From the NCBI RefSeq assembly GCF_017168335.1, contig NZ_JABFAU010000013.1:122499-186498 (forward strand): a stretch of 64,000 nucleotides of DNA. Reading direction: 5' to 3'. Positions 1 to 64,000 of the stretch are shown here, piece after piece (within the stretch, counting starts at the first letter, position 1; every line of letters begins with the position of its first letter). Origin of the DNA: Rhodococcus sp. KRD162 (GTDB lineage Bacteria > Actinomycetota > Actinomycetes > Mycobacteriales > Mycobacteriaceae). The notes under the pieces are model-generated. The model was not told the origin of the DNA and ran no database searches. It worked only from the letters and a program-made list of their open reading frames with translations. A program made the position numbers and the translations under genes.

Positions 1-1392
1 GGGTGTGTGGGTGCAGAACCTCGCGGCGGCGGAGGCCAGCGATTGCCGGTGATGCCGGCGTGACGTGTCGCTGACTGTCGCGGCAGCATCAGTCGCGGCT
101 GGTGCTGGTGCTGGTGGTGTTCCTGTTTCTGGTGCTGGGTCGTCGGCTGATGTCGGGGCGGATGTCGCGGAGCGCGATGTTGTTGTGGACCAGTCCGATT
201 CCGAACAGTTCGGTGCGGTATCGGGTGCAGGTGCGGGCTCGCTGGTCTCGTCGGTCTCTTCGGTCTCGTCTGCCGGTGCCTCCGGTGCTGTTGGTCCGGT
301 TGCCGGGGTGTTCCCCGCTGCAGGTGTGCTGGCCGATGCGATCTCCTCATCAGCATCAGCATCAGCATCAGCATCAGCGGGCGTGTCCGGGTCCCTGTCT
401 GCGTCTGTGTCCGTCGCTGTCTCGGGTGATGGTGCGGCCGGTGTTTTTTCGCTGTCGGTGTGTCGTTCCCATTGTCCGGTTTCCGGGTTCTGGTGTGCGA
501 GTCCGAGTTTTTCGGCGAGGGTGACGGCGTCGGTGAGCAGGATCTGCCAGGTGCTGTTGCGTGCGAGTTCTCGCGCCAACTCGGGGTCGATGCAACCGTG
601 CCCGGCCAGGTAGGCGGGGTTGGCGAGGAGTCCGATGAGGGTCGCGATGTCGACGGTGATCATCGTCAACGGCCGTCGCCGATCCGCCGGTACCGCTCCA
701 GCTCGGGGGCAGTCGGTGCGCTGACACAGGCACTCCAGGCGCGGTTCGCCGTGCATCCGGGCCATGAACGCATCGCACAGTCGTTCCTGTCTGCCACGTG
801 GATCTTTCGGGCAGACGGTGTCGGCCATCTCGGCGAGCAGCTGCCACGCGGCGGCGGCCTCGGGGGCGGTGAGCTCGGCCCGGATGCGGGCGAGCTCACC
901 GGCGGGACTGTAGGTGACGGTGCGGAATCGTTTCGCGAACTTCCGTAGTGCTGCTGCCTCCTGCGGTGCCACGCGCAGCAGGATGTCCCAGATCTGTGTC
1001 TCGAGTGGGCCCGGGGACGAGCGGCGGGCCGCGTCGACGACCTCGCTCTCGACGGAGGCGACGATGGTGTCGGAGAGGTTGTCGAGGATCCGGCATGCGG
1101 TCCGCGCCCGCGGGAAGTCGATCTCGCCTGCCTCGAACGCGTCCTTGATCAGCGGAAGGCGGGTGTGCAGGGCCACTGCGACCGAGATGTATCCCTCGGC
1201 GACGGTCGCCGAGCATCCCAACGCCAACGCCATCTCGGTGCGCCCGTAGCGGCTGTAATGCTTGTGCTCGGTATCGCGGGTGATCCAGTCGGTGTGCACG
1301 CGGTAGCAGACGGCGATCTTGCGGGCCGCGTGCCGATTCTCCTCCCGCGCGGCAGCAGTCAACGCCTCCAACGACACCGTCGGTACCGCCAT
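1..1392 (-). CDS. DUF222 (13E12-type) HNH endonuclease family protein, partial
   Basis: The leftward frame stays open from an ATG at 1392 to the window edge (464 codons), so the 3' end is missing. The first 300 residues fit the DUF222 helical domain of the 13E12 repeat family: an N-terminal helical region, the block around AEGYISVAVALHTRLPLIK, then a GHGCIDPELARELA segment. A low-complexity Asp/Ala/Glu/Thr/Pro linker follows, including an (Ala-Asp)n run. The HNH nuclease motif normally found at the C-terminus is not in the window and should lie to the left. These proteins are often mobile and damage-inducible in mycobacteria and relatives. A LexA-type box lies just upstream. Overlapping open frames on both strands are shadows of this gene. 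Confidence 0.8.
   Translation of the reverse strand, partial: MAVPTVSLEALTAAAREENRHAARKIAVCYRVHTDWITRDTEHKHYSRYGRTEMALALGCSATVAEGYISVAVALHTRLPLIKDAFEAGEIDFPRARTACRILDNLSDTIVASVESEVVDAARRSSPGPLETQIWDILLRVAPQEAAALRKFAKRFRTVTYSPAGELARIRAELTAPEAAAAWQLLAEMADTVCPKDPRGRQERLCDAFMARMHGEPRLECLCQRTDCPRAGAVPADRRRPLTMITVDIATLIGLLANPAYLAGHGCIDPELARELARNSTWQILLTDAVTLAEKLGLAHQNPETGQWERHTDSEKTPAAPSPETATDTDADRDPDTPADADADADADEEIASASTPAAGNTPATGPTAPEAPADETEETDETSEPAPAPDTAPNCSESDWSTTTSRSATSAPTSADDPAPETGTPPAPAPAATDAAATVSDTSRRHHRQSLASAAARFCTHTP
349..378. repeat. Hexanucleotide tandem repeat (5 x atcagc) in the DUF222 linker
   Basis: Five perfect copies of the 6-mer atcagc lie in frame. On the minus strand they encode alternating Ala-Asp in the flexible linker of the DUF222 protein. 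A six-base unit preserves frame, so slippage would change linker length without breaking the gene. Confidence 0.85.
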
Positions 1393-1419
1393 GATCGTCA
1401 CCCCCCCAGTGAACCGAAC

Positions 1420-1435
1420 AAGAACGTATGTTCGA
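1420..1435 (-). promoter_or_regulatory. Candidate LexA (SOS) box upstream of the DUF222 gene
   Basis: On the minus strand the site reads TCGAACATACGTTCTT. It matches the actinobacterial LexA consensus TCGAAC-N4-GTTCGA except in the last two bases. It ends 28 bases before the DUF222 start codon, in promoter position. Several 13E12-family genes of M. tuberculosis are known LexA targets, so the placement makes sense. Confidence 0.6.
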
Positions 1436-1557
1436 ACTAGAAGGAAGAGTAAACGACACCACCGACACAAGCGGCGAGACCGATCCCGTCATTGCAAAAA
1501 ACTGATCCTGAGCTGCAGATATCCATCCAGCCCGACAGTCGTTCTACACTCCAACTC

Positions 1558-1830
1558 ATGACCGAGCCCGATTCCACGCCATCCGAACTTGCCGAGTTGC
1601 GAGCTCGCGCGCGCGGCGGCGATCAGGACGCCGTCGACGAGTTGGTAGAACGTGCGGGCGAGCGAAACGACCTCGACGAACTCCGCTCCCTCGCCGAAGC
1701 CGGCAGCAGCGACGCCCTCGATATCCTCGTCGAACTGGCCGGCGAACGCGGCGATCGCCTCGAACTGACAAGATTGGCGGCGGCCGGGAGCCAGGATGCC
1801 GCGGACATTCTCGACGAACTCGACAGCTGA
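1558..1830 (+). CDS. Small acidic protein of tandem 28-residue helical repeats
   Basis: A 90-residue protein starting at the ATG in MTEPDSTPSEL. An upstream in-frame ATG at 1492 would add an unlikely leader. From residue 15 it consists of about three copies of a 28-residue unit with the pattern LRxLAxAGSxDAxDxLVELAGERxDxxE, the last copy truncated. The pattern suggests paired short helices of TPR, Sel1 or HEAT type. It is strongly acidic and has no signal peptide or membrane segment. I do not recognise a named family. A role as a protein-interaction scaffold is inference. It is divergent from the DUF222 gene and convergent with the IclR gene. Confidence 0.6.
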   Translation: MTEPDSTPSELAELRARARGGDQDAVDELVERAGERNDLDELRSLAEAGSSDALDILVELAGERGDRLELTRLAAAGSQDAADILDELDS

Positions 1831-1865
1831 CGAGCGAGAGCTGCATCGCCCAGTCAGCCGCTCAC

Positions 1866-2639
1866 TCAGTTGCGCCGCTCACCGAGTTGAACAGTGAGGC
1901 GGTGAGCCGCATCGAGTAGTAGCGTGCCCAGTTCCCGGCGCCGGTCTTCGCGGAACCGGGTTTCGACGCCGGTCAAGCTCAGCGCCCACGCGGGTTGGCC
2001 GGCGCGATCGAACACGGCGGCACCAAGGCCCCAGCTACCTTCGACCAGCAAAGCCGGGTTGACGGCGAATCCCGTTGTCCGAGTTTCTGCGACGCGCCGA
2101 CGAATTTCTCCGCTGGAATGGCTTTCACCCCACTCGGGTACCAGATCCACACGACTCAGATACCCGTCGAGCTCGCGGTCGGGCAGGTGCGCGAGAATCG
2201 CCAACCCGGCTGACGCAACCCCGAGCGGAAACCGTATCCCCTCGTAGAGCACGTGCGAGCGCAGCGGGAAGCTCCCTTCCACTCGGAGCAGGCACACCGT
2301 CTCCGTTCCCCGGCGTGCAGAGAGAAAAGCACTCTCTCCGCTCTCGGCAGCCAAGCGCTGCACGATATTTCGGGCCAGGTCAGTGATGTCGTAGCGCACC
2401 GCGGCCATCGATCCGAGCAAATACATCTCGGGTCCGAGCGACCAGCGGCCGGTTGCGGCATCTCGGTCGACGAATCCTTCGCCGGCCAGCGAGGACAGCA
2501 GCCTGTGCGCTGTTGGGCGCGCAATACCGGCCGCCCGCGCGAGCGCAGTGGTCGTGGAACCCGACGGCTCCTCGCCTCCTGCCGCGCGCAGCAGTGCGCA
2601 GATCTTTCCGATCACACTTGCGTTGGCATCTGGTGACAT
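1866..2639 (-). CDS. IclR-family transcriptional regulator
   Basis: About 257 residues, the usual IclR length. The N-terminal winged helix-turn-helix lies near residues 10-70 (TTTALARAAGIARPTAHRLL), followed by the IclR effector domain with the characteristic GLAILAHL and GFAVNPALLVEG-like blocks. It can start at ATG 2639 or at the GTG one codon earlier. It is divergent from scoAB across a 141-bp spacer that holds several inverted repeats, so it most likely controls the CoA-transferase genes, as PcaR/ScoR-type regulators do in ketoadipate and acetoacetate pathways. The effector is unknown. Confidence 0.85.
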   Translation of the reverse strand: MSPDANASVIGKICALLRAAGGEEPSGSTTTALARAAGIARPTAHRLLSSLAGEGFVDRDAATGRWSLGPEMYLLGSMAAVRYDITDLARNIVQRLAAESGESAFLSARRGTETVCLLRVEGSFPLRSHVLYEGIRFPLGVASAGLAILAHLPDRELDGYLSRVDLVPEWGESHSSGEIRRRVAETRTTGFAVNPALLVEGSWGLGAAVFDRAGQPAWALSLTGVETRFREDRRRELGTLLLDAAHRLTVQLGERRN

Positions 2640-2654
2640 CACCGCCGCATCATA

Positions 2655-2774
2655 CGTCCGCTGAGCGGACGCATAGTCCGAGAATGTTCGACGAACGAGC
2701 AGTTTCTAGCAAAACTCCCCATATATCGGCTGCTCAGGTTCACTAGGGACATCGTTTGCTCAACGAACACGTCA
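2655..2774. promoter_or_regulatory. IclR/scoA divergent control region with inverted repeats
   Basis: The spacer between the IclR regulator and scoA contains three symmetric elements. They are cgtccgctgagcggacg at 2655-2671 (8-bp arms), gttcgacgaac at 2686-2696, and a related gtttgctcaacgaac near 2754-2768. IclR proteins bind such imperfect palindromes between divergent genes. Which one is the operator cannot be told from sequence alone. Confidence 0.45.
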
Positions 2775-2783
2775 GGAGCTCCA

Positions 2784-3545
2784 GTGACACGTAAGACCTA
2801 CGCGTCCGCCGCCGAGGCGGTTGCGGACATCAACCGAGGGGCGACCATCGCGGTCGGCGGCTTCGGGCTGTGCGGCATCCCGGACGCCCTCATCGAGGCC
2901 ATCGCAGACACCGACGCCGACGAACTCGAAGTGTTCTCCAACAACTGCGGAGTCGACGGCTACGGACTCGGAATTCTGCTGACGGCCGGCCGTATTCGTC
3001 GCGTCACCGCCTCCTACGTCGGGGAGAACAAGGAGTTCGCCCGGCAGTACCTCGCCGGCGAACTCGAAGTAGAACTCACTCCGCAGGGCACCCTCGCCGA
3101 ACGCCTACGCGCAGGCGGCACCGGAATTCCCGCATTCTTCACCCCCGCCGGGGTCGGCAGTCCGATCGCCGACGGCGGCATGCCGTGGCGGTACAACACC
3201 GACGGCTCGGTCTCGATTGCATCGCCCCCCAAAGAGACTCGCGTCTTCGGCAACAAGCGCTATGTTCTCGAGGAATCGATCAACGCGGACTTTGCACTGG
3301 TTCACGCCGAAACAGCAGACACCGCGGGCAATCTCGTGTTCGACAAGACTGCGATGAACTTCAATCCTCTCGCCGCCATGGCAGGCAAGATCACCATCGC
3401 ACAGGTCGAGAACCTCGTAGAGCCCGGCGAGATCGACCCGGCACAGGTACACCTCCCGGGAGTGTTCGTCCAACGCATCGTGCACACCGGGCCACAGGAC
3501 AAGCGCATCGAAAAGCGCACCGTCAGTTCAGGAGTTCGAGCATGA
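2784..3545 (+). CDS. scoA: 3-oxoacid CoA-transferase subunit A
   Basis: A 253-residue alpha subunit of a heterodimeric family I CoA-transferase (succinyl-CoA:3-ketoacid or 3-oxoadipate CoA-transferase). It carries the N-terminal [15 protein letters not shown] glycine loop, the [11 protein letters not shown] segment and the region starting [18 protein letters not shown], all typical of ScoA/PcaI. It starts at GTG 2784 behind AGGAGCT. The stop overlaps the scoB start (ATGA), so the two are translated together. With ScoB it moves CoA between succinyl-CoA and a 3-oxoacid such as acetoacetate or 3-oxoadipate. No beta-ketoadipate genes are nearby, which makes acetoacetate use somewhat more likely. 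Confidence 0.9.
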
Positions 3546-4183
3546 AAGCAGGATGGACCCGCGACCAGATGGCCGAACGCGCCGCAGCGGAGATGGTCGA
3601 CGGAGAATACGTCAATCTCGGGATCGGCCTGCCGACGTTGATCCCGGGGTACCTGACCGACAAGGTCGAAGTCACCTTGCACTCGGAGAACGGCATCCTC
3701 GGCACCGGGCCGTACCCGGCCGAGGACGCCGTCGACGCCAATCTGATCAACGCAGGTAAGGAGACGGTCACCGTCAATCCCGGTGCCGCGTATTTCGATT
3801 CGTCACTGAGCTTCGGGATGATTCGCGGCGGACACATCGACACAGCTGTACTCGGCGGCATGCAGGTCTCGCGCAGCGGCGACCTCGCCAACTGGATGGT
3901 GCCGGGCAAGATGGTCAAGGGCATGGGCGGTGCGATGGACCTCGTCCACGGCGCTCGGCGTGTCATCGTCGTGATGGAGCACACCGACCGCGCCGGCAAC
4001 CCGAAAATTCTCGACTCGTGCACGCTGCCACTGACGGGGCAAGGCGTCGTCGATCGCATCATCACCGATCTCGCGGTCATCGACGTGGTCGGCGACGGGT
4101 CTCTGGCCCTTGCCGAGCTCGCACCTGGCGTCACGACAGAGCAGGTGCTCGCCGCAACCGGATCCGCGCTGACCTTGCCATGA
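3542..4183 (+). CDS. scoB: 3-oxoacid CoA-transferase subunit B
   Basis: A 213-residue beta subunit. The catalytic glutamate that forms the glutamyl-CoA thioester is E49 in the SENGILG motif. The [11 protein letters not shown] and [18 protein letters not shown] blocks are standard for ScoB/PcaJ. It overlaps scoA by four bases and forms the active heterodimer with it. A perfect 18-bp hairpin follows the stop codon and separates it from the convergent aldo/keto reductase. Confidence 0.9.
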
Positions 4184-4187
4184 CGTG

Positions 4188-4227
4188 ACTGTGGGCTCGA
4201 ACGTCCGATGACGTTCGAGCCCACAGT
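4188..4227. terminator. Bidirectional terminator hairpin between scoB and the aldo/keto reductase
   Basis: Perfect 18-bp inverted repeat: arms 4188-4205 and 4210-4227 around a 4-nt loop, between two convergent stop codons. There is no long T-run on either side, as is common in actinobacteria. Confidence 0.8.
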
Positions 4228-4235
4228 GTTACGTG

Positions 4236-5084
4236 CTAGTCCGGGATCATGTCGAAGGTATCGGGATTGGGCCCGTTTCGACCTGCTTCTCCCTTGTCCA
4301 ATGCGGTGATCGCGTCGACATCGGCGGCGCTGAGCTCGAAGTCGAAGATATCGAAGTTCGCCTTGACCCGCTCCGGCGTCACCGACTTCGGGAAGATGAT
4401 GTTTCCGCGCTGGATATGCCAGCGCAGAACCACCTGCGCTGTGGATTTTCCTGTTTCCTCGGCGATCCGCTTCAACTCGGGGTCGTCGAGAACGTTGCCC
4501 TGTGCAATGGGCGACCACGCCTCGGTGGGGATGGCGTGTTCGCGGCCGTAAGCCCAGGCGTCACCGTTGACGAAGTACGGATGTACCTCGATCTGGTTGA
4601 CGGCAGGAACCGTGTCGGTCTCCTGTGCCAGCCGGTCGAGGTGCGCGGGCTGGAAGTTCGAGACGCCGATGCTCCGCGCTCGGCCGTCAGCGGCGAACTC
4701 CTCCAACACTTTCCACGTGGAGACGAAGTCGCCGTCGTATCGGGTGGGCAACGGCCAGTGGATGAGAAACAGATCCACATGATCGGTGCCGAGATCACTG
4801 AGAGTCTTGTCGAAAGCCTTGCGTGCGTCATCGGGCCTGTGAAAGCCGTTGTTGAGCTTGCTGGTGACGAACACCGAATCTCGGTCGATGCCCGAGTTCC
4901 GGATGCCTTCGCCGACCTGTTTCTCGTTCCCGTACATCTCGGCCGTGTCGATGTGGCGGTAGCCGATCTCGAGGGCGGACTCCACTGCCTTGGCCGTCTC
5001 GTCGGGATCGATTTGAAACACGCCGAAGCCGAGCTGCGGAATCAGCTTGCCGTTTCTGAGCGTGACGTTGGGTACCTGAGTCAT
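4236..5084 (-). CDS. Aldo/keto reductase (AKR5-type)
   Basis: A 282-residue NADPH-dependent carbonyl reductase, (alpha/beta)8 barrel. The catalytic tetrad is visible: Asp and Tyr in DTAEMYGNE, Lys in VTSKL, and His in LIHWP. The IGVSNF and FPKSVTPERVKAN motifs give the cofactor site. It resembles the 2,5-diketo-D-gluconate reductase group common in actinobacteria, and the natural substrate cannot be read from sequence. The start is the ATG of MTQVPNVTLRNG at 5084; the in-frame upstream ATG would overlap the divergent phospholipase-like gene. Confidence 0.88.
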   Translation of the reverse strand: MTQVPNVTLRNGKLIPQLGFGVFQIDPDETAKAVESALEIGYRHIDTAEMYGNEKQVGEGIRNSGIDRDSVFVTSKLNNGFHRPDDARKAFDKTLSDLGTDHVDLFLIHWPLPTRYDGDFVSTWKVLEEFAADGRARSIGVSNFQPAHLDRLAQETDTVPAVNQIEVHPYFVNGDAWAYGREHAIPTEAWSPIAQGNVLDDPELKRIAEETGKSTAQVVLRWHIQRGNIIFPKSVTPERVKANFDIFDFELSAADVDAITALDKGEAGRNGPNPDTFDMIPD

Positions 5085-5138
5085 GTGGCTCGGGTGCCCG
5101 CCCTGTCGCTGCTTCAAACCGGATGGAATGATGCGGAA

Positions 5139-6812
5139 GTGATAGTGCAGCGCATCCGGCTCGTCGTCGACGGTATCGCCGAACGCTTCGGCCGATCCAC
5201 CTCAGCCCTGATCGCTCCCGCGCGGGAGTTCGATCCGGGGCACCCATGGTTCCTCACGGCGACCGAACGGGGCAACGACGACACCCGAATCGCGCCCTGG
5301 ACCGAAGGCAACCGCGTCGAGAATCTCGTGCACGGCAAGACGTACTTCGCGGCGCTCGCCCGTGCCCTGGAAGAGGCCGAACGCGGTGATCTGGTGTTCT
5401 TCGCCGACTGGCGCGGAGACCCGGAGCAGCTGCTCACCGACGACGGGGTGTCCGTGGAGGACGCACTCACCGCAGTTGCCCACCGCGGCGGCGTCGTGAA
5501 GGGAATGGTGTGGCGCTCGCACATGGAGACGCTCGGCTACACCGGCCCGAAGAACCGCAAGCTCGCGCTGCGCCTCGAGGAAGCCGGCGGCGAGATCATC
5601 CTCGACCAACGTGTGCTGACACTCGGAAGCCACCACCAGAAGTTCGTCGTCGTCCGGTATCGACGGCCCGAGGCATCGGACGTTGCGTTCGTCGGTGGTA
5701 TCGATCTCGCCCGTGCCCGACGCGATGATGGAAACCACTTCGGTGATCCGGTGTCGCGGCCCTTTCCACCCGAGTACGGCGAGATCCCGGCCTGGCACGA
5801 CGTTCAGGTGCAACTGGAGGGGCCGTCGGTACGAGATGTGGAAGACGTGTTTCGCGAACGCTGGGAGGACCCGTCCGCGCTGTCACGCCTTCCGTGGCAC
5901 GCGATCCCCGACTTCGTGCGCGGAGTGACGCGTGAGCCCTCGGAGCTGCCACCGGTGTCGGATCGCCCGGAACCGGTCGGGACCTGCTCGGTGCAGTTGC
6001 TGCGCACGTATCCACGGCGACGCCCCGCCTACCCTTTCGCGACGAACGGCGAGCGCAGCGCCGCCCGGGCGTATGCGAAGGCCCTCGATCGGGCGAGCGA
6101 GCTGATCTACATCGAGGATCAGTACCTGTGGTCGGTCGACGTCGCTCGAGTGTTCGCGGCGGCGCTGCGGCGCAAACCGAACCTGAAACTGGTAGTGGTG
6201 GTGCCCAAACATCTCGACGACGACAGCCCGATCACCATTCCCTCTGCGCTGCTGGGACATTCGGCTGCGCTCGAGGTCATCCGCGCTGCCGGCGGCGACC
6301 GAGTGTTGGTACTCGATATCGAAAACGACCGGGGCATACCGGTATACGTACACGCCAAGGTCTGCATCATCGACGACGTGTGGACCGCAGTGGGTTCGGA
6401 CAACTTCAATCGCCGCTCCTGGACTCACGATTCGGAGTTGACGGCGGCGATCATCGACGAGACCCGTGATACTCGCGAGCCGCTCGATCCCGCCGGGTTG
6501 GGCGACGGTGCCCGCGTCCACGCCCGGAGCCTGCGCTTGGAGCTGGCCCGCGAACATCTCGGCCGCGCCGACGGCGACGACGCCGACCTGGTGGATCCAC
6601 AACAGTTCTTCGACGTGATCTCCGCCAGCACCACCGCACTCGACAACTGGCACCGAAACCCCTCGTCGGGGCCACGTCCGGCAGGACGGCTTCGACTACA
6701 CGAGATCTCGGTGCCACCGGTGTGGCAACAACGACTCGCAGCACTCGCGTACCGGCTGTTCGTCGACCCCGACGGCCGCCCCATCGGAATGCGCCTGCGT
6801 CGTCGATTCTGA
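5139..6812 (+). CDS. Phospholipase D-like (HKD) family protein
   Basis: About 557 residues. Two PLD-type half-sites are visible. The first, HHQKFVVV followed by VAFVGGIDLARAR, lacks the usual Asp after the lysine. The second, VHAKVCIIDD followed by SDNFNRRSW, is a full HxKx4D motif near residue 405. No signal peptide is seen, so a cytoplasmic phosphodiesterase or phosphatidyltransferase role is likely; the substrate is unknown. The start is uncertain: in-frame GTGs at 5085, 5139 and 5145 are all possible, and the last sits best behind a CGGAAG purine run. The open frame left of 5085 is antisense to the reductase. Confidence 0.8.
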   Translation: MIVQRIRLVVDGIAERFGRSTSALIAPAREFDPGHPWFLTATERGNDDTRIAPWTEGNRVENLVHGKTYFAALARALEEAERGDLVFFADWRGDPEQLLTDDGVSVEDALTAVAHRGGVVKGMVWRSHMETLGYTGPKNRKLALRLEEAGGEIILDQRVLTLGSHHQKFVVVRYRRPEASDVAFVGGIDLARARRDDGNHFGDPVSRPFPPEYGEIPAWHDVQVQLEGPSVRDVEDVFRERWEDPSALSRLPWHAIPDFVRGVTREPSELPPVSDRPEPVGTCSVQLLRTYPRRRPAYPFATNGERSAARAYAKALDRASELIYIEDQYLWSVDVARVFAAALRRKPNLKLVVVVPKHLDDDSPITIPSALLGHSAALEVIRAAGGDRVLVLDIENDRGIPVYVHAKVCIIDDVWTAVGSDNFNRRSWTHDSELTAAIIDETRDTREPLDPAGLGDGARVHARSLRLELAREHLGRADGDDADLVDPQQFFDVISASTTALDNWHRNPSSGPRPAGRLRLHEISVPPVWQQRLAALAYRLFVDPDGRPIGMRLRRRF

Positions 6813-6932
6813 CGCCCACTCGACGCCGGCTCCACCGACCATGCCGACGCGGTGATCGGCAGGGCGGGAGTTCAGCGGCCTGTCGGTCCCCTCGGGCACA
6901 CTGGGTGCACGCCAACTCGTAGGGGGTCATAT

Positions 6933-8006
6933 ATGCCGTCAGTGTCCGGTTCCGATTCGTTCCGCCCATTCCACTTCCATCCGGTCGTGCCACCGTTTCT
7001 CCTCGAGCGGCTGCAGGGAGCAGGCGCCCGCGCCACGCTGCTGGCCGATCGCGAGATGCGCGCCGGACGTGAGGTGGTGCAGGCCCGCACGGCCATCGCC
7101 CCGAGTACCGGCGGCACACTCGAACGCACGATCTCGGACGCGAAGTCCACCCGTGACCTACCGGGCCAGCAGGTTCGGGCCGAGGGCGAGGATCCCACCG
7201 GCGATGCCGCCACCGATGAGGCGTACGACGGTCTTGGCGCGACGTACGCGTTCTTCGAGGAGGTCTACGGTTACTCGAGTCTGGACGGTAGTGGCCTGCC
7301 GCTCGATGCGACGGTGCACTACGGCCAGGACTACGACAACGCGTTCTGGGACGGCTCACGCATGGTGTTCGGCGACGGGGACGGCGAGGTGTTCGGTCGA
7401 TTCACCGTCTCGGTCGGCGTCATCGCGCACGAGCTCGCCCATGGTTTCACGCAGTACACCAGTCCGCTCGAGTACAAGGATCAATCAGGTGCACTGAACG
7501 AGTCCGTCTCCGACGTGTTCGGCGCACTCGTCGAGCAATACACCAAGAAGCAGAACGCAGAGGACGCGTCGTGGCTGATCGGCGAGGGCCTGTTCCTCCC
7601 CGCCGTCCAGGGCAAGGCCCTGCGATCGTTGCTCGAGCCCGGTACCGCCTATGACGACGATGTGCTCGGCAAGGACCCGCAGCCGGCGAGTATGGACGAT
7701 TTCGTCGTCACCACCGAGGACGACGGTGGCGTGCACATCAATTCGGGTATCCCCAATCGTGCGTTCGCCGTCGCCGCCACCACGTTGGGTGGTCCGGCAT
7801 GGGATCGAGTCGGTCAGGTCTGGTTCGACACGATGACCGTCGGTGGGCTCGCCCCCACGGTGAACTTCTCGGGTTTCGCGGCCGCGACACTCAGGGCAGC
7901 GAACAAGCGGTTCGGGTCCGGTTCCGACGTTGCCAGGGCGGTGGCCACGGGGTGGTCTACCGTGGGAGTCGAGACATCAGGGAAGTCGAGCGACGATCGG
8001 GTGTGA
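6933..8006 (+). CDS. Protealysin-like M4 (thermolysin family) metalloprotease
   Basis: A 357-residue zinc protease. HELAH supplies ligands H166 and H170 with catalytic E167. The third ligand is E190 in NESVSD, at the +24 spacing seen in thermolysin, and the transition-state His is H268 in GGVHINSGIPN. There is no signal peptide. The short N-terminal propeptide carries the VPPFLLERL segment typical of protealysin precursors (about residues 15-60). It starts at ATG 6933 behind AGGGGGT. Protealysins are thought to act on intracellular or leaked targets such as actin. An emfourin-type inhibitor gene follows 10 bp later. Confidence 0.88.
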   Translation: MPSVSGSDSFRPFHFHPVVPPFLLERLQGAGARATLLADREMRAGREVVQARTAIAPSTGGTLERTISDAKSTRDLPGQQVRAEGEDPTGDAATDEAYDGLGATYAFFEEVYGYSSLDGSGLPLDATVHYGQDYDNAFWDGSRMVFGDGDGEVFGRFTVSVGVIAHELAHGFTQYTSPLEYKDQSGALNESVSDVFGALVEQYTKKQNAEDASWLIGEGLFLPAVQGKALRSLLEPGTAYDDDVLGKDPQPASMDDFVVTTEDDGGVHINSGIPNRAFAVAATTLGGPAWDRVGQVWFDTMTVGGLAPTVNFSGFAAATLRAANKRFGSGSDVARAVATGWSTVGVETSGKSSDDRV

Positions 8007-8016
8007 TCCACAGCAG

Positions 8017-8298
8017 ATGAGTCTGCGCATCGAGGTACTGCGAACCGGCGGCGTCGCGGGCATGTCCAAGCGCGGGATCGTCGAGACCGACGCGCCCGAG
8101 TGGCAATCGTTGGTCGAGGCAGCGCAGCCGTACCTTGCCGATCAGCAAGCCGCCGACGCGGACCGCTCGGATGCTCGCGACACGTTCGTGTGGAAGGTGT
8201 CGGTCGGTGAGCAATCATGCCGAGTCGGGGACTCGGCACTGACCGGACCTCTGCGCGATCTCGCGGAGCGCACGCTCCGCGAGGGTCGCATCCGCTAG
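8017..8298 (+). CDS. Emfourin-like protease inhibitor
   Basis: A 93-residue protein beginning MSLRIEVLRTGGVAGM. It matches the emfourin family, slow tight-binding inhibitors of protealysin-type M4 proteases first described in Serratia. The conserved N-terminal strand and the central W-x-x-L-V-E-A-A segment are present. It is ten bases downstream of the protease gene in the same direction, as in characterised protealysin operons. It probably blocks premature activity of the protease inside the cell. Family assignment is from recall, supported strongly by the gene pairing. Confidence 0.75.
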   Translation: MSLRIEVLRTGGVAGMSKRGIVETDAPEWQSLVEAAQPYLADQQAADADRSDARDTFVWKVSVGEQSCRVGDSALTGPLRDLAERTLREGRIR

Positions 8299-8312
8299 GT
8301 CACTGCACTATT

Positions 8313-8350
8313 GCCACGCCAGGACCTGCCACGCCGGGACCGGCCACGCC
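8313..8350. repeat. Three-copy 15-bp tandem repeat between convergent genes
   Basis: The octamer gccacgcc occurs at 8313, 8328 and 8343, separated by similar 7-mers (aggacct, gggaccg). It lies in the 101-bp gap between the inhibitor gene and the monooxygenase gene. No coding or terminator function is evident. Confidence 0.6.
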
Positions 8351-8399
8351 GAAGTCCCTGCTGTACAAGGACTCACCGAGCTGACCGGCGTAATTCCCG

Positions 8400-9890
8400 T
8401 CAGGATCCGATCGAGACCTTCGAGCGGGGTCGCCCGAATTTCATGGCACCGTCCACGAGCTTGCCGTAGCGCAGCACCGGCAGATCCCGGAAGTAGTTCA
8501 TCCGCAGCTTCCACGGGGTTTCGCTCCCCTGCTTGGGGAAGTTGTCCACCGCGCGCAGCACGTAGCCGGCAGCGAAGTCGAGGAACGGTTCCTCACCGAC
8601 GGAGGGGTCGCGCTCGAGTTCGACGGTGCTGTACCCGTTGTCGTCCATGTGCGCGAGCAGTCGCATGACGTAGTTGGAGACCATGTCTGCCTTGAGCGTC
8701 CACGACGCGTTGGTATAGCCGACGACGAAGGCGAAGTTCGGAATCCCGGTGAGCATCATGCCCTTGTAGGCCATGGTGCTGGGCAGGTCGATGTCTTTGC
8801 CGTCCACTCGAAACTGGGCACCACCGAGGGCGGAGAGGTTCAATCCCGTTGCGGTGACGACGATATCGGCGTCGAGCTGCTGTCCGGACTTCAATTTCAG
8901 TCCGGTCTCGGTGAAGGTGTCGATGTGATCGGTGACGATCGAGACCTGATCCTTGCGGATGGCGCGGAACAGGTCGTTGTCCGGCACCAGACACAGCCGC
9001 TGATCCCACGGGTTGTAGGACGGGGTGAAATGGGTGTCGAGGTCGTACCCCTTCGGCAGCCAGCCCTCCTGCAACTTGCGGATTCGCTTCTTCATGAATT
9101 CCGGATACTTCTGACTCAGCGAGTAGATCAGCATCGCCATCGACACGTTCTTCAGACGAGTGACGCTGTACGCCAACTTCTTCGGCAGCCGACGACGCAG
9201 CGTCTGCGCAATCGGATCCTTCGAGGGAAGCGAGAGGATGTAGCTGGGCGATCGCTGTAGCAGGGTGACGTGCTCGGCGTCGTGGGCGAGATTGGGTGCC
9301 AGGGTGATCGCCGTGGCACCGCTGCCGATGACGACGATCTTCTTGCCCGCGTAGTCCAGGTCCTCGGGCCAGTGCTGCGGGTGGATCACCTGACCGCCGA
9401 AGTTCTCCTGGCCGGCGAATTCGGGGGTGAAGCCTTTGTCATAGTTGTAGTAGCCACTGCAGGAGAACACGAAAGACGCAGTGATGGTGACCGTTTCATC
9501 GGTGTCGGTGCGCTGCGCGGTCACCGTCCAGAATTGCTGCTCGCTGGACCATTCGAGTGCGACGACCTTGTGATGGAACCGAATATGCTTGTCGACCCCC
9601 GCTTCTCGGGCCGTCTCGACGATGTACTCGCGGATATCGGTGCCGTCGGCGATGGACTTGTCCCCCATCCACGGCTTGAAGCTGTATCCGAGGGTGTACA
9701 TGTCCGAGTCGGAGCGAATGCCGGGGTAGCGGAACAGATCCCACGTTCCGCCGATCGCGCCACGGCTTTCGAGGATCGCGTAGGTCTTGCCGGGCAGGTC
9801 ATGCCCGAGATGGCGCGCAGCACCGATCCCGGACAGTCCCGCACCGATGATGAGGACATCGACCTCGGGGGAAGGCAGTACGGCAGTCAT
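8400..9890 (-). CDS. Flavin-containing (Baeyer-Villiger type) monooxygenase, EthA/MymA-like
   Basis: A 496-residue FAD/NADPH oxygenase. The FAD-binding motif is IGAGLSGIGAA near residue 14 and the NADPH-binding motif is GSGATAITLAP. Between them is FGGQVIHPQHWP, which fits the Baeyer-Villiger fingerprint FxGxxxHxxxWP. The length matches M. tuberculosis EthA and MymA. It is the second gene of a leftward pair, 29 bp after the SDR gene. It likely inserts oxygen next to a ketone carbonyl or oxidises a sulfur or nitrogen centre; the substrate is unknown. Confidence 0.87.
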   Translation of the reverse strand: MTAVLPSPEVDVLIIGAGLSGIGAARHLGHDLPGKTYAILESRGAIGGTWDLFRYPGIRSDSDMYTLGYSFKPWMGDKSIADGTDIREYIVETAREAGVDKHIRFHHKVVALEWSSEQQFWTVTAQRTDTDETVTITASFVFSCSGYYNYDKGFTPEFAGQENFGGQVIHPQHWPEDLDYAGKKIVVIGSGATAITLAPNLAHDAEHVTLLQRSPSYILSLPSKDPIAQTLRRRLPKKLAYSVTRLKNVSMAMLIYSLSQKYPEFMKKRIRKLQEGWLPKGYDLDTHFTPSYNPWDQRLCLVPDNDLFRAIRKDQVSIVTDHIDTFTETGLKLKSGQQLDADIVVTATGLNLSALGGAQFRVDGKDIDLPSTMAYKGMMLTGIPNFAFVVGYTNASWTLKADMVSNYVMRLLAHMDDNGYSTVELERDPSVGEEPFLDFAAGYVLRAVDNFPKQGSETPWKLRMNYFRDLPVLRYGKLVDGAMKFGRPRSKVSIGS

Positions 9891-9919
9891 GTCGGCAACG
9901 ATTCCTTCGGTGTGGTGGA

Positions 9920-10786
9920 TCAGGTGGTCTTGTTGCGGGCGCTTTCGGATCTACCCAGGCTCGCTACTTCTTCGTCCATCTTCGGCAGGATCGTCGGAAC
10001 GTGCGCGAGCATGGCGCGATCGCCGACCCGTGAGGTGATGACTGCCTTGAACCAGGAGGCTGCGCCCACCCACCGCGGCACGTAGACGCGGCGTTTGCGT
10101 TTGGCCAGGCCGTCGACGAACGCGTCGACGCATTGCTGGACGGTCATAGTCTTGCCGAGCGGGCCGGGTAGGACCGCGAGCAGATCCTGGAAAGCCGTGA
10201 GATCCGATTTGGCATCCTGCACCATCGGAGTGTCGATCCACGCCATGTGCGCAGACCCGACGTCGACACCCCGGTAGTCGACCTCAAGGCGAAGCGCATT
10301 CGCGAAATGCTCGGCCGCGGCCTTGCTGGCGTTGTATGCCGCCAAGCCGGGGCATGGGGTGAACGCGGCGAGCGAGGACACCACGAGGATGTAGCCGTGT
10401 CGTTCGATCAGCGACGGCAGTGCAGCTCGAACCGTGTTGAACACGCCCATCACGTTGATGTCCATGACGCGCTGAAACGACGCCGGGTCCACCTGCATGA
10501 TCGACCCATAACTGGCAATTCCCGCGTTGGCGAGCACCAGATCGATGCCCCCGTACGCCGCGATCCCGCCGTCGACAGCGCGTTGCATATCGTCCAGATT
10601 CCGGACGTCGGCGACGAACGCGGTCGCCTTCAGCTGGGTCTCGAGCTCACGCAGTGGAGCTTCGTCGACGTCGACGAGGACCAGCTGTGCGCCTCGACTC
10701 GCGAGCGCCCGCGCCGTCTCGGCCCCGATCCCCCGGGCCGCGCCGGTGATCAGCACAACCTTGTTTCGCAGCGTCGACGCCGCCAT
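9920..10786 (-). CDS. SDR-family oxidoreductase
   Basis: A 288-residue short-chain dehydrogenase. The Rossmann motif is TGAARGIG, followed by the LANAG motif, catalytic Ser in VVSSLAA, and Y151/K155 in YNASK. The C-terminal extension with VPRWVGAASWFKAV is typical of the SadH-like subgroup found with MymA-type monooxygenases. It is first in an operon with the monooxygenase and divergent from a TetR regulator. An alcohol-ketone interconversion feeding the Baeyer-Villiger step is a reasonable inference. Confidence 0.87.
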   Translation of the reverse strand: MAASTLRNKVVLITGAARGIGAETARALASRGAQLVLVDVDEAPLRELETQLKATAFVADVRNLDDMQRAVDGGIAAYGGIDLVLANAGIASYGSIMQVDPASFQRVMDINVMGVFNTVRAALPSLIERHGYILVVSSLAAFTPCPGLAAYNASKAAAEHFANALRLEVDYRGVDVGSAHMAWIDTPMVQDAKSDLTAFQDLLAVLPGPLGKTMTVQQCVDAFVDGLAKRKRRVYVPRWVGAASWFKAVITSRVGDRAMLAHVPTILPKMDEEVASLGRSESARNKTT

Positions 10787-10832
10787 GGTGTCCCCCTAGA
10801 TAGGAATTCATACCTGCGAACACTTTGCATCT

Positions 10833-10848
10833 GATACCGAGCGGTGTC
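10833..10848. promoter_or_regulatory. Candidate TetR operator in the SDR/TetR divergent promoter
   Basis: The imperfect palindrome gataccgagcggtgtc (6-bp arms with one mismatch) lies between the two divergent start codons, 12 bp before the TetR start. Its position suits autoregulation and control of the SDR/monooxygenase operon. Confidence 0.4.
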
Positions 10849-10859
10849 AAGATCTTCCT

Positions 10860-11504
10860 GTGACTACAGATCACAGTGAACTCGGCCGCACCTACCGCGG
10901 CGCGCCCCCGCAACAGCGGCAGCAAGAACGCCGCACGCGACTGCTCGACGCCGCCGTCGAAGTGTTCGGCACCTCCGGCTACCGGACGGCAACCGTGGAG
11001 AAGGTGTGCATCCAGGCAGGACTGACCAAGCGCTATTTCTACGAGTCCTTCAGCAACAGCGAAGATCTCCTGATGGCCACCTACTCCCGGGCCACCGACG
11101 ACATGCGCGAGAACATCCTGGCCGGCGCAGCCGCCGACACCGACTCCAGTGAGCAGGTGCTCCGGGGAGCCCTGACGGGCTTTTTCACGTTCGTCGCCGA
11201 GCACCCGAAATCGGCCCGCATCGCCTTCGTCGAGATCCTGGGCGTCTCTCCCGTCGTCGACGCGTTGTACCGCAAGACCACCGCCTCGTTCTCCGCGACC
11301 CTGCTCGAGGTCGCCGAGACCGTCGGTTCCAGCAGGGGCCTCGCCGGGCCGAACCGTCGAACACTCGCGATGGGGCTGGTGGGGGCGGTACTGACGATCG
11401 CCCAACAGTGGCTGCTCTCGCCCGAGCCCGAACCCCTCGACGCGGTGATCGCCAGCGCGCACACGATTCTGGCCGCGGTGGTCTTCGGCCGCGTCGACGG
11501 CTGA
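10860..11504 (+). CDS. TetR-family transcriptional regulator
   Basis: A 214-residue regulator starting at GTG 10860. The N-terminal helix-turn-helix is at about residues 30-75 (AVEVFGTSGYRTATVEKVCIQAGLTKRYFYESF), and the rest is the helical ligand-binding domain. It is divergent from the SDR/monooxygenase pair, and so is probably their repressor. The ligand may be a hydrophobic ketone or fatty-acid-derived compound, by analogy with other monooxygenase regulators. Confidence 0.85.
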   Translation: MTTDHSELGRTYRGAPPQQRQQERRTRLLDAAVEVFGTSGYRTATVEKVCIQAGLTKRYFYESFSNSEDLLMATYSRATDDMRENILAGAAADTDSSEQVLRGALTGFFTFVAEHPKSARIAFVEILGVSPVVDALYRKTTASFSATLLEVAETVGSSRGLAGPNRRTLAMGLVGAVLTIAQQWLLSPEPEPLDAVIASAHTILAAVVFGRVDG

Positions 11505-11528
11505 GCCGCGGTTGGAGAGGCCGCCGGC

Positions 11529-12530
11529 TCAGGTTCTGCCCTGCAGCGGCTCCATCGGAGCGTCCGCGGCCGAGCGTTCGCCGGATTTCACGACGATGAC
11601 ACCCAGCAGAATCAGTGCGCCTCCGGCGAGTTGGACCGGAGCCGGTGCCTGACCGAGCAGCAGCCACGCAAACACCAGCGCTGCAACAACTTCCATCAAC
11701 CCCATGAACGACGCCAGCCTCGACCCGAGGCGTCGGCCCGCGGCAATACCGAGGACATAGGCGAGCGCGGCCGTCACCACCCCGAGCCCGACGATGGGAA
11801 CCCACCACGGCACAACAGCATCGACGAAGGTGACGTCGGTGAGCGGGGCCTCGAACGGCACGATGCCGACCAGTCCGGCGAGCAGCAAGATGAGCCCACC
11901 CGCAAGCAATCCGCCGCCTGCGAGCACGATCGGGGGAAGTCCGTTGCTCTCGTCTGCGGACAACACCCAGTACACGGCCGCTCCGGCCATCGCTCCGAGT
12001 GCCCACAGCACGCCGAGGGTGTCGATATCGGCACCGGAAACCAGGTCGAGTACGAGCACCAGGCCCATCGCGGCCAACAGCGCGCCGACCACGGTCAGGC
12101 CGCCCGGGCGCTGGTGATGGCGAAACCACATCCATCCGATCACGGCGACAGGCGAGGTGAACTCGATGAGCAGCGCCACCCCCACTTCCATGCGTCCGAC
12201 TGCATTGAAGAATGCGAGCTGGCACCCGGCCACGGCGAACGCGCCGTACGCGGCGAGCAACTTCCAGTTCTGACGCAGCAGAGCCCAGCGTCCCCGCAGA
12301 GCCAGGATCGACGGAATCGACAACACCGCTGCGGCGAGCAGGATCCGCGCGGTCACCGCGGCACCGGCCGTCCACCCTGCGTCGAGCAGCCCTTTGGCCA
12401 ACGAGCCCGCGAGTCCGAACGAGGCGGCCGAGAGCAGAGCGAAACCGAGCCCCGACAGTCGCCGCGAGCGTGCCGCAGCGTCGTGGTTGGACGCAAGATT
12501 CTGGTTTGCGTCATGAGTGTAGGCCGTCAT
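11529..12530 (-). CDS. EamA/DMT-family transporter
   Basis: A 333-residue integral membrane protein with about ten transmembrane helices in two EamA repeats (FALLSAASFGLAGSLAKG and LWALGAMAGAAVYWVL begin the halves). This drug/metabolite family exports amino acids, nucleosides or drugs, or imports them in some members. The C-terminal tail is short and cytoplasmic. The start is the ATG of MTAYTHDANQN at 12530; an upstream ATG at 12584 would overlap the divergent gene. The substrate cannot be deduced. Confidence 0.83.
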   Translation of the reverse strand: MTAYTHDANQNLASNHDAAARSRRLSGLGFALLSAASFGLAGSLAKGLLDAGWTAGAAVTARILLAAAVLSIPSILALRGRWALLRQNWKLLAAYGAFAVAGCQLAFFNAVGRMEVGVALLIEFTSPVAVIGWMWFRHHQRPGGLTVVGALLAAMGLVLVLDLVSGADIDTLGVLWALGAMAGAAVYWVLSADESNGLPPIVLAGGGLLAGGLILLLAGLVGIVPFEAPLTDVTFVDAVVPWWVPIVGLGVVTAALAYVLGIAAGRRLGSRLASFMGLMEVVAALVFAWLLLGQAPAPVQLAGGALILLGVIVVKSGERSAADAPMEPLQGRT

Positions 12531-12569
12531 GACATGTGACAGTAGAGAACGACTTGGTAAGGTGTCAAT

Positions 12570-13106
12570 ATGCTTTTTGCTCATGACGCCGAACTGTCGC
12601 TCCTGTCCGCCGTGGCACTGGTCAATTCCGCCGAGGACCCCGACACGTTGACCACACGCGAGGAGCTGGCCGAGTTCATTTCCGAACAGGGCTACTCGGG
12701 CCGGTTCGACGGAGACGATGCCGAACTCGACGCCGTACGAGCCCTACGGCCGACCCTGCGGGCGCTGCTCACCAGCAGCCGCGAGGATGCGGTAGTCGAG
12801 GTCAACCGGTTACTGGCAGAGTCCTCGGCACTGCCGCGACTGGTGCGCCACGGAGATCTCGACTGGCACGTCCATGCGGTGGCGGACGACAGTCCGCTGG
12901 CGACGCGGATCATCGTCGAGACCGCCATGGCCATGATCGACGTCATCCGCGCAGACGAACTCTCCCGCCTCGACGTGTGCGCCGATCCGGAGTGCAACGG
13001 CCTCGTCCTCGACCTCTCGCGCAATCGTTCTCGGCGATTCTGCAGCACCACCTGCGGCAACCGTGCGGCCGTTGCCGCGTACCGCGCACGCAAAGCGCAG
13101 GTATGA
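12570..13106 (+). CDS. CGNR zinc-finger (ABATE-domain) regulator
   Basis: A 178-residue protein. The N-terminal 130 residues match the ABATE stress-response domain found in this family. The C-terminus has the CGNR zinc finger: CADPEC and then CSTTCGNRAAVAAYRARK, with four cysteines to bind zinc and a basic helix to contact DNA. It is divergent from the EamA transporter across 39 bp, so it may control that exporter. This is a common arrangement for CGNR genes and transporters in actinobacteria. Confidence 0.83.
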   Translation: MLFAHDAELSLLSAVALVNSAEDPDTLTTREELAEFISEQGYSGRFDGDDAELDAVRALRPTLRALLTSSREDAVVEVNRLLAESSALPRLVRHGDLDWHVHAVADDSPLATRIIVETAMAMIDVIRADELSRLDVCADPECNGLVLDLSRNRSRRFCSTTCGNRAAVAAYRARKAQV

Positions 13107-13208
13107 CAGGGCCGATACGGACCTCGCGGAAGGTTCTCGCTTTCTCACAGCATCAATCGTTCGACTGCAAAACCCTATCGATGCAGTTCAGTCGGTGTTC
13201 CAACCCCC

Positions 13209-13262
13209 GGTGACGCCGTCACCGCAGCACCGAGTTCACCTCGAATACACCACCGGGTGGTG
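13209..13262. promoter_or_regulatory. Two perfect 15-bp inverted repeats upstream of the ABC operon
   Basis: The 199-bp spacer before the ATPase gene contains ggtgacgccgtcacc at 13209-13223 and caccaccgggtggtg at 13248-13262. Each has 7-bp arms around one central base. The first could be an operator and the second could also be a short hairpin. No regulator gene adjoins them; the LysR gene at the far end of the operon is one candidate. Confidence 0.35.
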
Positions 13263-13305
13263 GCATGTCGTCATCGATGTCGACAGCACCATGTGAGGGG
13301 TTTCG

Positions 13306-14427
13306 GTGGGCCGCATACAACTCCAGTCCGTGTCCAAGAAGTTCGGTGCAGCCTACGCACTGGAGCAGGTGGACCTCGACATCGCCGACGGCGAATTCCT
13401 GGTACTCCTCGGGCCGAGCGGCTGCGGAAAGTCGACTCTGCTGCGCCTGGTCGCTGGGCTGGCCGAGCCGTCCAGCGGCCGAATCCTGCTCGACGGCAAA
13501 GACATCACCGCCGCACCGCCGCGTGAGCGAGACCTCGCCATGGTGTTTCAGAGCTACGCGCTCTATCCGCACCTGAGTGTCGCCAAGAACATCGGCTTCC
13601 CGCTTCGATCGCGCAAGTTCTCGCGAAAGCACATCGCCGGCGCCGTCGCGACTGCCGCCGCGGCCCTCGACCTGAGCGAGCTCCTCTCCCGCCGCCCCGC
13701 CGAACTCTCCGGTGGACAGAGGCAGCGAGTTGCTCTGGCCCGGGCCATGGTTCGAGATCCGGGCGCATTCCTGATGGACGAACCTCTGTCCAATCTCGAC
13801 GCGAAACTGCGTAGCGCCACGCGTACCGAGTTGATCGATGTGCATCGACGGATCGGCACGACCTTCCTGTACGTCACGCACGATCAGGTCGAGGCGATGA
13901 CGATGGCGACGCGAATCGCGCTGATGGACAACGGCCGTATCGAACAGGTCGGCACACCGGCCGAGCTCTACGACACACCGAGGTCGGTCTTCGTCGCCGG
14001 ATTCCTCGGTGCCCCGCCGATGAATCTCTTCGACGCCACCGTCACGGCGCATCGCGGTGAACTCCACGCCGTCGCACCCGGGGTGAACATTGCGCTGGGT
14101 ATCGAGGCGAAGGCTCACACCGATCACCCGGTCACCATCGGCATTCGGCCGGAGAAGCTGCACATTGCGGACACACACGCACCGGTGACCGCGAACGTCA
14201 CCGCGGTCGAGAACCTCGGCAGCGAGGAGCTGATCCACATTCGTACCGCCGTGAACACGTTGTGTATCAGAGCATCTCGACCGTCCACCGCTCGCGTCGG
14301 CGCTCCGATCCGAGCTCGGGTCGCGCCTGTGGACGTGCACCTGTTCGACCCCGAGACCGGACGCCGCCTGACCTGGGTACCGCAGGACGCACCCGCATGC
14401 ACCGGCGAACCACTGTTCGTCGCATGA
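13306..14427 (+). CDS. ABC transporter ATP-binding protein (UgpC/MsmK type)
   Basis: A 373-residue ATPase of a carbohydrate (CUT1) importer. Walker A is GPSGCGKST, the signature is LSGGQRQR, Walker B is FLMDEPLSNLD, and the switch His is in VTHDQ. A C-terminal regulatory TOBE/MOP domain occupies about residues 240-373, which defines the UgpC/MalK class. It starts at GTG 13306 behind GAGGGG. It is the first gene of a five-gene operon with a binding protein, a phosphoesterase and two permeases. Confidence 0.9.
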   Translation: MGRIQLQSVSKKFGAAYALEQVDLDIADGEFLVLLGPSGCGKSTLLRLVAGLAEPSSGRILLDGKDITAAPPRERDLAMVFQSYALYPHLSVAKNIGFPLRSRKFSRKHIAGAVATAAAALDLSELLSRRPAELSGGQRQRVALARAMVRDPGAFLMDEPLSNLDAKLRSATRTELIDVHRRIGTTFLYVTHDQVEAMTMATRIALMDNGRIEQVGTPAELYDTPRSVFVAGFLGAPPMNLFDATVTAHRGELHAVAPGVNIALGIEAKAHTDHPVTIGIRPEKLHIADTHAPVTANVTAVENLGSEELIHIRTAVNTLCIRASRPSTARVGAPIRARVAPVDVHLFDPETGRRLTWVPQDAPACTGEPLFVA

Positions 14428-14462
14428 CCGACCATCCCTCTGAATCGAACGGAGTACCGACA

Positions 14463-15839
14463 ATGAAACGCATTCTCACCGGATCGGGAGCGCTGGCAGT
14501 GAGCGCGCTCCTGTTGACAGCCTGCGGAGGACTCGGCACCACGACGGCCTCGAGCCCGACGGCCGGATCGACCTCGATTCCCGAACTCGCCCCGGATCAA
14601 CCGGTGTCGATAGTGTTCGAGAGCTACAACTACGGATTGGCCGGTGCCTGGACCGATACGTTCGACACCCTCATCGCCGAGTTCGAGCGCGAGCACCCGA
14701 ACATCACCGTCACCGCCCAGAAGCCTCAGGGCAACAGCCCCAATCCCGCGACGGACACGGTGTCGAGTATCCAGAGCCAGATGGTCGCCGGGGCAGCACC
14801 GGATGTGGCACAGCTCGGCTTCAGTGACCTCGATTTCACCATTCATCAGCTGGGGGCGAAATCGCTCGACGATCTCGTCGGCAAGGACGAGGTGCAACGC
14901 AACTTCGACGGCGCATCGCACCCCTACGCCGCTACCGCACGTACACTCGCGGACTGGGACGGCACGACATACGGAGTGCCGTTCGTCTTCTCGACTCCCG
15001 TCTTCTACTACAACGCCAGCTTGTTCGAGCAGGCCGGTCTCGATCCGGCGAAGCCGCCCACCACCTGGGACGAGGTGGCATCGGCGGCATCGGCCATCGC
15101 GTCGAAGACCGAGAAAGGTGGGGTGTACCTGGACTGCCTCACCAAGTCGGCCAAAGACTGGTGCTTCCAGAGCCTGGTTCGATCCAACGGAGGCAGAGTC
15201 ATCTCGCAGGACCGGTCGACGCTCGAGTTCGACGCTGCCCCCGCCGTCGAAGCTGTCACCATGGCCCGCAGGCTCGTCGACTCCGGCGCGACTCCGAAGC
15301 TCAACCAGAAACAGGGTTACGAGGCCTTCGCACGCGGCGACATGGGAATGATCCTCGAAACCAGCGCAATTCAGGGAAAGTTCATCGAGGGCGCGCAGGG
15401 CAAGTGGGACCTGCGAGCCACCACGATGCCGTCGTTCGGCTCGAACCCCCTGGTACCGACCAACTCCGGCGCATCGCTGTTCACGTTCGCTTCCGATCCA
15501 GCGAAGCAGCGCGCATCATGGGAGCTGATCAAGTTCCTCACCAGCGAGGATTCCTACACCGCGATCTCGAAGGGAATCGGATACCTGCCACTGCGCACCG
15601 GACTGGTCGACGACCCCGACGGGCTCGAACAGTGGGCCGAGTCGAGCCCGTTGATCGGCCCCAATCTGACGCAGTTGGCCACGATGGAACCGTGGGTCTC
15701 GATGCCCGGCAACGACTATCTGCAAATTCGGGACGGCATGATGGACGCCGTCGAATCGGCCGTGTACCAGGGCGCGGACCCGGCGGGCACGTTGACCGCC
15801 GCTCAGCAGCAGGCGACCACGCTCCTTCCGGCATCGTGA
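14463..15839 (+). CDS. Extracellular solute-binding lipoprotein (CUT1 sugar/glycerol-phosphate type)
   Basis: A 458-residue binding protein. A type II signal peptide ends at the lipobox LLLTAC near residue 20, so it is anchored to the outer face of the membrane. The mature part has the UgpB/MalE-like family 1 fold (TLIAEFEREHPNITV, YGVPFVFSTPVFYYN, MGMILETSA). It starts at ATG 14463, 35 bp after the ATPase gene. The stop overlaps the phosphoesterase start (GTGA). The ligand is a sugar or a glycerophosphodiester. Confidence 0.88.
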   Translation: MKRILTGSGALAVSALLLTACGGLGTTTASSPTAGSTSIPELAPDQPVSIVFESYNYGLAGAWTDTFDTLIAEFEREHPNITVTAQKPQGNSPNPATDTVSSIQSQMVAGAAPDVAQLGFSDLDFTIHQLGAKSLDDLVGKDEVQRNFDGASHPYAATARTLADWDGTTYGVPFVFSTPVFYYNASLFEQAGLDPAKPPTTWDEVASAASAIASKTEKGGVYLDCLTKSAKDWCFQSLVRSNGGRVISQDRSTLEFDAAPAVEAVTMARRLVDSGATPKLNQKQGYEAFARGDMGMILETSAIQGKFIEGAQGKWDLRATTMPSFGSNPLVPTNSGASLFTFASDPAKQRASWELIKFLTSEDSYTAISKGIGYLPLRTGLVDDPDGLEQWAESSPLIGPNLTQLATMEPWVSMPGNDYLQIRDGMMDAVESAVYQGADPAGTLTAAQQQATTLLPAS

Positions 15840-16708
15840 ACACGGCACGAGTGGAGCCTGCATTCACGCTGGTGCAGCTGACCGATACGCATCTGCGAGC
15901 CGAAGGAGAACTGGTCCACGGCAGCGTCGACACCTATGCCAATCTGACCCGCGTTCTCGATCAGCTGATGGCGTCGGGTCAGCGCGTGGACGCCATGGTC
16001 TTCTCCGGTGACGTGGCCGATGACGGAGACCCCGCCGCATACCGTCGGCTGCGCGAACTGGTCGAGCCGGTGGCCAGGTCTCTCGGTGCGGCAACGATCT
16101 ACGCGATGGGAAATCACGACGAGCGGACGGCATTCGGTCGAGAGCTCCTGGGCGAGAACGCGGTCTCGGATCCGGATCGCACGTTCGACTCCGTCCATGT
16201 CGTCGACGGTGTCCGCATCGTAGTTCTCGACAGCTCTACACCGGGCAGGCACGACGGCCGAATCGAGCCTCACCAACTACGCTGGCTTGCAGCGGAATTG
16301 ATGGTTCCATCTCCCCGAGGTTCGATCCTGGTACTGCATCACCCACCCATTTCGTCGCCGGTGGTGACGGTGAATCACCTACGACTGCAGAATCCTGCAG
16401 ATCTCGAGGAGGCGATCGCCGGTTCGGATGTCCGCATGATCGTCTGCGGCCATTCCCACCACACCGGGGCCGGGTCCATCGGCGGTGTTCCGGTGTGGGT
16501 CGGACCAGCGATGTCGTACCGGGTCGATGCCGCTCCACCGGCCGGACGGCACCGAGGCCTCAGCGGATTCGGCTTCACCCGAATCGATCTCCTCGAATCG
16601 GGCTGTACCGCAACTGCAGTCGATGCGACACCGTCGGCAACTGTCTACGACCGGTCTCAGCAGTCGATGCTGGAGAAACTGGCGGATCTCGAACGCCGGG
16701 CCGGGTGA
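15836..16708 (+). CDS. Calcineurin-like metallophosphoesterase (GpdQ/CpdA type)
   Basis: A 290-residue class III phosphodiesterase-like protein. All metal-binding motifs are present in order: DTH, GDVADDG, GNHDE, a LHHPP motif and GHSHHTGAG. It resembles both cyclic-nucleotide phosphodiesterases of the Rv0805 group and the glycerophosphodiesterase GpdQ. It lacks a signal peptide. It overlaps the binding-protein gene upstream and the first permease gene downstream by four bases each, so it is part of the transport operon. Hydrolysis of an imported phosphodiester is the simplest reading. Confidence 0.83.
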   Translation: MNTARVEPAFTLVQLTDTHLRAEGELVHGSVDTYANLTRVLDQLMASGQRVDAMVFSGDVADDGDPAAYRRLRELVEPVARSLGAATIYAMGNHDERTAFGRELLGENAVSDPDRTFDSVHVVDGVRIVVLDSSTPGRHDGRIEPHQLRWLAAELMVPSPRGSILVLHHPPISSPVVTVNHLRLQNPADLEEAIAGSDVRMIVCGHSHHTGAGSIGGVPVWVGPAMSYRVDAAPPAGRHRGLSGFGFTRIDLLESGCTATAVDATPSATVYDRSQQSMLEKLADLERRAG

Positions 16709-17685
16709 CCGGAGTGTTCGTCGTCGTCGAAGATCCACCGAACGCGGCCGTGGACACCGTTGCCGGCGTAGAGACCGTGGACACCGGTAAGCATGCCCTG
16801 CAGACCCGATGGACGCGCCTGGTCCGATCTGCGCAGCCCTACCTGTATCTGACACCGGCCGTCGCGTTGTTGATCATCTGGACCTATCGCCCCTTGGCAC
16901 AGGCGGCGGAACTGTCCACATATTCGTGGAATCTCCTACCGACGACTCCGATGGTGCCGGTCGGATCCGCGAACTATCGACGACTGCTCGAGCTACCCGA
17001 CGTAGCGGATTCTCTCTGGCGCACAGTGGTTCTCATTCTCGGACTGTTGCCTTTTTCTCTGATACTGCCGGTGATCGTCGCGTTCGCCACCAGATCGGTG
17101 AGCGGACGGGCGCGGGTGATCTACCAGAGCCTGATTTTCGCCCCGTTTCTGATTGCGCCCGTAGCCGGCGCGGCCGTCTGGCAGTGGCTCCTCGACCCAG
17201 GAGCCGGGATCGTCAATCGCATCCTCGGGTCCGACCGCAACTGGATCCAGGACGCCGACACCGCACAGTTCGTCATCATCGTGATCACCGGTTGGCATTT
17301 CCTGGGTTTCGCAGTGCTGGTGGTATCCGCTGGTATGGCCGGTGTCGACACCTCGTATCAGGAGGCCGCGCGAATGGACGGCGCATCGAACTCGCAGATC
17401 GACCGCTGGATCGTCCTGCCTCTGCTCTCGCCCACCTTGGTGTTCCTGGCACTGATGACCGTGCTCCTCAGTGCCCAGTGGACCTTCCCACTCATCGATA
17501 CCCTAACCCAGGGTGGGCCATCTCGCTCGACGACGAACATCTACTACCTGCTGTGGGACTACGGGTTCCGCACATTCGATGCCGGCCTGAGCGCCGCTGC
17601 GGGGATCGTACTGTTCGTCGGATTCGGGGCCATTGCCGGCGGACTGGTCTGGCTGTCGGAAAAGGTTGCTTTCCATGACGATTGA
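16705..17685 (+). CDS. ABC sugar transporter permease 1 (UgpA/MalF type)
   Basis: A 326-residue membrane protein with about six helices. The EAA loop that contacts the ATPase is YQEAARMDGASNSQIDRWI. The N-terminal 40 residues form a hydrophilic extension before the first helix (LYLTPAVALLIIWTY). It starts at GTG 16705, overlapping the phosphoesterase stop. It overlaps the second permease by 11 bases. The pair forms the membrane channel. Confidence 0.87.
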   Translation: MTGVFVVVEDPPNAAVDTVAGVETVDTGKHALQTRWTRLVRSAQPYLYLTPAVALLIIWTYRPLAQAAELSTYSWNLLPTTPMVPVGSANYRRLLELPDVADSLWRTVVLILGLLPFSLILPVIVAFATRSVSGRARVIYQSLIFAPFLIAPVAGAAVWQWLLDPGAGIVNRILGSDRNWIQDADTAQFVIIVITGWHFLGFAVLVVSAGMAGVDTSYQEAARMDGASNSQIDRWIVLPLLSPTLVFLALMTVLLSAQWTFPLIDTLTQGGPSRSTTNIYYLLWDYGFRTFDAGLSAAAGIVLFVGFGAIAGGLVWLSEKVAFHDD

Positions 17686-18484
17686 CTTCGGCCGCCTCCG
17701 CGGTCACCTGATGCTCGGCACCGCTGCACTGGTCTGCGTGTTCCCGATCTACTGGTTGTTCGCGACATCGCTGCGAAGGCCAGGGGACGTCTATTCACTC
17801 GCACCCGTTCCCTGGCCGCTCTCGCTCGCCAATTACTCCGACGCATCCGAGAAGGTCGATCTGCTCGGACTGTTGGGCAACACGTTCGCCGTCGCTCTCG
17901 CGTCGTCGACGGCGCAACTACTGATCGCACTGCTCGCCTCGTATGCCTTCGCGATGTACACCTTCAGGTTCCAGAAGGTGCTGTACCTCGCCTTCGTCGG
18001 CACGTGGCTGGTGCCGTTCCAGGTGACGATGTTGCCGAACTACGTTCTGCTGTATCAGCTGGGACTGATCAACACTCTCGCAGGCGTGGTCATGCCCACT
18101 CTGTGTTCGGCATTGGCGGTGCTGCTGCTTCGTCAACACATGGCAGGGTTCCCGAAGGAACTCATCTCGGCAGCCCGGCTGGACGGACGCTCGTCGTGGT
18201 CGATCCTGTGGACGGTGGTGGTTCCCAACCTCAGACCTGCACTGGCGGCGCTCTCGATCCTGCTGTTCATCAACTCCTGGAACGAATACTTCTGGCCTGC
18301 AGTGGTATTGCAGCGCAGCAATGCCGTACTGCAGCTAGGTCTCCGCAGTTTCATGGGGACCGAGGGCACCGATTGGGGTCCGATGATGGCCGTCGCCGGA
18401 ATGGCTTGCCTGCCTGTTTTCCTACTCTATGTCGTGCTGCAGCGGCACATCGTCGACGCGTTCGTCAGATCGGGGTTGAAGTGA
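17675..18484 (+). CDS. ABC sugar transporter permease 2 (UgpE/MalG type)
   Basis: A 269-residue permease with about six transmembrane helices, beginning MTIDFGRLRGHLMLG. The EAA loop is ELISAARLDGRSSWSILW, and the NSWNEYFWPAV block is characteristic of MalG-type subunits. It is the last gene of the operon. Its stop directly abuts the stop of the convergent LysR gene, with no room for a separate terminator. Confidence 0.87.
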   Translation: MTIDFGRLRGHLMLGTAALVCVFPIYWLFATSLRRPGDVYSLAPVPWPLSLANYSDASEKVDLLGLLGNTFAVALASSTAQLLIALLASYAFAMYTFRFQKVLYLAFVGTWLVPFQVTMLPNYVLLYQLGLINTLAGVVMPTLCSALAVLLLRQHMAGFPKELISAARLDGRSSWSILWTVVVPNLRPALAALSILLFINSWNEYFWPAVVLQRSNAVLQLGLRSFMGTEGTDWGPMMAVAGMACLPVFLLYVVLQRHIVDAFVRSGLK

Positions 18485-19378
18485 TCACGCCGGTTCGATG
18501 CAGCTCACGAAGGCTTCCACCGCGGGGTTCGACTCCTCACCGCGCCAGACCAGATACAGATCTATCGTCGGAACCGGGTCGCACAATGTGACGGCAACGG
18601 TGTCGGCTCCGACAGCCCCCATCCCCGCCGAGGTCGCCCGCGACCACGACGCGAATCCGACCAGTGGCTTCACCGAGACCACGTGAGCCGTAGCACCGGG
18701 ATCATCGGCCGTCTGAGCCACGTGCAGCCCGATGCGGCTGTCGGCGGCCGCCGCGAAGATCGAGTCGTACATGGCCGGGCACTGCTCCCGGTCGAACAGA
18801 ACGCAGGATTGAGTCGCCAACTCCGCGAAAGGAACTTTGGACCGGCCCGCCCAACGGTGTGCCCGGCCGACCACGGCCACGAGCGGCAGGGCCTGCAGCA
18901 CGCGCCGGTGCCGAAACTCTGCCGAAGCGGGGCGGCCGTACACGAACGCGACATCGAGGGTTCCGTCGTCGAGAGCCGCAAGCTGTGGGCCTGTTCGCTT
19001 CTCCCACAGCGAGACGACGACCTCGGAGTGATTGCGACTCATCCGAGCCAGGGCACCAGGTAGTACGTGACGACTGGCAGGTAGGTTGTAGCCGACGTTC
19101 AGCGCCCGCTCCTCTCCGGTCGCGACGGCCCTGGTCACCTTCGCGGCGGTGTCCATCTGCCGAACGATGAGCCGCGCCTGATTCTCGAATTCCCGCCCGG
19201 CGCGTGTGAGGGTCACCTCGCGGGAGGTCCTGGCCACCAACGTCACGCCCAACGACTTCTCCAGCTTCTGCAGTTGGGTGCTCAGCGACGGTTGCGTCAT
19301 GTGCAGGCGCGCGGCGGCGCGTCCGAAGTGCAGTTCCTCGGCGAGGGCGATGAATGCCGTCAGATGCCTGAGCTCCAT
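18485..19378 (-). CDS. LysR-family transcriptional regulator
   Basis: A 297-residue LysR regulator: N-terminal winged helix-turn-helix at residues 1-65 (LHFGRAAARLHMTQPSLSTQLQKLE), linker helix, and a periplasmic-binding-like effector domain. It is convergent with the ABC operon and its own upstream side faces the AGE-family gene, which points the same way. Its targets are not obvious, since LysR genes usually regulate a divergent neighbour and here there is none. Confidence 0.87.
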   Translation of the reverse strand: MELRHLTAFIALAEELHFGRAAARLHMTQPSLSTQLQKLEKSLGVTLVARTSREVTLTRAGREFENQARLIVRQMDTAAKVTRAVATGEERALNVGYNLPASRHVLPGALARMSRNHSEVVVSLWEKRTGPQLAALDDGTLDVAFVYGRPASAEFRHRRVLQALPLVAVVGRAHRWAGRSKVPFAELATQSCVLFDREQCPAMYDSIFAAAADSRIGLHVAQTADDPGATAHVVSVKPLVGFASWSRATSAGMGAVGADTVAVTLCDPVPTIDLYLVWRGEESNPAVEAFVSCIEPA

Positions 19379-19493
19379 GACCTGCCCTTCGAGGTGGGAT
19401 TATCTCGCCAGGCTACGGAGCGAACACAACGACGCATGAACACCGGACATCCGTCCGATGCATTCTTGGCGACACGCGCCGCGGACGCGTCGT

Positions 19494-20732
19494 TCAGTGG
19501 TTGGCCGAGGTGTGCAGCGCCGCCAACATACTCGAGCTCGGCGGGTACCGGCTGATCCAGGTGGCCTGGACGGCGTGGTACAGATCGGGTTTGCCGCTCC
19601 ATACCGTGGCGGCCGGCCGGTTCCGGGTGTCGAGTTCGTGATGCCAGGAACCGTCGACGCCGTCTACGCAGCAGTCGGCGGCGATATCCCACCAGGTGCG
19701 ATAGTCACTGTGGTAGCGGTCTTCTCCGGTGTGACGGCCGAGGGTGGCAGCAGCAGCGATCGCCTCGCACAGCACCCAGTGCAGGCGTCCGGTCACCACA
19801 GGCCGTCCGGCCCAGTCCGTGGTGTAGACGAACCCGGGCGTCGGACCTGGCTGCCAACCGTCCTGCGCCGCTCGGTGATACAACGACTCGGCAGCCTCGA
19901 CGTAGCGGCGTCCGCGGACACCGGTATCGGCCAGGCTTGCCTGAACGAGAAGTCGCGCCCACTCGAATCCGTGGCCCACGGTTGCGCCGTAGGGTTTGAA
20001 TTGGTTCGCGGTGTCGTTGCTGTTGTACTCGAGCTGCGGGTGCCACTGGGCGGTGAAATGTTCCGGGATTCGATACTCGTTCTGCTCGGCCCAGCCGATC
20101 ACGTTGTCGCAGATGCGCACTGCGCGTTCCCGCCATATCGTCCGAGCCCCCGCATCGACGGCCGTCAGCAAGGCCTCGACCATGTGCATGTTGGCGTTGA
20201 TGCCGCGATAGTCGTCGAGTTCTGTCCAGTCCGCATTCCAGGTATCTGCACACATCCCGTACTGGTCGTCCCAGAACCGGCGCTCCACCACATCGAGGGC
20301 TTCGCCCAGCAGCTCCCGCCCGTTCGGGTGTCCCGCGCCCGTTGCTGCCGATGCTGCCAACACCACGAAGGCATGCGTGTAGGCGGTCTTGGCGGCATCC
20401 GGTGACAGTGCATCGGCGCTGGACTCGAACCAGCCACCGTTTCGGCTGTCCCGCAAGGTCGTCAGCAGTCCGTCGAAGACGCGATCCGCCGTCCGCTGGG
20501 ATCCTGGTCGCCCCCGTATGGATGCGAGATAGTGGACGTGCGCCATTCGTGCCGTGATGTACGTCAGCGCCGGATGCGCGAGATCCGGATTGCCACGATC
20601 GTCGAGCCACACCGCGCCACCTGCAGGATGCTCGAGCGAGGTTCCGAATCCGAGCAGGCGCGAGGATTCGGTGTCGAGCCACACGTGATGGGACGGCAGC
20701 GTCAGCCAGCTGTCCCGGTCTCCGCAAGTCAT
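19494..20732 (-). CDS. N-acylglucosamine 2-epimerase (AGE) family sugar isomerase
   Basis: A 412-residue (alpha/alpha)6-barrel enzyme. Histidine-containing motifs of mannose isomerase/YihS-type members are visible: YRGINANMHMVEALLT, GHGFEWARLL, HWVLCEAIAAA and SWHHELD. These supply the acid-base histidines that move the C1/C2 proton. The likely reaction is aldose-ketose isomerisation, for example mannose to fructose, or a 2-epimerisation. The nearby sugar-type ABC importer is a possible source of substrate, but the two are not in one operon. Confidence 0.8.
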   Translation of the reverse strand: MTCGDRDSWLTLPSHHVWLDTESSRLLGFGTSLEHPAGGAVWLDDRGNPDLAHPALTYITARMAHVHYLASIRGRPGSQRTADRVFDGLLTTLRDSRNGGWFESSADALSPDAAKTAYTHAFVVLAASAATGAGHPNGRELLGEALDVVERRFWDDQYGMCADTWNADWTELDDYRGINANMHMVEALLTAVDAGARTIWRERAVRICDNVIGWAEQNEYRIPEHFTAQWHPQLEYNSNDTANQFKPYGATVGHGFEWARLLVQASLADTGVRGRRYVEAAESLYHRAAQDGWQPGPTPGFVYTTDWAGRPVVTGRLHWVLCEAIAAAATLGRHTGEDRYHSDYRTWWDIAADCCVDGVDGSWHHELDTRNRPAATVWSGKPDLYHAVQATWISRYPPSSSMLAALHTSANH

Positions 20733-20759
20733 GTGCTCATTGTGCGCCGCGGTCGACTG

Positions 20760-21329
20760 TTACGGCGACTGTCGACGAGAGACGCTGTAGCGCAGATACA
20801 TCCATCTCGATACTTCGAAGAGCTGCTGCTCCTCGAGAACGAGATCGAGTCGACGGCCCACAGGGAAGTACGGCTTCCCGCCGCCGAGGATGGTCGGCAG
20901 AACGATGAGCTCGAACTGATCGATCTCCTCCACCAACGACTCGGCCAGGCCGGCCCCGCCCACAGCCAACTTTCCCTCGGTCTCGCGCTTGAGCCGCTGC
21001 ACCTCTGCGAGAGCATCGACGCTGCGCACCAGCCGGCAGCCGTCGGCCACGGCGTCGAGGGTGTCGGAGAAGACGATCCGCGGAGTGGCCTTGTACAGCT
21101 CGGCGAACTCTGCCTCGACCTCCTCACCGTCGGCGCGTTCTGGATCCGTCCAGAAGTCCTCCATGACGTCGTACAGGCGACGCCCGAACAGGAAGGCAGC
21201 GGTCGACTCGGTCTGCTGATTGGAAAATCGATGTGTCTGCTCGTCGGGTACGGAGAAATCGATCCTGCCTGCAGGGTCCTCGATGTAGCCGTCGAGGGAA
21301 ACATGCATGTTGTAGGTCAGAATTGCCAT
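20760..21329 (-). CDS. Dihydrofolate reductase-like (RibD C-terminal) protein
   Basis: A 189-residue protein of the RibD_C/DHFR-like fold: MAILTYNMHVSLDGYIED at the start, the FGRRLYDVMEDFW block, and AVGGAGLAESL followed by LPTILGGGKPYF near the end. These match the YyaP/YwjB-type stand-alone reductases, probably NADPH-dependent with an unknown substrate. The start at 21329 has an AAGGAGC ribosome site; an upstream in-frame ATG would add an Arg-rich non-homologous leader. Confidence 0.82.
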   Translation of the reverse strand: MAILTYNMHVSLDGYIEDPAGRIDFSVPDEQTHRFSNQQTESTAAFLFGRRLYDVMEDFWTDPERADGEEVEAEFAELYKATPRIVFSDTLDAVADGCRLVRSVDALAEVQRLKRETEGKLAVGGAGLAESLVEEIDQFELIVLPTILGGGKPYFPVGRRLDLVLEEQQLFEVSRWMYLRYSVSRRQSP

Positions 21330-21405
21330 GTCGCTCCTTGAAGTCGATCGGGTTCCGAAGTATCGACCTTCGCCGGTTCCCGAAGTCACCGGCAGGACGG
21401 TGCGA

Positions 21406-22296
21406 TCAAGCCTTGTCGCGCTCGGACAAGCGGGTGATGAAGTGCGCGATCTCCTTCGGTTTCGCTTCCGCCATGAAGTGGCCCGCATCGATGGATTCAT
21501 ACGTCGAATCCCTCGCCCAGGCCCTCCACAGCGACGCCGCGTCGAACCCCAGTTGCGATCCCCAATCCTGCGAAATCACTCCCACCGGCATGATGAGCTG
21601 TCTGCCGTCGGCGCGGTCCTGGAGATCCATCTCGAGGTCGATGCCCGCTGTCGCGCGATAATCGGCGACGATGGAATCCACCGCACCGACCGAACTGTCG
21701 ATGTAGTGCTGCCGCACATCCGGAGTGAAGGTCGAACCATCGGGGTCCCACGCGTCCAGGAACGATGCGAAGAATTCGGGCGCGACGGCCCTGATCATCC
21801 GCTCCGGCAGCCCTGTCGGTTGCGCCATGAGATACAGGTGCCAGGCCACTTTGGCGTCGACTCCCCGCAACACGTCCCAGGTGTCGGCGGTGGGAAGCAC
21901 GTCCAGAATGCCGAGATATCGCACCGCCGAAGGGTGGTCGAGGGCGGCGCGAACACCGACAAGGGCTCCGCGGTCATGGCCCACCAGACCGAAACTGTCG
22001 AACCCGAACGATGCGGCGACAGCGAGGATGTCGCGCGCCATCGTCCGCTTGGAATACGTGGCGGGGCTACTCTCGACCGGCTTGTCGCTCGAGCCGTATC
22101 CGCGCAGATCAGGGACGATGACGGTGTGGTCGGCGGCCAGTTCGCGGGCAACCGTTCGCCACATGAAGTGCGTTTGCGGAAACCCGTGCAGCAGCACCAA
22201 TGCCGGCCCGGTGCCTGCCACTGCCACGCTGAGCTCGACGCCCTCGCAGCCTGGAACCTTCTCGTAGCGGAATCCTTCGATCGTGAATGCAGTCAT
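21406..22296 (-). CDS. Alpha/beta hydrolase, haloacetate dehalogenase/epoxide hydrolase-like
   Basis: A 296-residue hydrolase. The nucleophile is D108 in VGHDRGA and the catalytic His is H273 in DAGHFMAE. HGFP (oxyanion hole) and RGYGSSDKP are also present. Overall it is close to fluoroacetate dehalogenases (YSKRTMARD, LPERMIRAV). At the position where I recall the halide-binding Trp of the Rhodopseudomonas enzyme, this protein has Leu (in WHLYLMAQP), so it may use a different substrate. It overlaps the upstream TetR gene by four bases, forming a two-gene operon. Confidence 0.83.
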   Translation of the reverse strand: MTAFTIEGFRYEKVPGCEGVELSVAVAGTGPALVLLHGFPQTHFMWRTVARELAADHTVIVPDLRGYGSSDKPVESSPATYSKRTMARDILAVAASFGFDSFGLVGHDRGALVGVRAALDHPSAVRYLGILDVLPTADTWDVLRGVDAKVAWHLYLMAQPTGLPERMIRAVAPEFFASFLDAWDPDGSTFTPDVRQHYIDSSVGAVDSIVADYRATAGIDLEMDLQDRADGRQLIMPVGVISQDWGSQLGFDAASLWRAWARDSTYESIDAGHFMAEAKPKEIAHFITRLSERDKA

Positions 22297-22955
22297 GTCG
22301 TCTCCTCGTCGACTCGGTGGGCTGGGTGACCGGAAAAGATCCCCGCCGGAAGGTCCTTGGGTTGGGATGCTGTTACGCGCAGAGCGGGAACGATCACCGA
22401 ATCCACGAGTGCCCGGAGATAGCGGTCATCGACGGAGAGGCCGTTGAGTCGCCTGAGCAGAATCGTTGCGCCCACGACTTCCTCGAACGGAAACGGGTCG
22501 GTGCCGCTCGGCAGTTCACCGCGCCGGATTGCTGCGTCGAGAACCGACGCCGGAAGCCGGGCACCGGTGGGACCTGCCGTCCGCTCGACCTCCTCGCACA
22601 GTTCCGGATCCTCGAGCCCGGCCTGAAGCAGTAGCAGCGACATCGAGCCGTCGGCCGCCATCATCGTCTGCACCAGGCGCTCACACAGAGCGAGTAGATC
22701 TCCGCGCAGCGAACCGGTGTCGATGTCGACCGGACCGTCCGCACGGGCCGGTCCGGCTTTGATTGCGGCAATAACCATCTCACGCTTGGTCTTCCACCGC
22801 CGATACAGTGTCGCCTTCGACGCTCCTGCCCGGCGCGCGACGGCCTCGAAGGTGAGAGCGTCATAGCCGACCTCGCCGAGCAAATCGGCGACGGCTCGCA
22901 GGATGTCGGACTCTCGCTCGTCGTCACGTGGACGCCCAGCGCGACGTGTCTCCAT
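22293..22955 (-). CDS. TetR/AcrR-family transcriptional regulator
   Basis: A 220-residue TetR regulator. The DNA-binding domain covers about residues 10-60 (LTFEAVARRAGASKATLYRRWKTKREMV). The C-terminal domain has the shape of the TetR_C_16/AcrR group. It is translationally coupled to the hydrolase through an ATGA overlap, and likely represses this operon through the inverted repeat upstream. Confidence 0.85.
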   Translation of the reverse strand: METRRAGRPRDDERESDILRAVADLLGEVGYDALTFEAVARRAGASKATLYRRWKTKREMVIAAIKAGPARADGPVDIDTGSLRGDLLALCERLVQTMMAADGSMSLLLLQAGLEDPELCEEVERTAGPTGARLPASVLDAAIRRGELPSGTDPFPFEEVVGATILLRRLNGLSVDDRYLRALVDSVIVPALRVTASQPKDLPAGIFSGHPAHRVDEETT

Positions 22956-22974
22956 CGGCTACCTCGAATTCCAA

Positions 22975-23003
22975 ATACGATACGGCACGTCTCGAATCGT
23001 ATC
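22975..23003. promoter_or_regulatory. Candidate operator upstream of the TetR/hydrolase operon
   Basis: Arms atacgat (22975-22981) and atcgtat (22996-23002) form a perfect 7-bp inverted repeat, with a nested gatacg/cgtatc pair. It starts 20 bp upstream of the TetR start codon, in promoter position, and suits TetR autoregulation. Confidence 0.5.
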
Positions 23004-23120
23004 ACCGGACTCGGGTAGCCGAGTCACACGGCCGTGAGAGGGTGGAGAGAACCGCAATCGAGCGCGCATGCCACACCCCGGAGCGCGCGCATCTCATCGG
23101 GCCTTCGGAAAGGGGCTACC

Positions 23121-24227
23121 GTGTCCACCAGTTCCGCGGATGGCGCAGGCAGCGTGTCCACGATCGTGGCAGGCCTGGTGACAATGGTTCGGCCACAACG
23201 AGTTCTGACGATCTGCTCGGCGAGTGCCGTGCGCGCACTGGCACTGACTCTCGAATCGATCTCCGTCGCAGCATCGCCCACACTGTGGAACCTTGCCGCT
23301 GATCCGAGCGACTGCGGGATCGACGACTTCGTTCGCGAACATCGGCCGCGTTTCGATTTCGTCGAATCGATCACCGGTTCCGTGTTCGACCTACCGGCAC
23401 GCCACCTGCGGGACATCGGCCCGTTCGATCTCGCCTTCGTCGAGAGCACGTCCTTGGTGACCGACGCACGGCTGATACGCGCCTTGTGGCCATACATTGC
23501 TGCCGGCGGAATTCTGGCCATCGAGAACTCGTCCCTGCCGGCCGAGGCGAATCCATTGTGGAATGCACTCCTACGCTTCCGCGCCGATGATGTCGAGGCC
23601 CTGACGATCCCCGCGATCGACGACCAGGCAGGGATCGGCCTGCTCAGAAAACGATCCGGGTCCGTCCCCGAGGTGAACTTCACCGACGAGATGGTTGCGC
23701 AGACCGGTGTTCCGCTGCGATTCGAATCCATCGGCGTCCACGACGATGCGCCGTTGCTGGACCACGCCACCAGCGTGCTTCATGTGCTCGCAGACCCGGA
23801 ACTGCGGTCGGTTTTGTTCGCGATCGGCAGCGGAGTCTCGACATTGACTGCACTCCGATCTCACACCGAACTACCCGGCCGCGCGATCGGCAAGGCCGTT
23901 GCGCGGCTGTTCGCGCTGTCGGTGGTGACTCGGGTGGACGAACACCTCGTCGTCGACGCGGCAACCTTCGAGAGCTTTCGGACGCTACCCCGGAGGACGC
24001 CGCCTCCGACCCAGATGTCTCGATACAGTCGGGATCGTCCCGGATTCCTGAATGCTATTGCACGACAAGTGAGTTCGACGAGCTGGTCCTCCGAACACCA
24101 GATCAACGAACTGTGCAGATTGTTCGACGACGACTACGCGACACTGCGACGCGAGCTCGTGGACACCGGATACCTCGAGCGAAACCCCGCGGGTTCGATG
24201 TATCGGGCACGCAGCGGAACGGAGTAG
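23121..24227 (+). CDS. Fusion of a degenerate methyltransferase-like domain, winged helix and DUF2087
   Basis: A 368-residue protein starting at GTG 23121 behind AAAGGGG. Residues 1-190 have the strand/helix order of a class I methyltransferase of the O-methyltransferase type (VRPQRVLTIC; GPFDLAFVE; AAGGILAIEN), but the glycine-rich SAM loop is replaced by ICSASAV. Residues about 215-275 look like a winged helix (DPELRSVLFAI ... ALSVVTRV). Residues about 300-365 match DUF2087 (NAIARQVSSTSWSSEHQINEL then DDDYATLRRELVDTGYLERN), a domain usually found in ArsR-like regulators. It ends nine bases before the AlkC gene, so the two form an operon. A regulatory or damage-sensing role is inference. Confidence 0.65.
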   Translation: MSTSSADGAGSVSTIVAGLVTMVRPQRVLTICSASAVRALALTLESISVAASPTLWNLAADPSDCGIDDFVREHRPRFDFVESITGSVFDLPARHLRDIGPFDLAFVESTSLVTDARLIRALWPYIAAGGILAIENSSLPAEANPLWNALLRFRADDVEALTIPAIDDQAGIGLLRKRSGSVPEVNFTDEMVAQTGVPLRFESIGVHDDAPLLDHATSVLHVLADPELRSVLFAIGSGVSTLTALRSHTELPGRAIGKAVARLFALSVVTRVDEHLVVDAATFESFRTLPRRTPPPTQMSRYSRDRPGFLNAIARQVSSTSWSSEHQINELCRLFDDDYATLRRELVDTGYLERNPAGSMYRARSGTE

Positions 24228-24236
24228 AAAGCACTC

Positions 24237-25352
24237 ATGCCCTTCGCCGACGAACTCATCGGCCCGGACGCCGCCCGTGCGCTGTTTCGGACCACCCATG
24301 CCGCCGCACCGACAGCGGACCTGCACGCCCTGCAGGGAGCAGCCGATCAGTTGGGTTCGCTTGCACTTCGAGCTCGCGCAGATCTGCTTCGCGAGGCGCT
24401 TCTGACGGGACTGCCCGGAACCTACGCGGAGTTCGCCCGTACCATCCGACGGGCCGCCGAGGACAGGGACTTCGAGGGCTGGTTGATCTGGCCCGCCACG
24501 AGCGCCGTCGCATCGAAAGCTGTGGCGGAGAAGACGTCCGAAGCCTTCGACGACGGAATGTCTCTGCTCGCCGAACTCACCGGCCGACTCACCTCGGAGT
24601 TCGCCATCCGTACATTTCTTCGAGCGGATGCGGATCGATCGCTCGCAATCGCGCTCGAATGGACGCACTCTTCCGACGAGCACGTTCGGCGGCTCGCCTC
24701 GGAGGGCACCCGCCCCTATCTGCCGTGGTCGGTGCGAGTCCCCGAGATACTGGCGCGCCCTGGCGTCACGGTGCCGATTCTGGACAGGCTCTACAGAGAC
24801 GACAGTGACTACGTGCGGCGTTCGGTCGCCAACCATCTCAACGACTTCAGCCGAGACGTTCCGGACCTGGTCGTCACCACCGCCGCCCGGTGGCTCGACG
24901 ACCCGAGCGAGACCACCGATCGCCTTGTGCGGCATGCGCTCCGGACGGTGATCAAGAACGGACACTCCGACGCGCTCGCTCTGTTGGGCTTCGGTCCAGT
25001 CGAGCTGGAGGTCGAGGGCCCTACCCTCGACATCACGCAGGTACCGATCGGCGAGAGCGTGGAATTCACAGCATCGATCCGCAACGTCGGCGACGAACCG
25101 GCCAAGGTCGCGATCGACTACATCGTGCATCACACGAAAGCCAACGGCGGAATGAGCGCGAAGACGTTCAAACTGACGACCAAGACGATCGAGCCCGGTC
25201 AGAGCATCGACGTCGGACGACGCCATTCGTTCAGGACGTTGACCACCCGCCGGTACTACCCGGGGCCGCACGCCATCGAGCTTCAGATCAATGGCGTCGG
25301 TTCCGGGCGCGCGGAGTTCGTACTCGCGAGCCAGTGGGCCGATCACGCCTGA
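24237..25352 (+). CDS. AlkC-type DNA alkylation repair glycosylase
   Basis: A 371-residue protein. Residues 1-250 are HEAT-like repeats with the family core: RLTSEFAIRTFL, SSDEHVRRLASEGTRPYLPWS, and DDSDYVRRSVANHLNDFSRD. Residues about 258-371 form an all-beta Ig-like domain (VEFTASIRNVGDEPAKV), the hallmark of AlkC rather than AlkD. AlkC removes N3-methyladenine-type lesions without base flipping. It follows the DUF2087 fusion gene and its stop overlaps the stop of the convergent oxidoreductase by ten bases. Confidence 0.83.
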   Translation: MPFADELIGPDAARALFRTTHAAAPTADLHALQGAADQLGSLALRARADLLREALLTGLPGTYAEFARTIRRAAEDRDFEGWLIWPATSAVASKAVAEKTSEAFDDGMSLLAELTGRLTSEFAIRTFLRADADRSLAIALEWTHSSDEHVRRLASEGTRPYLPWSVRVPEILARPGVTVPILDRLYRDDSDYVRRSVANHLNDFSRDVPDLVVTTAARWLDDPSETTDRLVRHALRTVIKNGHSDALALLGFGPVELEVEGPTLDITQVPIGESVEFTASIRNVGDEPAKVAIDYIVHHTKANGGMSAKTFKLTTKTIEPGQSIDVGRRHSFRTLTTRRYYPGPHAIELQINGVGSGRAEFVLASQWADHA

Positions 25353-26356
25353 TCATGAACCGCAGGCGGAACGAGCACGAACTTTCCGACATGCCCCTTC
25401 TCCACGAAGCGTTGCTGCGCCGCGGCGATCTGCTCGAGCGGAAACGACTCGGCCAGCAGCGGACGAATGTCCCCGGCTTCGATGTACGACACGAGGTTCG
25501 CGAACACATCCTCGTCCCACGCCGTGGACCCGAGGAGAGTGAGATCGTTCAGGTACATCGTCCGTAGATCCAACTCGACGACGGGTCCGGCAATCGCGCC
25601 AGAGGACACATAGGTACCTCCGCGGACGAGTAGGTCGAGCAGGCGGCCGAAACCGTCACCGGCAACGTTGTCGATCACCACATCGACACTGTGCCTGCCC
25701 AGGGCGACCACCAGGTCCGCATCGCGTCCGTACACCTGGTCTATACCGAGTTCGCGGAGCTGATCGTGCTTGGCACGGCTCGCGACACCGATCACCCGTG
25801 CGCCACGTCGGGTTGCCAGTTGCACTGCGGCAGAACCGACTCCGCCCGATGCGCCGGTGATCAACACCGTCGATCCGCGACCTACACCAGCACGGGCGAT
25901 CATGTTCTCCGCCGTACCGTACGCACACGGGATGGTCGCCAGCTCCGCGTCGCTCCACTCACAGTCGACCACGAATACCTCACTCGCCGGAACGACGACG
26001 AACTGGGCGAACGCGCCGTCCATATCCGAACCCAACCAGCGCGTCTGCATCGACGAGAAGCCGTCGACCCGCATGCAGGATCGAATCAGGACGCGGCGAC
26101 CGACGAGAGATTCGTCGATCCCGGCACCCGCACACACGAGCCCGCAGCAGTCCGTACCTTGTATCAGCGGAAAAGGCGTCGCGTCGTTCCACCCACCGTC
26201 TCGATACCAACCCACGCGCGTGTTGATCTCGGTGTTGTTCATCCCTGCCGCCAGTACTCGAACGAGCACCTCACCCGGACCCGGCACAGGTTTGGGCACC
26301 TCGCAGACGAGGAGCTTGTCGTATCCACCGTGGCCGGTGGTGACGATCGCTGTCAT
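25343..26356 (-). CDS. Zinc-type (MDR) alcohol dehydrogenase/quinone reductase-like oxidoreductase
   Basis: About 337 residues, medium-chain dehydrogenase/reductase family. The N-terminal GroES-like domain begins MTAIVTTGHGGYDKL, and the NAD(P)-binding motif is TGASGGVGSAAVQLA. The cluster DCCGLVCAGAG marks the substrate side, but the structural-zinc cysteines are not obvious. The start could also be the ATG at 26386, adding ten residues. It follows a TetR gene in the same direction and may be in its regulon. Confidence 0.8.
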   Translation of the reverse strand: MTAIVTTGHGGYDKLLVCEVPKPVPGPGEVLVRVLAAGMNNTEINTRVGWYRDGGWNDATPFPLIQGTDCCGLVCAGAGIDESLVGRRVLIRSCMRVDGFSSMQTRWLGSDMDGAFAQFVVVPASEVFVVDCEWSDAELATIPCAYGTAENMIARAGVGRGSTVLITGASGGVGSAAVQLATRRGARVIGVASRAKHDQLRELGIDQVYGRDADLVVALGRHSVDVVIDNVAGDGFGRLLDLLVRGGTYVSSGAIAGPVVELDLRTMYLNDLTLLGSTAWDEDVFANLVSYIEAGDIRPLLAESFPLEQIAAAQQRFVEKGHVGKFVLVPPAVHDQA

Positions 26357-26442
26357 CAGGTCGCCGCGGGCGCTGTCGGTCTGCATGAGCTCATCGTGCA
26401 GGACGAACGCGGCGACGGGGTCGATACGACCGCACTCTCGAC

Positions 26443-27042
26443 CTACTCGACGCGAGAGTGCTCGGCGTTGAACCGGTCGATGAGGGCGCGGGCTGCTTCT
26501 CGCGCGGCATGCGCCCAGGCCGGCCCTGGTTCGGCGTAGGCACTGGCCATAGCGCCGTCGTACAGAGTCGTGAGCTGAAGGACGAGCATCTCGTCCGAGC
26601 CGGTGACACCTATCGGCTGCAGAAGATCGGCGAACAGTTCTCGCACCCATCCGCGATGCCCGAGATTGACGCGGTGCCCCGGCGAGTCCTGGGTCGACTC
26701 AGCCTCGGCGTTGATGAACGGGCAACCTCGAAAATCGTCCGTGACGAACCACTCGCCGAGGAGATCGAAGACCGACAACGCCTTGTCGATCGAGCTTCCC
26801 CCACGTGCCTCCAGCTGCTCGGCGACATGCCGCTGCCAGCCGTCGCTACGCCCCTGCAGATAGGCCGCCACCAGATCGTCCTTGGTGCGGAAATAGGTGT
26901 ACATGGTGGCCTTCGAGACGCTGGCCTCCTCGGCGATCAGATCGACACCCGTCGCATGGATCCCGCGTTCGTAGAAGAGCCGGTCGGCGGTCGCGAGGAC
27001 ACGCTCGAGCCCCGGCCTGCGGCGAGTCTTGACGGTGGTCAT
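26443..27042 (-). CDS. TetR-family transcriptional regulator
   Basis: A 199-residue TetR protein: DNA-binding domain at residues 10-60 (LFYERGIHATGVDLIAEEASVSKATMYTYFRTKDDLV), then a helical ligand domain of the LfrR/RutR-like group with GCPFINAEAE. It is divergent from the crotonase-family gene across 117 bp that contain three copies of one palindrome. Strong autoregulation and control of the divergent operon are very likely. Confidence 0.87.
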   Translation of the reverse strand: MTTVKTRRRPGLERVLATADRLFYERGIHATGVDLIAEEASVSKATMYTYFRTKDDLVAAYLQGRSDGWQRHVAEQLEARGGSSIDKALSVFDLLGEWFVTDDFRGCPFINAEAESTQDSPGHRVNLGHRGWVRELFADLLQPIGVTGSDEMLVLQLTTLYDGAMASAYAEPGPAWAHAAREAARALIDRFNAEHSRVE

Positions 27043-27060
27043 GTCCCGATCCTACCCGCA

Positions 27061-27139
27061 CTGAACAGATCTGTTCAGTCAAGACTTGACAACAACTGAA
27101 CCGACCTGTTCACTCGGATACATGAACAGACCTGTTCAG
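27061..27139. promoter_or_regulatory. Three TetR operator copies and divergent promoter
   Basis: The 18-mer CTGAACAGATCTGTTCAG (perfect palindrome) lies at 27061-27078, with variants at 27096-27113 and 27122-27139; the shared pattern is CTGAACNGACCTGTTCA(G/C). A TTGACA -35-like hexamer sits at 27086-27091 between the first two copies. The arrangement would block transcription in both directions when the repressor is bound. Confidence 0.8.
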
Positions 27140-27159
27140 TTAACGACGAAAGGCGCACC

Positions 27160-27918
27160 ATGACCGCCCCGGCATACTTCACCGAGTACGACAACTTCGC
27201 CATCACGCGCGACGAGGACGGCGTGCTGCTGGTGCGCCTCCACACGGACGGCGAACCGCTCACCTTCACCGGGCGAACTCACGAGGACTTTCCGGCCCTG
27301 CTCGAGAAGATCGCGCTGGATCGTGACAACAAGGCCATGGTGCTCACCGGCACCGGCGACTACTTCGTGAAAGACATCGACGGCCCGAGCCTCGGCGAGA
27401 TCTTCAAGCCGGCCGCCTGGGAGAAGACCCGTGTCGAGGGTGCGAAGGTTCTCCAGCGCCTGGTCGAGCTGCCCATGCCGGTGATCGGTGTCGCGAACGG
27501 CCCGGCGACCATCCACTCCGAATACCTGCTACTCGCCGATATCCACATCGCCTCCGAACAGGCCGAGTACGGCGACTCGCCGCACCCCACCTTCGGCATC
27601 ACCGCCGGCGACGGCGTCCAGGTCGTCTGGGAGGAGATCCTCGGAACCGCTCGCGCGAAGTGGTTGCTGTGGACCGGCGAGTCGATCGACGCGAACACCG
27701 CGCTGCAATGGGGCGTCGTCAGCGAGGTGCTGGCACACGATCGGGCGCTCGAACGCGGGCTCGAGATCGCACGCGGCCTCGCTGCGAAACCGGCTCTGTA
27801 CCGAACCCTGCAGAAGCAGACCCTGAACCGGAACCTGCGCAAACGAATCGTGCAGGACGTGCCGTTCGGCATGGCACTCGAGGGCCTCACCGCTGCCGAC
27901 ATGCCCTACCAGGGCTGA
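27160..27918 (+). CDS. Crotonase-family enzyme, 6-oxocamphor hydrolase-like
   Basis: A 252-residue crotonase-fold protein starting at ATG 27160 behind AAAGG. It is closest to 6-oxocamphor hydrolase, a beta-diketone C-C hydrolase of Rhodococcus, rather than to enoyl-CoA hydratases. The five residues I recall as catalytic there (H45, H122, H145, D154, E244) align with H41, H119, H142, D151 and E241 here, at nearly constant offset. HTDGEPLTF, LTGTGDYF and AKWLLWTG also match. Likely role: ring or chain cleavage of a 1,3-diketone from terpene or ketone breakdown. It is under a TetR promoter and followed by a mycothiol-dependent enzyme gene. Confidence 0.78.
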   Translation: MTAPAYFTEYDNFAITRDEDGVLLVRLHTDGEPLTFTGRTHEDFPALLEKIALDRDNKAMVLTGTGDYFVKDIDGPSLGEIFKPAAWEKTRVEGAKVLQRLVELPMPVIGVANGPATIHSEYLLLADIHIASEQAEYGDSPHPTFGITAGDGVQVVWEEILGTARAKWLLWTGESIDANTALQWGVVSEVLAHDRALERGLEIARGLAAKPALYRTLQKQTLNRNLRKRIVQDVPFGMALEGLTAADMPYQG

Positions 27919-27973
27919 CGCACACCGCCTCGCCCGCCTGCTCGAACCCCATCATCACCGACCGAGGAGAACA

Positions 27974-28765
27974 ATGTCCCACCGCAACCCGACGACGCGC
28001 CCCTCACGAGAATGGCTGGTCGCCCTACAGAGCTCCTCGAACGACCTACGGCACGTGGTCGACGGGCTGAACACGGAAGATCTGTCGCAGGCAACTCACA
28101 CCGGGGACTGGACAGTCGCGCAGGTTCTCTCGCACCTCGGCAGCGCCGCCGAGATCTGTACCGAACTGGTGCGCCGCGGGTTGGCCGGAGACCACCGCGG
28201 CCCGCAACGAGACGAACTCGTACCGATCTGGGACCGATGGAACTCCCTGAGCCCCATCGAGCAACGGCGGCAATGGCAGCACGCCGACGCCGCCCATCTC
28301 GGACTGCTCGCGGACATCACCGTCGAGCAGGAGAACACGCTGCAGATTCCGTACTTCGCCGGCCCGATGGACCTGACCACATACCTCGGCTACCGGCTCT
28401 CCGAACATGCCCTGCACGGCTGGGACATCGCGGAGGTGTTCGACCCGTCGGCGACGGTCGGCCAGCTCGACCTCGTATGGCGGCGAATCGACATGATCGC
28501 CTCTCGCTTCCACGACGGAGCAGTCCGGCAGCGACTCGCTGAGCGGCAGATCCTCGTGGTGCACGACGACCATCGCGATCGCCTCGTGATCGACGACGAA
28601 GTCCATATCGAGACCGGAACCGACCACAGTGCGCCGAGCACCGTCACCGGAACGTCCGACGCCCTGACCAGGCTCGTCTACGGTCGCCTCCGCCGTGAGG
28701 ACGATGTGCACGTCACCGGCCCGACACACCGCGAGGATCTCGAACAGCTGTTTCCCGGCTTCTGA
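27974..28765 (+). CDS. Maleylpyruvate isomerase-family mycothiol-dependent enzyme
   Basis: A 263-residue protein of the TIGR03083/DinB-like metal-binding family. The N-terminal four-helix bundle carries the metal ligands: His in VLSHLGSAAE and the His cluster RLSEHALHGWD. The C-terminal half is a small alpha/beta domain. These enzymes use mycothiol, the actinobacterial thiol, in place of glutathione. It lies 55 bp after the hydrolase gene in the same operon. Its last codons and the region beyond are copied at the right border of the downstream island. Confidence 0.82.
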   Translation: MSHRNPTTRPSREWLVALQSSSNDLRHVVDGLNTEDLSQATHTGDWTVAQVLSHLGSAAEICTELVRRGLAGDHRGPQRDELVPIWDRWNSLSPIEQRRQWQHADAAHLGLLADITVEQENTLQIPYFAGPMDLTTYLGYRLSEHALHGWDIAEVFDPSATVGQLDLVWRRIDMIASRFHDGAVRQRLAERQILVVHDDHRDRLVIDDEVHIETGTDHSAPSTVTGTSDALTRLVYGRLRREDDVHVTGPTHREDLEQLFPGF

Positions 28766-28785
28766 ACGGGTCCGGGAATACAAGA

Positions 28786-28874
28786 CACGAAAACCCCTCA
28801 CCGATTGCTGCTGGTGAGGGGGTTTCGTTCTCTGAGCCGCCTAAGAGAATCGAACTCTTGACCTTTTCATTACG
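28786..28874. mobile_element. Left att-like border: terminator plus 3' fragment of tRNA-Thr
   Basis: These 89 bases repeat 33539-33628 almost perfectly (one C fewer in the first run). They consist of a bidirectional terminator hairpin (arms 28794-28802 and 28813-28822) followed at 28835-28874 by the 3' 40 nt of tRNA-Thr from the anticodon to the discriminator base. Beyond 28874 the match to the tRNA stops. This is what a tyrosine-integrase insertion into a tRNA 3' end leaves behind. Confidence 0.85.
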
Positions 28875-29087
28875 GACCAACCTGCTCGATGGTCCATCTG
28901 GTATCGCTAGTTGCAAACAGCGCAGGTCAGTCGCTCCGGCGATTATTCGCATTCCAACCGTTCTTGCCGGGTGTGCACAGTTACCGTGCCCTTAAAGTGC
29001 CCTGATGGGTCGGATCCGAGATCCGACACAGGGGAGCCCCGACGAATCGCATTCGCTAAGAACGGGCGCACCTCGATATCTGGGCGC

Positions 29088-29642
29088 TCACGTTCCTTGC
29101 CTTCTCGGCGCTTGCTCGGGTGACCGTTGCCAGCGAACGCCACCGACGCTGTAGGTGACCACTGTCCCCAGATGCGCATCTCTCGCCTGAGAATCAATGT
29201 TAAATTTTCCGCGCCATGCCTGCGAATTTGGTTGCAGCGTTAGAGGTTTCGATCCGAACCAATCTTGGTTCGTCATTGCGGCGTGACCAAAACGAACGGA
29301 CTCAACCTCGACCAGTTTGTCAGTAAGGTTATCGACCGAGATCGAGACGGTTGTCTCGACACCTGCTGATTTCGCTTTACTCTCGCCCACGACTACGCGT
29401 TTCGCTAGCTCCTCTTCATCACCTCGATGTTTCCGCTCGGCAGCAGCGTCTGTGGAAACCTGATGAGAAAATGTTCGAATTGCCCACAAAATCGCAGCGA
29501 TGGTTCCGAGTGCCCCGACCCAGGTACCGCCTGCTGAAACCCAGGCGGCAGTCATATTCCCGTCAATCATCCATCCGACCATCGCGCCCAAGATGAAGAT
29601 AAAAACAGCCACGACCCCGACCAGCAAGTTACGTACAGTCAT
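29088..29642 (-). CDS. Hypothetical protein with two N-terminal membrane helices
   Basis: A 184-residue protein, taking the ATG of MTVRNLLVGVV at 29642. Two transmembrane segments come first (LLVGVVAVFIFILGAMVGWM and a second near residues 28-50, AGGTWVGALGTIAAILW). A charged stretch (AAAERKHRGDEEELAKR) follows, and then a soluble beta-rich domain with VSISVDNLTDKLVEVESVRFGH. No enzyme motif is visible and I do not recognise it. Membrane anchor plus cytoplasmic sensor is a shape often seen in defence islands, but that is only an analogy. Confidence 0.5.
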   Translation of the reverse strand: MTVRNLLVGVVAVFIFILGAMVGWMIDGNMTAAWVSAGGTWVGALGTIAAILWAIRTFSHQVSTDAAAERKHRGDEEELAKRVVVGESKAKSAGVETTVSISVDNLTDKLVEVESVRFGHAAMTNQDWFGSKPLTLQPNSQAWRGKFNIDSQARDAHLGTVVTYSVGGVRWQRSPEQAPRRQGT

Positions 29643-29818
29643 GCGCGGATCGTAGCGGGGACCATCTAAGCTCGGACCCTGACGTACATCTCTCGAACCA
29701 GCTAAACCGGCGGACCGCCCAAGAAAGTGGGCCACACCGGATTGCTCCCTGCACGGTCTTCAGCTCCGTGCAGCAACCTCGATGTTGAACGCTGCGGTTG
29801 GGCAGAGTGCGCCACCGC

Positions 29819-30328
29819 TCAGGCGATCAGGCTGCGGAGCGTTTTGACGAAATCGGTTGCCCTACGTCGAACGTCATCGCAGTACAGGTGCTCTTCGTTC
29901 GGGAGGGTCATAGTCGAGTGGTCGGCGAATGCGATGTGCGATGCAGTTCTGAACCATGGGCGTCCGAGGTCAGTTCTGACGAGATCCCCTACCTGTGTGA
30001 GGTGGAGACCAGTGATAGTTCGAATCGGTCGCGTCCATGCTGCGTTGATTGTCATCGCGGGTCGGTTGGTTCGCCGCCAAGGCGAGGACTCTTCCTCGCG
30101 GTCGTAGTTGTCGGTGTCGTACTGGATCTCGGTGTGGACGATAGCGGTTGGGGTGAGTGCGAAGACGCGCCACTTCGTCGGCTCCGTTGAGTCGTACTCG
30201 GTGAACGAGACCACGATGTCGTTGGCGTCGACGAGCGTCCCGACTGTATGAATAACGTGCCGCGGCGGTAGCGAAGTGGCAGTGAGGTGCTCGTCGAGTA
30301 GCTTCCGGTGCTCAAGGTCCAGTTCCAT
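29819..30328 (-). CDS. Hypothetical protein of unknown function
   Basis: A 169-residue protein starting MELDLEHRKLLDEHL at 30328; a longer frame upstream lacks convincing sequence. It is mixed alpha/beta, with strands such as HVIHTVGTLVDANDIVVSFTE and WRVFALTPTAIVHTEIQYD, then PWFRTASHIAFAD. The strand-rich middle recalls a bacterial PH-like fold, without firm evidence. There is no membrane segment or signal peptide. Composition is lower in GC than the flanking core genes. Confidence 0.5.
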   Translation of the reverse strand: MELDLEHRKLLDEHLTATSLPPRHVIHTVGTLVDANDIVVSFTEYDSTEPTKWRVFALTPTAIVHTEIQYDTDNYDREEESSPWRRTNRPAMTINAAWTRPIRTITGLHLTQVGDLVRTDLGRPWFRTASHIAFADHSTMTLPNEEHLYCDDVRRRATDFVKTLRSLIA

Positions 30329-30702
30329 ACCGTAAAAGTAGCGGTGGGCTACGACAGGTTCGGAGCAATCCGAATCGACCCTGCGACTCGACCGGTCGAT
30401 TTTGAGGGGCCTGCCAGCTCCGGCTGGACACGCCCCGGATGAGATTTTCCCATCCTGGTCACTCTGGCATGTCCCCAGAAGCATGTCCTCGGTCACAAGT
30501 TCCCTCAGACGATCAACCCGATCGACGCCTCAAGAACGTTTACCTGTCGTGCGCAGCTTCCTCAGCACTTTCGGACGCATCGCCGAGCCGCCGGCGGGTA
30601 CCGCACTAAGCAGCTATGGACGACGACCGCTCCCCCGTCCAGAGCGCTGGTGGCCGGCCGCCAAGTCGACAGAATTGTGATTGATGCGATGAAACTTTGT
30701 GA
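30329..30702. other. Non-coding spacer within the island
   Basis: Between the leftward hypothetical gene and the ImmA gene I see no supported gene, RNA or terminator. Short open frames here have no family features or ribosome sites. Confidence 0.5.
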
Positions 30703-31659
30703 TCAAGAGAAGTCGGCTAGCTTCCACCGAAGCCACGAATCGAACTCCGTCGTCTGCAAGGCGCTCTCGGTCAGAAGTCTCCACTTTGCATAGGAATAGG
30801 CCAACTCCGGGACGGCGAGAAGGCGACGAGTTTTCTGTGATCCCATCAAGCCTGCGATCTTGGAATGAAGTTGATGTGCAGTGAAGGCGTTGCCCGACAT
30901 CTCGGCTACCCGCATCAGCTTCTCGTCTGCCTCTGCCCGGCCCGAAAGCAATTCGGGCATAACCTCCCTGCGGAAGCGCCGCCACCAGCGAACAGTCTGC
31001 CCGTGGAGCGTTACGACACCGCCCGGATGACAAGTCGCGTCGAGCTCCCTTCGACGGATCACCCTCCGCTCCTGGGAGAGGATGGGATCTGCATTGTTCA
31101 TTTGAAAAGCCCAACCGACAGGGAGCACAGAGCTGAGCGCGATTAGTGAGGCTGTAACGCTGGTTTCGGCTTCGCCAAGGGCCGACAACACTTTCGTCAT
31201 GTCAAACTTATGCTCGGTCATCAGGTCGGCCACCCATACCTCCGGCATAAGAAGTTCGGCTGCAAAAGCGTTGGCCTCGACTTCACGCGGGTCGGTTTGA
31301 TTCGACTTGTCTAGTAGGCACTCACTGTCTCCAAAGTGCCACGCGAGCATTACGTGGCCAAGCTCGTGGGCAATTGTGAAACGCGTGCGCAGGCGGTCGA
31401 CGTCACTGCGAAAGAAGATTTTTGGCTCAAGACCGCCGCAGTCGATGGACAAACCGTCTACACCGGTAAAGGGCCAGTTCGCCTCTTCGAGGGTTGCATA
31501 GTGGCTGACCACCTCGGCGACATCAACAGGCTGTGTTAGACCATGCCGTTCACGCAGTGTTGAGGCAGCATTGCGCGATGCGTCACGATCTGGGGACGCC
31601 CCGGACCGACGTAGTGGGTCGGCCACGTTCCCTAAATACGTCCACGTTCGATCAGCCAC
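30703..31659 (-). CDS. ImmA/IrrE-family zinc metallopeptidase
   Basis: A 318-residue protein. The zinc site is FTIAHELGHVMLAWHFG, with a downstream Glu in REVEANAFAAELLMP, typical of ImmA/IrrE peptidases that cleave regulators or antitoxins. A C-terminal extension of about 120 residues has no named domain (RRWRRFRREVMPELL region). No helix-turn-helix is obvious at the N-terminus, where members usually have one or pair with one. Its start overlaps the preceding small gene by 28 bases, so the two are co-expressed. Confidence 0.78.
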   Translation of the reverse strand: MADRTWTYLGNVADPLRRSGASPDRDASRNAASTLRERHGLTQPVDVAEVVSHYATLEEANWPFTGVDGLSIDCGGLEPKIFFRSDVDRLRTRFTIAHELGHVMLAWHFGDSECLLDKSNQTDPREVEANAFAAELLMPEVWVADLMTEHKFDMTKVLSALGEAETSVTASLIALSSVLPVGWAFQMNNADPILSQERRVIRRRELDATCHPGGVVTLHGQTVRWWRRFRREVMPELLSGRAEADEKLMRVAEMSGNAFTAHQLHSKIAGLMGSQKTRRLLAVPELAYSYAKWRLLTESALQTTEFDSWLRWKLADFS

Positions 31660-31964
31660 TGCAGGACCGATGCCGCGTCCTCTGGTGAAGCAGAACGCGC
31701 GGCGAGCGCGTAGGAACTCTGCCCCACTAGCAGTTCTGCGACCGGTACCCCTAGCTTGTGTGCAGCGACAATTACAGACAACGACTCCGGCTTCTCAACC
31801 CAGAGAGCGCCTTCGCCATCGGAAAAGCCGAGAAACTCGTCGAGACTAGGCTCTGAACCCGCAAAATCTGTGTCGTGCCACGTGTCAACCCAGTCGTCGA
31901 TGTCGCGAGCGAATGCCTCACCCCGGACGCAGGCATCGACAAAAGTAGTAGCTGACTCAGACAT
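31632..31964 (-). CDS. Small acidic protein, putative immunity protein or antitoxin
   Basis: A 110-residue, strongly acidic protein (MSESATTFVDACVRGEAF, then DIDDWVDTWHD and EFLGFSDGEGALWVEKPESL). The start at 31964 has a very good GGAAGGAGC ribosome site that lies inside the 3' end of the upstream toxin-like gene. It sits between an RNase-toxin domain and an ImmA peptidase. Either role is possible: immunity to the RNase, or antitoxin acted on by the peptidase. The alternating acidic N-terminus suits binding to a basic toxin. Confidence 0.55.
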   Translation of the reverse strand: MSESATTFVDACVRGEAFARDIDDWVDTWHDTDFAGSEPSLDEFLGFSDGEGALWVEKPESLSVIVAAHKLGVPVAELLVGQSSYALAARSASPEDAASVLQWLIERGRI

Positions 31965-32304
31965 CGATGCTCCTTCCGTTGACTGCCGGACCAATCCGTT
32001 CGCCCGTCCTCACGTCCAACACGGCGACGTGGCGGCCGCGTCTTGTATACGCTTCTACGTGGCCGTGTCTACGATCGTACGTGTAAATACGCTGTTTCGT
32101 ACCGTCACGCCATCTTGACTCGCCGTTCCACGAATATTTTTCCATGAGCGACAAAAAGTCCGGCTCTTGCCTCGCGATGTACTGCCCGTCCAAACGAGGC
32201 GACCTCCACTCGACATCTGACGCATACTGCGCACCGATACCGTAACCGCCCTCGCGGTCGTCGACGCAATCGACACCCACGCTGACGACGGAGCCCGCGG
32301 GCAC
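31957..32304 (-). CDS. Colicin E3-type ribonuclease domain protein
   Basis: A 115-residue protein starting at GTG 32304 behind AAGGAAC. The C-terminal 55 residues resemble the cytotoxic rRNase domain of colicin E3: W(x)nGTKQRIYTYDRRHGHVEAY, then GRHVAVLDVRTGE and a final GRSIDV. The catalytic D-x-x-H-x-x-x-E of colicin E3 (D510, H513, E517) lines up with D, H and E in YDRRHGHVEAY. Such domains cut 16S rRNA in the decoding centre. No export, translocation or receptor domain remains, so it is either a stand-alone toxin or the end of a larger polymorphic toxin; an in-frame stop lies 20 codons upstream. It overlaps the next gene by eight bases. Confidence 0.62.
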   Translation of the reverse strand: MPAGSVVSVGVDCVDDREGGYGIGAQYASDVEWRSPRLDGQYIARQEPDFLSLMEKYSWNGESRWRDGTKQRIYTYDRRHGHVEAYTRRGRHVAVLDVRTGERIGPAVNGRSIDV

Positions 32305-32579
32305 CGTTCCTTGGGTGTCCTGCGGGGTGTCGTTTCGGCGCTGAGGGGTACAGGCGGCAGATTCCTACACCCGCTCATGCATTCCGCCACCGGTCAATTC
32401 ACCTTCACCCCGGCGGGCGGCAAGTTTGACGCCGAAGTCGTGGTGGGCCGGGACGTATCACCCTGAGCAACGGTCATCGACGAAAGCATCGAACGAATAG
32501 TCTGCACAGATAGGCCGCGGTGTTACAGCAGCTCGAGGCGGTGCATCTGATTCCCGCCGATCACGGGAAGCAACCGGCG
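32305..32579. other. Degenerate spacer before the integrase remnant
   Basis: No intact gene is seen. A short rightward frame ending at 32465 (FTFTPAGGKFDAEV region) looks like the end of some protein but cannot be assigned. The leftward toxin frame extends 20 codons past its GTG before meeting a stop. Confidence 0.4.
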
Positions 32580-33480
32580 TTCCCGCTCGGTAAGATCGCC
32601 GGACTAGGCGTGCTCGTATATGACACACTTGTCGTCGAGGCGTTCACCACAGCCCCTTGCCGGGTACCAGCGATGCATCGACAAGATCATCGCGTCGGGC
32701 CTCAGCAAGGTTCGACAACACGAGGCCACCACCGGCCGAATCGAGATCTTCCTCCAGGCTGTGCGTACGACTCCGGGAAGCGTGACGCGCGGGAAATCCT
32801 CAGCCAGGCGTTTGCTCTCGCCGCACGGCTCGATGCGGTCGACAGCAATCCGGTGAGAGACACCAGCCCAGCCACGACCTCGAGCAACCAAGCTCGCGCC
32901 CTCGATGTCAACGACGTGCACGAGCTACGCCGACGAGTTGCCGCATGGCAGGACCGAGACCTGGGCGACGGCCGCAAGCGGTTCGGCCCGGAACGCGCCC
33001 ACGATCTGGCAGCGGTCATCGACGTGATGATCGGCCCCGGTACCCGGATCGGTGAATGCCTTGCGCTCCGATGGCTGGACGTCGCGGGCCTCGATGGTGA
33101 CGGCCCTGTAGTGGTGACCGTTGCGGGGACACTCGTCGAGCTGGCCGGCACCGGGGTGTTTCTCCAGAACCACCCGAAGACAAAGAGCGGCCGGCGCTCG
33201 GTGACGATCCCTGCCTTTTCAGCCGATGCCCTGGGAAGACAACGGGACCGCGGTATCCCGTCGGCCGAGGGCCTGGTGTTCCCCTCTCGACTCGGCACGC
33301 CGCGGTGGCCGGGAAACGTCCGGACCTCGTGGCGACAGGTGCGAGGAGACGACTACGCCTGGGTGAAGCCGCACAGCTTCCGCAAGACCGTAGGGACGAT
33401 GATCGAGCGCGAACTCGGACTGAGCGCGGCGTCGGCACAGCTCGGGCACTCGAACAGCTGTTCCCCGGCTTCTGAGTCGA
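32580..33480 (+). pseudogene. Tyrosine integrase, frameshifted and lacking its catalytic tyrosine
   Basis: The core-binding domain (LAGYQRCIDKIIASGL, ATTGRIEIFLQAV) is read in one frame to about 32780. From about 32790 the catalytic domain continues in another frame (AREILSQAFALAARLD onward), so at least one frameshift is present. The catalytic part keeps Arg-I in GTRIGECLALRW, HSFRKT and the LGHS motif. It then leaves the family: LGHSN is followed by SCSPASESIREL, encoded by copied host sequence. The nucleophilic Tyr, normally about ten residues on, is missing. The gene points toward the tRNA, as expected for a tRNA-targeting integrase. It should be inactive. Confidence 0.8.
33453..33476. 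repeat. Second copy of the 3' end of the mycothiol-enzyme gene
   Basis: These 24 bases match 28742-28765, the last codons and stop of the mycothiol-dependent enzyme gene, with one mismatch. Partial matches continue (tccggga) before the perfect att repeat begins at 33539. Here the sequence is read as the end of the integrase frame. The shared ctcgaac before the copy could be the microhomology at the junction. Confidence 0.7.
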
Positions 33481-33538
33481 TCCGGGAGTTGGTGCGCTAC
33501 AGGCTGTTCGACGCCAGTCCGATCCCGGTGCCGAGACG

Positions 33539-33628
33539 CACGAAAACCCCCTCACCGATTGCTGCTGGTGAGGGGGTTTCGTTCTCTGAGCCGCCTAAGA
33601 GAATCGAACTCTTGACCTTTTCATTACG
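33539..33628. mobile_element. Right att-like border overlapping tRNA-Thr
   Basis: Direct repeat of 28786-28874: a terminator hairpin (arms 33547-33556 and 33567-33576) plus the 3' 40 nt of tRNA-Thr. Here the tRNA continues to its full length, so the functional gene was rebuilt at this end. The hairpin is a terminator for the leftward tRNA. Confidence 0.85.
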
Positions 33629-33661
33629 AGTGAAATGCTCTACCGACTGAGCTAAGGCGGC
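33589..33661 (-). tRNA. tRNA-Thr (anticodon CGT)
   Basis: 73 nt. The acceptor stem pairs GCCGCCU with AGGCGGC, followed by a U discriminator; the D-loop is AGUCGGUAGA and the anticodon loop CUCGUAA gives anticodon CGU, which reads ACG threonine codons. The T-arm contains UUCGAUU. CCA is not encoded. A hairpin terminator follows on the minus strand. It serves as the integration target of the adjoining island. Confidence 0.93.
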
Positions 33662-33746
33662 GTGCCTTTCGGCGTTGGTAAGTCTAACGGAGCACCGGGG
33701 CGAAACGAAAATCGCCTCCCGCGCGCTCAGGCTACGAGGCGCAGAG

Positions 33747-34934
33747 CTAGCGCAGCACGTCCCCCAGCGTCGCGACCATTGCATAGATCGCGAACTTCGG
33801 CTTCGCGTTGACGGCCAAGGACTCTCGGCACTCCAGGATTGCCTCGATGCTCTTCAGCAGCGCCTCCGGCGAGACAGCTTTCGCCATCCGCTCGGCCTGC
33901 TCGGCCATGTCGGGATGCGTCGCGGTGGCGGCGGAACCGTACGAGCGGGCGAGTGCATCTCGATACAGGCCAACCAGGTCCATCAGCGCCCGATCCAATG
34001 AATCGCGTCCGGTTCTGGTGGCACGAGACTTCTGCCGCCGTTCGAGGTCCTTGAGTACACCGGCCGAGCCGCGCAACGCACCCGCCGCGCCCTTGCCGGT
34101 ACCGCCGGCCCCCAGGGCCGTGCGCAATTCCTCGGTCTCGGCCTCGTCCCTCGAGGCGCTCATCTCTTTGGCCTCGTCCTCGGCGGCCTTCACCAACTCC
34201 TCGGCCGCCAGGTACGCCTGATTGGGCCTGGCTGCTGCCGACGCCAGCGCCAGCGCGCGGGTGCGCCGCGCTCGCGCGTCCTCGTCGGTGGCCAGGCGCC
34301 GGGCCCGGCCCACATGGCCGCCGCTGATCGACGCGGCCCACTGCGCCGTCTCGGCATCGAGCTTGTCGCGGGTCTGCAAGACCTGGGCGATCGCAGGCAC
34401 CGTCGGGGTCACCAGCGACACGTGACGGCACCGCGAGCGCAGCGTCACCGAGATGTCCTGCGGATCGACCGAGGGCGCACACAGCAGGAACACCGTCCGC
34501 GCCGGCGGTTCCTCGACGACCTTCAGCAGCACGTTTCCGGCACCCTCGGTGAGCCGATCCGCGTCCTCGACCACGACCACCTGCCACAGACCTGTGCTGG
34601 GACGACGCGAGGCGATGGAGACGATGTCACGCATCTCCTTGGTGCTGATGCTCAAGCCCTCCGGGACAACGCGTCGCACATCGCCGTGCGTGCCGGCCAT
34701 GGTCGTCGAGCAGGCCTGACAGTGCCCACACCCGGGAGATCCCTCGGTGGTGCACTGCAAGGCTGCAGCAAAGCACAAGGCGGCAACGGAACGGCCCGAC
34801 CCCGGCGGTCCGGTGAACAGCCACGAATGCGTCATCGCCGAGGAATCCACGCCGGAACGGGCAGCCACCGCGGCGGCCGTCAGATCGGCCTCGACATCCT
34901 CTTGACCGACCAGTCGATCGAACACACCCGCCAT
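33747..34934 (-). CDS. holB: DNA polymerase III subunit delta'
   Basis: A 395-residue clamp-loader subunit. It has the AAA+ Walker A-like GPPGSGRS near residue 43, a zinc-binding cysteine group CGHCQAC, the VVVVEDADRLTEGAGNVLLKVVEEPP block (Walker B region with the SRC sensor in LRSRCRHVSL), and an Ala-rich C-terminal collar domain. Delta' is the rigid stator of the clamp loader that places the beta clamp on DNA. It is homologous to Rv3644c, as is its position next to topA. The stop lies 85 bp from tRNA-Thr. Confidence 0.9.
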   Translation of the reverse strand: MAGVFDRLVGQEDVEADLTAAAVAARSGVDSSAMTHSWLFTGPPGSGRSVAALCFAAALQCTTEGSPGCGHCQACSTTMAGTHGDVRRVVPEGLSISTKEMRDIVSIASRRPSTGLWQVVVVEDADRLTEGAGNVLLKVVEEPPARTVFLLCAPSVDPQDISVTLRSRCRHVSLVTPTVPAIAQVLQTRDKLDAETAQWAASISGGHVGRARRLATDEDARARRTRALALASAAARPNQAYLAAEELVKAAEDEAKEMSASRDEAETEELRTALGAGGTGKGAAGALRGSAGVLKDLERRQKSRATRTGRDSLDRALMDLVGLYRDALARSYGSAATATHPDMAEQAERMAKAVSPEALLKSIEAILECRESLAVNAKPKFAIYAMVATLGDVLR

Positions 34935-34961
34935 GCTCGCAACCCTAATGGTTGGGACCGA

Positions 34962-35546
34962 CTACTTCGGTGCGGGAAGGTACGGCTCGAGCGAGCGAAC
35001 GATCTGCTCCACTGTGCTGCAGGCATCGAGAGACCGGCTGCGTTCCAGATCGATCTCGATGACGCCGACGCTGACATTGCCCGCCGATGTCTCCGTCTGT
35101 GCATTGCACGATTCGCTCTTGCCGTCGTCGCCGATGGTAGAGACCGCCCGAAACACGTCGAACGTGAATGCACCGACTTTTTCCGAGCGGAAGTCCTCCA
35201 CGTTGGGATTCGACCCCGGATCCGGATACGACACGTAGTCGCTGACGGTGACATCGACCGACAGGGAGTAATCGGAACTGAGCCAGATGCAAATTCCGAA
35301 TCTCCCCGGAGTCGACGGCGAATTCGTCTCTCGCAAACCGAGTGTGCCGTCGGGGTCCAAGGACTTCAACGGCAGGGTGCACGGGTCCAGATTCTGCCCG
35401 GCAGGCACACTGGGTCTCGACGTCGACGGACTACCGGAGATCTGGCCGGCAGCGGCGGTAGCGTTCCCCTGGACCACCTGGGTGCAGCCCGTCGACAGGA
35501 CGACGGTGCAGCAGAGGGTCACCAGACCGATCGATCCACGTTTCAT
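34962..35546 (-). CDS. DUF3558-type lipoprotein
   Basis: A 194-residue secreted lipoprotein starting MKRGSIGLVTL at 35546. The lipobox LSTGC is near residue 20, followed by a Ser/Thr/Gly/Ala linker. The mature domain, with DPCTLPLKSL, FGICIWLSSDYSLSV and a late DACSTVEQIVRSLEPYLP, fits the actinobacterial DUF3558 family (paired cysteines, mixed alpha/beta). Function is unknown; members are attached to the cell surface. In M. tuberculosis this slot holds an adenylate cyclase gene instead. Confidence 0.75.
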   Translation of the reverse strand: MKRGSIGLVTLCCTVVLSTGCTQVVQGNATAAAGQISGSPSTSRPSVPAGQNLDPCTLPLKSLDPDGTLGLRETNSPSTPGRFGICIWLSSDYSLSVDVTVSDYVSYPDPGSNPNVEDFRSEKVGAFTFDVFRAVSTIGDDGKSESCNAQTETSAGNVSVGVIEIDLERSRSLDACSTVEQIVRSLEPYLPAPK

Positions 35547-35649
35547 CGCAGTTCGACGCGACCGAGCGCCGGAATGTTCCCGCGATCGGTCAACCCCGAC
35601 GGTACGGACGGCCGAAGGCGAGATTTCATCCATGATGTCGCGCGCGCGG

Positions 35650-38649
35650 CTATTCGCCGTCTGCGTTCTTCGCGGGCGCCTTCTTGGCAGCGGTCTTCTT
35701 CACCGCTGCCTTCTTCACCGGGGCCTTCTTCGCTGCTGCTTTCGCCGGAGCCTTCTTGGCCGCGGTCTTCTTCGCCGCCGCTTTCTTCGCTGGAGCCTTC
35801 TTGGCAGGAGCCTTCTTCGCTGCGGCCTTCTTCTTCACCGGGCCGCGAGCACGCCTGTCCGCCAACAACTCCGACGCACGATCGTCGGAGATCGATTCCA
35901 CCTCGTCGTCCTTGCGCAGGCTCGCGTTGGTCTCACCGTCGGTGACGTACGGCCCGAATCGACCGTCCTTGATCACCATCGGCTTCTCACTGACGGGGTC
36001 GACGCCCAATTCGCGCAGCGGCGGCTTGGCCTCGCCCTGACGGCCCCGACGCTTGGGCTCGGCGTAGATCTTCAGCGCCTCCTCCAGCGTCACGGTGAAC
36101 ATCTGATCCTCGTCAGCGAGCGAACGAGAATCGGTGCCCTTCTTCAGATACGGGCCGTAACGGCCGTTCTGCGCGGTGATCTCGTCCTTGGATTCCGGAT
36201 CGACTCCGACGACGCGGGGCAACGACAGCAGCTTGAGGGCATCGTCGAGAGTGATGGTCGCCAGATCCATCGACTTGAGCAGCGAACCGGTGCGCGGCTT
36301 CGGACCGGCAGCCTTCTTGGCCGCAGCTTTCTTCGCAGGTGCCTTCTTGGCCGCCGCCTTCTTCACTGCAGTCTTGGTACCGCCGCCGGAATCGTTATCC
36401 TGCGGTACGGGCACGATGTCGGGCTGCGGGGGCGTCGGCTCGGGTTCCGGCTCGGGCAGGATCTCGGTGACGTACGGACCGAATCGGCCTTCCTTGGCGA
36501 CGATGTCGTGGCCGGTCAATGGATCCACACCGAGCTTGCGACCCTCCTGCGGCGTGGCGAAGAGCTTTTCGGCGAACTCGATCGTCAACTCGTCCGGCGG
36601 CAGATCGTCGGGAAGGTTGGCTCGCTGGCTGATCGGATCGCCGTCCGGATCCTCGTCGTTGCGCACCATGCGCTCGAGGTACGGGCCGTAACGGCCGACG
36701 CGCACATGAATTTCGCGACCCTCGGAGTCGTCGAACAGGCGGATCGAGTTGATGGTGCGCGCATCGATGTCTTCGAGGTTCTGGCCCACCATCTTCTTCA
36801 GGCCACCCGAACGCGCCACCGAGCCCTCGGCACCGGTGTCGCCGCCGAAGTAGAAGCTCTGCAACCAATCTCCGCGTCGCTCACGGCCTCCCGCGATCGC
36901 GTCGAGATCGTCTTCCATGCCTGCCGTGAAATCGAAGTCGATGAGCCGCCCGAAGTGCCCCTCCAACAACGCAATCACCGAAAATGCCACCCACGACGGC
37001 ACCAAGGCACTACCGCGCTTGTAGACGTATCCGCGGTCGAGGATGGTCTTGATGATCGACGAGTACGTCGACGGCCGACCGATGCCCAGTTCCTCGAGCG
37101 TCTTGATCAGCGACGCCTCGGTGAATCGCGCGGGCGGATTGGTGGTGTGCCCGTCGGGATCGAGCTGGGTTGCCGTCACCGCTTGACCCGCCACGAGCGC
37201 AGGAAGACGCGACTCGGCGTCGTCGGTCTGGCCGCCCGCCTCGTCATCGACACTCTCGACGTACGCCTTGAGGAAGCCGGCGAACGTGATGGTGCGACCC
37301 GAAGCAGAGAACGTGCACTCCTCGCCGGTTCCTGCCGTTCCGGTGATGCGCAGGGTCAACGTGGTGCCGCGCAGATCGGCCATCTGCGAGGCCACTGTCC
37401 GCTGCCAGATCAACTCGTAGAGGCGGAACTCGTCGGTCTGCAACGCCGAATGCAACTGACCCGGCGTCTGGAACACATCACCCGCGGGGCGGATGGCCTC
37501 GTGCGCCTCCTGCGCATTCTTGACCTTGCGGGTGTACTGCCGCGGAGTCGAATGCACGTACTCGGGGCCGTAGAGCTCGGTTGCCTGCGCGCGGGCCGCG
37601 GAGACCGCCGACTCCGACAGCGACGTCGAGTCGGTACGCATGTAGGTGATGTAGCCGTTCTCGTACAACCGCTGCGCGACACGCATGGTCCGCTCGGAGC
37701 TGAACCGCAGCTTGCGACCGGCCTCCTGCTGCAGCGTCGAGGTCATGAACGGCGGGTACGGCTTACGGGTGTACGGCTTGTCCTCGGCCGACGCGACCGT
37801 CAGATCGACGCCCTCGAGAGCCTCGGCGAGGCGTCGAGCACGCGGTTCGTCGAGCACGGTCACCGACTCGGTCTTGAGCTTGCCGTCGGGACCGAAGTCG
37901 CGACCGGCGGCGACGCGACTGCCGTCGACATTGACCAGACGAGCACCGAAACTACGCGGCGATGCCTCGGCACCGGCGTCGAGCGTGGCGGAGATGTCCC
38001 AGTACTCGGCGCTGCGGAATGCCATCCGCTCGCGCTCACGCTGGACGATGATGCGGGTGGCCACGGACTGCACTCGGCCGGCCGACAGCTTCGGCATGAC
38101 CTTCTTCCACAGCACCGGACTGACCTCGTAGCCGTAGAGACGGTCGAGAATACGACGGGTCTCCTGGGCATCGACGAGGTCTTGATCGAGGTCGCGGGTG
38201 TCGGCAGCGGCAGCGAGGATGGCCGGCTTGGTGATCTCGTGGAACACCATGCGTCGAACCGGGATCTTGGGGTTCAGGGTCTCGAGGAGATGCCAGGCGA
38301 TGGCCTCACCCTCGCGGTCGGGGTCAGTTGCGAGGTAGAGCTCGTCGGCGTCTTTGAGCAGGCCCTTGAGCTCTGCCACCTTGCCCTTCTTCTCGGGCGA
38401 GACGACGTACAGGGCCTCGAAATCGTGATCGACGTCCACTCCGAGACGCGCCCACGGCTCGCCCTTGTACTTGGCGGGAACGTCGGCGGCACCGCGGGGC
38501 AGGTCACGAATATGGCCGACTGAGGCCTCGACGACGTAGTTGCTCCCGAGGTACGGAGCAATCTTCTTTGCCTTGGTCGGAGACTCGACGATGACCAGAC
38601 GACGCGGCTCGGCGGAGCTGTCCCCCGTGCCGTTCTTACGTGCTGCCAC
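35650..38649 (-). CDS. topA: DNA topoisomerase I
   Basis: A 999-residue type IA topoisomerase starting at GTG 38649. The N-terminal TOPRIM domain has IVESPTKAKK and DPDREGE (metal binding); the catalytic tyrosine is Y336 in GYITYMRTDST. The C-terminal region has actinobacterial repeat domains (GRYGPYL, GRFGPYV, four times) instead of zinc fingers. It ends in a Lys/Ala/Pro tail of about 60 residues that in mycobacteria aids processivity and nucleoid contact. It relaxes negative supercoils and is essential in relatives. The matching position is Rv3646c. A long open frame on the opposite strand is a GC-bias shadow. Confidence 0.96.
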   Translation of the reverse strand: MAARKNGTGDSSAEPRRLVIVESPTKAKKIAPYLGSNYVVEASVGHIRDLPRGAADVPAKYKGEPWARLGVDVDHDFEALYVVSPEKKGKVAELKGLLKDADELYLATDPDREGEAIAWHLLETLNPKIPVRRMVFHEITKPAILAAAADTRDLDQDLVDAQETRRILDRLYGYEVSPVLWKKVMPKLSAGRVQSVATRIIVQRERERMAFRSAEYWDISATLDAGAEASPRSFGARLVNVDGSRVAAGRDFGPDGKLKTESVTVLDEPRARRLAEALEGVDLTVASAEDKPYTRKPYPPFMTSTLQQEAGRKLRFSSERTMRVAQRLYENGYITYMRTDSTSLSESAVSAARAQATELYGPEYVHSTPRQYTRKVKNAQEAHEAIRPAGDVFQTPGQLHSALQTDEFRLYELIWQRTVASQMADLRGTTLTLRITGTAGTGEECTFSASGRTITFAGFLKAYVESVDDEAGGQTDDAESRLPALVAGQAVTATQLDPDGHTTNPPARFTEASLIKTLEELGIGRPSTYSSIIKTILDRGYVYKRGSALVPSWVAFSVIALLEGHFGRLIDFDFTAGMEDDLDAIAGGRERRGDWLQSFYFGGDTGAEGSVARSGGLKKMVGQNLEDIDARTINSIRLFDDSEGREIHVRVGRYGPYLERMVRNDEDPDGDPISQRANLPDDLPPDELTIEFAEKLFATPQEGRKLGVDPLTGHDIVAKEGRFGPYVTEILPEPEPEPTPPQPDIVPVPQDNDSGGGTKTAVKKAAAKKAPAKKAAAKKAAGPKPRTGSLLKSMDLATITLDDALKLLSLPRVVGVDPESKDEITAQNGRYGPYLKKGTDSRSLADEDQMFTVTLEEALKIYAEPKRRGRQGEAKPPLRELGVDPVSEKPMVIKDGRFGPYVTDGETNASLRKDDEVESISDDRASELLADRRARGPVKKKAAAKKAPAKKAPAKKAAAKKTAAKKAPAKAAAKKAPVKKAAVKKTAAKKAPAKNADGE

Positions 38650-38758
38650 CTTGCTGCCGAACCTTCCCTAGTGCGTTTTCACAGGCAGATTTGCCTGCCC
38701 CACTACTAACAGACTGACATACCCCGACCAAATACTCGCAGATCAGTCGTAGATCTTC

Positions 38759-39346
38759 CTACTCGGCGTGCGGCCAAATGGTACGCGCGTCCACGTTGAG
38801 CGGAGGCTCGCCGACGTTCTCGGTCAGACGCAGAAGCCGACGTCGACCGGTGATTCTCAGCCCGGGAGCGGAGCCGCGAGTGCCGATCAAGGTCGGCGCG
38901 ATGCCCGCCCGCATCAACGACTGGGCGAGGACGGAATGCGTGTCCGGTGCGTGCGGGTCGAGTCCGAGAACGTACCGCTCGCCCTCTGCCTCGGGCCGCC
39001 CCGACGCGAGCACCCAGGCGCGCAGTTCCCGCGAACCCGGCACCCAACCTGGCGGCACTGCTTTGACAGCACCCTTGGTCCACAGCGACGCCAAGGCCGA
39101 CAGTTCGGGTACCGACGCGGTACGCACCAGCGGACGATCTTCCTCCGATCGACCCAGCTCTGCCTTCAGACCGCATTGCTCGATGAGCTCGGCGATGGCA
39201 TCCGCGCGCCATTGCGCGTCGACGACGACAGAAATACGAGCCGAACCCGAGGAGGTGACGACATGGCCGGTGGCAGCCAGCAGCCCGCTGAGATCGGTTA
39301 CCGCGGGCGGCAACGATTCGGCGGAGAAGAAGGACAGCTGGTTCAC
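38759..39346 (-). CDS. Conserved hypothetical protein (Rv3647c-like)
   Basis: A 195-residue soluble protein, beginning MNQLSFFSAESLPPAVTDLSGLL. It has a central RPLVRTASVPELSALASLW helix region and a C-terminal basic strand (LRITGRRRLLRLTENVG). Its length and place between topA and the cold-shock gene match Rv3647c, whose role is unknown. No catalytic motif stands out. Confidence 0.75.
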   Translation of the reverse strand: MNQLSFFSAESLPPAVTDLSGLLAATGHVVTSSGSARISVVVDAQWRADAIAELIEQCGLKAELGRSEEDRPLVRTASVPELSALASLWTKGAVKAVPPGWVPGSRELRAWVLASGRPEAEGERYVLGLDPHAPDTHSVLAQSLMRAGIAPTLIGTRGSAPGLRITGRRRLLRLTENVGEPPLNVDARTIWPHAE

Positions 39347-39496
39347 AGCAAGGACATTAGGACATCGACGCCCACGCTCACGGCTTTCCGCCCACCTGGG
39401 TGGTTCGCAAATGCGTCATCCCCCTTCTGTGATCGCCTCGGCATCGGGACGATCGGTGAAGGGGGATGACGTTTCTCGACTCGAATGAGACGAGGA

Positions 39497-39700
39497 TCAG
39501 ACTGCGCGAACGCCCGTTGCCTGGGGGCCCTTGGTGCCCTGGCCGACCTCGAACTCCACGCGCTGATTCTCCTCGAGGGTGCGGAATCCGCTGCCCTGGA
39601 TCTCGGAGTAGTGAACGAAAACGTCAGCGGAGCCGTCTTCTGGTGCGATGAATCCAAAGCCCTTTTCGGCGTTGAACCACTTCACAGTTCCCTGTGCCAT
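39497..39700 (-). CDS. cspA: Cold-shock protein (CspA family)
   Basis: A 67-residue single cold-shock domain starting [21 protein letters not shown]1 (KGFGFI) and RNP2 (VFVHYS) bind single-stranded RNA and DNA. It equals Rv3648c in place and size. The start at 39700 has AGAAGGAAAAGC upstream. The long upstream region, as in other csp genes, could hold a structured leader that responds to temperature. Confidence 0.93.
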
Positions 39701-40101
39701 GCTTTTCCTTCTCTTTCTAACACCGGATTCGATGGAGCGCACTTTCGATCCATCGGGCCGGTTCCGACCGCTGCACTTGTACGAATCCCCCTCAGGATTC
39801 CCCCTGATGGACGAGCTCTTCCAGTACCGCGCCCGCAACATAAGATCCTGCGAAGCGTAGAACGAACACAGAAGCTGCGACCGCGTCAAGTGAACCATGA
39901 TCTCCGCGTTCGCAACAGTCGAAAGTCGACCCTTTTCGAACAAATCGTCCACCTTGTGGGAACGCACAGGCCCGAACACGCGAATTACCGCCCTCACCAG
40001 GGCGCGAAGGAGCCCGGAAGCGCTCGCGATAACATGAGGATCCCAGGTCGCGATCATTCCGTCGGAGGATTGTAGATCGAACGAATGTATGGAGACCTGC
40101 A
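39701..40101. promoter_or_regulatory. Divergent cspA/helicase control region and probable csp leader
   Basis: No gene is supported in these 401 bases. Csp genes usually have long untranslated leaders, and the purine-rich, AT-richer stretch directly upstream of cspA (39701-39900) fits that. The helicase promoter must lie at the right end, with a GGAGA ribosome site at 40091-40095. Confidence 0.45.
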
Positions 40102-42471
40102 GTGAGCGAGACGCATCCGCACGACCGTGCGGACCTCGCGAGCTACGGGCAGCACTTGCTCAATCGAGTGTTGGCGGGCTCACCCGCGGACGAGAGCCCT
40201 CTGACCCACGTCGCCGAGTTGCCCGCGCGCGCCGCACAGCTCACATCCTGGCCGTCGTGGGTCGGCCCGGAAGTGGTGCAGGTGATCAGCTCTCGCGGAA
40301 TCCGCCGGCCCTGGACGCATCAGGCCCGGGCTGCGACACTCGCCGCCGAAGGCGCTCACGTGGTGCTCTCGACGAGCACCGCGTCGGGAAAATCGCTGGC
40401 CTACCAACTTCCCATCCTGACGAGGTTGTCTGCCGACGCCCGTGCCACAGCACTGTATCTGGCTCCCACCAAGGCCCTCGGTGCCGATCAACTGCGCACG
40501 ACCATCTCGATCACCGACGAGTTACGCGAGCTGTCCGACGAACTGGCCGACGTGTTCCCCAGCGCGTACGACGGTGACACGCCCATCGAGACTCGCCAGT
40601 GGGCCCGCGCCAATGCGCGATGGATCTTCACCAACCCCGACATGCTGCATCTCGGCATCCTCGGCTCACACGAGCGATGGTCCCGATTCCTTCGCAACCT
40701 TCGCTACGTCGTGGTCGACGAATGTCATTACTATCGCGGCGTTTTCGGCTCCAACGTCGCCCTGGTACTGCGCAGGCTGCGACGCCTCTGCGCCCGCTAC
40801 GGCGCGTCTCCGGTCTTCGTTCTCGCCAGTGCCACCACCTCGGAGCCGGGCCGGGCGGCAAGTCGGCTCATCGGCGCACCGTGCGAGGAGGTCACCGAGG
40901 ACGGCTCTCCCCACGGAGCCCGCACCGTCGCACTGTGGGAACCTCCGTTGCTGAAGGAGATCACCGGCGAAAACGGTGCCCCGGTGCGCAAGTCCGCCGG
41001 TGCCGAGGCCTCGCGCATCATGGCAGACCTGTTGATCGAAGGAGCCCGAACCCTGGCGTTCGTACGATCCAGACGCGGAGCCGAGGTCACCGCGCTCGGA
41101 GCTCAGCGAATTCTCGCCGACGTCGATCCGCAGTTGGTGCGACGCGTCGCCGCCTATCGCGCAGGATATTTGGCCGAGGATCGGCGCAAGCTCGAATCCG
41201 ATCTGTCCGACGGCACCCTGCTCGGGGTCGCCACCACCAACGCACTCGAGTTGGGTGTGGACATCGCCGGTTTGGACGCGGTGATCGTCGCAGGCTTTCC
41301 CGGCACCGTCGCCTCGTTCTGGCAGCAGGGCGGCCGGGCCGGGCGTCGCGGGGAGGGCTCGCTGCTGGTACTGGTGGCGCGCGACGATCCCCTCGACACG
41401 TATCTGGTGCACCACCCGGCGGCGCTGTTGGACAAACCCGTCGAGGCGACCGTCACCGATCCCACCAACCCCTACATCCTCGCTCCGCAGTTGCTCTGCG
41501 CCGCACTCGAACTGCCGATCACCCTCACCGAGGCCGAGGAACTGAACGCAGAATCGGTACTCGAAGAGCTCGAACTGAAGGGCTACGTGCGCAAGCGTCC
41601 GCACGGATGGTTCATCACCCCCGAGGGCCAGCAGCTCTCGCCGCACGGTGCGGTGAACATTCGCGGCGGCACCGGGGAGCAGGTGGCCATCGTCGACGGC
41701 GAATCCGGCCGGATGCTCGGCACCGTCGACGGCGGCCGAGCTCCCGCCACCGCCCACCCCGGTGCCGTCCACATACACCAAGGCGAGTCGTTCGTCGTCG
41801 ACGAGCTCGATCTCGAATCCGGGCTCGCACTGGTGCACGCCGAGCAGCCCGAGTGGAACACCTCGGCACGCGAGATCACCGACATCTCGATCACCGCAGT
41901 GCACGAATCCATCGACTACGGCGAGGTACGCGTCGCGCTGGTGCAGGTCGACGTCACCCATCAGGTAGTGGGATATCTGCGACGCCTCCTCTCCGGCGAG
42001 GTCCTCGATTCCATCGAGCTGGACATGCCCGCACAGACCCTCGACACCCGGGCCGTCATGTACACCATCACCCCGGAGTTGTTGGAGCACAGCGGTGTTC
42101 CGTACGAACAGTTCCCCGGATCGCTGCACGCCGCCGAGCACGCTGCGATCGGATTGCTGCCACTGGTGGCGACGTGCGACCGCTGGGACATCGGCGGAGT
42201 GTCCACGGCTCTGCATCCCGATACCGGGCTTCCGACGGTCTTCGTCTACGACGGCTACGACGGCGGAGCAGGATTCGCCGACCGCGGTCACGTGGCCATC
42301 GCCGACTGGCTCGCGGCCACCAAAGACGCCATCGTTTCCTGCGAATGCCAGACCGGATGCCCGTCCTGCGTGCAATCGCCGAAATGCGGCAACGGTAACG
42401 ATCCACTGGACAAAGACGGTGCCGTTCGAGTGTTGACCGCGGTATTGGGGGCCATTACCCGCGAGCACTGA
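40102..42471 (+). CDS. DEAD/DEAH-box helicase with DUF1998 (MrfA/Rv3649-like)
   Basis: A 789-residue superfamily 2 helicase starting at GTG 40102. Walker A is TASGKS with K97, motif II is DECH at 206-209, motif III is SATT, and motif VI is [10 protein letters not shown]. The C-terminal DUF1998 domain carries four cysteines near residues 747-763 ([16 protein letters not shown]). This matches MrfA, the mitomycin-repair helicase of Bacillus, and M. tuberculosis Rv3649. A DNA-repair role with an unpaired nuclease is likely. Confidence 0.88.
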
Positions 42472-42507
42472 GCCGAGGTTCGGGTATTGCGGTTTCGGTC
42501 CGTCGCC

Positions 42508-42579
42508 GCAAACGCGCGCGCATTCGCCGAACGCGCGCGAACTCGCTCCGGTTTCGGAAAGAATCCGCGCGCACCTGAC
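42508..42579. repeat. 72-bp dispersed repeat, copy A
   Basis: Aligns without gaps to 47249-47320, identical at about 55 of 72 positions. The first 39 bases, with two GCGCGCG-type runs around a ttcgc core, match at 35, and the last 12 match fully. A further partial copy (aaacgcgcgcgcat) follows at 42580. It begins 36 bp after the helicase stop. Function unknown. Confidence 0.75.
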
Positions 42580-42763
42580 AAACGCGCGCGCATCTGCCAT
42601 CGGTGAACCCACCGATGAATACGAGGGTCCTGGCCAATCTCCAGCCACGGGCCCACTCGACTATGACTCCTCCAAAACGGGTGCTGTTCTGACGGCTCAT
42701 CAGTTCTGACGCTGGTCCAATCGTGAGGACTCGACAACACCTCGGAACGGGCGGAGGTCCACC

Positions 42764-43288
42764 ATGACCGTGATCGATCAGGCAGCGGAGCTGACTCCGG
42801 CGATCGCGGAAAAGGTGGGGTGCCATTATTTCCCGCCGCAGGAATACGAGATCGGTCGCGAACAGATTCGCGAGTTCGCTCGATCGGTTCACGACGAGCA
42901 CCCCGCTCATCGCTTCGAGGCCGCGGCGGCCGAGCTCGGCTACGACACGTTGATCGCTCCGGTGACATTCGTCAGCGTCATCGGCACTCGTCTGTTGCCG
43001 GAATTGTTCGAGCATCTTCTGATCGGGTACGCCGTGAGCGACGTGCTGCACACCGACCAGCAGATCCTGCTCAGACGACCGTTGCAGGTCGGCGACCGAC
43101 TCAGCTCCGATCTGTGTCTCGAATCGTTTCGCCGATCGTCGGGGACCGATGTGATGGTCACCAGCAATACCGTCACCGACCCGGCGGGCATCGACGTCAT
43201 CATCACCAGAACGACCTTCGTTGCCCGGACGGGTGGACACACCGAACCCGCGATAGCAGCCGCGCTGCACAATCTGATGCGCAGCTAG
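42764..43288 (+). CDS. HadA-like (3R)-hydroxyacyl dehydratase subunit (hotdog fold)
   Basis: A 174-residue MaoC-N/FAS1-like dehydratase protein. The order VGCHYFPPQEYEIGREQIREFA, AAAELGYDTLIAPVTFVSVIG and DQQILLRRPLQVGDRL follows HadA of the mycobacterial FAS-II system, which dehydrates 3-hydroxyacyl-ACP during mycolic acid synthesis. HadA and HadC work as heterodimers with HadB, and no HadB is encoded here, so it is a lone paralogue. Alternatively it acts on acyl-CoA in fatty-acid breakdown. Confidence 0.75.
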   Translation: MTVIDQAAELTPAIAEKVGCHYFPPQEYEIGREQIREFARSVHDEHPAHRFEAAAAELGYDTLIAPVTFVSVIGTRLLPELFEHLLIGYAVSDVLHTDQQILLRRPLQVGDRLSSDLCLESFRRSSGTDVMVTSNTVTDPAGIDVIITRTTFVARTGGHTEPAIAAALHNLMRS

Positions 43289-43311
43289 GGCCGATTTTCA
43301 CAGCCCGTGCG

Positions 43312-44088
43312 TCAGGACGGTTCCGTCCGGTCCTGAATGGACAGGGCCGCAGCGGACGACCGGATGTGTTCTTCGGCCGACGTCATTGCGAGATCGGCAT
43401 CGCCTGCTTCGACGGCGGCCAGAATCTGCCGATGTTCGGCTTTCAAGGTCTCGGCCAACGATTCCCAATCCTCGATCTCCAACAGCGCGGCGAGGATGGG
43501 CGCACGCATCGATTCGCGGATCGCGGCGGTGAGCGAGGCAACGAAGTCGTTGCCCGAGGCCTCGGCCAGGGCGATGTGAAAGTTCGTGTCGGCGTCGTTG
43601 AAGACCTCGCGGGTGACACCCTGCGCTTCCATGATCTCGACGGCATCTCTGGCCTGGGCAAGCTTGTCCTGATCGGGGGCAATCGCGGCGAGGTGAACGC
43701 TGGCCCGCTCGAGCGCCACTCGCGTGCTGACCAAGTCGTCGATCCGAAAGTTGGCCAGCGCCACGTGCAGTCGAAGCAGACGGGTGAGCGCGGGGCGCGG
43801 CAGAGCCGCAACGAAGGTGCCCGCTCCCGGACCCGAACCCGGTGACGACCTGAGAATTCCGCTGCTCTCGAGCACGCGTACCGCTTCCCGGACGCCTGCC
43901 CGGCTGACATCGAGCTGAGCTGCGAACTCCCGCTCGGGCGGCAGCGGATCCCCGACGCGGAGATCACCGGCCATGATGCGCTCCTCGATGGCGTCGATGA
44001 CCAGCTCGTGCGCGCGAGCGCGTCGGACCGGCTTCCACGAAAGCGGTTCGTTCTGCACCCGTCCAGCGTCGTCAGCCATATCGACCAT
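43312..44088 (-). CDS. GntR/FadR-family regulator (LldR-like)
   Basis: A 258-residue regulator: GntR winged helix at residues about 25-95 (IMAGDLRVGDPLPPEREFAAQLDVSRAGVREAVRVLESSGIL), then an FCD effector domain with the metal-binding histidines in FHIALAEASGN and EHRQILAAVEAGD. It is divergent from the lactate permease and dehydrogenase genes, the standard place of LldR. L-lactate is the likely ligand that releases it from DNA. It may start at 44088 or 44079. Confidence 0.87.
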   Translation of the reverse strand: MVDMADDAGRVQNEPLSWKPVRRARAHELVIDAIEERIMAGDLRVGDPLPPEREFAAQLDVSRAGVREAVRVLESSGILRSSPGSGPGAGTFVAALPRPALTRLLRLHVALANFRIDDLVSTRVALERASVHLAAIAPDQDKLAQARDAVEIMEAQGVTREVFNDADTNFHIALAEASGNDFVASLTAAIRESMRAPILAALLEIEDWESLAETLKAEHRQILAAVEAGDADLAMTSAEEHIRSSAAALSIQDRTEPS

Positions 44089-44154
44089 CCAACCAGACGT
44101 CGGTCTGTGACTTCAGCCTCTTGACCCCATCGAGTGTGACCCATAACATCCTGT

Positions 44155-44171
44155 GTGTGGTCAGACCTCAC
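44155..44171. promoter_or_regulatory. Candidate LldR operator
   Basis: gtgtggtcagacctcac, a 17-bp imperfect palindrome with a GGT-cag-ACC centre, 31 bp upstream of the permease start. It fits the FadR/LldR operator class (TGGT-N-ACCA) with one mismatch in the arms. Confidence 0.6.
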
Positions 44172-44201
44172 AAACTCTAAAGGTCTTGGAATGGAGTAGC
44201 T

Positions 44202-45887
44202 GTGTTCACACCCGATCTCGAACCGCTCGCGGGCAGCATCGGATTGTCCGCGGCGGTGGCGTGCCTGCCACTGTTGACGGTCTTCGTCACGCTGGGCCTG
44301 CTCAGATGGAAAGCGCACTTCGCCGGTCTGGCCGGGCTCGTCGTCGCGCTGGCGGTGGCAGTTCTGGCGTACGACATGCCGATGACCCTGGCCGGGCTCT
44401 CGGTCACCCAAGGCTTCGCCTTCGGGTTGTTCCCGATCGTGTGGATCGTGATCTGTGCCATCTGGTTGTACGAGTTGACGGTGACGAGCGGACGATTCGA
44501 CGACCTTCGCCGCATCATCGATTCCATCTCCGACGATCCGCGCATCCAGGCCGTCATCATCGCGTTCGGCTTCGGCGGGCTACTCGAAGCGCTCGCCGGA
44601 TTCGGGGCTCCCGTCGCCATCACCGGTGTCATGCTCCTGGCGATCGGTTTCGCTCCGATGCGCGCAGCCGTCGTCGTCCTGCTCGCCAACACCGCGCCGG
44701 TTGCGTTCGGTGCCATCGGAATTCCGATCCTCACCGCCGGGAACCTGACGGGCATCGACTACCACGAGATCGGCGCGTACGTGGGCCACCAGACCCCGTT
44801 CATCGCGCTGTTCGTGCCACTGTTCATCGTGTTCTTGACCGATGGTCGACGCGGCGTCGCCCAGACGTGGCCGGTTGCCCTGGCCGTCGGCGTCGTCTTC
44901 GCCGTCGCGCAATGGGTCAGCGCAACCTGGATCTCGGTCGAGCTGACAGACATCATCGCCTCGCTGGCGGGCATCGCCACAGCCGTCGTCGTTCTACGGT
45001 TCTGCAAGCCGACCGGATCCGATGCGGCCCGCGAACGCATCCTCCTCGCCCGAGATGCCGACGTCGATTCCGGAAACTCCGGCACTGCCCCGATCACCCC
45101 TGCACCGGTCTCCACCCGCACCGCCGAGGCCGCGCCCCTGACGACGCAACGGGTACTGCTTGCACTGTTTCCCTACCTGCTCGTCATCGCGGTGTTCTCC
45201 GTGGCCAAGCTGTGGGCACCGGTCACCGGATTCCTCGCCTCGACCGACATCGCCGTACCGTGGCCCGGTCTCGACGGCAACATCCTCACCGCCGCCGGCT
45301 CCCCCGCCACCACCACCATCTACAAGTTCACCTGGCTCTCGACGCCGGGAACACTGCTCCTGATCTGCGGGGTCATCGTGGCCGCCGTCTACCGCGTCAG
45401 CGCTCCCGACGCCGCCCGGCTGTTCGCAAGCACCCTGATCAAACTCCGATTCTCCGCACTCACGGTCGGCGCGGTGCTGGCGCTCGCCTACGTGATGAAC
45501 CAGTCGGGGCAGACCATCACCATCGGGACCTGGATTGCCGGCACCGGCGCATTCTTCGCCTACCTCTCCCCGATTCTCGGGTGGCTGGGAACCGCGGTCA
45601 CCGGTTCGGATACCAGCGCGAACGCCCTGTTCGCAACGCTGCAGCAAACTGCGGCGATCAACGCCGGTATCGACCCCACCCTGCTGGTCGCCGCAAACAC
45701 CTCGGGTGGTGTGGTGGGAAAGATGATCAGCCCACAGAATCTCGCCATTGCCGCGACCGCGGTGGGGTTGGTCGGGCGGGAGTCCGAGATATTCCGAAAA
45801 GTCATCTGGTGGAGCCTCGGCCTACTGCTTGCCATCTGCCTCCTGGTCGGGCTCCAGAGTTCGGTACTGGCTTGGATGCTCCCCTGA
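44202..45887 (+). CDS. lctP: L-lactate permease (LctP family)
   Basis: A 561-residue membrane protein with 12 to 14 helices, starting at GTG 44202. Family motifs are present: the GFGGLLEALAGFGAPVAITG block with the substrate-binding region, LLANTAPVAFGAIGIPI, and the late SGGVVGKMISPQNLAIA. It imports L-lactate (and glycolate) with protons. It is followed 48 bp later by the lactate dehydrogenase gene, in one operon controlled by the divergent GntR regulator. Confidence 0.9.
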   Translation: MFTPDLEPLAGSIGLSAAVACLPLLTVFVTLGLLRWKAHFAGLAGLVVALAVAVLAYDMPMTLAGLSVTQGFAFGLFPIVWIVICAIWLYELTVTSGRFDDLRRIIDSISDDPRIQAVIIAFGFGGLLEALAGFGAPVAITGVMLLAIGFAPMRAAVVVLLANTAPVAFGAIGIPILTAGNLTGIDYHEIGAYVGHQTPFIALFVPLFIVFLTDGRRGVAQTWPVALAVGVVFAVAQWVSATWISVELTDIIASLAGIATAVVVLRFCKPTGSDAARERILLARDADVDSGNSGTAPITPAPVSTRTAEAAPLTTQRVLLALFPYLLVIAVFSVAKLWAPVTGFLASTDIAVPWPGLDGNILTAAGSPATTTIYKFTWLSTPGTLLLICGVIVAAVYRVSAPDAARLFASTLIKLRFSALTVGAVLALAYVMNQSGQTITIGTWIAGTGAFFAYLSPILGWLGTAVTGSDTSANALFATLQQTAAINAGIDPTLLVAANTSGGVVGKMISPQNLAIAATAVGLVGRESEIFRKVIWWSLGLLLAICLLVGLQSSVLAWMLP

Positions 45888-45935
45888 CCCGTCGTCGCCA
45901 CCGACCGCAACACTGCACAGAATCGAGACCATCAC

Positions 45936-47198
45936 ATGCCCATCACCCGGCAGATGCCCAAAGCTACCGACCTGCGCGAGGTCCTCTCGTTCAAGAAACC
46001 AGATCTGAACCTGCGTCGCCGACGCCTCGACGCCGCACTCACCATCGACGATCTCCGCACCATCGCCCGTCGTCGTACCCCGCGCGCGGCATTCGACTAC
46101 ACCGACGGCGCCGCCGACGCCGAGATCTCACTGTCGAGAGCTCGCCAGGCCTTCCGTGACGTCGAGTTCCACCCCTCGATCCTGCGGGACGTCTCCCACG
46201 TCGACACGTCGACGACGGTGTTCGGCGGGCCGTCGGCGCTCCCGTTCGGCATCGCACCGACGGGCTTCACTCGTCTGATGCAGACCGAAGGTGAGTACGC
46301 CGGTTCCGCCTCGGCCGGAGCTGCCGGTATCCCGTTCTGCCTCTCGACTCTGGGCACCACGTCGATCGAGGACGTCAAGGCCACCAATCCGACCGGACGA
46401 AACTGGTTCCAGCTCTACGTCATGCGAGACCGCGACATCTCGTTCGGGCTGGTCGAACGCGCTGCCAAGGCAGGCTTCGACACCCTCCTGTTCACCGTCG
46501 ACACGCCGGTAGCCGGGGCACGCCTGCGCGACAAGCGCAACGGATTCTCCATCCCGCCGCAGTTGACCGCGTCGACGATCGCCAACGCCATTCCGCGTCC
46601 GTGGTGGTGGTGGGATTTCCTCACCACCGCGAAGCTCGAGTTCGCATCGCTCTCCTCCACCGGCGGCACCGTCGGAGAGCTGCTCAATTCAGCGATGGAT
46701 CCGTCCATCTCGTTCGAGGATCTCGACGTCATCCGCGAAATCTGGCCCGGCAAGCTGGTCGTCAAAGGTGTTCAGTCGGTGGCCGATTCGGCCCGTCTCG
46801 CCGAACTGGGAGTCGACGGCATCATTCTGTCGAACCACGGGGGCCGACAACTCGATCGGGCACCCATTCCTTTTCATCTGCTGCCTCAGGTCGTCCGCGA
46901 AGTCGGCTCCGAGTTCGAGGTAGCCGTCGACACCGGCATCATGCACGGTGCCGATATCGTCGCCTCCATCGCAATGGGTGCATCGTTCACGCTCGTCGGC
47001 CGGGCGTACCTGTACGGCCTGATGGCCGGGGGCCGCGCCGGCGTCGACCGCATGATCGACATCCTGCGCGAGGAAATCGTCCGCACCATGCAACTGCTGC
47101 AGGTCAATTCACTCTCGGAGCTCACCCCGGAGCACGTCACCCAACTCACTCGATTCGCCCCTCTGCAGTCCGGGGCCCGCACCTTCACGCCACGCTGA
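45936..47198 (+). CDS. lldD: L-lactate dehydrogenase (FMN, quinone-linked)
   Basis: A 420-residue alpha-hydroxy-acid oxidase family enzyme. Conserved parts: [11 protein letters not shown], the [14 protein letters not shown] segment, [10 protein letters not shown], and catalytic H301 in [10 protein letters not shown], followed by [10 protein letters not shown] and the phosphate-binding end. It oxidises L-lactate to pyruvate and passes electrons to the quinone pool. It is about 40 residues longer than the E. coli form, as in mycobacterial LldD2. Its stop is 50 bp from repeat copy B. Confidence 0.92.
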
Positions 47199-47248
47199 CC
47201 GTTCCCGACGGGCCGGGTTTCGGGGCCGGTTTCGGGGCCGGTTTCGGC

Positions 47249-47320
47249 GCAAACGCGCGCGCGTTCGCTGAACGCGCGCGGATTCGCCAGCAGAACGGAG
47301 CAATTCCACGCGCACCTGAC
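47249..47320. repeat. 72-bp dispersed repeat, copy B
   Basis: Second copy of the element at 42508-42579, in the same orientation. Its right edge at 47320 coincides with the point where the last pilus gene stops resembling its family. Read leftward it encodes an Arg-rich tail that overlaps the lldD 3' end. Three ggccggttt(c)ggg-like short repeats (47217-47247) precede it. Confidence 0.75.
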
Positions 47321-47444
47321 GGAGACGAGCACCCACCGCCGACCCGACGTGCATCACCATCACGACGACCGCAATCAACGCCGACATCGCAAGCGCCGCC
47401 AACACCGTCGCCCCGCCCTCGTCATCACCCATGCCTGATTTCAT
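47321..47444 (-). pseudogene. TadE-like protein (Rv3654c type), truncated by repeat copy B
   Basis: Begins at ATG 47444, overlapping the stop of the preceding gene (ATGA). The first 41 residues, GMGDDEGGATVLAALAMSALIAVVVMVMHVGSAV in part, fit the N-terminal membrane segment of the Rv3654c family, which helps the tad/Flp pilus or a pseudopilus. The next expected part (a helix with AADLAALA) is absent. The frame instead runs through the 72-bp repeat and on to 47109, antisense to lldD, as an Arg-rich tail. I infer loss of the C-terminal half. Confidence 0.6.
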
Positions 47445-47773
47445 TCCACTGCAACCGGTTCCGCAGCAGCAACCGCCTCCGCCGACAATCTCAACCCCGG
47501 CAGCGGACTGTCCACCTCCACCCGCGCGACAAAGAACTCTCCATCCTCGGTGACAGTGACCCGCGCACCGTCCGGAGCAACCCTCTCCCCCACCGACACA
47601 GCCCGGGCCACATCCCCTCTCGCCGCCAACCGAGCAGCCTCCCTGGCCGCATCGACACACCCGATGTGCATCGTCACCGACACGATCGCCCCGATACACA
47701 CCACGATCACCGCGACGATGGACGCGATCGCGAACGCCGCCTCCACCGTCACGGCCCCGTCCTCATCACCCAA
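47441..47773 (-). CDS. TadE-family pilus assembly protein (Rv3655c-like)
   Basis: About 110 residues. A cytoplasmic stub (GDEDGAVTVEA) leads into one transmembrane helix (FAIASIVAVIVVCIGAIVS) carrying a TadE-like Glu near its start, then an extracellular part with CVDAAREAARLAARGD. TadE pseudopilins help Flp pilus export. The start is uncertain: TTG 47773, three bases after the pilin stop, or GTG 47752. It is coupled downstream to the truncated last gene. Confidence 0.75.
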   Translation of the reverse strand: MGDEDGAVTVEAAFAIASIVAVIVVCIGAIVSVTMHIGCVDAAREAARLAARGDVARAVSVGERVAPDGARVTVTEDGEFFVARVEVDSPLPGLRLSAEAVAAAEPVAVE

Positions 47774-47775
47774 GA

Positions 47776-47979
47776 TCAGACGGCGGTGTTCAGCGCTCGA
47801 TCGATGATTCCCGTCAACGCCGACACGATGCTGTCGCCGGTCACCACCGTGTACAGCACGGCCCCGAACGCGGCAGCCGCGATGGTGCCGATCGCATACT
47901 CCGCGGTGGACATGCCATCGTCCTCCACGCCGAACAGCACGATTCGAGTCTTCAACTCCTGCAGTGCGTTCTCGATCAT
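47776..47979 (-). CDS. Flp-type pilin (DUF4244, Rv3656c-like)
   Basis: A 67-residue prepilin starting MIENALQELKTRI at 47979 behind the strongest ribosome site of the cluster (AAGGAGGGG). The DDGMSTAEYAIG segment gives a prepilin peptidase site, cleavage after Gly with Glu at +5, followed by one hydrophobic helix (TIAAAAFGAVLYTVVTG). It is the probable major subunit of the pilus made by this operon. Alternative upstream ATGs at 48012 and 48027 are less likely. Confidence 0.83.
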   Translation of the reverse strand: MIENALQELKTRIVLFGVEDDGMSTAEYAIGTIAAAAFGAVLYTVVTGDSIVSALTGIIDRALNTAV

Positions 47980-48042
47980 CTCGATTCCCCTCCTTGTTCT
48001 CCGACGCGGCATCTCCGCACCGGACACTCGAGTGCGCGTCGG

Positions 48043-48615
48043 TCACAGCAGACCGCCGCCCAGTACGTTGCCCGCCAGTCCGATCACCACGGGGATGATG
48101 CCGAGACAGATGAAGGCAGGCAGAAAGCACAGTCCCAACGGACCACTGATCAGCACACCGGCACGCTCGGCAGCAGCCGCCGAGGCATCCTCGGCGCGGG
48201 TTCGTTGTGTCGCAGCAAGTTCCGTCATCGCCGACGCCATCGACGAGCCCGCCCGTGCAGATCGGCGTGCCATTCGCGCCAGCGCTTCGGTTTCCGGATC
48301 GTCCGCGACGGACTCCCATGCGGTCTCGGCATCGGCCCCGAGTTCGAGCAGATCGGCTGCCTTGCGCAGCGCGATGCCGAAGGAAGCAGGAGCGGATCGA
48401 GCTGCTGCTGCGGCGGCGGTCGCGATCGGCAGCCCTGATCGTAGGCATGCTGCGAGTAGATCGAAGGTCGTGGCCACCGCCAGTGGATCCGGAGGGGCGT
48501 CCTCGACGGCGTCGGTCTCGGCCCCGCCGGCGTTCGCGGGCCGACGCAGCCCGTTACCGACCGTCGGCGCAGCGATCAGGGCCGTGGCCAGACACAGCAC
48601 GGTCACCCACGTCAC
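48043..48615 (-). CDS. tadC: TadC-like membrane protein (Rv3657c)
   Basis: A 190-residue inner-membrane platform protein starting at GTG 48615, overlapping the stop of tadB (GTGA). It has an N-terminal helix (VLCLATALIAAPTVG), the type II secretion F domain with LRSGLPIATAAAAAAR and ALARMARRSARAGSSMASAM, and a C-terminal helix. It works with TadB as the base of pilus assembly. The length equals Rv3657c. Confidence 0.83.
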   Translation of the reverse strand: MTWVTVLCLATALIAAPTVGNGLRRPANAGGAETDAVEDAPPDPLAVATTFDLLAACLRSGLPIATAAAAAARSAPASFGIALRKAADLLELGADAETAWESVADDPETEALARMARRSARAGSSMASAMTELAATQRTRAEDASAAAAERAGVLISGPLGLCFLPAFICLGIIPVVIGLAGNVLGGGLL

Positions 48616-49391
48616 GTCGTCACCTTGCCGGTGATCGCGTCGGTCCACAGCAATCCGGCGCAGCCGAGTGTGGTTCCGATACACAGCAGAATCCCGCCCA
48701 TTCCGCCGCCGAGCAGAATCCCCAGCGGTTCGGCCCCCATCAACTGTCCGAGCGCAACTCCCAGGATCGGCAAACCCGCCAGCACCAGGGCGGTAGCGCG
48801 GGCCCCCGCCAGCGATGCCTCTGTTCGCTCTCGAAACCGTCTGCGTCCCAGCATGTCCGCACGTACGGCATCGAGCAGCTCGGCAAGCGCCAGGCCGTGT
48901 TCGTCGGCAACCCGCCATGCGGCGGCCAACCGGTGCAGCTCCGCGTTCAGTAGCGGATCGGCTGCGACAATCCCGTCGGCGGGGCTACCGCCGAGCCGCG
49001 AGCGCGAGGCTGCGCCGCGCAATGCCACCGACGCGATTCCGCCGCACTCGTCCGCTGCCACCGCACTGGCCGTCGCGGGATGCGCTCCGACGCGCAGCTC
49101 ACCGATGACCACCTCGACTCCGGTTGCCAGCCAGTTCGATTCGGCGACATGTCGGTCGCGTTCGAGTCGCCGCTTGTACCGGTGCCATCCGGTGCCGCCC
49201 GCCACCGCTGCGGCCCCGACGGCCCACAAGCCGCCGAACCACAAGACCGTCACTGCGGCAACCGACGCCGCACCGGCCGGGATAACCCATGCCGGCCAGG
49301 TCCGGACTCTGCGTACAGGGGCGGGAAAGACACGTGAAACACTGGGCCACAACACTGTTGCTGCAGCCAGAACGACCAGCGCTGCGGTCAT
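48612..49391 (-). CDS. tadB: TadB-like membrane protein (Rv3658c)
   Basis: A 259-residue protein with two N-terminal helices (TAALVVLAAATVLW and WVIPAGAASVAAVTVLWFG), a cytoplasmic F domain (VEVVIGELRVGAHPATASAVA ... AELHRLAAAWRVADEHGLALAELLDAV) and two C-terminal helices. It forms the pilus platform with TadC. It starts four bases inside the end of tadA. Confidence 0.84.
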   Translation of the reverse strand: MTAALVVLAAATVLWPSVSRVFPAPVRRVRTWPAWVIPAGAASVAAVTVLWFGGLWAVGAAAVAGGTGWHRYKRRLERDRHVAESNWLATGVEVVIGELRVGAHPATASAVAADECGGIASVALRGAASRSRLGGSPADGIVAADPLLNAELHRLAAAWRVADEHGLALAELLDAVRADMLGRRRFRERTEASLAGARATALVLAGLPILGVALGQLMGAEPLGILLGGGMGGILLCIGTTLGCAGLLWTDAITGKVTT

Positions 49392-50572
49392 CGGTTGTCA
49401 CCGCAGCGGCGGTTCAACAGCTCGCGCAACCGATGAGCACCCTGCGTGGCCTGGGCATCGACGGACCAGGCCGCCGCGATATGCACTCGCCCGCCCGGAT
49501 CGACGTCGACCACTCCGATCTCGCGCAGCCGACGCGTACCGTCGGAGCTGCGGTGAACGTGCAGCACCACCTGCACCGCCGCCGCGAGCTGACTGTGCAG
49601 GGCGTCTCGGCCCATCCCGCCCAACGCTGCCAGAGCCTCCAGCCGGGCTGGCACCTCGGCCGGCGAGTTCGCGTGGACCGTGCCTGCTCCCCCGTCGTGA
49701 CCGGTGTTGAGTGCTGTCATCAGGTCGATCACCTCGGCCCCTCGTACCTCGCCGACCACGAGACGGTCGGGTCGCATCCGCAGTGCCTGACGCACCAGTT
49801 GGCGTACCGATACCTCGCCGACCCCTTCGACATTCGGCGCCCGGGCCACCAACCGCACCACATGCGGATGAGCCGGTGCCAACTCGGCAGCGTCCTCGAC
49901 GCACACGATCCGCTCGGTCGGATCCACCTCGCCCAAGAGCGCGGCAAGGAGTGTGGTCTTACCGGCACCGGTACCGCCGACCACCAGGAAAGCCAAGCGC
50001 CCGAGCATGATTCGGCGCAACAGTTCGTAACCGCCATCAGTGACCGCTCCTGATGCACGCAGGGCCGAAAGTCCTTGAGTTGCCGGTCGCAGCACGCGAA
50101 GAGACACGCACGTTCCGCCGCTCGCCACCGGTGCCAGCACCGCATGCAGGCGGACTCCGAATGCGCCCTGTCCGACGCCGGGTAGTCGACCGTCGACCCA
50201 GGGTTGCGCATCGTCCAGTCGGCGACCGGCCGACAACGCGAGCCGTTGCGCCAGCCTCCGCACGGCGGCCTCGTCCTCGAATCGAATTCCGGTGCGTTCG
50301 AGTCCGCGGCCGCGATCGATCCACACCTGGTCCGGCGCGGTGACCAGAACATCGGTCACTCCGGGCTCGGACAGCAGCGACTCGAGCGGTCCGGCTCCGG
50401 TGAGTTCGGTCTGCAGAACACGCAGTGCCGCAAGCATATCGGTGTCGCCGATCACCCCTCCCGCCTCGGCCCGGATGGCGGCAGCCACGGTCGCAGGAAC
50501 CGGAGTGTCGGCAGCCGACGCCAGGCGATCGCGGACGCGGTCGAGTAATTCTGCAGTGACGACTGCGCTCAT
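49388..50572 (-). CDS. tadA: TadA/CpaF secretion ATPase (Rv3659c)
   Basis: A 394-residue type II/IV secretion ATPase of the TadA/CpaF family. Walker A is VGGTGAGKTTLLAALLG, the Asp box is ERIVCVEDAAEL, Walker B lies in RLVVGEVRGAEVIDLMTALNTGHDG, and the His box has HANSPAEVPARL. It is a cytoplasmic hexamer that powers pilin assembly. It overlaps the ssd gene by four bases upstream and tadB by four downstream. Confidence 0.9.
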   Translation of the reverse strand: MSAVVTAELLDRVRDRLASAADTPVPATVAAAIRAEAGGVIGDTDMLAALRVLQTELTGAGPLESLLSEPGVTDVLVTAPDQVWIDRGRGLERTGIRFEDEAAVRRLAQRLALSAGRRLDDAQPWVDGRLPGVGQGAFGVRLHAVLAPVASGGTCVSLRVLRPATQGLSALRASGAVTDGGYELLRRIMLGRLAFLVVGGTGAGKTTLLAALLGEVDPTERIVCVEDAAELAPAHPHVVRLVARAPNVEGVGEVSVRQLVRQALRMRPDRLVVGEVRGAEVIDLMTALNTGHDGGAGTVHANSPAEVPARLEALAALGGMGRDALHSQLAAAVQVVLHVHRSSDGTRRLREIGVVDVDPGGRVHIAAAWSVDAQATQGAHRLRELLNRRCGDNR

Positions 50573-51684
50573 GCTGCCAACCCTCCGTGCCGCGGTTTCT
50601 GCGAGAACGTCTCGAGCACGTCGTTCGCCGCGGCGCGCAACGGTGAACGACGGCCGAGAACGAGTCCACCGCGTTCGAGACGTTCGGCCAATCCTGGTTC
50701 GGCACGCATCGACGCCAGCAGGGGCAGCTCGAGCGCGACAGCGATGTCCTCCGCCCTTAGACCACCCGGTGCGGGCCCACGAACCACCAGTCCTACATTG
50801 GCGTTTCGGTCAGCCACGTGCGCCGCCACCGCCTCCGCGGAGGTGACCGAGCGTAACTCTGCCGGCAGCATCAGCACGACGAGATCCGCTGCGGCGTACA
50901 GGGCATCGGAGATCTCGTCGGGGTGACGCGGTGCGTCGCATACCACCAGATCTCCTGCCGCACGCCCTGCGTCGAGCACAGCCGCCACTGCGGGGGCAGT
51001 GAGCCCGGCACCCCGGTCAGCAGATCTGCCCAGCGCCAACACCGACAGACCGCCCCGGGAGGGCAGCGCACCGTGCAGAGCGTCGCCGGATACTCGGCCA
51101 CCTTCGACAACCAATCCGGACCACCGCAGACCGGGAACGTTCTCCCAGCCGAGCAACAGATCGAGCCCGCTGCCGTACCGGTCGCCCTCCACGAGGATGA
51201 CGCGCCCGCCCGTGCCACTGGCACTCAGTCCGAGTGCGGCGGCGAGCGTGGACGCTCCCGCACCACCGCGGGCACCCACGACGGCCACGATGCCGCCGTC
51301 GCCGGTGACAGACGCGGCAGGCGCGCCGAGTATCCGCACGAGTGTGTCCTCGTCCGAGGGTAGGGAGATCACGTGCTCGGCCCCGAGGGCCGTTGCGGTT
51401 CGCCAATCCTCGAGCGTCGGCGGCTCGGCCGTGACCAGAACGACACCTTCGCGTCGCGGAAATCCGGCGGAAAGAGCCGTCTCGGCGGCAGCGAAATCGA
51501 GGAGAATATTTCCGTTTCGGTCCCAGATCGAACGCTTCGAGCCGATACCGACCAGTAAGTTCTGCTCCTCCACAACACAATCCGCGGCCGCAGCGATTCG
51601 GTAGACCTCGTCGCGGAGGCCGCGAAGGTCGATCGACATCGTCACCGCGGGCCGAGCGCTTCTCTCTCGCGAGTCCGTTTCCAT
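50569..51684 (-). CDS. ssd: Septum-site-determining/CpaE-like ATPase (Rv3660c, Ssd)
   Basis: A 371-residue MinD/ParA-type protein. The N-terminal 130 residues are a receiver-like pseudo-domain (LVTAEPPTLEDWRTATALGAEHVISLPSDE). The ATPase domain has a deviant Walker A, VVGARGGAGASTLAAALG, in which the usual Lys after Gly-Ala is absent, followed by LVEGDRYGSGLDLLLG and VVCDAPRH. It helps to position the pilus machine, and in mycobacteria Ssd also affects septation. It is the first gene of the pilus operon. Confidence 0.85.
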   Translation of the reverse strand: METDSRERSARPAVTMSIDLRGLRDEVYRIAAAADCVVEEQNLLVGIGSKRSIWDRNGNILLDFAAAETALSAGFPRREGVVLVTAEPPTLEDWRTATALGAEHVISLPSDEDTLVRILGAPAASVTGDGGIVAVVGARGGAGASTLAAALGLSASGTGGRVILVEGDRYGSGLDLLLGWENVPGLRWSGLVVEGGRVSGDALHGALPSRGGLSVLALGRSADRGAGLTAPAVAAVLDAGRAAGDLVVCDAPRHPDEISDALYAAADLVVLMLPAELRSVTSAEAVAAHVADRNANVGLVVRGPAPGGLRAEDIAVALELPLLASMRAEPGLAERLERGGLVLGRRSPLRAAANDVLETFSQKPRHGGLAA

Positions 51685-51799
51685 GCGCCAAGCCTGCGTG
51701 AGAATCTGCTCGAGAAACGCGCGACTTGGGGAAATGTGGATAGATTCGGGCCTGTGGATGAATAACGGTACCGAAGTACCATTTTTCGACCGACCCCAG

Positions 51800-51896
51800 A
51801 AATGAGGACGACCCTCGCCAGGGGGGGAGGAGGCGAGGGTCGTCTGGTTCAGCCCCGGGGGGTCGGGCTGAACACCGCCCGGGATGAACCGGGCTC
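51800..51896 (-). ncRNA. 6C RNA (B11-type small RNA)
   Basis: Read leftward the segment forms two strong hairpins with C-rich loops: stem gttcagccc/gggctgaac (51847-51855 with 51865-51873) with loop GACCCCCCG, and a 13-bp stem (51807-51819 with 51832-51844) around a loop with seven Cs. This is the defining structure of 6C RNA. In M. tuberculosis the same RNA (B11) lies between Rv3660c and Rv3661, the same neighbours as here. A TAGTAT -10-like hexamer on the minus strand (51904-51909) puts the start near 51896. In mycobacteria it represses several targets through the C loops. Confidence 0.85.
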
Positions 51897-52018
51897 ATGG
51901 AAAATACTACACCCGTGGACGTCCTTGTTTGCAAGTTCAACCGTCCGAGTTTCTCGGCCGAGTTCGGCCGAGTCCGGCAGTGCCGCCACAGGACATCCAC
52001 CAGTCACCACCGGCCACT

Positions 52019-52864
52019 ATGGTGACAAACGTGACCCAGAGCGCGAGCAATGACGATGCCCCGGCCGGCCGACGCGCAACGCGCGTCGCGGCATTCTTCG
52101 ACCTCGACAAAACGATCATCGCCAAGTCCAGCACGCTGGCCTTCAGCAAGCCGTTCTTCGACCAAGGTCTCATCAATCGACGCGCGGTGCTCAAGAGCAG
52201 CTACGCGCAGTTCCTGTTTCTGCTCTCCGGTGCCGACCACGACCAGATGGAGCGGATGCGGGCGCACATCGCGAGCATGACCGCGGGCTGGGACGTCGAG
52301 CAGGTTCGAGCAGTCGTTGCCGAAACTCTGCACGACATCGTGGACCCCCTCGTGTTCGCCGAGGCCGCCGATCTCATTGCCGATCACAAGCTCCGAGGGC
52401 ACGACGTCGTGATCGTCTCGGCGTCCGGCGACGAGATCGTGCACCCCATCGCGGAGTTACTGGGAGCCGATCACAGCATGGCCACCACGATGGTGACCGT
52501 GGACGGCAAGTACATCGGCGAGGTCGAGTTCTACTGCTACGGCGAAGGCAAGGTCGACGCCATGAACTCCCTGGCCGCACAACATGATTACGACCTGGCC
52601 TCGAGCTACGCCTACTCGGATTCGATCACCGACGTGCCGATGCTGCGCGCCGTCGGGCACCCTACGGCCGTCAACCCCGATCGCGCGCTCCGCAAGGAAG
52701 CCGCAGCCAACGGCTGGCCGATCCTGACCTTCTCCAACCCGGTGTCACTGCGCTCTCGAATTCAGGCACCATCCGGCAAGACCGTAGCGGTCAGTGCCGC
52801 AGCAAGTTTCAGTGCGCTTGCTGCAGGCGTGATCACCTACGGACTACTTCGCAGAAAGAGATGA
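52019..52864 (+). CDS. HAD-family phosphatase (SerB-like, Rv3661)
   Basis: A 281-residue HAD-IB hydrolase. Motif I is FDLDKT with nucleophile D28; motif II is in IVSASGDEI; motif III and IV are K/GKVDAM and YSDSITDVPML. A C-terminal membrane helix (SFSALAAGVITYGLL followed by RRKR) could tether it to the membrane. It resembles phosphoserine phosphatase-like proteins of the Rv3661 group; the real substrate is not established. It starts at ATG 52019. Confidence 0.85.
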   Translation: MVTNVTQSASNDDAPAGRRATRVAAFFDLDKTIIAKSSTLAFSKPFFDQGLINRRAVLKSSYAQFLFLLSGADHDQMERMRAHIASMTAGWDVEQVRAVVAETLHDIVDPLVFAEAADLIADHKLRGHDVVIVSASGDEIVHPIAELLGADHSMATTMVTVDGKYIGEVEFYCYGEGKVDAMNSLAAQHDYDLASSYAYSDSITDVPMLRAVGHPTAVNPDRALRKEAAANGWPILTFSNPVSLRSRIQAPSGKTVAVSAAASFSALAAGVITYGLLRRKR

Positions 52865-52875
52865 GCCCGTACCTC

Positions 52876-52904
52876 TTGAAGTAAGGCGCGCCGCGGGGTA
52901 GAAA
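52876..52904 (+). promoter_or_regulatory. Promoter of the Ms1-type RNA
   Basis: TTGAAG at 52876-52881 and TAGAAA at 52899-52904 with 17 bp between, close to the sigma-A consensus. It begins just after the HAD stop codon. A start near 52911 would give a transcript of about 305 nt to the terminator at 53215. Confidence 0.65.
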
Positions 52905-52910
52905 TGACGT

Positions 52911-53215
52911 ACGGAAGAACGGAAGGCCAAGAACGAATCGGAAGAGAAGATTCGCTCTCCCGACCCGGATTCCCAGCACGGACACCGGTACCCACGCGGA
53001 GCTTGCCACCCAATGGCAGAAGCGCTGTGGGCCTGCGGAATTCGCCAGCGATCAGCAAGAACCCTGCACCGGTTGCAGGGATGACCTCATCACTGCCGCA
53101 TTCTCGCCGAGGCCACGTGGTACGCCATCACAGCCCACTTATGCACGCTTGGTAACCAGGCGCTCCGTGCTCGAGGGCGGCGAAGCCGACACACGTCGGT
53201 ATCGCCGCCCTTTTT
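52911..53215 (+). ncRNA. Ms1/MTS2823-type small RNA
   Basis: No plausible protein is encoded between the HAD gene and the Rv3662c-type gene, yet there is a good promoter at 52876-52904 and an intrinsic terminator at 53175-53215. The resulting RNA of about 305 nt matches the length (about 300 nt) and place (between Rv3661 and Rv3662c) of MTS2823 in M. tuberculosis and Ms1 in M. smegmatis. Ms1 binds the RNA polymerase core without sigma and stores it in stationary phase. A stable hairpin ccctgca/tgcaggg (53062-53080) is also present. The assignment rests on position, length and signals, not sequence alignment. Confidence 0.75.
53175..53215 (+). terminator. Intrinsic terminator of the Ms1-type RNA
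   Basis: Stem gggcggcga (53175-53183) with tcgccgccc (53202-53210) followed directly by TTTTT. It is the clearest Rho-independent terminator in the window. Confidence 0.9.
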
Positions 53216-53220
53216 ACGTG

Positions 53221-53970
53221 CTATTGCGCTGCTTCGGCAATCGAATGTGCTTCTGCCGCACCCGCTTCGAACGCCCCGCAGCACAGGATCACCCAACTCC
53301 CGACGCCCGTCGCAGTGCCCTCGGCGAATCCCGCCGCACCATCGCGGTACGCATTCGCCCGGCGCATCCAGCTCACCTCCGGTACCCCGAGGTTGTGCGG
53401 ATCGAATCCCGAGGATGCTGCAACCAACCTCGACGCGGCCCGCGCCACGACGCCATCGGCCGATCCGAAAGCACGGAGCGTCAGCAGTTCGCCGTGCACC
53501 ACGGCCGCAAGCACCGGGGCAGGCGCTGAGGTCCCGCCCGTCACCAGTTGAGCGAGCAGGTCCAGTCGCTCGCTCACACCGGCATCGGCGCGGGGACGGC
53601 CGAGCGCGGCGGCATTTTCGTCGACGAGATCGGCCGCGGCCAACAGATGAAGCCGCGCGAGGGTTTGCAGCGGTGCCCGCTTCCACGTGGAGATGGTGTT
53701 CTGCAGAGCGTCACCGTCCAACGCGGCCGCGACCCGGAGCGCGCCGGCGAGAACGGGATCACCGTCCTCGTCCTCGCGCGGAAAATCCATCGAACCGCCT
53801 TCGAGCGCAGAGGACGATCGAGCGGCGCGGACCGCGGCCTCGGCAGCAGTGGCCGGCCAACCACGCCGATTGGCCTTGTGTCGGTGTACCGCGCCCAGAG
53901 CGTCACGCGCCCGTTCGGCGGCATCGAGAACTCCAGGCAGGTCCAGCAGCGGGGCGAGGGGGTCCGTCAC
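53221..53970 (-). CDS. Conserved hypothetical protein (Rv3662c-like), Fic-related helical protein
   Basis: A 249-residue mostly helical protein. The segment AARSSSALEGGSMDFP recalls the N-terminal SSAIEG region of Fic-domain proteins, but the catalytic HPFxxGN motif is missing, so AMP transfer is unlikely. Other blocks include TWKRAPLQTLARLHLLAAADLV and ASRLVAASSGFDPHNLGVPE. Its length and position fit Rv3662c. It ends a few bases from the Ms1-type terminator, convergent with it. Function unknown. Confidence 0.75.
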   Translation of the reverse strand: MTDPLAPLLDLPGVLDAAERARDALGAVHRHKANRRGWPATAAEAAVRAARSSSALEGGSMDFPREDEDGDPVLAGALRVAAALDGDALQNTISTWKRAPLQTLARLHLLAAADLVDENAAALGRPRADAGVSERLDLLAQLVTGGTSAPAPVLAAVVHGELLTLRAFGSADGVVARAASRLVAASSGFDPHNLGVPEVSWMRRANAYRDGAAGFAEGTATGVGSWVILCCGAFEAGAAEAHSIAEAAQ

Positions 53971-54010
53971 GACAGACGACGGTACCCCCTCCCCTACTCG
54001 GCGTTCCCGC

Positions 54011-55684
54011 CTACTTCGATCCGGCCGCCAACAGCTCGGCGCGCGCCTGACGACGCTTGGCCTGTTCGGCGGGATCGGGCACCGGGACAGCCGCGAGCAA
54101 CCGCTTGGTGTACTCGTTGGTAGGACGACGGAGAATCTGATCCGTCGTACCGAACTCCGCCAACTTGCCCTTGTTCAGCACCGCGATGCGCTTGGCCAGT
54201 ACTTCCACCACCGCGAGGTCGTGACTGATGAACAGGCATGCGAACCCGTACTCGTGCTGGAGTTCCTTGAACAGGTCGAGCACCTTCGCCTGCACCGACA
54301 CATCCAGCGCGGACGTCGGCTCGTCGGCCACCAGCAGCGTCGGCTCCAGAGCCAGAGCCCGGGCGATACCGACGCGCTGACGCTGTCCACCGGAGAGCTG
54401 ATGGGGATAACGATTACGCATGGTCCGCGACAGGTGAACGCGGTCGAGCAGTTCCTCGACCTTTCGATTCCGTTCGGCAGCATTGTGCTCGGTGTGCAGC
54501 AGCATCGGCTCGGCAATCGACTGTCCGATCGGCCAACGCGGATTCAGCGACGAGCCCGGATCCTGGAACACGATGCCGACCTTGCTTCGCACCGAACGCA
54601 GTTCGCGATTGGACATGTTCGTGATGTCGACGCCTGCGATCGACAACGATCCGCCGGTGAGCTTGTTCAGCCCCACCACCGCCTTGCCGATCGTGGACTT
54701 ACCCGAGCCGGACTCACCGACGAGCCCGACCACCTCACCCATCTCGATATCGAGGCTGACCCCGTCGACGGCCCGGAACACGGTGCGACCCGGGTACTCG
54801 ATGACACCGTCGACGATGCTCAGTGCGCGAGTTTCCTCGACGGCACTCGGCTCGGCGATCTCTCCGGCGGCCACGGCCTCGATGCTGCTGCCCAGGTGCG
54901 GAACCGACGAGAGCAACTGCTGCGTGTACGGATGCGACGCGTTCTTGAAGATGGTGGGTGCGGCGTCGGTTTCGACTATGACGCCGTCCTTCATCACCGC
55001 GATGCGATCGGCCATGTCGGCCACCACACCCATGTCGTGGGTGATCAGCACGATCGAGGCGTCGGCCCGGTTGCGCAGGTCACGCATCAGGTCGAGAATC
55101 TCGGCCTGCACCGTGACGTCCAACGCTGTGGTCGGCTCGTCCGCGATGAGCAGCGCCGGATCCGAGGACAGTGCCTGCGCGATCATGGCGCGCTGACGCT
55201 GACCACCGGAGAGCTGGTGAGGGTAGAAGTTCACCCGAGTCTGCGGATCCGGCATCTCGACGAGCTTGAGAAGCTCGACCGCTCGGGCTTTTGCTTCCTT
55301 CTTCGACAGCGAGGTGTGCGCCCGGATGGCCTCGGTGATCTGCCATCCGATCGAGTACACCGGGTTGAGCGCCGTCATGGGCTCCTGGAAGATCACCGCG
55401 ACGTTCTTGCCGCGGATGGGTGCGAGCTGCTTCTCGGGCAACCCGACCAGTTCTTTCTCCCCGAGCATGATGCTGCCCGACACTCGCGAATTATCGGCGA
55501 GCAGGCCCGGGATGGCCATGGCCGTCGTCGACTTGCCCGATCCGGACTCACCGACGACCGCCAGCACCTCGCCGGAGCCGACCGTGAACGAGACGGTGTC
55601 GACGGCCTTGCGCCATACTTTCTCGACCTCGAACTCGACCGTCAGGTCCGTGACGCGCAGGATGGCGTCCTTCTCAATAGCCAT
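54011..55684 (-). CDS. dppD: Dipeptide/oligopeptide ABC transporter, fused double ATPase
   Basis: A 557-residue protein with two ABC domains. The first has VGESGSGKST, LSGGQRQRAMIAQA and IADEPTTALDVTVQ; the second repeats these near residues 330-500 (VGESGSGKST, LSGGQRQRVGIARA, VADEPTSALDVSVQ). The C-terminal tail after the second domain has the oligopeptide family end (PTNEYTKRLLAAVP). Fused DppD/DppF subunits are typical of actinobacteria (Rv3663c). Start at ATG 55684, one base after the dppC stop. Confidence 0.93.
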   Translation of the reverse strand: MAIEKDAILRVTDLTVEFEVEKVWRKAVDTVSFTVGSGEVLAVVGESGSGKSTTAMAIPGLLADNSRVSGSIMLGEKELVGLPEKQLAPIRGKNVAVIFQEPMTALNPVYSIGWQITEAIRAHTSLSKKEAKARAVELLKLVEMPDPQTRVNFYPHQLSGGQRQRAMIAQALSSDPALLIADEPTTALDVTVQAEILDLMRDLRNRADASIVLITHDMGVVADMADRIAVMKDGVIVETDAAPTIFKNASHPYTQQLLSSVPHLGSSIEAVAAGEIAEPSAVEETRALSIVDGVIEYPGRTVFRAVDGVSLDIEMGEVVGLVGESGSGKSTIGKAVVGLNKLTGGSLSIAGVDITNMSNRELRSVRSKVGIVFQDPGSSLNPRWPIGQSIAEPMLLHTEHNAAERNRKVEELLDRVHLSRTMRNRYPHQLSGGQRQRVGIARALALEPTLLVADEPTSALDVSVQAKVLDLFKELQHEYGFACLFISHDLAVVEVLAKRIAVLNKGKLAEFGTTDQILRRPTNEYTKRLLAAVPVPDPAEQAKRRQARAELLAAGSK

Positions 55685-55685
55685 G

Positions 55686-56624
55686 TCAGTTCCGTTTCGG
55701 ATCGAGTGCGTCACGGAGTGCATCGCCGAGCATGATGAACGCGAGCACCGTGACGGAGAGGAACGCAGCCGGGAACAGCACCAGGTGCGGCGATGTCAGA
55801 AACACGTTCTGGCCGAGGTTGATCTGCAGACCCCATGAGATCTCGGGGGCTTGCAATCCGATTCCGAGGAACGTCAGCGTCGCCTCGGCGGCGATGAACG
55901 TTCCCACCGAGATGGTGGCGTAGATGACCACCGGAGCCAGGGCATTGGGCAGGATGTGTCGCACCAGAATTCGGTAGGTCGACGCCCCCAGTGCCTGTGC
56001 AGCCTGGACGTACTCGCTGTTCTTGATCGCGATGACACTCGATCGCACCAGACGCATCGCCGTCATCCAGCCGAAGGCGACCAGGGCCAGCGACACGGTG
56101 AAGATGGTGCGCTGGGCGGTGACGGTGAGCAGGATCAGGGCACCGAGCAGTAGCGGAATTCCGAAGAACACGTCGGTGAACCGAGCCAGGAAGCTGTCGA
56201 TGATTCCACCGAAATAGCCTGCCAGAGCGCCGATCAGGACGCCGATGATCAGCACGCCGATCACCGACAGCACGCCGATCGACAACGAGATGCGCGCTCC
56301 GTAGATGACGTTGGCGTAGTAGTCGCAGCCCTGGACGTCCGTACCGAACCAGTGTTGTGCGCTGGGGCTCAGCCGCGAATCCGACAGCGAGCACACTCGA
56401 GGATCTATCCCGCGGGCGAACAGCTGTGGGAATACGGCCATGACCAACAGCACCGTCAACAGGAAGGTTCCGATGATGAAGAACGGGCTCTTGCGCAGGA
56501 ACTTCCACGCGTTGCCCCAGAGGCTGGCCTGGCCGACCAGATCGCCGGACTCGCCGGTGACGACCTCCCCGGGCTCGCCCTCTTCGATGGCGTGCTGAGC
56601 TGCACTCGAATCTTCTTTATTCAT
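55686..56624 (-). CDS. dppC: Dipeptide ABC transporter permease
   Basis: A 312-residue permease with about six helices. An N-terminal extension of 40 hydrophilic residues precedes the first one (PFFIIGTFLLTVLLVMAVF). The conserved EAA-type loop is YVQAAQALGASTYRILVRHILPN. It pairs with DppB and matches Rv3664c. It overlaps dppB by eight bases. Confidence 0.92.
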   Translation of the reverse strand: MNKEDSSAAQHAIEEGEPGEVVTGESGDLVGQASLWGNAWKFLRKSPFFIIGTFLLTVLLVMAVFPQLFARGIDPRVCSLSDSRLSPSAQHWFGTDVQGCDYYANVIYGARISLSIGVLSVIGVLIIGVLIGALAGYFGGIIDSFLARFTDVFFGIPLLLGALILLTVTAQRTIFTVSLALVAFGWMTAMRLVRSSVIAIKNSEYVQAAQALGASTYRILVRHILPNALAPVVIYATISVGTFIAAEATLTFLGIGLQAPEISWGLQINLGQNVFLTSPHLVLFPAAFLSVTVLAFIMLGDALRDALDPKRN

Positions 56625-57540
56625 AGCGAATCCTTGGATCGAGAACCGCGTAGAGAACGTCCACCACGAGGTTGAAGAAGATATAGAAGAACACGAAGAG
56701 CGTCACGATGCCGACGACGACGGCGCCTTCCTGACGAGCGAGACCGTCGTAGATGGCGCGGCCGAGCCCGGGCAGGTTGAACACCGTTTCGGTCACGATT
56801 GCGCCGCCCAGAAGTCCGCCGACGTCGGCACCGATGAAGGTGACGACGGGAATCAGTGAATTGCGCAATGCATGCCGAACGATGATGCGCCTGTTGCTGA
56901 TTCCCTTCGACTTCGCTGTGCGGATGTAGTCCGCGGCCATCGATTCGGCCACCGAGGTACGCGTCAGACGAGCGACGTATGCCATCGACAGCGACGCGAG
57001 CACCAGGCCGGGAAGCAAGTAACTCGACCACCCGTTGTTGATGCCCGAGATCGGGAAGATGCCGAGCTTGAGCCCGAGAGTGAACTGCGCGAGGAAACCG
57101 AGCACGAAGACGGGCACCGAGACCAGGAGCGTGGTGGAGATCAGCACCAGGTTGTCGAAGAACGATCCCCGCTTGAGCGCAGCGAGCACGCCTGCGGCGA
57201 TGCCGATGACGGTCTCGATGACGACGGCCACGATGGTCAACCGCACGGTCACCGGGAGCGTCCGCTCGATGGTGTCCAGGACGGGCCGCCCCGAGAAGTC
57301 GGTTCCGAAGTTGCCTTGGAAGAATCCGGCGATGTATTTGAAGTACTGAACGAACAGATTGTCGTCGAGGTTGAACTCGGCTCGCAGCTGGGCGACGACA
57401 CCTGGTGCGAGGGGGCGATCTCCGGCGAGGGCGCGGATGGGATCACCCGGTAGCGCGTAGACCATCGCGAAGATCAAGAACGAGGAGCCGATCAGGACGG
57501 GAATCGTCAGCAGTAATCGGCGAGTGATGTAGCGACCCAC
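56617..57540 (-). CDS. dppB: Dipeptide ABC transporter permease
   Basis: A 307-residue permease starting MGRYITRRLLLTIPVLIGSSF. The EAA loop is YIRTAKSKGISNRRIIVRHALRNSLIP. GDPIRALAGDRPLAP is the periplasmic loop typical of DppB. Homologue of Rv3665c. It is separated from dppA by 145 bp containing a hairpin, so it may be expressed at a lower level than the binding protein. Confidence 0.92.
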   Translation of the reverse strand: MGRYITRRLLLTIPVLIGSSFLIFAMVYALPGDPIRALAGDRPLAPGVVAQLRAEFNLDDNLFVQYFKYIAGFFQGNFGTDFSGRPVLDTIERTLPVTVRLTIVAVVIETVIGIAAGVLAALKRGSFFDNLVLISTTLLVSVPVFVLGFLAQFTLGLKLGIFPISGINNGWSSYLLPGLVLASLSMAYVARLTRTSVAESMAADYIRTAKSKGISNRRIIVRHALRNSLIPVVTFIGADVGGLLGGAIVTETVFNLPGLGRAIYDGLARQEGAVVVGIVTLFVFFYIFFNLVVDVLYAVLDPRIRYE

Positions 57541-57641
57541 GGTGTGTCTTCTCCTTGAACAAGGGACGAACCTGCACCCCGGGTCTTGCCGGCGCAGGTC
57601 GGTGTGGGACCGATTCGACCCACGGTTGAACGAGACCCGGC

Positions 57642-57672
57642 GGGTGGCAACCGATCTGCTCGGCTGCCACCC
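57642..57672. terminator. Hairpin between dppA and dppB
   Basis: Arms gggtggca (57642-57649) and tgccaccc (57665-57672) with a 15-nt loop, located between the dppA stop and the dppB start. No T-run. It may attenuate readthrough or protect the upstream message, which would give more binding protein than transporter. Confidence 0.5.
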
Positions 57673-57685
57673 ACTGGGTGTGTCG

Positions 57686-59308
57686 TCAGTTGACTACGAC
57701 ATCCTCGAGGACGATGTTTCCTCGGTTGTCGATCTTGACGTCGGAGACGCGGTCGGACCACACGGCCTGATTCAGACCGTAGAACAGCGGGGTGGCGGGC
57801 ATCTGGTCGATCAGGATGTCCTCCGCACGCTGGTAGTCCTCGGTGGCACCGTCGATGTCCTCGGCGTTGTTGCCCTCGGTCAGCGCGTTGTCGAACGCCG
57901 GGTCACTGAAGAAGGTGGCGTTGCTGCCTGCCGGCGGCAGGGCCGAGGTCGAGTACAGCGGGCTGAGGAAGTTGTAGATCGACGGGTAGTCCATGATCCA
58001 ACCCGAGCGGAACGGGCCGGTCATACCCTTGGCGTCCTGCAGCGGTAGGTACTGCGCGAACTGGAGGTCGCCGCGCAGTGCGTAGTTCACACCCAGGTTC
58101 TCACGAATCTGGTTGCCCACAGCGGTCATCCACGAATCGTGGCCGGCTCCGGCGTTGAACCACAGATCGACCGGCTGGCTGCGATCGAATCCGGCCTCGT
58201 CGAGCAGACGGTTGGCCTCGTCCGGGTTGAGCTCGCAGTTGGCACCGCAGGCATTCGCGCGGTAACCGTCGACGACGGGAGATGCGAACGAGTCGGCGGG
58301 GGTGCGGGTATCGGTGAAGATCGCGGTCGCGATGGCCTGGCGGTCGATGGCCATCGAGAATGCCTTGCGCACGTTCGGATCCTGGAAACGCGGATCATAG
58401 GTGGGGAAGCCGAGCGAGGTGATGTCGGGGCGAGCGCGCTCGCCGTAACGGTCACCGAACGTACTGCGTGCGGTGGCCCATGCATCCTCGGGCAGATCGA
58501 GCATGACGTCGAGTCCGCCGCCCTGAACATCGTTGTAGCCGGTGCTCACCTCGGTGTAGACCTTGAAGTTGACGCCTGCGGACTGGGCGGGGTTGTCGCC
58601 TGCGTAGTCGTCGTACTTGGTGACGGTGAAGCCCTGCCCCGGAACGAAGTCCGAGTCGGCCTTGAACGGGCCGTTACCGATCGGGCGGGCACCGAAGCCC
58701 GTCGGGTCGTTGTAGAACGCCTCCGGCAGCGGGTCGAACGCGGTGTAACCGAGCGTCAGCGGGAAGATCGCGAACGGTCCGGTGAGCTTGACGGTGAAGG
58801 TCGTGTCGTCGACGACGTTGAGACCGCTCAGTTCGGTTGCGACGGGCTCGGCGGTGTCGCTGCCCTGCAGATCTGCATAGCCTTCGATGTTCTCGAAGAA
58901 GTAGGACGCACCGAATGCGTTGGTGCTCAACGCATTGTAGCTCCACGCCTTGGTGTAGGACTCGGCCGTGACCGGAGTGCCGTCGTGGAACGTCCAGCCG
59001 TCCTTGAGCTTGATGGTCCACATGGTGTTGTCGTCGGATTCGACTGACTCGGCGACGCCGTTGTACTCGACACTGTTGTCATCGTCGTTGAACGTGACCA
59101 GCGGAGTGAAGAGGGCCTCGAGGACCTGACTGCCTTCGCTCTCGGTGGTGTTTCCGGGAACCAGCGGGTTCTCGGGCTCGCCGATGTAAATGCTGTAGAT
59201 CCCGTCGGCACTGCCGCCGGAGCCCGAGCCCCCACCGCCACAGGCGGCGAGCAGGCTCGCACTCATCAGCACAGCCGTGGTGACGACCGCGGCACGTTTG
59301 ATACGCAA
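57686..59308 (-). CDS. dppA: Dipeptide/oligopeptide-binding lipoprotein
   Basis: A 540-residue family 5 solute-binding protein, starting at TTG 59308 behind GGAGGA at ideal spacing; longer in-frame starts lack a ribosome site. The signal peptide ends at the lipobox SLLAAC, followed by a Gly/Ser linker. Mature motifs: GEPENPLVPGN, the DGWTFHDGTPVTAESY motif and DPRFQDPNVRKAFSMAIDRQAI. It captures peptides at the membrane surface; the M. tuberculosis homologue (Rv3666c) also takes heme. Confidence 0.92.
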   Translation of the reverse strand: MRIKRAAVVTTAVLMSASLLAACGGGGSGSGGSADGIYSIYIGEPENPLVPGNTTESEGSQVLEALFTPLVTFNDDDNSVEYNGVAESVESDDNTMWTIKLKDGWTFHDGTPVTAESYTKAWSYNALSTNAFGASYFFENIEGYADLQGSDTAEPVATELSGLNVVDDTTFTVKLTGPFAIFPLTLGYTAFDPLPEAFYNDPTGFGARPIGNGPFKADSDFVPGQGFTVTKYDDYAGDNPAQSAGVNFKVYTEVSTGYNDVQGGGLDVMLDLPEDAWATARSTFGDRYGERARPDITSLGFPTYDPRFQDPNVRKAFSMAIDRQAIATAIFTDTRTPADSFASPVVDGYRANACGANCELNPDEANRLLDEAGFDRSQPVDLWFNAGAGHDSWMTAVGNQIRENLGVNYALRGDLQFAQYLPLQDAKGMTGPFRSGWIMDYPSIYNFLSPLYSTSALPPAGSNATFFSDPAFDNALTEGNNAEDIDGATEDYQRAEDILIDQMPATPLFYGLNQAVWSDRVSDVKIDNRGNIVLEDVVVN

Positions 59309-59755
59309 GAAAATCCTCCATCCAGATGTGAACACGGGGTCATCCGTGCTCAGTCCCTCGGGCGCGACGCCCGGGGATTCATGGGCGACCGCAAACCACG
59401 ACGCAGGTATGCCGTGGGAACGATCCAATAGAAGAGGACTTTAGACACATCCTGATACGAACATGTGAACTCCCCCAGATTTGCCTGATCGGCGGGTGGC
59501 TACGACACACGTTCGAAACGTTTCGGCAAGTCGATTTCTCACAGTTCGGACTCGGACGCGACCGACCCCGCTCACCGGCCGCACGATTTACCGTCCATCG
59601 CGCAGAAACGACCGATCACCGCAGATCAGGGGGTTGCAGCCGAGTGCAACGGTGCGATCGCGATCACATGTGACTACCCTCACCCATGGCTCGAAAGCGG
59701 CATCGAAGCGTCGTTTCACGGGTCAAACGCATCGGACGAAAGAGAGCTATTCGAG
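59309..59755. promoter_or_regulatory. Divergent dppA/acs control region
   Basis: No gene is supported in these 447 bases. The stretch must carry two promoters. A TCACATGTGA palindrome near 59666-59675 is symmetric and could be an activator or repressor site for acs, but it does not match the full CRP/GlxR pattern. Confidence 0.4.
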
Positions 59756-61699
<1,944 letters not shown>

Positions 61700-61708
61700 A
61701 CGCTCGCG

Positions 61709-61733
61709 GCCGCTCCGCCGTCGGCGGAGCGGC
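61709..61733. terminator. Bidirectional hairpin between acs and the glycosyltransferase gene
   Basis: Perfect 11-bp inverted repeat, gccgctccgcc (61709-61719) and ggcggagcggc (61723-61733), with a three-base loop, between two convergent stop codons. Confidence 0.8.
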
Positions 61734-61742
61734 TCGATATCG

Positions 61743-63593
61743 TCACGCGGTGAGCGCAGGTGCTTCGGTCAGATCGAAGACCGTGTAATCGCCGACGGTC
61801 TGGGGCGTGAACCTCGCGGTCACCCAGTCGCCGATCGACGAAGACCGGGTCCTGCCCGCGCCTGCGACGAAGTAGTGGATCTTCCCGGCTGCCACATCGG
61901 CCTCGAATTGATCGAGGGTGGGTGACGGATCGGTTCCGGAAAACCCGCCCACCGGCATCACCGGGTCCTCGGTGGCGAGTTGTAGGCCCGCAGCGGCGTT
62001 GGAGCCGATCGTCGCCGCCACCCAGGTGTAGTGGGGTGCATCGGCCTCCAGCATGCCGATCAGCGCGGCATCGGGCGGCGACTGAGAGCCGAATTGCGGG
62101 GATCGACCGGCACTTTCATCGCCTCGTCCAGTTCGATACGCGGAGTGATCGGATGCAATGGCAGGGCCGGCGGACGGACCGCCGCCGGTGTGCGGCGTGA
62201 CGACGGTATCTGCGACGTAAGCAATCGGCCCGGCCAAGGCAACCGCGATTGCCGCAGCCCCCAGTGCAATCGAGACGGTTCGGGAACGAAAGAACAGCAG
62301 GGCGAGTGCCACCGCGATCCCGCCGCCCAGCACCACCCACCGAAGCCACGGCAGGAACTCGGGGGTACGGGCGAGAAAGACGAACGACGTTGCCGTGGTG
62401 ACCACCGAGGACAGCACCAGAACCGCACGCCAGGAGAACTTTTCGCGCCTCCACAGCTCGCTGCCCGCGGACCCGAGGACAGCGGCGATCGGCGGAGCCA
62501 GGACGATCGTGTAGTACGGGTGGAAGGTGCCGGACATGAAGCTGAACACCACCGAACATCCGATGAGCCAGACAGCCCACATCACGTACCACGCCCGTCG
62601 AAAGTCCCGTCGAGGCGCTCTGCCCCGCAACACGATTCCCGCAACGAGGAGTACCAGCGCGGCGGGAATCAGCCAGGAGATCTGACCGCCCTGGGCAGCG
62701 GCGAACAACCGGGTGATGCCGGTTTGCGGGGCGTGCCCGACCCCGCCGAAACCGCCCGTCTGGGCCGCGGCGGTGCTGCTCGGGTGCTCGTTCCCGGTCA
62801 ACCTGCCCAGGCCGTTGTAGCCGAACGTCAGGTCGAGAATGCTGTCGGTCTTCGATCCGCCGACCCAGGGTCGATCTGCCGCGGGAACGAGCTGCACGAG
62901 CGCCACCCACCACCCGGCGGATACGAGTACGGCACCGCCGGCAGCCAGCAGCTGCAGTAGTCGAATTCCGAGTTTCGGCGGCCCGAATGCCCCGTAGGCC
63001 ACAGCCAGCGCGGGAACGACGAGGAACGCCTGCAGCTGCTTGGTCAGGAAACCGAGCCCGATCACCACCCCGGTCAGCACCAGCCAGCGAGTTCGACCGT
63101 CTTCGAGACCCCGCAGTAGTGCCCAGGCCGCACCCAACAGCGCGAGGGTGAGCAACGCGTCGGGATTGTCGTAGCGAAACATCAGCGCGAAGGTCGGCGT
63201 CGTCGCCAGGACGAGGCCTGCGATCAGCCCGGCCCCGTATCCGAATCGGCGCGCGACGATCGCGTACATGATGCCCACGCTCAACACGGCCATCAGCACC
63301 TGCGGTAGCAGCAGCGACCACGGGTTCAGACCGAAGGCCCGGACCGAGAGTTCCATCACCCACAACGACGCTGGGGGCTTGTCCACGGTGATCGAGTTTC
63401 CGGCGTCGGACGAACCGAAGACGAACGCCTTCCAGCTGACCGAGCCGGCCTGGACGGCCGCTGCGTAGAAGGAGTTACCCCAGTGCTCGCGGCTGAGGTC
63501 CACGGCGTAGGCCGCTGCTGTTCCGACGAGTAGGGCGACCAGAGTGGGCATTGCCCACCGCGGGCGGGCGATGTCGTGTTCGAGGACGGTCAC
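61743..63593 (-). CDS. GT39-type membrane glycosyltransferase (ArnT/PMT superfamily)
   Basis: A 616-residue polytopic protein with about 12 helices in its first 450 residues and a soluble C-terminal domain of about 140 residues. The first loop holds DLSREHWGNSFYAAA and GNSITVDKPPASLWVMELS, where acidic residues usually bind the lipid-linked sugar donor; FRYDNPDALLTLALLGAAWALLRG is typical of the actinobacterial subgroup. These enzymes move a sugar from polyprenyl phosphate to a wall glycan or glycolipid outside the membrane. Donor and acceptor are unknown. Confidence 0.82.
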   Translation of the reverse strand: MTVLEHDIARPRWAMPTLVALLVGTAAAYAVDLSREHWGNSFYAAAVQAGSVSWKAFVFGSSDAGNSITVDKPPASLWVMELSVRAFGLNPWSLLLPQVLMAVLSVGIMYAIVARRFGYGAGLIAGLVLATTPTFALMFRYDNPDALLTLALLGAAWALLRGLEDGRTRWLVLTGVVIGLGFLTKQLQAFLVVPALAVAYGAFGPPKLGIRLLQLLAAGGAVLVSAGWWVALVQLVPAADRPWVGGSKTDSILDLTFGYNGLGRLTGNEHPSSTAAAQTGGFGGVGHAPQTGITRLFAAAQGGQISWLIPAALVLLVAGIVLRGRAPRRDFRRAWYVMWAVWLIGCSVVFSFMSGTFHPYYTIVLAPPIAAVLGSAGSELWRREKFSWRAVLVLSSVVTTATSFVFLARTPEFLPWLRWVVLGGGIAVALALLFFRSRTVSIALGAAAIAVALAGPIAYVADTVVTPHTGGGPSAGPAIASDHSAYRTGRGDESAGRSPQFGSQSPPDAALIGMLEADAPHYTWVAATIGSNAAAGLQLATEDPVMPVGGFSGTDPSPTLDQFEADVAAGKIHYFVAGAGRTRSSSIGDWVTARFTPQTVGDYTVFDLTEAPALTA

Positions 63594-63674
63594 AAGCGAT
63601 CACTGTGGCCCTCGACGCTGAGGGTTCGCTCCGGGCTTCCTGGCAATCGCCCGTCAATGTCCCCGCCGGCCGCT

Positions 63675-64000
63675 CTACACGTTGTCGAGCGACTGGTCGC
63701 GGGTTTCCCTCATGATGATGAGCGAGATCAAGGTCAACGAGGCCGCGATGGCCAGATAGACACCCACCCAGCCGACGCCGTAGCTGCTCACCAGCCAGGT
63801 GGCGATGAACGGGGCCACTGCCGCACCGAGGATCGACGCGGTGTTGTACGAGATTCCCGAGCCGGTGTAGCGAACGTTCGTCGGAAACAGTTCGGGCAGA
63901 ACGGCACTCATCGGACCGAAGGTCAGGCCCATCAAACCGAGGCCGACGCACATGAAGACCAACATCTTGCCTGCGGACGCGGACGCCGGATCGGCGAACC
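63675..64000 (-). CDS. MFS transporter (metabolite:H+ symporter type), C-terminal part
   Basis: Only the last 108 codons are in the window; the frame is open to the right edge. The segment GPMSAVLPELFPTNVRYTGSGISYNTASILGAAVAPFIA is typical of helices 10-11 of MHS-group major facilitator proteins (ShiA/ProP/KgtP-like), and it ends with one more helix and a short cytoplasmic tail. The substrate cannot be told. Confidence 0.82.
   Translation of the reverse strand, partial: FADPASASAGKMLVFMCVGLGLMGLTFGPMSAVLPELFPTNVRYTGSGISYNTASILGAAVAPFIATWLVSSYGVGWVGVYLAIAASLTLISLIIMRETRDQSLDNV

Follow-up and report, generated by a model that had tools for sequence, protein, structure and literature searches.

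A candidate mobile three-component toxin-antitoxin system with a colicin E3-type ribonuclease and an IrrE/CapP-like peptidase in Rhodococcus

Background

In 2009, Makarova et al. (PMC2701414) predicted that a COG2856 protease cuts an Xre repressor that is possibly the antitoxin of RelE or PIN toxins. Such a three-component system combines a toxin and an antitoxin with an IrrE/ImmA-type protease whose presumed target is the antitoxin, and the locus described here is alike in these respects. VapBC52 of M. tuberculosis (PMC13273310) also ties an IrrE/CapP-like peptidase to toxin neutralisation, and ssDNA-triggered cleavage there frees the toxin. In RosmerTA (PMC10440598) an ImmA-type protease adjoins the toxin. 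CapH/CapP and DdrO/PprI share the peptidase fold and a protease that cuts a small partner, cleavage at our locus being a prediction. Toxins of the PF09000 family are presented in the accessible text of a review (PMC9990079) as bacteriocins and delivered effectors, and the E3 rRNases of colicin E3, pyocin S6 and CdiA-CT have, like our toxin, a catalytic domain with D, H, E and a C-terminal R.

Here we analyse a stretch of 64,000 nucleotides from Rhodococcus sp. KRD162 (contig NZ_JABFAU010000013.1), hereafter the window, in which three leftward genes encode an E3-type rRNase, a small acidic protein and a zinc peptidase. Their order gives a toxin, a candidate antitoxin with a predicted antidote role, and a COG2856-type protease in one operon.

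Results

The first gene (P0001; 31957..32193, minus strand) encodes a free-standing E3-type rRNase. Its product matches PF09000 (Cytotoxic, the colicin E3 rRNase domain) far above chance (E = 2.9e-12 in Pfam, with 47.2 bits where the cut-off is 22), and it contains the D-x-x-H-x-x-x-E pattern of colicin E3 to which the earlier note had drawn attention. A family profile of the toxin also matches colicin E3 in the PDB (2e-14), with the D, H, E and C-terminal R positions aligned; we take these to be the catalytic positions of colicin E3. In the family alignment D40 is conserved in 60 of 61 toxins, and H43, E47, G73 and R74 are present in all 61. P0001 is very probably a toxin. The open reading frame spans 135 codons from stop to stop, and the earlier note had begun the gene at GTG 32304 (31957-32304, 115 aa). 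TTG 32193 is probably the true start, because GGAGG lies nine bases upstream of it and because toxin homologues that adjoin the small protein are mostly 75-80 aa long; the likely product then has 78 aa and a pI of 9.6. The toxins are basic as a group (median pI 9.4, 57/61 above 7), and the translocation and receptor-binding domains of the colicin E3 operon are absent before the RNase in this frame.

The second gene (P0002; 31632..31964, minus strand, from ATG) encodes a protein of 110 aa with a pI of 4.17, which the family alignment divides into an N-terminal domain (IDDxxDxWH...LHEFLGM..xEYxLW) and a C-terminal extension (AARA...WL). It has no match in Pfam (E up to 1) or NCBIfam, and that Pfam search thus places no colicin-type immunity protein beside the toxin (family Cloacin_immun). 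Three PHROGs of unknown function match it weakly (E < 0.001). The small proteins are acidic (median pI 4.7, 51/52 below 7) and so complementary in charge to the toxins. No helix-turn-helix or Xre family occurs among the weak Pfam matches of 52 small proteins, and a fold search with a small-protein model of moderate confidence (mean pLDDT 77) returned no match.

The third gene (P0003; 30703..31626, minus strand) encodes an IrrE/CapP-like zinc peptidase with a C-terminal helical region. It has 307 aa if it starts at GTG 31626, or 318 aa from GTG 31659, as in the frame 30703-31659 of the earlier note. The assignment to the ImmA/IrrE peptidases made there is borne out by matches to Peptidase_M78 (PF06114; E = 1.2e-11) and PADLOC capP (1.1e-26), by nearest folds that are IrrE/PprI and CapP, and by an HExxH motif with a downstream Glu in an IrrE-like fold. 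HExxH is found in 39/39 aligned peptidases, and the Cys of a proposed switch loop in only 11/39. A search from the peptidase side matched 63 of 396 genomes of the phylum at 1e-10. Only the two trios in that sample (G000, G507) matched over the full length, while the matches of the other listed genomes fell within model positions 6-199, so within these 396 genomes the C-terminal region is seen only in trios.

The three leftward frames overlap by 8 and 28 bases, as the earlier note reported. The 8-base overlap between the toxin and small-protein genes is solid: a start that gives it is available at 42 of 63 such junctions among the matches listed (a count that leaves out L001, L002 and L038), and it takes the form ATGTCTAA in 22 of those 42, which makes it a recurring trait. 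The 28-base overlap is uncertain and may reflect a misplaced start. With GTG 31626, which is preceded by AGGGAAC, the distance to the small-protein gene would be a gap of 5 bases, and the two closest relatives (L053, L054) have gaps of 12 and 6 bases at this junction. The peptidase may therefore start at GTG 31626, downstream of the small-protein stop.

The earlier note had made its proposal depend on finding the trio in other genomes, and the trio recurs widely. A scan of species genomes with six aligned small proteins as the query gave at least 76 loci, and being seeded with the small protein it covers only loci that keep this gene. Of these, 71 were usable (L075, L093 and L119 were dropped for short flanks, and L121 and L126 for having no small-protein match). 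By family profiles, toxin, small protein and peptidase lie side by side in the same order in 43/71 among the matches listed, with near-duplicates such as L072/L079 and L085/L086 kept in the counts. Within the 43, 38 peptidase frames have at least 290 aa, 41 peptidases have HExxH and 42 toxins have D..HG..E; the set includes L058 (weak peptidase match, no HExxH), L061 (a 55-aa remnant) and L087 (toxin frameshifted). Judging from record titles and what we take to be their taxonomy, the trios come from Actinomycetota, Bacteroidota, Pseudomonadota, Cyanobacteriota, Bacillota and Desulfobacterota, along with two Spirochaetota MAGs whose peptidases are shortened or doubtful; several records are MAGs, and single odd phyla could be contamination. 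The three proteins co-vary: distances among 38 trios correlate between toxin and peptidase (r = 0.72), peptidase and small protein (r = 0.70) and toxin and small protein (r = 0.47; p = 0.0005 each), as expected if the cassette travels as a unit. When the small protein is split in two, both parts correlate with both toxin and peptidase, and the contacts are not separated.

A fecal phage contig (L003) provided the first sighting of the same three genes outside this genome. A scan of viral contigs with the small protein found 27 loci, of which 5 have the toxin gene and 3 have all three genes (L011, L012, L015). In the other 22 (L016-L037) no trio toxin or peptidase was found alongside the small protein, and no extension was seen. 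A 36-residue match to the small-protein core also occurs in 49 Streptomyces phage records, duplicates included. Gordonia phage Phabuloso (L002 3740-5565) encodes a toxin with an N-terminal extension and carries the small-protein domain inside a 284-aa protein; the two genes overlap by 8 bases and lie beside an immunity repressor and a separate small metalloprotease, the latter following them. They carry the labels HicA-like and HicB-like, which look doubtful given an E3-type rRNase in one and the small-protein domain in the other.

The trio was also approached from the toxin side. The toxin profile matches 19/301 genomes of the family, 4/296 of the phylum and 6/398 of the phylum of a Vibrio genome, counts that include our own genome and the Vibrio centre genome. 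Among 29 loci taken (L129-L157), the small protein is present in 5 and the peptidase in 4 within about 1.5 kb on each side. Those 4 loci, of which the window and the Vibrio genome do not count as independent, are the ones in which the toxin frame is 76-115 aa long and the match spans almost the entire model. The fifth small-protein locus, L131, resembles that of the Gordonia phage. Neither partner lies within the same distance in the remaining 24 toxin loci, which are mostly frames of 308-456 aa, with a few that are partial or of 119-153 aa. Across 1197 searched genome entries, no E3 protein of at least 300 aa was accompanied by the small protein in about 1.5 kb to either side.

The small protein occurs with and without its extension, scored by motif or by the end of the profile match (L103 is borderline). 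Among the matches listed, extended forms have the peptidase next door in 44/49 loci and short forms in 0/22 (Fisher p = 6e-14, shared ancestry not corrected for). The toxin is still present in 10 of the 22 short-form loci. This co-occurrence suggests that the toxin is the counterpart of the first part of the small protein, and the peptidase that of the extension. A Rhodococcus opacus plasmid (L007 1740-4304) fits the same division of labour. There an annotated zeta toxin gene precedes a small protein related to P0002 in its later part (38% over 68 residues) and a related peptidase (29% over 187), possibly a case of toxin swapping.

Six loci combine an intact toxin and an extended small protein with a lost or broken peptidase: none was found in L065 and L081, L061 has a short remnant, and the gene is shortened or frameshifted in L070, L083 and L089. 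Four of the six (L061, L065, L070, L083) are MAGs, in which errors can mimic breaks. A cell with a live toxin thus seems to tolerate loss of the peptidase. L087 keeps its small protein and peptidase next to a frameshifted toxin, L110 retains only a 21-residue toxin match and a shortened peptidase, and L090, L103 and L107 have an extended small protein with neither partner found. Together, the extension link and the broken peptidases point to the small protein as the likely antidote and to the peptidase as the likely trigger. The first of these roles, which agrees with the immunity protein or antitoxin suggested in the earlier note, we hold with good confidence.

In the window the trio is flanked by 85-bp direct repeats that are 99% identical and 4754 bp apart, which delimit a 4.75-kb island in tRNA-Thr. 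The left, att-like repeat (28790..28874, no strand assigned) contains the tRNA 3' half at 28834-28874, and the right one (33544..33628, no strand assigned) overlaps the tRNA-Thr gene (CGT; 33588..33661, minus strand) that served as the insertion site. A tyrosine integrase (32520..33475, plus strand) is decayed: the PF00589 match stops at position 159 of 172, and the N-terminal half is broken up between reading frames. The island has therefore probably lost the ability to move by itself. The tRNA region is matched in all 37 genus genomes searched, our own included. In 6 of 11 relatives (L159-L162, L166, L167) the site lacks the island, and the tRNA side adjoins sequence matching the window up to about 26.43 kb, with 58-96 bases between; in the remaining 5 that junction is not visible within their stretch. 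The window from 26.43 to about 28.8 kb is absent from the same six relatives as well (26430-33588 altogether), so more than the 4.75-kb island differs.

Two further frames lie in the island. One of 225 aa (29819..30496, minus strand) has no assigned function; its DNA at 30002-30158 matches L163 2406-2562 (79.6%) near the same tRNA in genus genome G151, where a related island is therefore probably present. The other, of 215 aa (29088-29735), has a hydrophobic stretch near its N-terminus and no clear family. Possibly the trace of an old recombination, a 39-nt match (87%) joins 28739-28777, at the 3' end of an MDMPI-like gene (27974-28765), to 33449-33487, where the truncated integrase ends.

Discussion

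We favour the reading that the locus is a mobile three-component toxin-antitoxin system with a peptidase trigger, with a probability of about 0.55. Judging from its family, the 78-aa basic intracellular RNase would cut 16S rRNA at the decoding site, and translation would stop. The acidic small protein, translationally coupled to the toxin, would neutralise it through the N-terminal domain. The IrrE/CapP-like peptidase would lie dormant until a signal arrives, for which the family precedent is single-stranded DNA from damage or phage infection. Once activated, it would recognise or cut the small protein through the C-terminal extension (AAR...WL), and the freed toxin would arrest or kill the cell. 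We lean, by a little, towards the peptidase as this trigger; destruction of the antidote by the peptidase and a role in abortive infection, both raised in the earlier note, we infer. Some observations weigh against this reading: the Cys of the proposed switch loop is present in only 11/39 peptidases, both parts of the small protein correlate with both partners, and the surroundings are not clearly those of a defence island.

The fold of the peptidase also suits transcriptional control. On the model of ImmR/ImmA, DdrO/PprI and CapH/CapP, the small protein would also repress the operon and be cut by the peptidase to raise expression, with toxin release a by-product or absent. IrrE/PprI and CapP do cut repressors, but the small proteins show no helix-turn-helix or fold match in the searches described above, and a toxin operon that lacked a neutraliser of its own would not easily be maintained; we regard this reading as unlikely. 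Less likely again is that the peptidase belongs to the antidote and itself inactivates the toxin or breaks it down, the small protein serving as adaptor. For RosmerTA, antitoxins of the ImmA type have been reported (PMC10440598), and P0003 matches RmrA weakly (best 1.7e-12). However, six loci whose toxin and small protein are intact seem to tolerate a missing or broken peptidase, which argues against an antidote and for an activator, and ten short-form loci also have a toxin without the peptidase. That the locus is the leftover toxin-immunity cassette of a bacteriocin or polymorphic toxin is very improbable. PF09000 is best known from delivered toxins, yet what recurs is a whole protein of some 75-80 aa, and the large E3 proteins in the genome entries searched have no small protein in the 1.5 kb or so to either side.

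A further question concerns the role of the system and not its mechanism. It may be a selfish module that retains mobile elements in the cell through addiction and has no defence role. The ride on an island in tRNA-Thr, the trios in viral contigs and the rarity of toxin-domain matches within the phylum are all in its favour, but addiction needs only toxin and antidote and leaves the kept sensor-type peptidase unexplained, so we hold this view as a tentative minority one. More speculative, and in our judgement doubtful, is the idea of a widespread, undescribed suicide switch triggered by damage or phage, in which an IrrE-type sensor protease removes or attacks a C-terminal handle of the antidote and phages answer with orphan antidotes. 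In this view the orphans would lack the handle and keep only the toxin-binding domain, so that they could not be switched off. If they are decoy antidotes, they would form a counter-defence family that can be found by sequence.

Because the locus occurs naturally in two forms, one that has peptidase and extension and one that has neither, the handle idea can be tested directly, and the small proteins are a candidate antidote family without a Pfam name. If the trigger reading is correct, the trio would put the colicin E3 rRNase to work inside the cell, as a regulated toxin for self-killing, and it would offer a compact test case, from several phyla, for the 2009 prediction of protease-controlled three-part toxin-antitoxin systems.

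The earlier note knew of no described system with this composition. A full-text literature search, with few subscription papers and no preprints, found no title or abstract start on a system that combines an E3 rRNase, a small antidote and an ImmA-type protease, and to that extent the statement stands for this particular set. It is only partly right, because a three-component design of toxin, Xre antitoxin and COG2856 protease was predicted in 2009 (PMC2701414), and RosmerTA, CapH/CapP and VapBC52 are close in concept. The differences are as follows. Colicin E3, pyocin S6 and CdiA-CT are delivered multidomain proteins with other immunity genes, whereas ours is predicted to be a 78-aa intracellular protein. 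In RosmerTA the protease domain sits in the antitoxin, and the toxins are diverse and of other kinds. The partner of the protease in CapH/CapP and DdrO/PprI is a transcriptional repressor, and no dedicated rRNase toxin accompanies it in the text available. VapBC52 joins peptidase and antitoxin in one self-cutting protein and has a PIN tRNase as its toxin, unlike the separate proteins and E3 rRNase found here. The predicted systems of Makarova et al. use RelE or PIN toxins and a protease that is often fused to an Xre helix-turn-helix domain; the Rhodococcus locus has instead an E3 rRNase, a separate small protein in which no helix-turn-helix was detected, and a separate protease.
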